Origin: a virus
Length of the DNA: 26,803 nt
Reading direction: 5' to 3' (one strand)
IMG/VR virus record: IMGVR_UViG_3300029448_005200
Location: 1 to 26,803 of that record
Positions 1 through 26,803 of this stretch are shown here, piece by piece. The notes under the pieces were generated by a model. It made no database searches. It was not told where the DNA came from and saw only the letters and a program-made list of their open reading frames with translations. Every line of letters begins with the position of its first letter. The stretch's first letter is position 1. The position numbers and the translations under genes are program-made.

Positions 1-1
1 A

Positions 2-1258
2 ATACCATTACTTGTAAGCACACCTAATAACGACTGGATACCTGCATTTGGAACACAAATATATAAAGCATTGTTTGGTGTAAAGACTTACATTATAAAA
101 ACTAATGATAATGGTATAGAAGAAATATCAATCAGAGGAATACCACCAATTAAAACAGATAGTCTTGGTCGTAAATGGATTAGTTGGATTGATACACCAC
201 AAACCGATTTAAAAGAGATGAATGTTGCAGGTAAGTTTGTGTTTGTAGGTGTAACTGCAAATGGCGTAATGCCACAAATAGCAACACCAGTTGGATTATT
301 AGAACCACATAAGATTCAAGCAGCATTATCTGAGTCAATTTTAATACAAGATAGTCCTTTTATACCTGATTATGCTTTAGCTGTAGAAATAGGTATATTT
401 TTAGTGTCTGTGGCTCTTATATGGCTTGTGTTGATTCGTTTAGGCATAACATGGGGAATTATATTAGGATTAGGTGTGATGGCTTCTACAGGCTCTCTTG
501 GTTATTACCTAATACAAAAAAGCTTATTGATTGATGTTACATGGACTTTAATATCACAGTTTATAACAGGTACAATAGCTTTTTATCTTAGATTTAGAGA
601 ACAATACAAGTTAAGACAACAAATTAAAAAACAATTTGAGCATTATCTTGACCCAAGACAAGTAAAAAGACTGCAAGATAACCCTGAACTACTTAAATTA
701 GGCGGTGAGAAGCGTTATTGCACCTATTTATTTACAGATGTGCGTGGTTTTACTGCATTGTCTGAAACATTAGAGCCTGAAGATGTTACATATATTATGA
801 ATAAGGCACTTACAGCACAACAAGAAGCAGTACAAAAACATGGTGGTATGGTTGATAAGTATATAGGTGATGCAATGATGGCCATATTTAATGCACCATT
901 AGATTTAGAAAAACACGAAGAAAAAGCATTAGCGTGTGCAATGGATATACAAAAAAATATGATAGAACTTAACTGTGTTCTTGTGAATAGAGGTTTTGCT
1001 CCTGTACATATTGGCATAGGTATAAATTCAGGTTATGCAGTTATTGGTAATATGGGTTCAGAATCAAGATTTGACTACACAGCAATAGGTGATGCTGTTA
1101 ATACAGCTGCAAGACTTGAATCAGGTACAAAACAAGCTCGTGTAAACTTACTAATTGGCGAAAGCACACAAAATGCATTAGAATTTGATTTAATACCTTT
1201 AGAACCAATAGAAGCTAAAGGTAAAAAAGAAAAGTTACAGGTGTATACATGGAATTAA
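2..1258 (+). CDS. CHASE2-domain class III adenylate cyclase, 5' end cut by window
   Basis: Membrane-bound nucleotide cyclase that should convert ATP to cAMP at the inner face of the cytoplasmic membrane. The frame is open from base 2, so the N-terminus lies outside and 418 residues are visible. The first ~100 residues look like the end of a CHASE2 extracytoplasmic sensor, including a GKFVFVGVTANG stretch. Three hydrophobic segments follow at about residues 125-195 of the fragment, then a short linker and a class III cyclase domain. That domain keeps all canonical positions: metal Asp in FTDVRGF (D246) and KYIGD (D290), adenine-selecting Lys (K286) and Asp (D358, in FDYTAIGD), and transition-state Asn and Arg (N367, R371, in NTAARLES). 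The Lys/Asp pair favours ATP over GTP. The stop overlaps the next gene by 10 nt, so it is joined to the lysis operon. Such an enzyme is unusual in a phage. Its sensor input and exact start cannot be seen. Confidence 0.93.
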   Translation: MPLLVSTPNNDWIPAFGTQIYKALFGVKTYIIKTNDNGIEEISIRGIPPIKTDSLGRKWISWIDTPQTDLKEMNVAGKFVFVGVTANGVMPQIATPVGLLEPHKIQAALSESILIQDSPFIPDYALAVEIGIFLVSVALIWLVLIRLGITWGIILGLGVMASTGSLGYYLIQKSLLIDVTWTLISQFITGTIAFYLRFREQYKLRQQIKKQFEHYLDPRQVKRLQDNPELLKLGGEKRYCTYLFTDVRGFTALSETLEPEDVTYIMNKALTAQQEAVQKHGGMVDKYIGDAMMAIFNAPLDLEKHEEKALACAMDIQKNMIELNCVLVNRGFAPVHIGIGINSGYAVIGNMGSESRFDYTAIGDAVNTAARLESGTKQARVNLLIGESTQNALEFDLIPLEPIEAKGKKEKLQVYTWN

Positions 1259-1491
1259 AACAAATAATTAATTGGATTATTAGTTTATTTCTAACAAGGT
1301 ATAAAATAACTGTATCTTTCAATAAAGAATATGGTGATTCAGATGATAAAACCTACATATCAAAAAAGATTCTAGTGCAAAAAGAAAAACACCTTAAATT
1401 TCGTGATGAAGATGACAGGCTTATAGAATATAGAAGTGCTTCAGGACTAAATTACATCATAGAGGACATTGAATGCAACAAGTACTTATAG
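1249..1491 (+). CDS. small unknown protein with N-terminal hydrophobic helix
   Basis: 80-residue protein with no recognised family. Residues ~5-17 (IINWIISLFLTRY) form a short hydrophobic helix, enough for a membrane anchor or amphipathic helix. A charged, probably beta-rich body follows with many Lys, Glu and Asp. Its ATG lies inside the last codons of the cyclase, and its own end overlaps the next gene by 19 nt, which implies translational coupling. By position it could assist the cyclase or the membrane-lysis proteins. Neither role is shown by the sequence. Confidence 0.75.
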   Translation: MELKQIINWIISLFLTRYKITVSFNKEYGDSDDKTYISKKILVQKEKHLKFRDEDDRLIEYRSASGLNYIIEDIECNKYL

Positions 1492-1868
1492 GAATCATTT
1501 TAGTTTTAGGTTTTAGTGGATATTGGCTATATCAAGAAAACACTACACTTAAAGCTAATAATCTAGCTTTAGAAGGTGCTATTGCAACACAAGAAGAAGC
1601 AATAAAATCTATACAAGCTGACTTTGAACTGCAAACGCAACAGATGAATGATTTAACAATTAAGAGTCAAGCTGCACAAAGAGAGTTAAACAGATATACA
1701 CAATTTATACAGAACTATGAACTAGCAGCTAAAATATTAGCTGACCCTATAGAAATGCAAAGGAAGATAAATAATGGAACAAAACATATCATGGAAGATA
1801 TTGAGAAAATCAGCACAACAGTTGATGGTCTTGATGATGGTTTGCAGTTGCAGTCTGATACCGACTAA
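1473..1868 (+). CDS. inner-membrane spanin (Rz-like)
   Basis: 131-residue protein with one N-terminal membrane segment (about residues 4-19, VLIGIILVLGFSGYWLY), then a long, mostly helical, Gln/Glu/Lys-rich region typical of a coiled coil. This is the build of an i-spanin, which sits in the inner membrane and reaches across the periplasm to fuse with the outer membrane at the end of lysis. The start ATG follows an AGAGGA Shine-Dalgarno. Its last 95 nt are shared, in another frame, with the downstream lipoprotein-like gene at 1774. That is the classic Rz/Rz1 layout and the main support for the call. Sequence identity to known Rz proteins was not tested. Confidence 0.72.
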   Translation: MQQVLIGIILVLGFSGYWLYQENTTLKANNLALEGAIATQEEAIKSIQADFELQTQQMNDLTIKSQAAQRELNRYTQFIQNYELAAKILADPIEMQRKINNGTKHIMEDIEKISTTVDGLDDGLQLQSDTD

Positions 1869-2154
1869 GCAGATAGAAGTAACAGCAAAGCCACTAGATA
1901 GGAAAATAGTACAACCTATTATGCCTAGAGAAATTGATTTACAAGAACCTAAATGGATTGTAATAACTCCTGAAAACTGGGAAGACCAGTTAGCAATGAT
2001 TGAAGAACAAGAAGGTGAGTTAGTTTTCTTAGCTATGACCATACCTGATTACGAAGTTATGGCTTATAACATGCAAGAATTAAAGAGGTATATCACTGAA
2101 TTAAAAGATGTAGTGGTTTATTACAGAAAGGTAACAGTTGACAAACCTAAGTAA
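1774..2154 (+). CDS. outer-membrane spanin-like lipoprotein (Rz1-like), start embedded in the i-spanin gene
   Basis: 126-residue protein starting inside the preceding gene in a different frame; AGGAAG lies 9 nt before the ATG. The N-terminus has Lys/Arg residues, a hydrophobic stretch (LMVLMMV) and a Cys pair. VCSC fits a degenerate lipobox with Cys26 as the acylated residue. The mature part (about 100 aa) starts Pro-rich (KPLDRKIVQPIMPRE) and continues with predicted helices ending in a Tyr/Lys-rich tail. It is longer than lambda Rz1 (60 aa) and resembles the extended o-spanin-type proteins of marine myoviruses as I recall them. If it is not a spanin, a small outer-membrane lipoprotein of the lysis module is the best alternative. 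Confidence 0.68.
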   Translation: MEQNISWKILRKSAQQLMVLMMVCSCSLIPTKQIEVTAKPLDRKIVQPIMPREIDLQEPKWIVITPENWEDQLAMIEEQEGELVFLAMTIPDYEVMAYNMQELKRYITELKDVVVYYRKVTVDKPK

Positions 2155-2198
2155 ATATCTGATAGAATTAAAACTCCATAAATAAAAGGAGAACAATT

Positions 2199-2366
2199 AT
2201 GTTTGGATTTATAGGAGAATGGTTAGGAATTATCACAGGCGTTGTATGTATTGCATCAATTGTTTGTGCATTAACTCCGACACCAAAAGATGACAATATG
2301 ATTAAAAAATTGTATTCAGTTGTAGAGTTACTTGCTCTTAACATTATGAAAGCAAAAGATAAGTAG
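2199..2366 (+). CDS. holin-like membrane miniprotein, 55 aa
   Basis: Short gene with a strong AAAGGAG 6 nt before the ATG. The product begins MFGFIGEWLG, then has one hydrophobic segment (about residues 9-25, ending in IVCAL), a TPTPKDD turn and a second, mildly hydrophobic helix (VVELLALNIMKAKDK). Size, membrane segment, charged C-terminus and position between the spanins and the endolysin all fit a small holin that would open the inner membrane for the endolysin. I recall similar miniproteins beside lysis genes in marine phages, but this is from memory. Its stop is 2 nt before the nuclease start. Confidence 0.7.
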   Translation: MFGFIGEWLGIITGVVCIASIVCALTPTPKDDNMIKKLYSVVELLALNIMKAKDK

Positions 2367-2368
2367 TC

Positions 2369-2764
2369 ATGTCTGATAGCGTTACACCATTCGTATACAA
2401 TGCTTTATTGGATAGGGTAGTAGATGGAGATACCATAGATGTAGTGCTAGATTTAGGCTTTTCAGTAAAGCTACACAAACAAAGAGTGCGATTAGCAGGT
2501 ATAGACACACCTGAATCACGCACAAGAAATTTAGAAGAAAAGGCATTAGGACTGAAAGCCAAAGATAGATTAATAGAACTATGTGTTGGCAATTTTAAAA
2601 TACAGTCATTAGGCAAAGGTAAATATGGCAGAATACTTGGCATTCCTTATACAGAAGATGGCCAAAGTATTTGTCAAATGCTTATTGATGAAGGACACGC
2701 AGTTGAGTACTGGGGTGGCAAAAAAACAGCAAAAGTCAGAGATGACGGAACATGGGGAGAATAA
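2369..2764 (+). CDS. thermonuclease-like (SNase-fold) nuclease
   Basis: 131-residue protein of the staphylococcal-nuclease family, which cleaves DNA and RNA using Ca2+. The active site is recognisable: DGDT (D21) early, then QRVRLAGIDTPESR carrying Arg41, Asp46, Thr47 and Glu49 (equivalents of R35, D40, T41, E43), and KGKYGR with Arg88 (R87). No signal peptide is seen, so it would act in the cytoplasm or be released on lysis. It lies between the holin-like gene and the endolysin with 1-2 nt spacing and is surely co-transcribed with them. Possible roles are host DNA/RNA degradation late in infection or reducing lysate viscosity. Confidence 0.9.
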   Translation: MSDSVTPFVYNALLDRVVDGDTIDVVLDLGFSVKLHKQRVRLAGIDTPESRTRNLEEKALGLKAKDRLIELCVGNFKIQSLGKGKYGRILGIPYTEDGQSICQMLIDEGHAVEYWGGKKTAKVRDDGTWGE

Positions 2765-2765
2765 T

Positions 2766-3209
2766 ATGAAAATATCACAAGAAGGATTATCTTTAATTAA
2801 GAAATTTGAGGGTTGTGAACTTGCAGCATATCGTTGTGCAGCTAATGTTTTAACAATAGGATATGGCTCAACCAAAGATGTCAAAGAAGGCGATACTATT
2901 ACACAAGAAGAAGCTGATAGTTTATTGTTACATGAAATGTATGAGTATGAGGGTTATATAAATGACATGGTAAAAACTGATTTAAAACAAAATGAATTTG
3001 ACTCACTTGTATCATGGGTGTTTAATTTAGGTCCATCAAACCTTTCTAGTAGTACACTTTTGCAAAAATTAAATAACAAAGATTGGAATGATGTACCAAA
3101 TCAAATTAAGAGATGGAATAAAGCTGGTGGTCAAGTAAAACAGGGTTTAATACGAAGAAGGGAAGCTGAAGCTTTGCTATTTCAAGGTCAAGATTGGAGT
3201 GATGTTTAA
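2766..3209 (+). CDS. endolysin, GH24 lysozyme (T4-type muramidase)
   Basis: 147-residue muramidase that hydrolyses the MurNAc-GlcNAc bond of peptidoglycan. The start ATG at 2766 is chosen because GGGGAG lies just upstream and the protein then begins MKISQEGLSLIKKFEG, the usual start of this family. The catalytic motif is E-8aa-C-5aa-T: Glu15, Cys24, Thr30. Cys is an accepted alternative to Asp in the second position. The length is close to that of short GH24 endolysins, and no signal-arrest-release segment is present, so it needs a holin, consistent with the gene at 2199. It is the last enzyme of the lysis cassette. Confidence 0.93.
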   Translation: MKISQEGLSLIKKFEGCELAAYRCAANVLTIGYGSTKDVKEGDTITQEEADSLLLHEMYEYEGYINDMVKTDLKQNEFDSLVSWVFNLGPSNLSSSTLLQKLNNKDWNDVPNQIKRWNKAGGQVKQGLIRRREAEALLFQGQDWSDV

Positions 3210-3240
3210 TAGTAGATATGAACCTTTGCTATATTTTTTT

Positions 3241-3272
3241 CTTTTAATAACTGTAACACTTTTAATAATATA
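3241..3272 (+). promoter_or_regulatory. direct repeat CTTTTAATAA x2 before the small gene at 3273
   Basis: CTTTTAATAA occurs at 3241-3250 and 3259-3268, an 18-bp step just before the ATG. The spacer 3210-3272 holds little else. It could be an operator or part of a weak promoter with TAATAT as -10. In such AT-rich DNA the repeat may also be chance. Confidence 0.3.
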
Positions 3273-3491
3273 ATGGCATTAAGTAAAACACAGACTAAAC
3301 GATTAGGTGGTATTTTAAACATTATGTTTGGTGATTCTATCCCAAGTGATTATCTTACTGATTTAATAACACATGGTTATATAGAGTTAAATGGTAATGA
3401 TTATAAACTTACATCTAAAGGTTTAGATGAAAAGAATCGCCTATGTACTTTAGCAGGACTTAATATTATGTATAAGTCTGAAAAGTCTTAG
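3273..3491 (+). CDS. small unknown protein, possible winged-helix
   Basis: 72-residue protein. Residues ~1-55 read as three helices followed by LTSKGLDEKNRL, the kind of hairpin-plus-helix ending found in small winged-helix proteins. No family is recognised. It is separated from the endolysin by 63 nt, so it may have its own signal. It meets the leftward gene at 3488 tail to tail, sharing bases of the stop codons. Confidence 0.6.
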   Translation: MALSKTQTKRLGGILNIMFGDSIPSDYLTDLITHGYIELNGNDYKLTSKGLDEKNRLCTLAGLNIMYKSEKS

Positions 3492-3697
3492 AGGACATCT
3501 TTTTCTATTGTTTGTAATTTTAAATTTTCTATGTGTTGATTGATTAGTTTTTTACAAATTTCACCTGTTGTAATTTTTCTACCAGTTTCTGCAGAATAAT
3601 AATTTCTTAACACTGTTAAGTTTTGATTTGTTTTTGAATCAATTCTAAATTGAACTCCTTGTGTGTTCTGTTTTTTTTTGTTAAAACTAAGTTTCAT
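3488..3697 (-). CDS. small basic unknown protein
   Basis: 69-residue Lys-rich protein starting MKLSFNKKKQN. The ATG at 3697 is preferred over a TTG at 3718 because it limits the overlap with the upstream gene to 11 nt. A basic N-terminus, a strand-like VQFRIDS and two helices (about residues 22-60) could suit a ribbon-helix-helix DNA-binding protein, but there is no firm motif. It is the last gene of the leftward cluster of tiny proteins and converges with the gene ending at 3491. Confidence 0.55.
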   Translation of the reverse strand: MKLSFNKKKQNTQGVQFRIDSKTNQNLTVLRNYYSAETGRKITTGEICKKLINQHIENLKLQTIEKDVL

Positions 3698-3899
3698 TTT
3701 TTCGTTCTTTAATTTCAAACTTTAAACAAAATAGTTCATCTTGTTTTTCTTTTAATACTTTTTGAATATAGTCTATATGCTTTTCTAGTTTTCTTACTTT
3801 AGCATCTTGATTCCATAAATGTATTGTTTCAGTTTCTTTTAGATATGCTTTGGTTCTATCTTCCCAGTATTGCTTTTCATTAAATTTTTCTTCACTCAT
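3687..3899 (-). CDS. small coiled-coil unknown protein
   Basis: 70 residues, strongly charged and almost wholly helical. The stretch from about residue 33 (KVRKLEKHIDYIQKVLKEKQ) shows heptad spacing of Leu/Ile, so a coiled-coil dimer is likely. No family is recognised. It starts 7 nt after the stop of the 47-aa gene upstream. Confidence 0.6.
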   Translation of the reverse strand: MSEEKFNEKQYWEDRTKAYLKETETIHLWNQDAKVRKLEKHIDYIQKVLKEKQDELFCLKFEIKERKNET

Positions 3900-3906
3900 A
3901 ATCTTT

Positions 3907-4050
3907 TTATTTATCTACAAGGTCTTTTAAGTCTTCATACAACTCATGTGCTATAAATAATTCTTCTTCTGTCAATGTATTTTTTTTTATAGCTTTTTTT
4001 AATAATTTAACAATTAAAGGTGTTTCTTTTTCATTTATAATAATACTCAT
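3907..4050 (-). CDS. 47-aa unknown miniprotein
   Basis: ATG at 4050, TAA at 3907-3909. The product is a short, two-helix-like protein (MSIIINEKETPLIVKLLKKA, then a Glu-rich helix ending DLKDLVDK). It fills what would otherwise be a 150-bp hole in a gapless operon, starting 1 nt after the stop of its upstream neighbour, which is the main evidence that it is real. The ATG lacks a clear Shine-Dalgarno at the usual distance. Confidence 0.55.
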   Translation of the reverse strand: MSIIINEKETPLIVKLLKKAIKKNTLTEEELFIAHELYEDLKDLVDK

Positions 4051-4051
4051 A

Positions 4052-4240
4052 TTAATTAATAAAAACCTCATTCTCAAATTGCTTATAACCCCACATCTTA
4101 CGAAATATCATTTCTGCTTCATCTTGTAGTAGTTTAGGCTCTTTATATATTTCTCTTTCTACAGAGTTTGCATGATACCAACGATAAAAGTTATTTATGT
4201 ATGTATCTTTATTGTTATATACAAAATTTTCTAAATGCAT
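4052..4240 (-). CDS. 62-aa unknown protein
   Basis: Starts at an ATG preceded by GGGAGT at good spacing. The product is rich in Tyr, Asn and charged residues (NNFYRWYHANS, MWGYKQFEN) and reads as helical. No family is recognised. It is in the leftward cluster of tiny genes with 1-2 nt gaps on both sides. Confidence 0.6.
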   Translation of the reverse strand: MHLENFVYNNKDTYINNFYRWYHANSVEREIYKEPKLLQDEAEMIFRKMWGYKQFENEVFIN

Positions 4241-4242
4241 AT

Positions 4243-4434
4243 TTACTCCCTATTTTTTAACTCTTTAAACATTATAGCAGTAGGACTATCATTTAAAAGT
4301 TCTTGTACTGCTTCAAAATGATTGTCTTGTGCTACTTGTAATTCAAACTGTGCCCTTTCTAGTCTTTCTTCTGCAGATAACAAATGTGGCTCGTTATCCC
4401 ATTTATCTTTTTTATCTCTAAATAATCTACTCAT
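4243..4434 (-). CDS. 63-aa helical unknown protein
   Basis: The ATG at 4434 (MSRLFRDKKDKW) is chosen over an upstream GTG because AGGTG lies 6 nt before it and it keeps the gap to the 50-aa gene at 1 nt. The central region (AEERLERAQFELQVAQDNHF) is a strong helix of coiled-coil type. No family is recognised. Confidence 0.6.
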   Translation of the reverse strand: MSRLFRDKKDKWDNEPHLLSAEERLERAQFELQVAQDNHFEAVQELLNDSPTAIMFKELKNRE

Positions 4435-4435
4435 A

Positions 4436-4588
4436 TTAAGCACCTATATAGTTGACAGATTCTTTTACTTTATGACCATCTTTTACAAGTTTTCTTTTCT
4501 TGTAATCAAAGAATTGTTGGTCTGATGTTTGCAAGACTTTAAACCAAAACTTGCTTTTAGATAGATATACATATAGTTCGTATCTCAT
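4436..4588 (-). CDS. 50-aa basic unknown miniprotein
   Basis: The ATG at 4588 overlaps the stop of the preceding gene by one base (TAATG), a typical coupled start. The product begins MRYELYVYLSKSKFWFKVLQ and ends KVKESVNYIGA. It has a Tyr/Phe-rich beta-like N-terminus and a Lys-rich second half (DYKKRKLVKDGHK). Coupling and the exact fill of the space between neighbours support it. Function unknown. Confidence 0.62.
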   Translation of the reverse strand: MRYELYVYLSKSKFWFKVLQTSDQQFFDYKKRKLVKDGHKVKESVNYIGA

Positions 4589-5022
4589 TATGCACTCTCC
4601 AATAAATTTCTTTTACTTAATTCTTGAACAACTAAATCTTTTAACTTAGGTGTCATTAAGTTTCCTATTTTGTACTTATTCATTTCTAAAAGTATATTAT
4701 TAGGTGTTTCTTGTATCTGTACTTCAATAGGTTTTTCTAGTTCTTTTTCGTAGTTATCTAAAACTACAGTTCCAATAGTTTCAGATAGTTTAAAAAAGTA
4801 CTTTGTTCTTTTATAAAAGGAATTTGTTTCTGACTCTGATTCAATAACTTGGTAATATACTTCCTGTTCTAGTTCTTCTATAGGGTCAATGTACTTGCTG
4901 TAGATTTCAACAATTTGGTTTTGGTTTAGTTTTAAGATGCTATCTTTTAACTCTTTATATTGACTAAAAGTCATATAATCGTAGTTTTGAATTCTTTCTT
5001 TTATTTGATTTAAGTTTTTCAT
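4588..5022 (-). CDS. unknown helical protein, first gene of the tiny-gene operon
   Basis: 144 residues. The start is the ATG at 5022, with GAAGGA 7 nt upstream, in a leader matching those of the first genes of the other two leftward operons. A TTG at 5037 is less likely. The protein is Glu/Gln/Lys-rich and mainly helical (SQYKELKDSILKLNQNQIVE, EELEQEVYYQVIESE), ending VVQELSKRNLLESA. No family is recognised. It is the first gene downstream of the promoter at 5056-5100. Confidence 0.7.
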   Translation of the reverse strand: MKNLNQIKERIQNYDYMTFSQYKELKDSILKLNQNQIVEIYSKYIDPIEELEQEVYYQVIESESETNSFYKRTKYFFKLSETIGTVVLDNYEKELEKPIEVQIQETPNNILLEMNKYKIGNLMTPKLKDLVVQELSKRNLLESA

Positions 5023-5055
5023 TTTATTTTCCTTCAATTTAACTTTATAACTACC

Positions 5056-5100
5056 ATTCTATAGTGAATTTGCAAAAAGTAAACCTTTTTTGGAATAAAT
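5056..5100 (-). promoter_or_regulatory. leftward promoter with shared upstream box (copy 1)
   Basis: On the minus strand: TTCCAAAAAAGG box, directly followed by -35 TTTACT (5078-5083), a 16-bp spacer and -10 TAGAAT (5056-5061). Drives the gene starting at 5022. The same arrangement recurs at 8471-8516 and 12519-12563. Confidence 0.75.
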
Positions 5101-5112
5101 ATTTAAGTTTTT

Positions 5113-5451
5113 TTAGAAGGGTAAATCATCATCTGTATCAAGCCAATGCTCTTTTTTTTCCCATAATTGCTTTGCATATTCTTGTGCTGCTGTTTTTTTA
5201 AATCCGTATCTAGCTAAAAACTTAAACTCATTACCATACTTAGTATGAAGCTGTGCATGATGATACATACATAAAGGTATTACTTCATTATCTCCTGCTT
5301 TTAGAGACCAACCACGCTTACCATCGCTAGGTTTTAAAAGATGATGTACTTGTATTGGACCACTACAACTCATAAATCCTGCCTTTGTAATAAAGCAAGG
5401 TAGTGTAGAAACATAAAGCAAATGTTTTTTATTTACTATTCTCTTTGTCAT
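5113..5451 (-). CDS. HNH-type nuclease with SSB-like acidic C-terminus
   Basis: 112-residue protein with a small HNH/zinc-type nuclease fold: VHHLLKPSDG (His36, His37), then GDNEVIPLCMYHHAQLH with Asn55, Cys61 and His64/His65/His69. This is close to the HNH proteins found in lambdoid and marine phage recombination modules (DUF968/NinG-like); the exact family is not certain. It ends WLDTDDDLPF, which mimics the C-terminal tip of bacterial SSB (acidic run then Pro-Phe) that recruits repair enzymes. It is last in the recombination operon, 1 bp from the GIY-YIG gene. Role: probably resolution or processing of DNA junctions. Confidence 0.82.
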   Translation of the reverse strand: MTKRIVNKKHLLYVSTLPCFITKAGFMSCSGPIQVHHLLKPSDGKRGWSLKAGDNEVIPLCMYHHAQLHTKYGNEFKFLARYGFKKTAAQEYAKQLWEKKEHWLDTDDDLPF

Positions 5452-6000
5452 TTAAATACTTCTTAGCTTTGGATTAACGTAATAAACAGGTCTTGCAGGT
5501 ATTTTTTTATTTGTTTTATTATATATAGGCATATATGCATTTATAAGTTTTTTTTCCCAATATTTTTTCCTACTTTTTTTACAATATAAGATTCTAAAAC
5601 AATCAAACTCTTTATCTGATTTTTGATGATTACATACTCTTTGATATGGGTTCATACTTTCTCCTACATAAACAACTACATTTTTTCTATATAAAATATA
5701 AACGCCATGTTTAAATATTTCTTTTACTTTAAACTTTCTTTTGTGTGAAGATGATGTAGCAAATAAAAATTCAATTTCTTGTGGAGAATATTGCTCTTTT
5801 TTTAACCATGTATTACCACCACAAGATATATATTTACTATCCCAAGTATTTATGACACCTGTTGTTCCTATTGCAGTGCTATCTAAAGAAAGACTTGCAG
5901 TTGCAGTAGTACCTAGATTACTTACTAAATTATTACTACAAGAGGTTGCATGACTAAAATGCTCTGCCTTCTTATCTTTTGTTTTTGTTTTTTTCGTCAC
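5452..6000 (-). CDS. GIY-YIG nuclease with Ser/Thr-rich N-terminal extension
   Basis: 182 residues from a GTG start; an in-frame stop lies a few codons upstream, so no longer form is possible. The nuclease core is at residues ~97-165: HGVYILYRKNVVVYVGES (variant GIY...YIG), Arg121 in NPYQRV, Glu149 in YWEKKL and Asn161 in PIYNKT, so all catalytic positions are present. The first ~65 residues are unusual: a Lys-rich start, then a low-complexity Ser/Thr/Asn stretch (LGTTATASLSLDSTAIG), then a cysteine pair (C21, C60). Role may be junction or phage DNA processing, or a homing-type nuclease. The gene sits in the recombination operon but has a 71-bp spacer before the SSB-like gene. Confidence 0.85.
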   Translation of the reverse strand: MTKKTKTKDKKAEHFSHATSCSNNLVSNLGTTATASLSLDSTAIGTTGVINTWDSKYISCGGNTWLKKEQYSPQEIEFLFATSSSHKRKFKVKEIFKHGVYILYRKNVVVYVGESMNPYQRVCNHQKSDKEFDCFRILYCKKSRKKYWEKKLINAYMPIYNKTNKKIPARPVYYVNPKLRSI

Positions 6001-6071
6001 AAATTTTTTGTGTCATGTGTAGATTTAAAAAATTGTGTTTTGTATTTTTAATGCTTCTATAATTTTCATAA

Positions 6072-6458
6072 TTAAAAAGGTAAACCATCATCTACATCTT
6101 GGCTTGGAAAAGGATAATCATTGTCTTCTTTTTCGTACAGTAAAACAGATGTATATTCCAAACCCTTTTTAGAAGTTTGTCTATAACCACCAAACTTATA
6201 TTGCTTACCATCTATACTTATTGGGCCACTAATGTCAGGACTCTTATCAGATTTTTTATCTTCTTCTTGGTTTAAATATAATGGTCCAACAGAAACAGAA
6301 AGTTCGTATTTTGGTTTTTCATTAGGTGGTTGATATTTAATAATGCTTGCATATCGCATTTGATTATTAATTTTTATTTTACCTTTTCTAACAACTTCTA
6401 CTTTATCATCTTGAAATAAAGCACCTGTGTTATTTTTTTCTTCGTAATTATCGTTCAT
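6072..6458 (-). CDS. SSB-like single-strand DNA-binding protein (DUF736-like)
   Basis: 128 residues. It starts with NTGALFQDDK and later has KSPDISGPISIDGKQYKFGG and SVLLYEKE, a pattern like the short OB-type DUF736 proteins with an insertion (about residues 22-72) in the middle. The C-terminus DVDDGLPF matches the acidic Asp-rich, Pro-Phe-ending tip of SSB, the docking site for recombination and repair partners. AAGGAG precedes the ATG, which overlaps the stop of the gene upstream (ATGA). Context with an ERF annealase and an exonuclease supports ssDNA binding. The fold call is by pattern only. Confidence 0.7.
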   Translation of the reverse strand: MNDNYEEKNNTGALFQDDKVEVVRKGKIKINNQMRYASIIKYQPPNEKPKYELSVSVGPLYLNQEEDKKSDKSPDISGPISIDGKQYKFGGYRQTSKKGLEYTSVLLYEKEDNDYPFPSQDVDDGLPF

Positions 6459-6688
6459 TTTTTACTCCTTTTTGAATTTTTAAGTATGTATCTATATGTT
6501 TTAGGGTCATAATCAAAGTTAAATACATCTTCTAGTTTACATTCTAGTTTTCTAAGATTATTTAAGTCGCTTAACCACATATCATTAGTTTCAGATATAT
6601 TATTTAAAATAAAACGTAAGTCGTTAGTTAGTTCTAATAACTTAACCTCATCTTCAATATTAACCTTTATACTTCTACTAGTTGCCAT
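6455..6688 (-). CDS. 77-aa unknown protein of the recombination operon
   Basis: Starts at an ATG preceded by TAGGAGT. The product is a helical, Leu/Asn-rich protein (LLELTNDLRFILNN, LNNLRKLECKLEDVF) with a basic end (LKNSKRSKK). No family is recognised. It overlaps the next gene by ATGA and the previous one by 11 nt, so it is translated with them and may be an accessory to the annealase or SSB-like protein. Confidence 0.68.
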   Translation of the reverse strand: MATSRSIKVNIEDEVKLLELTNDLRFILNNISETNDMWLSDLNNLRKLECKLEDVFNFDYDPKTYRYILKNSKRSKK

Positions 6689-7034
6689 AATTTACTCCTA
6701 AATTAATTAATTTATATACAATAGCTTTACTATTTTCTAATTTTTTTTTATCTATTACTTCTCCAAAGTTTGGTAGGTCATAGGCAATACGATTTTTTTT
6801 ATTTCGTATTGCTCTAATTGCAGCACTTATTGTAGGAGTTGCATAATATTTATTTTTTTTAATATAACCCTCACTGAAGCCACGTTCTGCATATACTCCC
6901 ATTATACGAACTTGTATATCTTTAAATTTAAGCCATTCGTTTTTAGTTTGTGCTTTTAGTAAAGTAAGAAATACAAGGTCGTTAATAGATAACTTTGTAA
7001 TATGTTTGCTTTTTATTGTTTCTGGTATATGCAT
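6678..7034 (-). CDS. unknown protein, possible winged-helix
   Basis: 118 residues, start overlapping the ERF stop by one base (TAATG). The segment SINDLVFLTLLKAQTKNEWL, a helix pair around residue 45-75 (GYIKKNKYYATPTISAAIRA) and a following strand pair are compatible with a winged-helix DNA-binding domain, with AIRAIRNKKNRI as the likely recognition helix and wing. No named family. The location between annealase and SSB-like genes suggests a DNA-binding accessory. Confidence 0.68.
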   Translation of the reverse strand: MHIPETIKSKHITKLSINDLVFLTLLKAQTKNEWLKFKDIQVRIMGVYAERGFSEGYIKKNKYYATPTISAAIRAIRNKKNRIAYDLPNFGEVIDKKKLENSKAIVYKLINLGVNYGN

Positions 7035-7468
7035 TACATTTCAAAATTAGTTGTTGCTTGATTACCATCATCGTCTGCACCTGTAGGCTCTACAGTAGCA
7101 GTTTCTTCTACTTTAATTCCTGCACCTATTCCACAAGCAGTTACTAAACTGTATCTTCTTGCATAGGTCATGGCACTACCAAACCCTTGTGCGTTATTTT
7201 TATCTGCAGGAACAAATATTTTACCTGCTGATAGTTCGCTACCATGCCCATAAAATACTGTTTCAATACATATTCCTTTATCGCTAAGTTCTGATTTTTG
7301 TAAAAACATTATTTCTTCATCTAGTAAAGGTTGTTTTACAGCATCTATACAGGATTCTAAAGTTGCATAACTACTTCTAAAGTGTGGATTAGTACCATCT
7401 TTATTAGCATTATCTATATTAGATTGTGCTTTTATTAAAGCGTTTATAAGTTCATTATTAGGTTTCAT
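7034..7468 (-). CDS. ERF-family single-strand annealing recombinase
   Basis: 144-residue annealase of the P22 Erf superfamily, which coats resected 3' strands and anneals homologous DNA. Evidence is the run NNAQGFGSAMTYARRYSLVT plus ACGIGAG (about residues 91-117), the family's most conserved block, together with an N-terminal block KDGTNPHFRSSYATLESCID. It is shorter than P22 Erf (about 200 aa) because the C-terminal region is brief. The upstream neighbour is a RecB-like nuclease, giving the usual exonuclease plus annealase pair; a 1-nt gap separates them. The product would serve replication-linked recombination or circularisation of phage ends. Confidence 0.9.
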   Translation of the reverse strand: MKPNNELINALIKAQSNIDNANKDGTNPHFRSSYATLESCIDAVKQPLLDEEIMFLQKSELSDKGICIETVFYGHGSELSAGKIFVPADKNNAQGFGSAMTYARRYSLVTACGIGAGIKVEETATVEPTGADDDGNQATTNFEM

Positions 7469-7469
7469 T

Positions 7470-8243
7470 TTAACTCCATATTTTTTTAGCTTCTTCTACT
7501 TCTATTGGATTGTTCCACATAAAATGGTCATAATTCGGATAGAATAAATTAGCTATTTGGTTTATATCATTTGAATAAGAGAGTAAGTTCATAATATTTA
7601 TGGCTACTTTCTTAACTACTGCAATATGCTCGTCAATATTATTAACAGGCATAGTAACAACTTCTGCTTTTTTAGAAGTTACATGCACATAATCTACTAA
7701 GGCATTAGAGTCCTCAGCTTTTGCGTAAACAGATAACTGTCTACAAACAGAAGGTGGTATATCAGAGGGTAATCTTTGTACAGTTTTTATATCTCTTACT
7801 GTACCCTCATATTGAAGGTCTATAAATCCTATTATTGGGATAGGCAGATCTTCAAACTGTAAGCTTACTTTTTTTTGATAAGAAACAGGTTTGCCTAATT
7901 CTCGGTAAAACTTTACTGCTGTTTCTACATATAAAGGTAAAAGGTTGCGTTCTTTTTCGTATTTCTTTGTGTCTATATCTATTTTATCTAAATAGTAATG
8001 ATATAAGCCATCGTATCTGCTTAGTGCTTCTTGTATTAATATATCAATAGATTTGTTTTCTTCTAAAGAGTTTCCAGTAATTTCATCTACTGTTGTACCA
8101 CGCCACATTGCAGGATTGCCTGTACCTTTAAATTTATGTAAATATCTAAATACAAACATAGCAGGCTCTAATATATAAGTATTAATAGAAGAAGCTGAAA
8201 GATGCTCTATATCAAACTGGTTAAATGGATTATTGCTACTCAT
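7470..8243 (-). CDS. RecB/Cas4-like PD-(D/E)XK exonuclease
   Basis: 257-residue nuclease of the PD-(D/E)XK superfamily. Motifs: LSASSINTYILEP near the start (the typical first helix of RecB-like nucleases), WRGTTVDE (G49, D53), then PIIGFIDLQYEGTVRDIKT with Asp142 and the D151-I-K153 catalytic pair, and RQLSVYAKA with Gln169 and Tyr173 (motif IV QxxxY). It probably degrades one strand from DNA ends to make the ssDNA used by the ERF annealase downstream. No Fe-S cysteine cluster of Cas4 type is seen. Start overlaps the stop of the 67-aa gene by one base. Confidence 0.87.
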   Translation of the reverse strand: MSSNNPFNQFDIEHLSASSINTYILEPAMFVFRYLHKFKGTGNPAMWRGTTVDEITGNSLEENKSIDILIQEALSRYDGLYHYYLDKIDIDTKKYEKERNLLPLYVETAVKFYRELGKPVSYQKKVSLQFEDLPIPIIGFIDLQYEGTVRDIKTVQRLPSDIPPSVCRQLSVYAKAEDSNALVDYVHVTSKKAEVVTMPVNNIDEHIAVVKKVAINIMNLLSYSNDINQIANLFYPNYDHFMWNNPIEVEEAKKIWS

Positions 8244-8446
8244 TATAAAACTTGTACTGCCTGTACATTATTTCTATTAGCATGGCTTTTGAAATCTGAC
8301 CATTGATATGATGACATAGAGTCGTCAATGCTTATTATTTGATTATCATATAATTTAAGTTTTTGTATTTTACGATACAGGTCAAGCAAGTTTTTTGCAG
8401 ATATGTGATATTGTGTTCTTTCTGTTATTAATATATAAGTTTTCAT
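8243..8446 (-). CDS. 67-aa unknown protein, first gene of the recombination operon
   Basis: Starts MKTYILITER, with GAGGT in the leader, 48 nt downstream of the shared promoter element. Beta-alpha pattern with an amphipathic helix (LLDLYRKIQKL) and a short C-terminal strand (NNVQAVQVL). No family is recognised. TAATG coupling to the exonuclease gene makes it a genuine operon member. Confidence 0.65.
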   Translation of the reverse strand: MKTYILITERTQYHISAKNLLDLYRKIQKLKLYDNQIISIDDSMSSYQWSDFKSHANRNNVQAVQVL

Positions 8447-8470
8447 TTTATTACCTCAATTTATTATTAC

Positions 8471-8516
8471 ATTTTACTTGTTTTTCTATTAATGTAAACC
8501 TTTTTTGGAATAAAAT
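8471..8516 (-). promoter_or_regulatory. leftward promoter with shared upstream box (copy 2)
   Basis: On the minus strand: TTCCAAAAAAGG, then -35 TTTACA (8493-8498), a 16-bp spacer, and -10 TAAAAT (8471-8476). It should transcribe the recombination operon from 8446 leftward. Best hexamers of the three copies. Confidence 0.78.
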
Positions 8517-8533
8517 ATAAATTAGTATTGCTC

Positions 8534-8579
8534 TTTAAAAACTTTTATATATAACTTATAATTCATATTTGGACTAATA
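8534..8579 (+). promoter_or_regulatory. rightward promoter of the modification cassette, near-leaderless
   Basis: Perfect -10 TATAAT at 8557-8562, 17 bp after a weak -35 TTTAAA at 8534-8539. A start point about 7 nt downstream would leave a leader of only ~10 nt, which consists of TGGACTAATA (8570-8579) abutting the ATG at 8580. The same decamer is found at 12604-12613. No Shine-Dalgarno is present, so leaderless-type initiation is possible. Confidence 0.6.
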
Positions 8580-8792
8580 ATGCATTTAAAAGAATATTTA
8601 AAAAATAAAAAACATACACAAATGTCGTTTATAGATTTAATAGAAATGGCTACAGATGTTCGTATTCCACAAGGTACATTAGCTAAATGGGTAACAGGTA
8701 CAAGAATTCCTAGAAAAGAAGAAATGCAAATACTGTATCAAGTAACAGAAGGTACTGTGCAACCAAATGATTTTTACGAATTACCTAAATGA
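8580..8792 (+). CDS. Cro/YdaS-like helix-turn-helix regulator
   Basis: 70-residue protein with one HTH domain: FIDLIEMATDVRIPQGTLAK gives the first and second helices and WVTGTRIPRKEEMQIL the end of the recognition helix and the next helix. Size and layout resemble Cro or YdaS-type phage repressors. It opens the rightward cassette and lies directly beside the divergent promoter of the recombination operon, the typical place for an autoregulator acting on both directions. Its stop overlaps the next ATG (ATGA). Candidate operators are the TGGACTAATA elements or the TTCCAAAAAAGG boxes; which one is unknown. Confidence 0.75.
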   Translation: MHLKEYLKNKKHTQMSFIDLIEMATDVRIPQGTLAKWVTGTRIPRKEEMQILYQVTEGTVQPNDFYELPK

Positions 8793-9181
8793 AAATAGGT
8801 TTTACCTGTGGTGCTTTTGATTTATTGCACGCAGGTCATGTAGTTATGCTTAAAGAAGCAAAAAATAACTGTGATTATTTAATTGTAGGGTTACAAACAA
8901 ATCCTAATTTAGACAGAGAAAAAAAGAATGTTCCAATACAGTCTATTTATGAAAGATTTATACAGCTAAGTGCAATAAAGTTTGTAGATGAGATATTAGT
9001 TTATGATACAGAATCAAGCTTGTTAGACTTATTAGAATCAACTCCGATTGATATTAGATTTGTTGGAGATGATTATAAAGGTAAAAATTTTACTGGTAAG
9101 GGTATTGGAAAAACTTTTTATACAAACAGAAAGCACTCATTTTCAACAACCTCTTTAAGAGAAAGAATACAAAAGGAATAA
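8789..9181 (+). CDS. TagD-like cytidylyltransferase (glycerol-3-phosphate cytidylyltransferase family)
   Basis: 130-residue nucleotidyltransferase of the HxGH family. The fold start MKIGFTCGAFDLLHAGHVVM carries the His14-Ala-Gly-His17 signature, ERF at residues 56-58 supplies a conserved Arg, and KHSFSTTSLRERI near the end is a variant of the RTxGISTT motif (Phe for Ile-Gly). Length equals that of B. subtilis TagD (129 aa). The reaction would be CTP + X-phosphate to CDP-X + PPi. X may be glycerol-3-phosphate but the acceptor cannot be read from sequence. It is overlapped by the HTH gene (ATGA) and is 3 nt before the ParB-like gene, so it belongs to the cassette that ends in a DNA-type glycosyltransferase. 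It may make the activated donor for that transfer. Confidence 0.85.
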   Translation: MKIGFTCGAFDLLHAGHVVMLKEAKNNCDYLIVGLQTNPNLDREKKNVPIQSIYERFIQLSAIKFVDEILVYDTESSLLDLLESTPIDIRFVGDDYKGKNFTGKGIGKTFYTNRKHSFSTTSLRERIQKE

Positions 9182-9184
9182 AAA

Positions 9185-9802
9185 ATGATAAAAGTAAAAG
9201 AAATAAATATAGAAGATATAGAAATAAATACAGAAAATCCTAGAAAACACTCAAACAAACAAGTATTTCAGATAGCAGATTCTATAAAAGAGTTTGGTTT
9301 TACTAATCCTTTACTTATAGATGAAAATAATTTTTTAATTGCTGGTCATGGAAGACTTATGGCAGCTAAAACATTAATTTACGAAACTGTGCCTTGTATA
9401 ATTTTAGAGGGTTTAACAGAAGACCAAAAAAAAGCACTTAATATTGCAGATAATAAAATTGCTATTAACTCTACTTGGGATGAAGAATTACTTTGGAAAC
9501 AAATAAAAGAATTAACAGATACAGACTTTAATATTAATTTAATAGGTTTTGATAAAGAACAGATTATGCCTTTTATTGAAGATGATAGGGTTGTAGAAAG
9601 TATTTTAAATGAATGGGAAGGTATGCCTGAATATAGTCAAAGTGATAAAACTTCTGTAAGAAGCGTAATAGTGCATTTTGCTTCTGACGAAGATTGCGAT
9701 AATTTCTTTGAATTGTTACAACAAAATCATACTGAAAAAACTAAGTCTATATGGTACCCAGAACAAGTATTTATGGATACAGAAAGTAAAAGATATGACT
9801 AA
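9185..9802 (+). CDS. ParB/Srx-fold protein
   Basis: 205 residues. The N-terminal ParB/sulfiredoxin-like domain (about 1-95) has INTENPRKHS (N18-P19-R20), SIKEFGFTNPLLID, and the phosphate-binding signature IAGHGR (G54-H55-G56-R57), followed by EDQKKALNIADNKIA. The C-terminal part (about 120-205) is separate, with SVIVHFASDEDCDNFFELL. This type of free-standing phage ParB-like protein is often found next to DNA methyltransferases or base-modification genes. The fold can bind NTP and in some members act as kinase or nuclease (sulfiredoxin, SerK), so its activity here is open. AAAGGAA precedes the start. It overlaps the glycosyltransferase by 8 nt. It is not likely to be a segregation ParB: no ParA is visible. 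Confidence 0.83.
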   Translation: MIKVKEINIEDIEINTENPRKHSNKQVFQIADSIKEFGFTNPLLIDENNFLIAGHGRLMAAKTLIYETVPCIILEGLTEDQKKALNIADNKIAINSTWDEELLWKQIKELTDTDFNINLIGFDKEQIMPFIEDDRVVESILNEWEGMPEYSQSDKTSVRSVIVHFASDEDCDNFFELLQQNHTEKTKSIWYPEQVFMDTESKRYD

Positions 9803-10664
9803 TCCTAAATATCCTTTATTTATAGTTTCTAAAGGACGTGCAGATTCAAGATATACAGCACGATATTTAGATTATATGAAAGTGCCTTATCGGTTAGTAA
9901 TAGAACCATCTGAATATGATATGTATCTTAAACATGTAAAGGATAAAAATAAATTACTAGAATTAGATATGTCATACAAAGAAAAGTACGATACCTGTGA
10001 TGATTTAGGTTTAACTAAATCTACTGGACCAGGGCCAGCAAGAAACTTTATATGGGATTATTCAATAAAAGAAGGCTACGACTATCATTGGGTTATGGAC
10101 GATAACATAAGAAGCTTTAGACGATATAACCTAAATGAAAAGGTTAAAGTATCTAGTGGAACTATTTTTAAAGCTATGGAAGATTTTGTTTTACGTTACG
10201 AGAATGTTGGTATGGCAGGGCCAAACTATTATATGTTTCAACCAGCAAGGAATAAAACACCACCTTTTATATTAAATACAAGGATATATTCTTGTAATTT
10301 TATAAAGAATGATTTGCCTTATAGGTGGCGTGGCAGATACAACGAAGATACTATTTTAAGCTTAGATATGTTAACTAATGGTCTTTGTACTATACAGTTT
10401 AATGCTTTTCTACAAGAAAAAATAACAACACAATCAGTAAGAGGTGGTAACTCCGAAGAGTTTTATGATAAAGAAGGCACATTAGAAAAATCTAAAATGC
10501 AATTAAAAGTTTATCCTGATATTTCTAAGGTTGTAAAAAGGTTTAATCGTATACATCATTATGTAGATTACAGTCAGTTTAAGATTAATAAGTTAATTAG
10601 AAAAAAGGATATTAACTTAAATAAGAATAAATATGATATGACTCTAAAAAGAGTTCCTTTATAG
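9795..10664 (+). CDS. TET-associated-type glycosyltransferase (TAGT), probable DNA-base glycosyltransferase
   Basis: 289 residues, ATG at 9795 inside the end of the ParB-like gene. The order of motifs matches the phage TAGT family as I recall it: YPLFIVSKGRAD at the N-terminus (S12-K13-G14-R15), VIEPSEYDMY, GPGPARNFIWDYS, the DxD-like HWVMDDNIRSF (D102-D103-N104), GMAGPNYYMF, NTRIYSCN, and YRWRGRYNEDTILSL (Asp185 as possible base). These features fit a GT-A fold enzyme that moves a sugar onto a hydroxymethylated base in DNA. No TET-type or hydroxymethylase gene is visible in the window, so the acceptor base must be made elsewhere or be different. It is the last gene of the rightward cassette and converges with the replication gene. 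Confidence 0.85.
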   Translation: MTNPKYPLFIVSKGRADSRYTARYLDYMKVPYRLVIEPSEYDMYLKHVKDKNKLLELDMSYKEKYDTCDDLGLTKSTGPGPARNFIWDYSIKEGYDYHWVMDDNIRSFRRYNLNEKVKVSSGTIFKAMEDFVLRYENVGMAGPNYYMFQPARNKTPPFILNTRIYSCNFIKNDLPYRWRGRYNEDTILSLDMLTNGLCTIQFNAFLQEKITTQSVRGGNSEEFYDKEGTLEKSKMQLKVYPDISKVVKRFNRIHHYVDYSQFKINKLIRKKDINLNKNKYDMTLKRVPL

Positions 10665-11300
10665 CTTTAAATCTTTTGCCCAATCAGTTGCAATAGGTCT
10701 ATCTTTTTTCTCTTTAATAATTTCTATATCATCTAAATATCTTCTTTGATTTAACCAAGTTACTGCGTGTGGTATAAATGTTTTATCTTTTTGTTCTTCT
10801 AAAGACTCTGCATATTCTTTTGTTTTTTGTAATAGTTCTTCCTTTTGTATTATTTGAATAGCTTTTTTATAAGATTTAGCTGATTCATATTTACTTGCTT
10901 TTCTTGGGTATTGGTTCCAGAAATCAATAAAGTCTGTGGAATAAAGAGTTTTAGTATCTTCTTTAGTATTACAGGGCTGTGATGCCCAGAGGGTGTGGGT
11001 GTCAGCACCCATAGGGTTCTTTATGCCCCTAGCTAGTTGTATGTAATAACGATTACTCGTAAAGCTTCCATTATCTAATATTCTATTTTGTATTTTAAGT
11101 ATTCCAAGCTTTTCAAACTCTTTAATAGTTCTTCTAACACCTCTTGAATCTTTAAGACCTACTATATCTGCAATGTGTTGATAACTTGGATAACAACTAC
11201 CTTTTTCGTCTGCATAGTTGCAAAGTATAACTAAAATTAATTTTTTAGTAGGTGTAAGACCTTTTACTTTAAAAGATAGATTAAGTAATTCTATAGACAT
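10659..11300 (-). CDS. O-like replication initiator, winged-helix N-terminus
   Basis: 213 residues in two parts. Residues 1-85 are a winged-helix domain (LTPTKKLILVILCNYADEKG, SYQHIADIVGLKDSRGVRRT, IKEFEKLGILKI). Residues ~120-205 carry the phage replisome-organiser pattern DFIDFWNQYPRKASKYESAK and FIPHAVTWLNQRRYLDD. This two-part build is that of lambda O/P22 gp18-like and DnaD-like initiators, which bind the origin and load the replicative helicase. The linker, residues 88-110, is coded by a GC-rich inverted-repeat island that may be the origin itself. AGAGGT lies before the ATG. It is last in a leftward operon and converges with the glycosyltransferase, with a 6-nt overlap. Confidence 0.85.
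   Translation of the reverse strand: MSIELLNLSFKVKGLTPTKKLILVILCNYADEKGSCYPSYQHIADIVGLKDSRGVRRTIKEFEKLGILKIQNRILDNGSFTSNRYYIQLARGIKNPMGADTHTLWASQPCNTKEDTKTLYSTDFIDFWNQYPRKASKYESAKSYKKAIQIIQKEELLQKTKEYAESLEEQKDKTFIPHAVTWLNQRRYLDDIEIIKEKKDRPIATDWAKDLKL
10972..11036. other. candidate replication origin: GC-rich inverted-repeat island in the initiator gene
   Basis: About 58% G+C by hand count in a region otherwise near 30%. It holds three successive inverted repeats: GGGC/GCCC (10974-10977, 10984-10987), TGGGTG/CACCCA (10996-11001, 11006-11011) and TAGGG/CCCTA (11012-11016, 11027-11031), plus a tandem GGGTGT pair and a palindrome CTAGCTAG at 11029-11036. An AT-rich stretch lies on either side. 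Position in the linker of an O-like gene parallels lambda ori. Confidence 0.5.
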
Positions 11301-11354
11301 TTATACCTCTGTATTTTTCTATACTAAATTGTTTTAAAAAAAGTTAAAGTATTT

Positions 11355-11636
11355 TTAGAATAAAGTTAGTTGTTCTTGACCATTTTCTTTATAAAACCAT
11401 TCTAATATTTCTTGTTTATTTAAAATGCTACCTTTTTTCATAGGAAATATTTCAGACCTGTAACCTGTTTTTGTAAGTGGTATAGCATTATCGTTTTTTA
11501 CATTAATTTCTATATGATGCATTTCTGTATTGTCAAAACCTTCGCTAAATAGCTTATATTTTACAAAGATAGTATTTATCCCAAAAGTAAAACTAAATTG
11601 TAAAAAGTTACCTTTAGACATGAATCTGTGTAACAT
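11355..11636 (-). CDS. 93-aa unknown protein
   Basis: The ATG at 11636 is preferred because GAAG lies 3 nt before it; a TTG at 11654 and an ATG at 11621 are alternatives. The protein is beta-rich at first (NFLQFSFTFGINTIFVKYKL) and ends with a helix and GQEQLTLF. No family is recognised. It overlaps the upstream gene by 23 nt and precedes the replication gene by a 54-bp spacer that contains no recognised signal. Confidence 0.62.
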   Translation of the reverse strand: MLHRFMSKGNFLQFSFTFGINTIFVKYKLFSEGFDNTEMHHIEINVKNDNAIPLTKTGYRSEIFPMKKGSILNKQEILEWFYKENGQEQLTLF

Positions 11637-12036
11637 TATCTTCTTTGTAATCAAAAATCGTATCGTTTATCTCTCTTATTTCTTTTATACATTCTTCTTG
11701 ATTGTATTCGGTCTGTTCTTGGCCACTAAAAAATTCTCTTTCTATTATTTCCCAATTATCAATAATGTATGTTCCATTATCAAAATTATTAGTATCTAAC
11801 GATTTGTAAGGTCCAACACCTAAAGATAATGTACCACCTAGTGTATTACCTATTAGTTGACTTAATCTAGCCATACCATAGCTTGGGTCTGCGTTACATC
11901 TAATACCATATAACTTGGCAACTTTTAAAATAGGTTCTACAAAATCACGACCACCGTTCCAATGTAAATATAGTGATGCCCAATCCTCTTTAGGTCTATG
12001 TACATCTTTTATTGTTATTACTGCCCTATTACCCAT
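11614..12036 (-). CDS. conserved phage protein of unknown function (MGNRAV type)
   Basis: 140 residues. It begins MGNRAVITIKD and contains LYLHWNGGRDFVEPIL, ARLSQLIGNTLGGTLSLGVG and NGTYIIDNWEIIER. I recall proteins with this pattern in many phage and bacterial genomes, but no function is known to me. The conserved HWNGG and the Gly-rich centre suggest a defined fold rather than a fast-evolving filler. The start is 4 nt after the stop of the 67-aa gene and has GGAGTAAATT in front. Confidence 0.75.
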   Translation of the reverse strand: MGNRAVITIKDVHRPKEDWASLYLHWNGGRDFVEPILKVAKLYGIRCNADPSYGMARLSQLIGNTLGGTLSLGVGPYKSLDTNNFDNGTYIIDNWEIIEREFFSGQEQTEYNQEECIKEIREINDTIFDYKEDNVTQIHV

Positions 12037-12039
12037 AAT

Positions 12040-12243
12040 TTACTCCTGTATTTTTTTTAAACCTTCTTTTTGTGCAACTTGTGGAAAATTTTTCCATATA
12101 GTTTGTGTAATTTGTTTTTGATACTTTGATATTTGTGGTCTAACTTTAGGATTACAAAGTGCGTGTATTATAAATGTTTTATTAAGATTCTCTAATAATT
12201 GCTTAGATGTAAAAGTATTTAGTGCTTCTTGTTTAAAAATCAT
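12040..12243 (-). CDS. 67-aa basic unknown protein
   Basis: The ATG overlaps the stop of the preceding gene by one base (TAATG). Lys/Gln-rich, mostly helical protein (SKQLLENLNKTFIIHALCNP, KYQKQITQTIWKNF). No family is recognised. Confidence 0.62.
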   Translation of the reverse strand: MIFKQEALNTFTSKQLLENLNKTFIIHALCNPKVRPQISKYQKQITQTIWKNFPQVAQKEGLKKIQE

Positions 12244-12491
12244 TACTTAGCACCTCTAAAGTTTTCTTTAGTAGCGTTAGCTTTAGTAGTAGGCTCGTAG
12301 TCGTATACAGTAATCTCTCCTAAGTTACCAACCCAACCTATCATCATGTTACTTGTATCAAAGATTAACCAACCACCCATTCTTTCTGAACAGTATTCTA
12401 TAGAAGGTTCTTTATCGTAGTTAGTAAATAGCTGATTAGCTTTTGCAAGGAATTTATCTCTTGCTTCTTTGTAAGTATTAGTAGTTCTCAT
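12243..12491 (-). CDS. 82-aa unknown protein, first gene of the replication operon
   Basis: The ATG at 12491 is chosen because AAAGGAG is placed 6 nt upstream; a TTG at 12506 would swallow that site. Helical start (TYKEARDKFLAKANQLF), then a beta region with Trp and Gly (MGGWLIFDTSNMMIGWVGNL). No family is recognised. It lies 28 nt downstream of the -10 of the shared promoter type. Confidence 0.68.
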   Translation of the reverse strand: MRTTNTYKEARDKFLAKANQLFTNYDKEPSIEYCSERMGGWLIFDTSNMMIGWVGNLGEITVYDYEPTTKANATKENFRGAK

Positions 12492-12518
12492 TTTATCTCC
12501 TTTCAATTTATATTTACT

Positions 12519-12563
12519 ATATTAAAGTGTTGCATACAAAAGTAAACCCTTTTTGGAATAAAT
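12519..12563 (-). promoter_or_regulatory. leftward promoter with shared upstream box (copy 3)
   Basis: On the minus strand: TTCCAAAAAGGG (one change from the other copies), -35 TTTACT (12541-12546), a 16-bp spacer, and -10 TAATAT (12519-12524). Should drive the replication operon leftward from 12491. Confidence 0.76.
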
Positions 12564-12603
12564 ATAGTCTTTTTTTAGGATTTGCTTTATTTTAGGTACT
12601 TTA

Positions 12604-12613
12604 TGGACTAATA
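12604..12613 (+). promoter_or_regulatory. TGGACTAATA element before the packaging operon
   Basis: Same decamer as at 8570-8579, extended to 12 of 13 matching bases. Here it lies 22 nt before the small-terminase ATG. Possible initially transcribed sequence or operator of a rightward promoter; the -10 and -35 hexamers are weak on this side. Confidence 0.45.
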
Positions 12614-12635
12614 TTGCGGTAATTACTTAGAAATT

Positions 12636-13196
12636 ATGACTAAAAAAACTACACCTACTAAACTTACTGATGCTAAGAAGCTTAAAATTAGAAATGATTT
12701 TGTACAAGGTATAGAAGAAGATAATAAAAGAAATTATCCAAACTTAGATGAGTTAATAAAAAAATATAAAGTAGCACAGTCAACAGTTTACAGAGTTGCT
12801 AGAAAAGAAAATTGGAAGTTACAAAAAGAACAATTTCAATTTAATTTATTAGAAGAACTTGATAAAGAAAGAAAAAAAGATTTAGTCAAAAGGTCTAAGA
12901 GTAATGATGACAATAGTTTAAATATTGCTAGTGGACTCTATGTAATGATTGGTCAAATAATGCAACAGCATAATCAAGATGTTCAAACAGGTAAAAAAAG
13001 TTTACCACCCACACAAGTAAATGCTTTAGCTAATGCAGCACTTAGTGCACAACGATTAGCTAAAATAGCACTTGGAGAAGTAACCGAGAATATAAATGCC
13101 ACAATTACAGAAAACAACGACAGCTTCAGAAGAGCTATGGAACTGCTTGACGAGGTTGAAGAAAGCAGAAGCCGAAGCGTTCAGTCTACGCACTAG
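12636..13196 (+). CDS. terS: terminase small subunit
   Basis: 186 residues. The N-terminal third has a helix-turn-helix (LDELIKKYKVAQSTVYRVAR) like that of terminase small subunits that recognise the packaging site. A helical oligomerisation region follows (about 60-140), then an acidic end. The call rests on this HTH, the size and the immediate position before the large terminase. No Shine-Dalgarno of strength is seen: the 5' region is AT-rich. The gene's last 101 nt overlap the annotated start of the large subunit. Confidence 0.78.
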   Translation: MTKKTTPTKLTDAKKLKIRNDFVQGIEEDNKRNYPNLDELIKKYKVAQSTVYRVARKENWKLQKEQFQFNLLEELDKERKKDLVKRSKSNDDNSLNIASGLYVMIGQIMQQHNQDVQTGKKSLPPTQVNALANAALSAQRLAKIALGEVTENINATITENNDSFRRAMELLDEVEESRSRSVQSTH

Positions 13197-14403
13197 TTGG
13201 CTAGAAACTGCAAGGGATAAACAACTACAACCTAAAGTTGACCATTATATATGGCTTATATTAGCAGGACGTGGTTGGGGTAAGACAAGGACAGGTGCAC
13301 AAGATATTGCTTTATATGCATTAAGAAACCCTAATGTTAACTGTGCTGTAGTTGCACCTACACATGGAGACCTAAGAAGGGTATGCTTTGGAGGTAACTC
13401 TGGTTTACTTTCTATTTTACCTAAAGAATGTTTTTTAAACTCTAAGGATTTAAAAGGCTATAGTTCATCTGTATCTGAAATTCGTTTATATAATGGCTCT
13501 AAGATAACAGGCTATGCAGCACAAGAACCTGATAGATTAAGAGGACCACAGTTTCATAGAGCATGGTGTGATGAAGTAGCAGCATGGCGTTATCCTGAAG
13601 CATTTGACCAGTTAATGTTTGGCCTTAGATTAGGTAACAACCCTCAATGCGTAATTACTACTACACCTAAACCTATACAACTTATAAAAAGTTTAGTTGA
13701 AAGAGATGATGTATATGTAACAAAAGGCAATACATTTGAGAATGAAGCAAACTTAGCACAAAGTGCTTTAACTATGCTAAAAGAAAAATACGAGGGAACT
13801 ACTATAGGAAGGCAAGAGCTTTATGCAGAGATAGTAGATGATATAGATGGTGCTCTATGGAGTAATAAGCTTATTGATAGAAGTAGGTTGTTAAAAGATA
13901 CCGAGAAAGATTTATCACAAATTATTGTAGCAATTGACCCTGCAGTTACAGCTAATGCAAATTCTGATGAAACTGGTATTATAGTTGTAGGAAAAGATTT
14001 TAATAACAACTTTTATGTTTTAGAAGATTTGTCTGGTAGATATTCTGCTGATAAATGGGGTAGAATAGCAATTAATGCATTTTATGAGTGGGAAGCTGAT
14101 AGAATTGTAGCTGAAACAAATAACGGTGGAGACTTGGTAGAACGACTATTAAGAAATATAGATACTAATGTTCCTTATAGAAGTGTAAGAGCAACAAGAG
14201 GAAAAATTTTAAGAGCCGAACCAATCGCAGCATTATATGAACAAGATAGGGTACATCATATTGGTTTGTATCCTGAGTTAGAACAGCAAATGTGCAGTTA
14301 TACTGGCGAAACAAATACTTCACCTGACAGATTAGATGCTTTAGTTTGGGGATTAACTGAACTTAGTAAATCTAAAGGACAGGTTAACTGGAGAATAAGC
14401 TAA
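13096..14403 (+). CDS. terL: terminase large subunit
   Basis: Up to 435 residues. The ATPase domain that powers DNA packaging shows Walker A GRGWGKT (residues 58-64), Walker B ending in AWCDE (D159, E160) and coupling motif TTTPKP (188-193). The RNase H-like nuclease domain that cuts the concatemer begins VAIDPAV (D281), with further acidic sites near ETNNGGD and SPDRLDAL. The 13096 start gives a 101-nt overlap with the small subunit, which is long. A later TTG (near 13146-13155) would be more usual, so the N-terminus is uncertain by about 20 residues. The stop overlaps the portal ATG by one base (TAATG). Confidence 0.94.
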   Translation: MPQLQKTTTASEELWNCLTRLKKAEAEAFSLRTSWLETARDKQLQPKVDHYIWLILAGRGWGKTRTGAQDIALYALRNPNVNCAVVAPTHGDLRRVCFGGNSGLLSILPKECFLNSKDLKGYSSSVSEIRLYNGSKITGYAAQEPDRLRGPQFHRAWCDEVAAWRYPEAFDQLMFGLRLGNNPQCVITTTPKPIQLIKSLVERDDVYVTKGNTFENEANLAQSALTMLKEKYEGTTIGRQELYAEIVDDIDGALWSNKLIDRSRLLKDTEKDLSQIIVAIDPAVTANANSDETGIIVVGKDFNNNFYVLEDLSGRYSADKWGRIAINAFYEWEADRIVAETNNGGDLVERLLRNIDTNVPYRSVRATRGKILRAEPIAALYEQDRVHHIGLYPELEQQMCSYTGETNTSPDRLDALVWGLTELSKSKGQVNWRIS

Positions 14404-16514
14404 TGGCACAACAAACAATTTTTCAAAGGATATTTAATATAAATCCTACAGAAACTAAACAAAGCAACATGATGGGTTATTTTGGTGTAGGTACACAAGA
14501 TGCTAAAGTTTATAAGTATCAAGACCTTGCTAAAGAAGGTTATCTTAAAAATGCTATAGTTTATAGATGTGTTAATGAAATAAGTAAAGGTGCAAGTGCA
14601 GTTGCATTTAAAGTAAAAGCTGGGGAACAAATAATTGAACAACACCCATTAATAGACTTACTTAAAAGACCTAACCCTTTACAATCTTACTCTGAATTTT
14701 TTAATAGTTTATTTGGTTATATATTATTAAGTGGTAATGCTTACATTTTAAAAGTAGGAGCAGAACAGGGTGCACCTAAAGAACTGCACCAATTACGACC
14801 TGATAGAATTAATATTAAAGGTAGTGGCAATGCAATTCCTGATAAATATCAATATATTCTTAATGGTAAAGTACAGCATACATACGAAGTAGACCAAGAA
14901 AATGGCTATAGTGAATTAAAACATATTAAGCTTTGGAATCCTTTAGATGATTATTATGGTTTAAGTCCTATGAGTGCTGCTGCTGTAGAAATAGACCAAT
15001 TTAATTTATCAAGTAAACATAATGTTAATTTATTACAAAATGGAGCAAGGCCAAGTGGTGCTGTAATATTTAAACCACAAGATGATGCAGGATTTGCTGT
15101 TAACCTTACAGAATCACAGAGACAACAATTGCTTACTGACCTTAATAATAGATTTAGTGGTACTGCTAATGCAGGTAGACCTTTATTACTAGAAGGTGAC
15201 TTTGACTGGCGTGAAATGGGATTAAGTCCTAAAGATATGGACTTTTTAAATCTTAAACATATGTCTGCAACTGATATAGCTATGTGCTTTGGAGTTCCTT
15301 CACAATTAGTAGGAGTACCTGATGCACAGACTTATGCTAATGTAGCAGAAGCAAGATTAGCATTATACGAAGAAACTATAATCCCACATCTAAGAAAACT
15401 AGCATCTGACCTTAACGAATGGTTAGTGCCTATGTTTGATGAAAGACTAAGCCTTGAATTTGATATAGATTCTATACCTGCTCTATCAGAAAGAAGAAGA
15501 AAGATATACGAGAACGTAACATCAGCAGTTCGTGAAGGCATTATGACTAGAAATGAAGCAAGAGAAATTATAGGACTACAACCTGTAGATGGTGCAGATG
15601 ATTTATACATATCAGCAGCTTTATTTCCTTTAACAGATGAAACTGTAGACAAGCCAGAAAATCCTATTAACGAAGAAGATTTAAAGGAATACGAGGAATA
15701 CGAAGAAGAATTTTTTATAGAAGAAGAAAAGAATGACTTAACTAACTTTCCTAAAAGAGGTGATAATAAAAAGATTTCTTTAAGAAATAGTAAATATCCA
15801 CAATTTAGTTATGAGTTTGCATCTAACGTAAAAGATGATGGTCCTAAAGGCATATGGAAAGCTGGAGGAAATATAAGAGGTAATGAAGCGTACAGCTTAT
15901 GGAGTAAAGCAAGAAATGGCTCTGAAACTCCTGCTGTCTTAAAATGGATAAAAGAAAGAGAAGCTTGGGCTGCAAGACATTTTAGAGATGGTCAAAAGTT
16001 TAAAAATAGTTCTGTGCAACCTAACCTATCTAATGTAGCAGGTGTTGTAGCACAAATTAAATGGGGTGTTATAGGAACGCTTGGCGAACAGGGTATGAAA
16101 GATGTAATTTTAGAACTTACTAAAAAGTTAGAAGGTAAGAAGCAAATGGAAGACTTTGAACCATTTGAAGAAGATACACATATAGCAATACCAGAAGATG
16201 TAAAACAATTATCAGCTAAAATTAAAGAAGCTTTAAAAAAGAAAGTTGACGAACATAACGAAAAATATGGAGATAAACCTAAAAAAAGAGCAACAGTAAG
16301 AATGTTATCTGCTGTATTTAAGCGTGGTGTAGGAGCATATAATACAAACCCTGCTAGTGTCCGACCTGCTGTTAGAGCAAGTGGTGGTGCTGATAGATGG
16401 GCATATGCTAGAGTCAATTCGTTTTTATTTGCATTAAGAAAAGGTAGGTATCAGGGTGGTAAACATGATTCTGATTTATTTCCTAAAGGACACCCTCTAT
16501 CCTCTAAGACCTGA
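14403..16514 (+). CDS. HK97-family portal protein with long C-terminal extension
   Basis: 703 residues, against about 400-450 for most HK97-type portals. Residues 1-~420 are the portal (AIVYRCVNEISKGASAVAFK, PLIDLLKRPNP, LSGNAYILKVG, HIKLWNPLDDYYGLSPMSAA, CFGVPSQLVGVP), forming the dodecameric ring for DNA passage and tail joining. An acidic linker (about 420-445, Glu-rich) leads to two extra modules: one around 485-580 (GGNIRGNEAYSLWSKARNGS, NLSNVAGVVAQIKWGVIGTL) and one around 620-703 (RATVRMLSAVFKRGVGAYNT, WAYARVNSFLFALRKGR, HDSDLFPKGHPLS). I recall both as separate modules in other phages. Their functions are unknown to me. Confidence 0.9.
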   Translation: MAQQTIFQRIFNINPTETKQSNMMGYFGVGTQDAKVYKYQDLAKEGYLKNAIVYRCVNEISKGASAVAFKVKAGEQIIEQHPLIDLLKRPNPLQSYSEFFNSLFGYILLSGNAYILKVGAEQGAPKELHQLRPDRINIKGSGNAIPDKYQYILNGKVQHTYEVDQENGYSELKHIKLWNPLDDYYGLSPMSAAAVEIDQFNLSSKHNVNLLQNGARPSGAVIFKPQDDAGFAVNLTESQRQQLLTDLNNRFSGTANAGRPLLLEGDFDWREMGLSPKDMDFLNLKHMSATDIAMCFGVPSQLVGVPDAQTYANVAEARLALYEETIIPHLRKLASDLNEWLVPMFDERLSLEFDIDSIPALSERRRKIYENVTSAVREGIMTRNEAREIIGLQPVDGADDLYISAALFPLTDETVDKPENPINEEDLKEYEEYEEEFFIEEEKNDLTNFPKRGDNKKISLRNSKYPQFSYEFASNVKDDGPKGIWKAGGNIRGNEAYSLWSKARNGSETPAVLKWIKEREAWAARHFRDGQKFKNSSVQPNLSNVAGVVAQIKWGVIGTLGEQGMKDVILELTKKLEGKKQMEDFEPFEEDTHIAIPEDVKQLSAKIKEALKKKVDEHNEKYGDKPKKRATVRMLSAVFKRGVGAYNTNPASVRPAVRASGGADRWAYARVNSFLFALRKGRYQGGKHDSDLFPKGHPLSSKT

Positions 16515-16549
16515 CTTATAAGTTTTATTCATTTATCTTGTGAGTCAGG
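16510..16549 (+). other. inverted repeat bridging portal stop and MuF start
   Basis: CCTGACT (16510-16516) pairs with AGTCAGG (16543-16549) across a 26-nt loop. The stem includes the portal TGA and lies just past the GTG at 16540. The palindrome CTTATAAG (16515-16522) overlaps the left arm. It could affect start-codon access in mRNA. No terminator T-run. Confidence 0.35.
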
Positions 16550-17358
16550 CAACCCAACATAAACGTATACGAAGTCTAAGACAGATAAGAATATCTGAAC
16601 GCAACGAAATAAGACAACAACTTATATTAAGAAACAATTTAGAAAAAAGATTTTATAGAAGATTAGATTCTTTATTTAGAAAGTTTGTAAGAGTACAAAT
16701 GCATTTATATAAAGAATATGGTATCTATCAAGAAGCAACAGCAGTACAAATACTTAACGAAGACTTTATACCTTTAATACAATCACATTATCGTAGAGTA
16801 TTTAAAGCAATTTACGATTTTAACGAAGATAAGTATAAAGATAATTTTAAACAAGAAGCAGTTGTTTTTGGAAGAAGCGTAGACTTTGAAGCAATAGTTA
16901 ATAGCTACTTTAATACAAGACAATTAATATTAACAGGCATAGGTGTACGTTTAGCAAATAGAATATCTAAAATAATAGAACAAGGCAGAGCAGATAATCT
17001 TACACTACCTCAAATAGCAAAACTTGTTTCAGATAAATTTTTGCCTATTAGTAGAAGTAGAGCAGCTTTAATTGCTAGAACCGAAACACATAGTGCAGCT
17101 TCTTTTGCAAATCATTCTTATCATAAAACAGTACAAGAAGATTTAGGACTAAAGATGCTTAAAAAATGGGTTGCTACTAATGATGCTAGAACAAGGTCAA
17201 CACATTCTGCAGCTAGTGGTCAAATAGTAGATATGGACGAGGACTTTACTGTTGGTGGTACTCCAATGGGATTTGCAGGAGATTCAAGGGGTGGTGCAAA
17301 AAATGTAATTAATTGTAGATGTGTAATTGTTTATGCAGATGAAAGAGATATGGAGTAA
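16540..17358 (+). CDS. MuF-like head morphogenesis protein
   Basis: 272 residues of the Mu gpF/SPP1 gp7 family, minor head proteins linked to the portal and ejected or retained with DNA. Typical signs are the region ARTETHSAASFANHSYHKTV followed by KKWVATNDARTRSTHSAASG and the final NVINCRCVIVYADE, the conserved C-terminal block of the family (about residues 178-268). The N-terminal half is a basic, helical region. The start is a GTG without a good Shine-Dalgarno; an in-frame TAA at 16519 prevents a longer form. Located between portal and protease, the normal position. Confidence 0.88.
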   Translation: MSQATQHKRIRSLRQIRISERNEIRQQLILRNNLEKRFYRRLDSLFRKFVRVQMHLYKEYGIYQEATAVQILNEDFIPLIQSHYRRVFKAIYDFNEDKYKDNFKQEAVVFGRSVDFEAIVNSYFNTRQLILTGIGVRLANRISKIIEQGRADNLTLPQIAKLVSDKFLPISRSRAALIARTETHSAASFANHSYHKTVQEDLGLKMLKKWVATNDARTRSTHSAASGQIVDMDEDFTVGGTPMGFAGDSRGGAKNVINCRCVIVYADERDME

Positions 17359-17419
17359 ATATATTTTATGTACTATATATTGTGCAAATCAATCCAATAA
17401 GATACTATATGAAGTAATT

Positions 17420-18466
17420 ATGCCTATACCAAAACCTAATAGTAATGAGTCTAGGCAAGAATTTATGAAACGATGCATGGGAGATAGCACTATGGTTGAT
17501 GAATATAATGATTCAAATCAAAGGTTAGCTGTCTGTAACAGCAGTTATAATTCAGATAAAGAAGATTCTTTAGATAGCAAAGAAGAATTACGAGAAGATG
17601 TTTATACTACAGAAGAAGAAGCAGAAGCAAGAGCAAAAGAAATAGGTTGTGTAGGAACACATTCTCATGACGATAATGGTAATAAAATCTTTATGCCATG
17701 TAAAACACACGAAGAATATACTGAACTTACTGGCAGAGAAGTATCAGGATATGGTAAAAAACCTAAAAAGAAGAAACCAAAAGACATGAAAGATGCATTA
17801 GATAATCTTGAACAAACCTTAGAGGTTCAATCAGAACTTAAAGCTTACGAAGATGAAGAAGAAGATAAAGACTATGGTACTTTTGAAGGCTATGGTTCTG
17901 TCTTTGGTAATAAAGACTTAGGTAATGATGTTATTGAATCAGGAGCTTTTGCTAAAAGTTTAAAAAAGAAAAAACCTTATCAAGTTAAATTACTTTATCA
18001 ACACAAGTCAGATATGCCTATAGGTGTATTTGATGTAATTAGAGAAGATGATAGAGGTTTATATGTAAAAGGTCGGTTAGCTTTAAAGACACAAGCAGGT
18101 CAAGAAGCGTATGAATTATTAAAAATGGGTGCCTTAGATGGATTGTCTATAGGATTTAGAGTAAACCCACAAGAAGTTTCTTACGATAAAAGAGCAAACA
18201 AGCGAATTATCAAAGAAGTAGATTTAATGGAAGTCTCGTTGGTTACATTTCCAATGAACCCCAAAGCAACAGTAATGTCTGTTAAGGGTGAAGAGATAAC
18301 CATAAGAGAATGGGAGAATGGAATGCGAGATGCTTTCTCCATTTCTCGTTCAGAAGCGAAAGTTGCAGCAAAAGCTGTAACTGATGCATTCAGTCAACGA
18401 GAGGTTGGCTCTAATGCTGAATTGGTAGATGCCATAAAGAACTTAACTTTAACCTTAAAATCTTAA
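17420..18466 (+). CDS. HK97-family prohead protease with N-terminal extension
   Basis: 348 residues from the ATG at 17420 (MPIPKPNSNESRQEFMKRCM). An upstream reading of 31 residues lacks protein character. The N-terminal ~140 residues form an extra module with FMKRCM and QRLAVCNSSY, then an acidic stretch and a Lys-rich PKKKKPKDM segment. The peptidase (U35) core begins at TFEGYGSVFGNKD (~155) and has the catalytic His in LLYQHKSDMPIG (H195) and Ser in GALDGLSIGF (S243). It matures the capsid by cutting scaffold and delta domains. 61 nt separate it from the MuF gene, an unusually long gap for this operon. Confidence 0.92.
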   Translation: MPIPKPNSNESRQEFMKRCMGDSTMVDEYNDSNQRLAVCNSSYNSDKEDSLDSKEELREDVYTTEEEAEARAKEIGCVGTHSHDDNGNKIFMPCKTHEEYTELTGREVSGYGKKPKKKKPKDMKDALDNLEQTLEVQSELKAYEDEEEDKDYGTFEGYGSVFGNKDLGNDVIESGAFAKSLKKKKPYQVKLLYQHKSDMPIGVFDVIREDDRGLYVKGRLALKTQAGQEAYELLKMGALDGLSIGFRVNPQEVSYDKRANKRIIKEVDLMEVSLVTFPMNPKATVMSVKGEEITIREWENGMRDAFSISRSEAKVAAKAVTDAFSQREVGSNAELVDAIKNLTLTLKS

Positions 18467-18480
18467 TATAGGAGATAATT

Positions 18481-19695
18481 ATGTCGGAAGATGTAAAAAA
18501 CGCTATTCAAGAAATGAGTTCAACCTTTACAGAATTTAAAAAGGTCAATGACGAAAGACTTGAAGCGATTGAAAAAGGCGAGAGTACAGCATATGTGGAC
18601 GAGAAATTAGCTAAGATGGAAGCTAAAATGGATTCTTATGAAGACATTAATCAGAAACTAACGATTGCTGAATCTAACGCTGAAAACATCAAAAGCCAAC
18701 TTGAAAAACTAGAGACAGTCGTAAAAAGACCTAACTCAGGTATTGAAAGTAAGCAAGTAGATGACTACATGGAAGCTTTTGACAAGTATTGCAGAAAAGG
18801 ACTAGAAGGACTTGATGCAGTAGAAAAGAAAGCTTTAACAGTCAGCAATGACTCAACTGGCGGTTACTTAGCACCACCTGAATATATAAGAGAGCTGTTA
18901 AAAGATATAACAGAAATCTCACCTATTCGTAGTATTGCTAGAGTAAGAAGCACAGGGCAAAGAAGTGTACAAATCCCAAAAAGGACTGGTACATTCTCTG
19001 CACAATGGGTAGCTGAAAGTGGTACAAGAAGTGAAACTACTGGATATCAAGTAGGACTGGAAGAATTACCAGCACATGAGCATTATGCTCTTGTTGATAT
19101 TTCTGAGCAGGACTTAGAAGATTCAGTATTTGACTTAGAAGCAGAAATGCAATCAGAGTTCTCTACACAGTTTGCAAAAGCTGAAGGAACTGCATTTGTA
19201 AGTGGTAATGCTGTAGGCAAACCTGAAGGATTTATGACCAACAGTGATGTTGCTTCAGTAGATTCAGGTTCAAACACAGCAATCACAGCAGATAGCTTGA
19301 TTTCATTAGTGCATAACATTAAGTCAGACTATGGTAGAAATGGTACTTTTGTATTTAACAGAAGCACTTTAGCTGCTATAAGAAAGCTTAAAGATACTGC
19401 TGGTCAGTATGTATTTCAAACAGGTATGATGTTAGGTGGAAACATGGTTAATACTATTTTAGGTCAACCATATGTTGAAGCTACAGATATGCCTTCTATT
19501 GCACAAAATGCTTTCCCAGTTGCCTTTGGTGACTTCAGTAAAGCATACATGATTGTGGATAGAGTGAACTTAGCGGTTTTAAGAGACCCATTTACCCAAG
19601 CAACTACTGGTAATGTAAGATACATTGCTAGAAAAAGAGTTGGTGGACAAGTGATTCTTCCTGAAGCCATAAATAAACTTAAAGTAACAGCGTAA
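18481..19695 (+). CDS. major capsid protein, HK97 fold
   Basis: 404 residues. AGGAGATAATT precedes the ATG. The first ~100 residues are a Glu/Lys-rich coiled coil (delta/scaffold domain), expected to be removed by the protease upstream. The HK97-fold part follows, with VSNDSTGGYLAPPEYIRELL, SPIRSIARVRSTGQRSVQIP, WVAESGTRSETTGYQVGLEE, DLEAEMQSEFSTQFAKAEG and QPYVEATDMPSI. Length and domain order equal those of HK97 gp5-type capsids. The gene is in the usual protease-capsid order. The cleavage point cannot be fixed from sequence alone. Confidence 0.95.
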   Translation: MSEDVKNAIQEMSSTFTEFKKVNDERLEAIEKGESTAYVDEKLAKMEAKMDSYEDINQKLTIAESNAENIKSQLEKLETVVKRPNSGIESKQVDDYMEAFDKYCRKGLEGLDAVEKKALTVSNDSTGGYLAPPEYIRELLKDITEISPIRSIARVRSTGQRSVQIPKRTGTFSAQWVAESGTRSETTGYQVGLEELPAHEHYALVDISEQDLEDSVFDLEAEMQSEFSTQFAKAEGTAFVSGNAVGKPEGFMTNSDVASVDSGSNTAITADSLISLVHNIKSDYGRNGTFVFNRSTLAAIRKLKDTAGQYVFQTGMMLGGNMVNTILGQPYVEATDMPSIAQNAFPVAFGDFSKAYMIVDRVNLAVLRDPFTQATTGNVRYIARKRVGGQVILPEAINKLKVTA

Positions 19696-19709
19696 GCGAG
19701 GAGTAAATT

Positions 19710-20168
19710 ATGAAAGATTTAGGAAATAATTTAACACCTGTCAGTATGACTGCAGCAGTAGTCGCATCAGGAAACGCAACAACTACAACTGGCTCAGAGA
19801 TAGACCTACAAGGTTTTGAAGGTGCTTTTGTAATGTGTAATTCAGGTGTAGAAGGTGATACTTTAGCTTCAAACTTAAAGTATGAGTTAAAACTGTATCA
19901 TGGTGATACAAGTGGTTCTCTTACTGCAGTAAGTAGTCAATTAGATGTTACAGATGCTTCTATCGCAACCGATGGAACATGGCTAACACTAGATGATAAT
20001 GCTGAAACACCACAGGTCGCAGGAATTGGATATGTAGGTGGCAAACAGTATATTAGAGTTGATATTGTCAGAACAGGCAATCACAGCACTGGTACACCAA
20101 TGTCAATCTCATGTATCAAAGGATTCCCAAGACACGCTGGGGGTGCTTCAACTTACAGCTTAGCGTAA
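19710..20168 (+). CDS. probable capsid decoration or head-stabilising protein
   Basis: 152 residues, with GGAGTAAATT before the ATG. The sequence is beta-rich, Gly/Thr/Ser-rich (SGNATTTTGSEIDLQGFEGA, YELKLYHGDTSGS, GGKQYIRVDIVRTGN) and without Cys clusters or membrane segments. A small beta protein straight after the major capsid gene is usually a decoration or head-fibre protein. I do not recognise a named family, so the role rests on position and composition. Confidence 0.65.
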   Translation: MKDLGNNLTPVSMTAAVVASGNATTTTGSEIDLQGFEGAFVMCNSGVEGDTLASNLKYELKLYHGDTSGSLTAVSSQLDVTDASIATDGTWLTLDDNAETPQVAGIGYVGGKQYIRVDIVRTGNHSTGTPMSISCIKGFPRHAGGASTYSLA

Positions 20169-20178
20169 GTATAAATCA

Positions 20179-20200
20179 GTGGGGTGGTAAAACACCCCAC
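20179..20200 (+). other. perfect GC-rich hairpin without T-run
   Basis: GTGGGGTG (20179-20186), 6-nt loop GTAAAA, CACCCCAC (20193-20200). An 8-bp perfect stem directly after the decoration gene, 19 nt before the next ATG. It lacks a following T-run, so it is not a standard intrinsic terminator. It may stabilise the 3' end of the capsid mRNA or slow RNA polymerase. Confidence 0.6.
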
Positions 20201-20219
20201 ACTTAATTAAGGAAGAACA

Positions 20220-20591
20220 ATGGCAAGAAAATTTAAAATAGTAGTTCCAAAACCAGCTTCATGTAATGAACATGGAACTGAAGTCAAGCTATATACAGCA
20301 GATGAAATAATAGAGTCTGAAGGTACATGGCAAGATGAATTAATGGATTCATTTATAGAAAATGGTTGGGCAATGGAAGTCAAAGTTGATTCTGTAGAAG
20401 AAACTGTTGATGTTGAAGCTGATGTTAAAGAAGTCAAAAGAGCAAGAAACGATAAAGGTCAACTTATAGGTGATGACCCTGAAACTCCTGATGTGAATGA
20501 AGCATGGGAAGGTGGAGAAGCACCAAAAAAGAAAACAACTGCAAAAAAGAAAACTACTAAAAAGAAAACGACAAAGAAAGCATCTTCATAA
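20220..20591 (+). CDS. unknown virion-region protein with histone-like Lys/Thr tail
   Basis: 123 residues; AAGGAAG before the ATG. Residues 1-~60 are mixed and acidic (MARKFKIVVPKPASCNEHGT, GTWQDELMDSFIENGW), then a Val/Glu-rich run (VKVDSVEETVDVEADVKEV), then RARNDKGQLIGDDPETPDVN and WEGGE. The last 23 residues are almost only Lys, Thr, Ala and Ser (APKKKTTAKKKTTKKKTTKK), like the tail of histone H1. This tail could bind DNA or RNA or an acidic partner. Position between decoration and tail genes suggests a head or connector protein. No family name can be given. Confidence 0.72.
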   Translation: MARKFKIVVPKPASCNEHGTEVKLYTADEIIESEGTWQDELMDSFIENGWAMEVKVDSVEETVDVEADVKEVKRARNDKGQLIGDDPETPDVNEAWEGGEAPKKKTTAKKKTTKKKTTKKASS

Positions 20592-20624
20592 ATTCTTTGT
20601 TATGATTAACATAGCAGACGCTAA

Positions 20625-20638
20625 ATGGTAGATACCAT
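20625..20638. repeat. short palindrome ATGGTAGATACCAT
   Basis: ATGGTA, GA, TACCAT: 6-bp arms with a 2-nt centre, in the 67-bp spacer between the Lys-tail gene and the next gene. Could be an operator. No T-run, so not a terminator. Confidence 0.35.
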
Positions 20639-20658
20639 GCAATTTATAGGAAGTTTTA

Positions 20659-21009
20659 ATGAGTGCAGGTTATCATCATTTTATTATAGAGCAGGGTGCT
20701 ACATTTGGTCAGACACTCACGCTTAAAGATTCATCTAACGCAGTAATAAACCTAACAGGTTTTACAGGTGCTATGTCACTTAAAGAAAAACCTGATGCAA
20801 CTGCAACAATCCTATCCCTCACAACTGCAAATGGTCGTATGACTATGGGTGGTAATGCTGGAACAATCGTACTAACAATAAGTTCTACAGATTCAGCTAG
20901 TCTATCGCCTGATGATGGTGTGTTTGATTTAGAAATAACAAGTGGTGCTGGTGTAGTAACAAGAATTATAGAGGGTACTTATAGTGTGAGGAGAAATATA
21001 ACAGCATGA
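20659..21009 (+). CDS. small beta-sandwich tail or baseplate protein (BppU N-terminal-like)
   Basis: 116 residues. The pattern FIIEQGATFGQTLTLKDSSN, VINLTGFTGAMSLKEKPDAT, LSPDDGVFDLEITSGAGVVT and RIIEGTYSVRRNIT resembles the N-terminal beta domain of phage baseplate upper proteins and adaptors. It likely joins the tail tip to fibres. Its stop overlaps the ATG of the giant fibre gene (ATGA), consistent with an adaptor-fibre pair. Named family not certain. Confidence 0.7.
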   Translation: MSAGYHHFIIEQGATFGQTLTLKDSSNAVINLTGFTGAMSLKEKPDATATILSLTTANGRMTMGGNAGTIVLTISSTDSASLSPDDGVFDLEITSGAGVVTRIIEGTYSVRRNITA

Positions 21010-24000
21010 GTTCTGTTGATAGTATTACAATTACAAGTGTTAGTACTGTAAATCAAATCACAATTACTGATACCAGTGGTATTACAGTTACTACAGTTGG
21101 AACACAAGGTGTTGCTGGTCCAAGTGCTATTATGGGCAGAGGTATTAATCAGAATACCGCAGGTGCTTCTAATAATGGTGCATTGCTCATATACGATAAT
21201 GCAAATGTTTTATGGACAGCAAACGATACAACTGAAGGCAAACAACTTACACAAAAACTTTTTAATCTACAGATAGGTGAAACAGGTGCAACTGTTGTCG
21301 CTATACTTGATGAAGATGGCATGGATTCTAATTCTGCTACTGCTTTATCTACACAACAAAGTATAAAAGCCTATGTAGATGCACAAGTAACATTACAAGA
21401 TTTAGACATAACAGATGGCACTACAACCATTGCTATTGATTTAGATAGCGAAACATTAGGATTAATTGGTGGTACAGGGATTAGTAGTACAGCTAGTGGT
21501 AACAATGTTACCTTCGCAATAGATGCTAATGTTGTAACCCTATCAGGAACACAAACCCTAACCAATAAAACATTAACGAGTCCTACATTAACAACACCAG
21601 TGTTTAACACATCAATATCAGGTAGTGCATTTCTTGATGAAGATGATATGGCAAGTAATAGTGCGACTAAACTTGCATCACAACAATCTATTAAGGCTTA
21701 TGTTGATACACAACTTACTGCTGAAGACTTAGATGTATCAGATGGGTCTAATAGTGGTTCTATAGACTTAGATTCTGAAGTCTTAGGTCTATTAGGTGGT
21801 ACAGGTCTCACTTCTTCTTTAAGTGGTAATAACTTTACCTTTGCAATAGATGCAACAGTTGCAACATTAGCTGGTACACAAACATTTACGAATAAAACAC
21901 TTACAGCACCTAAAATTAATGGTTCTACTGCTATAACCACAACAGGTACAGAAATAAATGTATTAGATGGTGATACTAGTGCATCTTCTGTAGTCCTTGT
22001 AGATGCAGACCAATTTATAGTGAATGACAATGGCACAATGAAACAATTAGCCATAACAAGGCTAGATACATACTTTTCAGGCACAACAGCAACATTAACT
22101 AACAAAACACTTACAAGCCCTGTACTAAATGGCACATTGTCAGGTACAGCATTTAAAGATGAAGATAATATGTCTAGTAATTCTGCTACAGCAGTTGCTA
22201 GTCAGCAATCAATCAAAGCGTATGTAGACTCAAACATAACAGCACAGGATTTAGATGTTTCTGATGGAAGTAACGATATAGCAATAGATTTAGATTCAGA
22301 AACACTTACATTAGCTGGTGGTACTGGTATAGATTCAACTGCAAACACTAATACAGTAACTTTTGCCATAGATAATACAGTAGCAACACTTGCAGGTAGT
22401 CAAACATTAACAAATAAAACATTTGATGTAGATAACAACACATTAAGCAATATAGAGGTAGATAATCTTAAATCAGGTGTATTAGATACTGATTTATCAA
22501 GTGTAGCAGCTACAGATACAACAATAGCATCTGCAAAAGCAATAAAAACCTATGTAGATACAAATATAACTGCACAAGACCTAGATATTAGTGATGGTTC
22601 TTCTACGATAGCAATTGACCTTGATTCAGAAACTTTATCCCTACTTGGTGGAACTGGGGTAAGTTCTACAGCATCAGGCAATGGTGTTACCTTTGCAATC
22701 GGTCAATCTGTAGGTACAGGAGATGATGTAGAGTTCAATCAAATAACAGGAGCATTGGTTGGTAATTCTTCTACTGCCACTGCATTAGCAACAGCTAGAG
22801 CCATAGCACTTTCAGGTGATGTAGTTGGTACTGCAAACTTTGATGGAACAGCAGGAATATCAATATCTACCACAATACAGGCTAACAGCGTTGCTTTAGG
22901 TACAGACACAACAGGTTCGTATGTTGAAAGCTTAGTTGCTGGAACTGGTGTATCTTTAGCAAACAATAGTGGCGAATCAGCAACACCAACGATTGCAATT
23001 GGTCAATCAGTAGGTACATCAGACAATGTTCAATTTGGAACAGTAACAGCAGCATTAAGTGGAAACGCATCAACTGCTACAGCTTTAGCTAATGCTCGTA
23101 CAATAGCCCTATCAGGTGATGTAACTGCTTCAGGAGTATCATTTGACGGAACAGGTAACATTACTTTATCTACTACAATAGCAGCAAATAGTGTTGCTCT
23201 TGGAACAGACACTACTGGCAACTATGTAGCAGGTATAAGTGGTACAACGAATGAAATAGAAGTTAGTGGTTCAGGAAGCGAAAGTTCTACTGTAACTATT
23301 GGATTGCCTGATAATGTGACTATATCAGGTAACTTAACTGTAAATGGAACAACAACAACTACAGATACTAACGAACTTCATGTTACAGACCCATTAATTA
23401 AATTAGCAAAAGACAATACAGCTAATTCTTTAGATATTGGTTTTTATGGTCAATACAGAGCATCAGGTTCTAATAATCAGTTCTCAGGTTTATTTAGAGA
23501 CCAAAACGACAGTGGTAAATACAAACTATTTGAACTACTAGAAGCTGAGCCTACAACTACTGTTAATACAAGTGGTACAGGTTTTCAGATAGCTACGTTA
23601 GTTGCAAACTTTGAAGGTAACGTTGTTGGTAATTTAACAGGTGCAATACAAACAGCAGCACAAACAAATATCACGAGTCTTGGAACACTGACTGCTTTAC
23701 AAGTAGATAACATAAATATAAATGGCAACACCATATCATCTACAGCAGGTACAGATTTAAACATTACGCCTTTAGCAGGACAACAGATAGTATTAGATGG
23801 TGCAATAATTATAGATGCAGGAGTAGTAACTGGTGCAACATCTATTACATCAACAGCATTTGTCGGAAATGTCACAGGTAATGTATCAGGAAGTTCAGCT
23901 ACTGTAACTGGTGCTGCTCAATCAAATATAACTTCTTTAGGAACTTTAACAGCATTACAAGTTGATAATATCAACATCAATGGTAATACTTTATCTAGCA

Positions 24001-26803
24001 CTGCAGGAACAGACCTCAATATAACTCCTCTTACAGGTCAACAAATTGTTTTAGATGGAACTATTATCATTGATGCTGGTGTTGTAACAGGTGCTACTTC
24101 TATTACCTCAACTGCCTTTGTAGGTGGATTGACAGGAGATGTGACAGGTAATGCAGATACATCAACAACATTAGCTAGTAACAGAAACTTCTCAATTTCA
24201 GGTGATATAACTGCATCTGCTGTAGCCTTTAATGGTTCAGGCAATGTAGTACTAAGTGCAAGTATTGATGACAATGTTGTAGGTGCATCTCAATTAAATA
24301 TTTCAGGTAATGGTGTAGCAGGTCAAGCAATTTTATCTGATGGTGATGGTTCATTTAGTTATGGCGATGCTTCTAAAACGACTGAACAAATACAAGACAT
24401 TGTTGGTGGTATGGTTTCCAGTAACACCGAAACTGGTATCACTGTTACTTATGAAGATGGCGATGGAACATTAGATTTCGTTATAAACCCTGTTCAAACA
24501 ACTATTACAAGTTTATTAGCCACCGATATAAAGATTGGTGAAGATGACCAAACAAAAATAGACTTTGGAACAGCAGATGAAATACATTTCTTTGCAGGTA
24601 ATGAAAGTCAAATCAAACTAACAAATGGTGCTTTAGTCCCATCTACAGATAATGATGTAGATTTAGGAACATCATCTGCAGAGTTTAAAAACGCATTCTT
24701 TGATGGCACTGTAACTTCTGATGCATTTAGTGGCCCTTTAACTGGTGCAGTTACAGGTAATGCTAGTACAGCTACAGCTTTAGAAACAGCTAGAACGATT
24801 GGTGGCACAAGTTTTGATGGTACAGGTAATATTGCAGTAGCACTTTCTGCTACAGCTACAGCACTTGCTAATGCTCGTACTATTGGTGGTGTATCTTTTG
24901 ATGGAACAGCTAATATTAATCTTGCAGGTGTAAACGCAACAGGTAATCAAGATACAACAGGAAATGCTGCAACAGCAACTATATTAGCTACAGCAAGAAC
25001 AATCGGTGGTACTTCCTTTGATGGAAGTGCAAATATAGCTGTCGCTTTAGCAACAACTGCTACTACTCTAGCAAACGCAAGAACTATAAATGGTGTTAGC
25101 TTTGATGGTAGTGCAAACATAACAACCCTTACAGCAGGAACAGGTGTATCGGTATCAGGAACAGAAGTAGCTATAGGACAAGCTGTAGCGACTTCTAGTA
25201 GTCCTACATTTACTAATATGACACTTAGTGGTACTGATTCAATTAAAGTACCAGCAGGAACTACAGGTCAAAGAAATGGCTCACCTGCAAATGGTATGTT
25301 TAGGTATAACTCAACTAACGAAGAGTTTGAAGGCTATCAAAATGGTGCATGGGGTGCAATAGCAGGTGGTGGTGCAAGTGCTATGGAGACCAACACTTTT
25401 ACAGGTGATGGTTCTACAAGAGCATTTACAATAAGTTCTAATGTTGTTAGTGAAGATAATCTAATTATATTTATAGAAGGTGTTTTTCAAAATAAAGCAG
25501 ATTTTGTAGCAAGTGGCACAACAGTTACATTTGACACAGCACCAGCTAATACAAGAAAGATTGTAATAAATCACATAAGAGCATCTATTGCAGGTTCTTC
25601 AGTAGCACAAAATGCATTTAGTGGAGATGGCTCAACAGTTGCCTACACCTTATCAATTAGTCCAACTAACGAAGATAACACCCAAGTATATGTAGATGGT
25701 GTATATCAACACAAATCAACTTATGCAGTAAGTGGCACAACTCTTACTTTTGATACTGCTCCTGTAAATGGAACAGCTATAGAAGTAATCATGTTTAGTC
25801 AAACATCTGTAAATGTACCAGCATCTAATAGCGTAACTACAAGTACAATTGTTGATGCTAATGTTACAACTGCAAAAATACTAAACGCTAATGTAACAAC
25901 AGCAAAACTTGCTGATAACGCAGTTACTACAGCTAAAATTACAGATGCTAATGTAACCACTGCAAAGATTTCCGATAGTGCAATTACCAGTGCAAAGATA
26001 GCCGATGGAACTATTGCGACTGCTGATATTGCAGATGATGCAGTTACTTCAGCAAAACTAGATACTAATATAAGTGTTGCAGGTACATTAGCTTCTACAG
26101 GAGTTCTCACTGCAAATGCAGGTGTAGTTGTAGACAACATAACAATAGATGGTACAGAGATAGATTCTAGTGGAGCTTTAACACTAGATGCAGCAGGACA
26201 ACTTAATATAGATTCAGGTAATGATGAAATACATTTAAGAGGTGCAGGCACTACATTCGGTAAATTATTTACATCAGGTAATGACTTTTATATAAATCAC
26301 CCAGCAACAGACGAAGACATATTCATTACTGGTAATGATGGTGGCTCAACAGTTACAGCAGTAAAATTTGATATGTCAGAAGGTGGAACAGCAGAATTTA
26401 ATAGTGCTGTTGTCTTAGGTGGTTCATTAGTAAAAGTAGGAGATATGACACTTGATGCAGGTGGGGATATTATTCTTGATGCAGATGGTGGAGATGTAAT
26501 ACTAAAAGATGGTGGTACAAATTTTGCAATATTAAGCAAAGCTGGTGCTAATTTAGATATTTACAATGCAGGAAATAATGGTAGCGTTGTATTTAAAGGC
26601 GAAGATGGTGGAACAGGTATTACTGCCCTTACCCTTGATATGTCAGCAGCAGGTAAAGCAATATTTAATGCAGGTGCTACATTTACTCAACCTATATCTT
26701 TTGGAACTTTTATACCAAGCGATGGCAAAACAATAAAAGTTTATGAAGATGGAAACATAGCTTCAGGTATAGGTGTAGTTTCAGGAGTTTATAGAAACTT
26801 TAC
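21006..26803 (+). CDS. giant tail-fibre protein, 3' end beyond window
   Basis: Open frame of 1932 full codons from the ATG at 21006 (MSSVDSITITSVSTVNQITI) to the window edge. Codons sampled near 23661, 24360, 25851 and the last bases are all in the same frame. It is nearly Lys/Arg-poor, rich in Thr, Ser, Gly, Ala, Asp and Asn, and built from beta-helix-type repeats, as in trimeric fibres that bind host surface. Visible parts: an N-terminal region, four QQSIKAYVD/TFAID units (21309-22745), SGDVT/ARTI-type units, an 86-residue duplication (23661-24137), a further ARTIGGTSFDG series (about 24763-25130), two GDGST/FDTAP repeats (about 25390-25800), seven decapeptides (25851-26060) and a Gly/Asp-rich beta region. 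The end, where the receptor-binding tip or chaperone should be, is not seen. Confidence 0.93.
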   Translation, partial: MSSVDSITITSVSTVNQITITDTSGITVTTVGTQGVAGPSAIMGRGINQNTAGASNNGALLIYDNANVLWTANDTTEGKQLTQKLFNLQIGETGATVVAILDEDGMDSNSATALSTQQSIKAYVDAQVTLQDLDITDGTTTIAIDLDSETLGLIGGTGISSTASGNNVTFAIDANVVTLSGTQTLTNKTLTSPTLTTPVFNTSISGSAFLDEDDMASNSATKLASQQSIKAYVDTQLTAEDLDVSDGSNSGSIDLDSEVLGLLGGTGLTSSLSGNNFTFAIDATVATLAGTQTFTNKTLTAPKINGSTAITTTGTEINVLDGDTSASSVVLVDADQFIVNDNGTMKQLAITRLDTYFSGTTATLTNKTLTSPVLNGTLSGTAFKDEDNMSSNSATAVASQQSIKAYVDSNITAQDLDVSDGSNDIAIDLDSETLTLAGGTGIDSTANTNTVTFAIDNTVATLAGSQTLTNKTFDVDNNTLSNIEVDNLKSGVLDTDLSSVAATDTTIASAKAIKTYVDTNITAQDLDISDGSSTIAIDLDSETLSLLGGTGVSSTASGNGVTFAIGQSVGTGDDVEFNQITGALVGNSSTATALATARAIALSGDVVGTANFDGTAGISISTTIQANSVALGTDTTGSYVESLVAGTGVSLANNSGESATPTIAIGQSVGTSDNVQFGTVTAALSGNASTATALANARTIALSGDVTASGVSFDGTGNITLSTTIAANSVALGTDTTGNYVAGISGTTNEIEVSGSGSESSTVTIGLPDNVTISGNLTVNGTTTTTDTNELHVTDPLIKLAKDNTANSLDIGFYGQYRASGSNNQFSGLFRDQNDSGKYKLFELLEAEPTTTVNTSGTGFQIATLVANFEGNVVGNLTGAIQTAAQTNITSLGTLTALQVDNININGNTISSTAGTDLNITPLAGQQIVLDGAIIIDAGVVTGATSITSTAFVGNVTGNVSGSSATVTGAAQSNITSLGTLTALQVDNININGNTLSSTAGTDLNITPLTGQQIVLDGTIIIDAGVVTGATSITSTAFVGGLTGDVTGNADTSTTLASNRNFSISGDITASAVAFNGSGNVVLSASIDDNVVGASQLNISGNGVAGQAILSDGDGSFSYGDASKTTEQIQDIVGGMVSSNTETGITVTYEDGDGTLDFVINPVQTTITSLLATDIKIGEDDQTKIDFGTADEIHFFAGNESQIKLTNGALVPSTDNDVDLGTSSAEFKNAFFDGTVTSDAFSGPLTGAVTGNASTATALETARTIGGTSFDGTGNIAVALSATATALANARTIGGVSFDGTANINLAGVNATGNQDTTGNAATATILATARTIGGTSFDGSANIAVALATTATTLANARTINGVSFDGSANITTLTAGTGVSVSGTEVAIGQAVATSSSPTFTNMTLSGTDSIKVPAGTTGQRNGSPANGMFRYNSTNEEFEGYQNGAWGAIAGGGASAMETNTFTGDGSTRAFTISSNVVSEDNLIIFIEGVFQNKADFVASGTTVTFDTAPANTRKIVINHIRASIAGSSVAQNAFSGDGSTVAYTLSISPTNEDNTQVYVDGVYQHKSTYAVSGTTLTFDTAPVNGTAIEVIMFSQTSVNVPASNSVTTSTIVDANVTTAKILNANVTTAKLADNAVTTAKITDANVTTAKISDSAITSAKIADGTIATADIADDAVTSAKLDTNISVAGTLASTGVLTANAGVVVDNITIDGTEIDSSGALTLDAAGQLNIDSGNDEIHLRGAGTTFGKLFTSGNDFYINHPATDEDIFITGNDGGSTVTAVKFDMSEGGTAEFNSAVVLGGSLVKVGDMTLDAGGDIILDADGGDVILKDGGTNFAILSKAGANLDIYNAGNNGSVVFKGEDGGTGITALTLDMSAAGKAIFNAGATFTQPISFGTFIPSDGKTIKVYEDGNIASGIGVVSGVYRNF
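21309..22745 (+). repeat. four tail-fibre repeat units (QQSIKAYVD ... TFAID)
   Basis: Units begin at 21309, 21636, 22158 and 22491. Shared elements are DED-M-SNSAT, QQSIKAYVD, DLDxxDGS, IDLDSE, GGTG, TFAID and GTQTxTNKT. The fourth copy is more diverged (AKAIKTYVD). Confidence 0.85.
23661..24137 (+). repeat. 86-residue tandem duplication in the tail fibre
   Basis: Copies start at 23661 and 23919, 258 nt apart. Over the first 73 codons, by hand count, 21 are identical, 46 differ synonymously and 6 differ in amino acid. Confidence 0.9.
25851..26060 (+). repeat. seven decapeptide repeats (xDAxVTTAKI)
   Basis: Seven consecutive 30-bp units coding for variants of ADANVTTAKI: for example VDANVTTAKI, LNANVTTAKL, ADNAVTTAKI, TDANVTTAKI, SDSAITSAKI, ADGTIATADI, ADDAVTSAKL. 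Exact period and uniform spacing suggest a helical or coiled-coil shaft segment. Confidence 0.85.

Follow-up and report, generated by a model that had tools for sequence, protein, structure and literature searches.

A ParB-headed phage module with a TAGT glycosyltransferase: putative DNA glycosylation, likely on a target other than the usual hydroxymethyl base

What does a phage glycosyltransferase of the TAGT family modify when its gene is found apart from the known routes to a hydroxymethylated base? To our knowledge, the well-characterized phage DNA glycosyltransferases all need a hydroxylated base or a sugar that is already on the DNA. The question is raised by a four-gene cassette of a marine phage, in a linear viral record of 26,803 bases from IMG/VR, which was analyzed at its whole length (hereafter, the window) and is probably a fragment. 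A domain search of the window revealed no thymidylate synthase/hydroxymethylase, Tet_JBP, C5-methylase or N6_N4 methylase domain, in agreement with the first-pass annotation, which had implied a hydroxymethylated DNA base as the acceptor. The module that emerges is a putative DNA glycosylation system whose target is likely not the usual hydroxymethyl base.

The four open reading frames and their plus-strand orientation (Table 1) were borne out, as were the ATGA overlap, the 3-nt gap and the 8-nt overlap between them. The flanking genes had been described as running against the cassette, and they all lie on the minus strand: to the left, the leftward frame at 8243–8446, a PD-(D/E)XK gene (7470–8243) and an ERF gene (7034–7468); to the right, the gene of a replication-initiation protein (10659–11300). 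The description of the cassette as one operon was upheld, and the gene order is kept in the nearest relatives. Many viral contigs display the identical HTH-CYT-ParB-TAGT order. The four genes do not, however, constitute an obligate set. All four are under purifying selection, with dN/dS values against the two nearest relatives that span 0.04–0.15 (HTH, 0.13–0.15; CYT, 0.04–0.05; ParB, 0.07–0.08; TAGT, 0.08–0.09), implying that they are real, constrained genes.

The match of the HTH protein to HTH_3 is weak and falls under the Pfam cut-off of 23 bits. Its gene was found in close relatives only in the survey of TAGT loci, and the protein is probably the regulator of the divergent junction. Promoter-like hexamers are present in the intergenic region at 8534–8562 (plus strand) and 8498–8471 (minus strand); they are assigned by position only, and promoter-like matches are no more numerous across the region than in shuffled sequences. 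Rfam and tRNA scans of the window found nothing, and a nucleotide search with the cassette region against isolated phages gave no match.

Table 1. Features of the cassette and of the adjoining intergenic region, in window coordinates.
Feature	Position	Strand	Matches and remarks
Intergenic region	8447..8579	.	AT-rich, divergent; separates early leftward operon from cassette
HTH (Cro/CI-like) protein, 70 aa	8580..8792	+	HTH_3 20.1 bits; phrog_35 repressor 1.9e-4
CYT, CTP_transf_like nucleotidyltransferase, 130 aa	8789..9181	+	PF01467 48.5 bits; phrog_7878 2.8e-37
ParB head, residues 1-127 of 205-aa protein (ORF 9185-9802)	9185..9565	+	PF02195 35.5 bits
EW domain, residues 140-205 of ParB protein	9602..9799	+	EWxGMPEF ... 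VHF ... TEKTKSIWYP
TAGT-family GT-A glycosyltransferase, 289 aa	9795..10664	+	PF20691 132.5 bits

Elsewhere in the window, a CHASE2-adenylate cyclase gene truncated by the record start is represented by its 3' part at positions 71–1258 (plus strand). Because an intact 629-aa version is found in a marine phage contig (L093, 796–2685), it represents a phage gene rather than host flank. A staphylococcal-nuclease-like (SNase) gene at 2369–2764 (plus strand) is located directly ahead of a lysozyme-like gene, and a 1932-aa open frame at 21006–26801 (plus strand), which leaves the record at its right end, is probably a repetitive tail or fiber gene.

The assignment of the last gene to the TAGT family was confirmed by its PF20691 score, for which the cut-off is 27.5 bits, and by the motifs MDDN, WRGRYNEDT and GGN, which are invariant in an alignment of 30 sequences. 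The AlphaFold2 model of the product is a confident one (pLDDT 89.7, pTM 0.89). A comparison of this model with the PDB, suggested at the outset as a check, returned GT-A enzymes as the best matches, namely beta4GalT, GnT-I and LARGE1 (Foldseek; weak, with E 3.7e-4 and TM 0.3–0.5), and the modeled fold appears GT-A-like. A sequence search against solved structures gave no match. In a joint tree of the T6, TET-type and Rac-type TAGTs with the window clade, long branches were obtained, and their mutual order was not used.

The ParB/Srx fold that had been attributed to the third gene was likewise supported, both by the PF02195 match (cut-off 26.3 bits) and by a Foldseek search with the model of the head, which retrieved ParB, Noc, KorB, sulfiredoxin (Srx) and SerK (best E 1.6e-6). 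The head corresponds to the ParB-CTPase fold and contains a Box-II-like GHGR motif, in which Gly54 and Arg57 are invariant among 25 aligned relatives. Phage ParB fusions to DNA methyltransferases feature in a 2025 survey, which demonstrated NTP binding through the Box II arginine; its replacement by alanine abolishes NTP binding in the tested members of the fold (PMC12704722). The protein is not a canonical ParB partition protein, as it scores 35.6 bits against the TIGR00180 cut-off of 58.45 bits and carries the EW tail in place of the HTH DNA-binding and C-terminal dimerization domains. It is not a phage ParB-DNA methyltransferase either; the head is common to both, and the methyltransferase domain is absent.

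The EW domain constitutes the tail of the ParB protein and encompasses about 60 residues. A Pfam search with this region gave no match over the cut-off, and no curated family covers it. A survey of TAGT loci from viral contigs (80) and bacterial genomes (52) revealed a ParB/EW gene immediately upstream of TAGT almost everywhere. The 144 distinct loci comprise ParB-EW plus TAGT (88), EW plus TAGT (24), an EW-TAGT fusion (14) and EW, one gene and TAGT (4); no EW was seen at nine, and five lie at a contig edge. A direct check of the 140 distinct non-edge loci placed EW within TAGT or immediately before it in 136, and two of the four others are fragments. In the converse search, TAGT was present at all 77 new viral EW loci among the best 80 matches, with no EW outside a TAGT context among the matches listed, and a search of 762 other bacterial genomes found no EW.

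In the cultivated phages Aeromonas 65, Tenacibaculum PTm1 and Vibrio Kuja, EW forms the N-terminus of TAGT itself. The clade tree shows at least 12 changes of the ParB-EW plus TAGT label and at least five of the fusion label. From the near-constant association of EW with TAGT and these repeated changes, the two behave as one functional unit, to which ParB is attached as a separable head. The stable core is TAGT with EW, not the set of four genes. Tandem copies were also observed: Vibrio phage Kuja carries two consecutive EW-TAGT fusion genes (L145:5557–8269), and another contig (L158) has two TAGTs in tandem.

The head connects the module with DNA methyltransferases. It shares 60% identity with its counterpart in a ParB-N6/N4 methyltransferase from Psychrobacter phage pOW20-A, and it matches the PADLOC model of a type II methyltransferase (7e-33), aligning to the N-terminal part of the model. 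The match is to the head alone; PADLOC found no whole system, and a reading of the cassette as an anti-phage defense system was consequently discarded. ParB-methyltransferase fusions are positioned directly before TerS-TerL in P8625 and pOW20-A. The fusion in 1.213.O is at the record end and the terminase at its start, which corresponds to the same slot if the ends are joined. ParB-TAGT occupies this pre-terminase slot in E. coli, in the Lactobacillus phages phi jlb1 and phiLdb and in many contigs; the window cassette is not directly upstream of a terminase and has genes of replication and recombination around it. That a single head is combined with different enzyme tails in one and the same slot speaks for a shared substrate of these tails, and the substrate of the methyltransferases is DNA. 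The pre-terminase ParB partner of Pasteurella phage Pmp13 (L301:4474–5574) matches an ABC ATPase and a GNAT acetyltransferase, with a very weak match to Mom (14.2 bits, below the cut-off), and may represent a further DNA-modifying tail of this head.

The E. coli pair is found in Escherichia phage 673R7 and in Rac-type prophages, which carry ynaK, a TAGT-family gene (120.6 bits), a small ORF, TerS and TerL. The TAGT partner of YnaK is 28% identical to the window TAGT over 99 residues. The DNA of the pair matches 1,575 of 5,426 complete E. coli genomes, 887 of them at a cover of at least 80%, and K-12 has a truncated ynaK and no TAGT. An archaeal virus, HHTV-2, also carries a ParB-TAGT pair. The Rac-type TAGT (L284:4719–5651; L290:6785–7717) is annotated as a hypothetical protein, with the accession WP_020233805.1 in L290. 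In the latter locus, ynaK is marked as a partial pseudogene, although in 673R7, whose DNA is identical here, the ParB frame is open over 263 aa. The TAGT of phiLdb (L295:848–1713) is split into two overlapping ORFs, which represents either a broken gene or a sequencing error.

The mechanism that we propose, and which we regard as an even bet, is that of a ParB-headed module for the glycosylation of phage DNA. The head would bind an NTP and bring the enzyme to the DNA, and the EW tail would dock onto TAGT. TAGT would then decorate DNA with a sugar or a polyol, probably in a site-selective manner, and this group would serve as a protective mark, presumably against restriction, in the role that a ParB-DNA methyltransferase plays in other phages. 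CYT would activate a CDP- or ADP-linked donor and feed it to TAGT, and the HTH protein would control the operon. A more far-reaching version, in which ParB-NTPase-guided TAGTs, widespread and equipped with EW as an adaptor, attach sugars directly, at selected sites, to phage DNA that is ordinary and not hydroxymethylated, is tentative, and we consider it rather doubtful.

The evidence against a DNA acceptor is that the window and its small relatives encode no known hydroxymethylase, TET or C5-methylase, so that an acceptor on DNA would not be of a kind known so far. A rival reading is hypermodification of the T-even or TET type, in which TAGT would glucosylate a hydroxymethylated pyrimidine and the window, a fragment, would lack the hydroxymethylase or TET that another part of the genome encodes. 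TAGT is named for its TET neighbors, and TET, TAGT and a methyltransferase are adjacent in Nonlabens phage P12024L, which scores 96 bits for TET and was used as a control. In the T6 control, a thymidylate-synthase-family gene (23033–23548) adjoins TAGT (22356–22967), and the T2/T6 enzyme acts on glucose that is borne on DNA (PMC13216743). The large T4-like relatives with EW-TAGT also carry a gene of this family, but it was found only in the large phages PTm1, Kuja, 65 and henriette, and in none of 23 small TAGT contigs, some of them up to 53 kb.

Moreover, the complete ParB-TAGT genomes of 673R7, HHTV-2 and phi jlb1 encode neither a thymidylate-synthase-type enzyme nor TET. A profile search that was positive in its control found no TET in the window and the small relatives, no C5-methylase was detected in the window or in 15 viral contigs tested, and the P12024L TAGT, which lacks EW, has just 25% identity. 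Searches for acceptor chemistry of the T-even or TET type found none, with working controls. A hydroxymethylated base, as initially implied, is contradicted by the small relatives and the complete ParB-TAGT viral genomes, and a hydroxymethylation route outside the fragment seems improbable to us. The absence of the known routes implies that the acceptor is either a position on DNA beyond them or not DNA. A 2026 study found solitary TAGTs in 288 of 753 phage genomes and proposed that they are novel transferases (PMC13216743).

As a GT-A enzyme, TAGT could also use a protein, an RNA or a surface glycan. Glycosylation of a packaging or head protein (terminase, portal or capsid) would explain the adjacency of the terminase and head genes: TerS-like genes are found in the TAGT operon at 38 and TerL at 36 of the 144 distinct loci, and portal/head genes are neighbors in many. 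GT-A enzymes commonly act on proteins and glycans, and the best structural matches are protein-glycan transferases. The region before the late genes is, however, a common cargo site, and the window cassette lies among the replication and recombination genes. In addition, the DNA methyltransferases of the same slot have the ParB head, and the characterized TAGT members act on DNA (PMC13216743). A packaging or head protein is, in our judgment, an unlikely target.

The second gene had been read as a cytidylyltransferase that could make a CDP-activated donor. It encodes a CTP_transf_like enzyme with the motifs HAGH and RKHSFSTT, and its nearest solved structures are an ethanolamine-P cytidylyltransferase (1.2e-19) and TagD (1coz; 5.7e-16). 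The names TagD (TIGR01518, glycerol-3-phosphate cytidylyltransferase; 66.6 bits against an equivalog cut-off of 165.4) and RfaE (TIGR02199, heptose-1-P adenylyltransferase; 76.2 against 181.5) were rejected on these scores, and the donor may be either CDP- or ADP-linked. The enzyme class thus stands, CYT is probably the supply of an activated donor, and a CDP-linked donor is plausible. At L092:3837–4949, a gene with a match to DruA (Druantia defense protein) directly precedes CYT, and the CYT survey places members of its family close to CYT at 19 loci.

CYT lies within 2.5 kb of TAGT in 11 of the 144 distinct loci, and other sugar-nucleotide or transferase genes take its place elsewhere. Within the same distance are SDR sugar-nucleotide enzymes (11), extra glycosyltransferases (13), SAM methyltransferases (3) and radical SAM proteins (2). 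Sugar-nucleotide and transferase partners number 41 near TAGT versus 6 far from it (about 615 kb each), a comparison that is partly circular, the families having been picked among the neighbors. The SDR of one locus (L076) is a UDP-glucuronate decarboxylase (E 1e-118 to solved UXS1), implying a UDP-xylose donor in that lineage. TAGT is fused to a methyltransferase at L086. At L013:6475–7998 and L055:195–1736, the module gains a second transferase through the fusion of ParB-EW with a protein that resembles Gly_transf_sug glycosyltransferases. CYT looks like one of several interchangeable sugar-supply genes, with a fixed transferase at the center and exchangeable functions of donor supply and decoration around it.

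The resemblance of CYT to TagD and to domain II of RfaE would also suit a transferase of lysogenic conversion or superinfection exclusion, which would modify LPS or another host target with a CDP-glycerol- or ADP-heptose-like donor. CYT is close to sugar-nucleotide genes in marine T4-like phages, and a similar pattern in jumbo cyanophages has been attributed to surface polysaccharide (PMC7824862). By contrast, the pair of the window is soluble, has a ParB head and comes without flippase or polymerase, and the links to terminase, recombination and replication genes are not typical of a seroconversion cassette, which makes a host target unlikely. That an HTH regulator, a moron nucleotidyltransferase and a separate ParB/TAGT pair are neighbors with no joint function is highly improbable: CYT and HTH are each missing from most TAGT loci, and CYT occurs without EW-TAGT in 50 loci of the CYT search, but stop and start codons overlap, the identical four-gene order recurs in many contigs, CYT is found downstream of TAGT in another lineage and adjoins a TAGT paralog in marine T4-like phages, and this explanation cannot apply to the ParB tail and TAGT.

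The TAGT family, the ParB fold and the existence of solitary, unexplained TAGTs are already known. New, as far as checked, are the EW domain, its strict pairing with TAGT, the head and slot that the module has in common with DNA methyltransferases, and the finding, from searches with controls, that the expected acceptor pathway is missing. No paper linking TAGT to ParB was found in the literature examined, a comparison that does not extend to Iyer 2013, where TAGT was reportedly named. A widespread TAGT family without a hydroxylation route points to a new DNA mark or to a new acceptor. Should the mark be on DNA, it would bear on the evasion of restriction and CRISPR, and it would explain some of the solitary TAGTs left open by the 2026 study (PMC13216743). 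ParB-guided glycosylation of DNA, if true, would be the sugar counterpart of ParB-guided DNA methylation, in phages that include E. coli prophages and in an archaeal virus. The Rac-type E. coli prophages, whose ParB-TAGT pair is annotated as hypothetical, offer a tractable test system.

The module can be compared with several known systems. The T2/T6 TAGT (beta-glucosyl-HMC-alpha-glucosyltransferase) is likewise a soluble phage enzyme with PF20691 and a GT-A fold (PMC13216743). The T6 enzyme, however, follows dCMP hydroxymethylase and an alpha-GT, extends glucose already on DNA, has neither EW nor ParB and is missed by the profile of the window clade. The TET-TAGT-methyltransferase system of P12024L also places a TAGT family member in a small marine phage, but the window has EW and ParB in place of TET and methyltransferase, with 25% identity between the TAGTs. 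CYT belongs to the same superfamily as TagD and RfaE domain II, with the HxGH and STT motifs, and differs in falling short of both equivalog scores. The phage ParB-DNA methyltransferase fusions (ParB_N_like_MT; N6_N4_Mtase) share the head (60% identity) and, in several phages, the slot before TerS-TerL, whereas the enzyme of the window is a glycosyltransferase, encoded by a separate gene and presumably attached through EW. Finally, the Rac-type YnaK-TAGT pair of E. coli represents another TAGT branch, with a different ParB C-terminal domain without EW and with no CYT; it displays the same arrangement of a ParB head, 46% identical between the window protein and YnaK, followed by a TAGT-family gene and the terminase.
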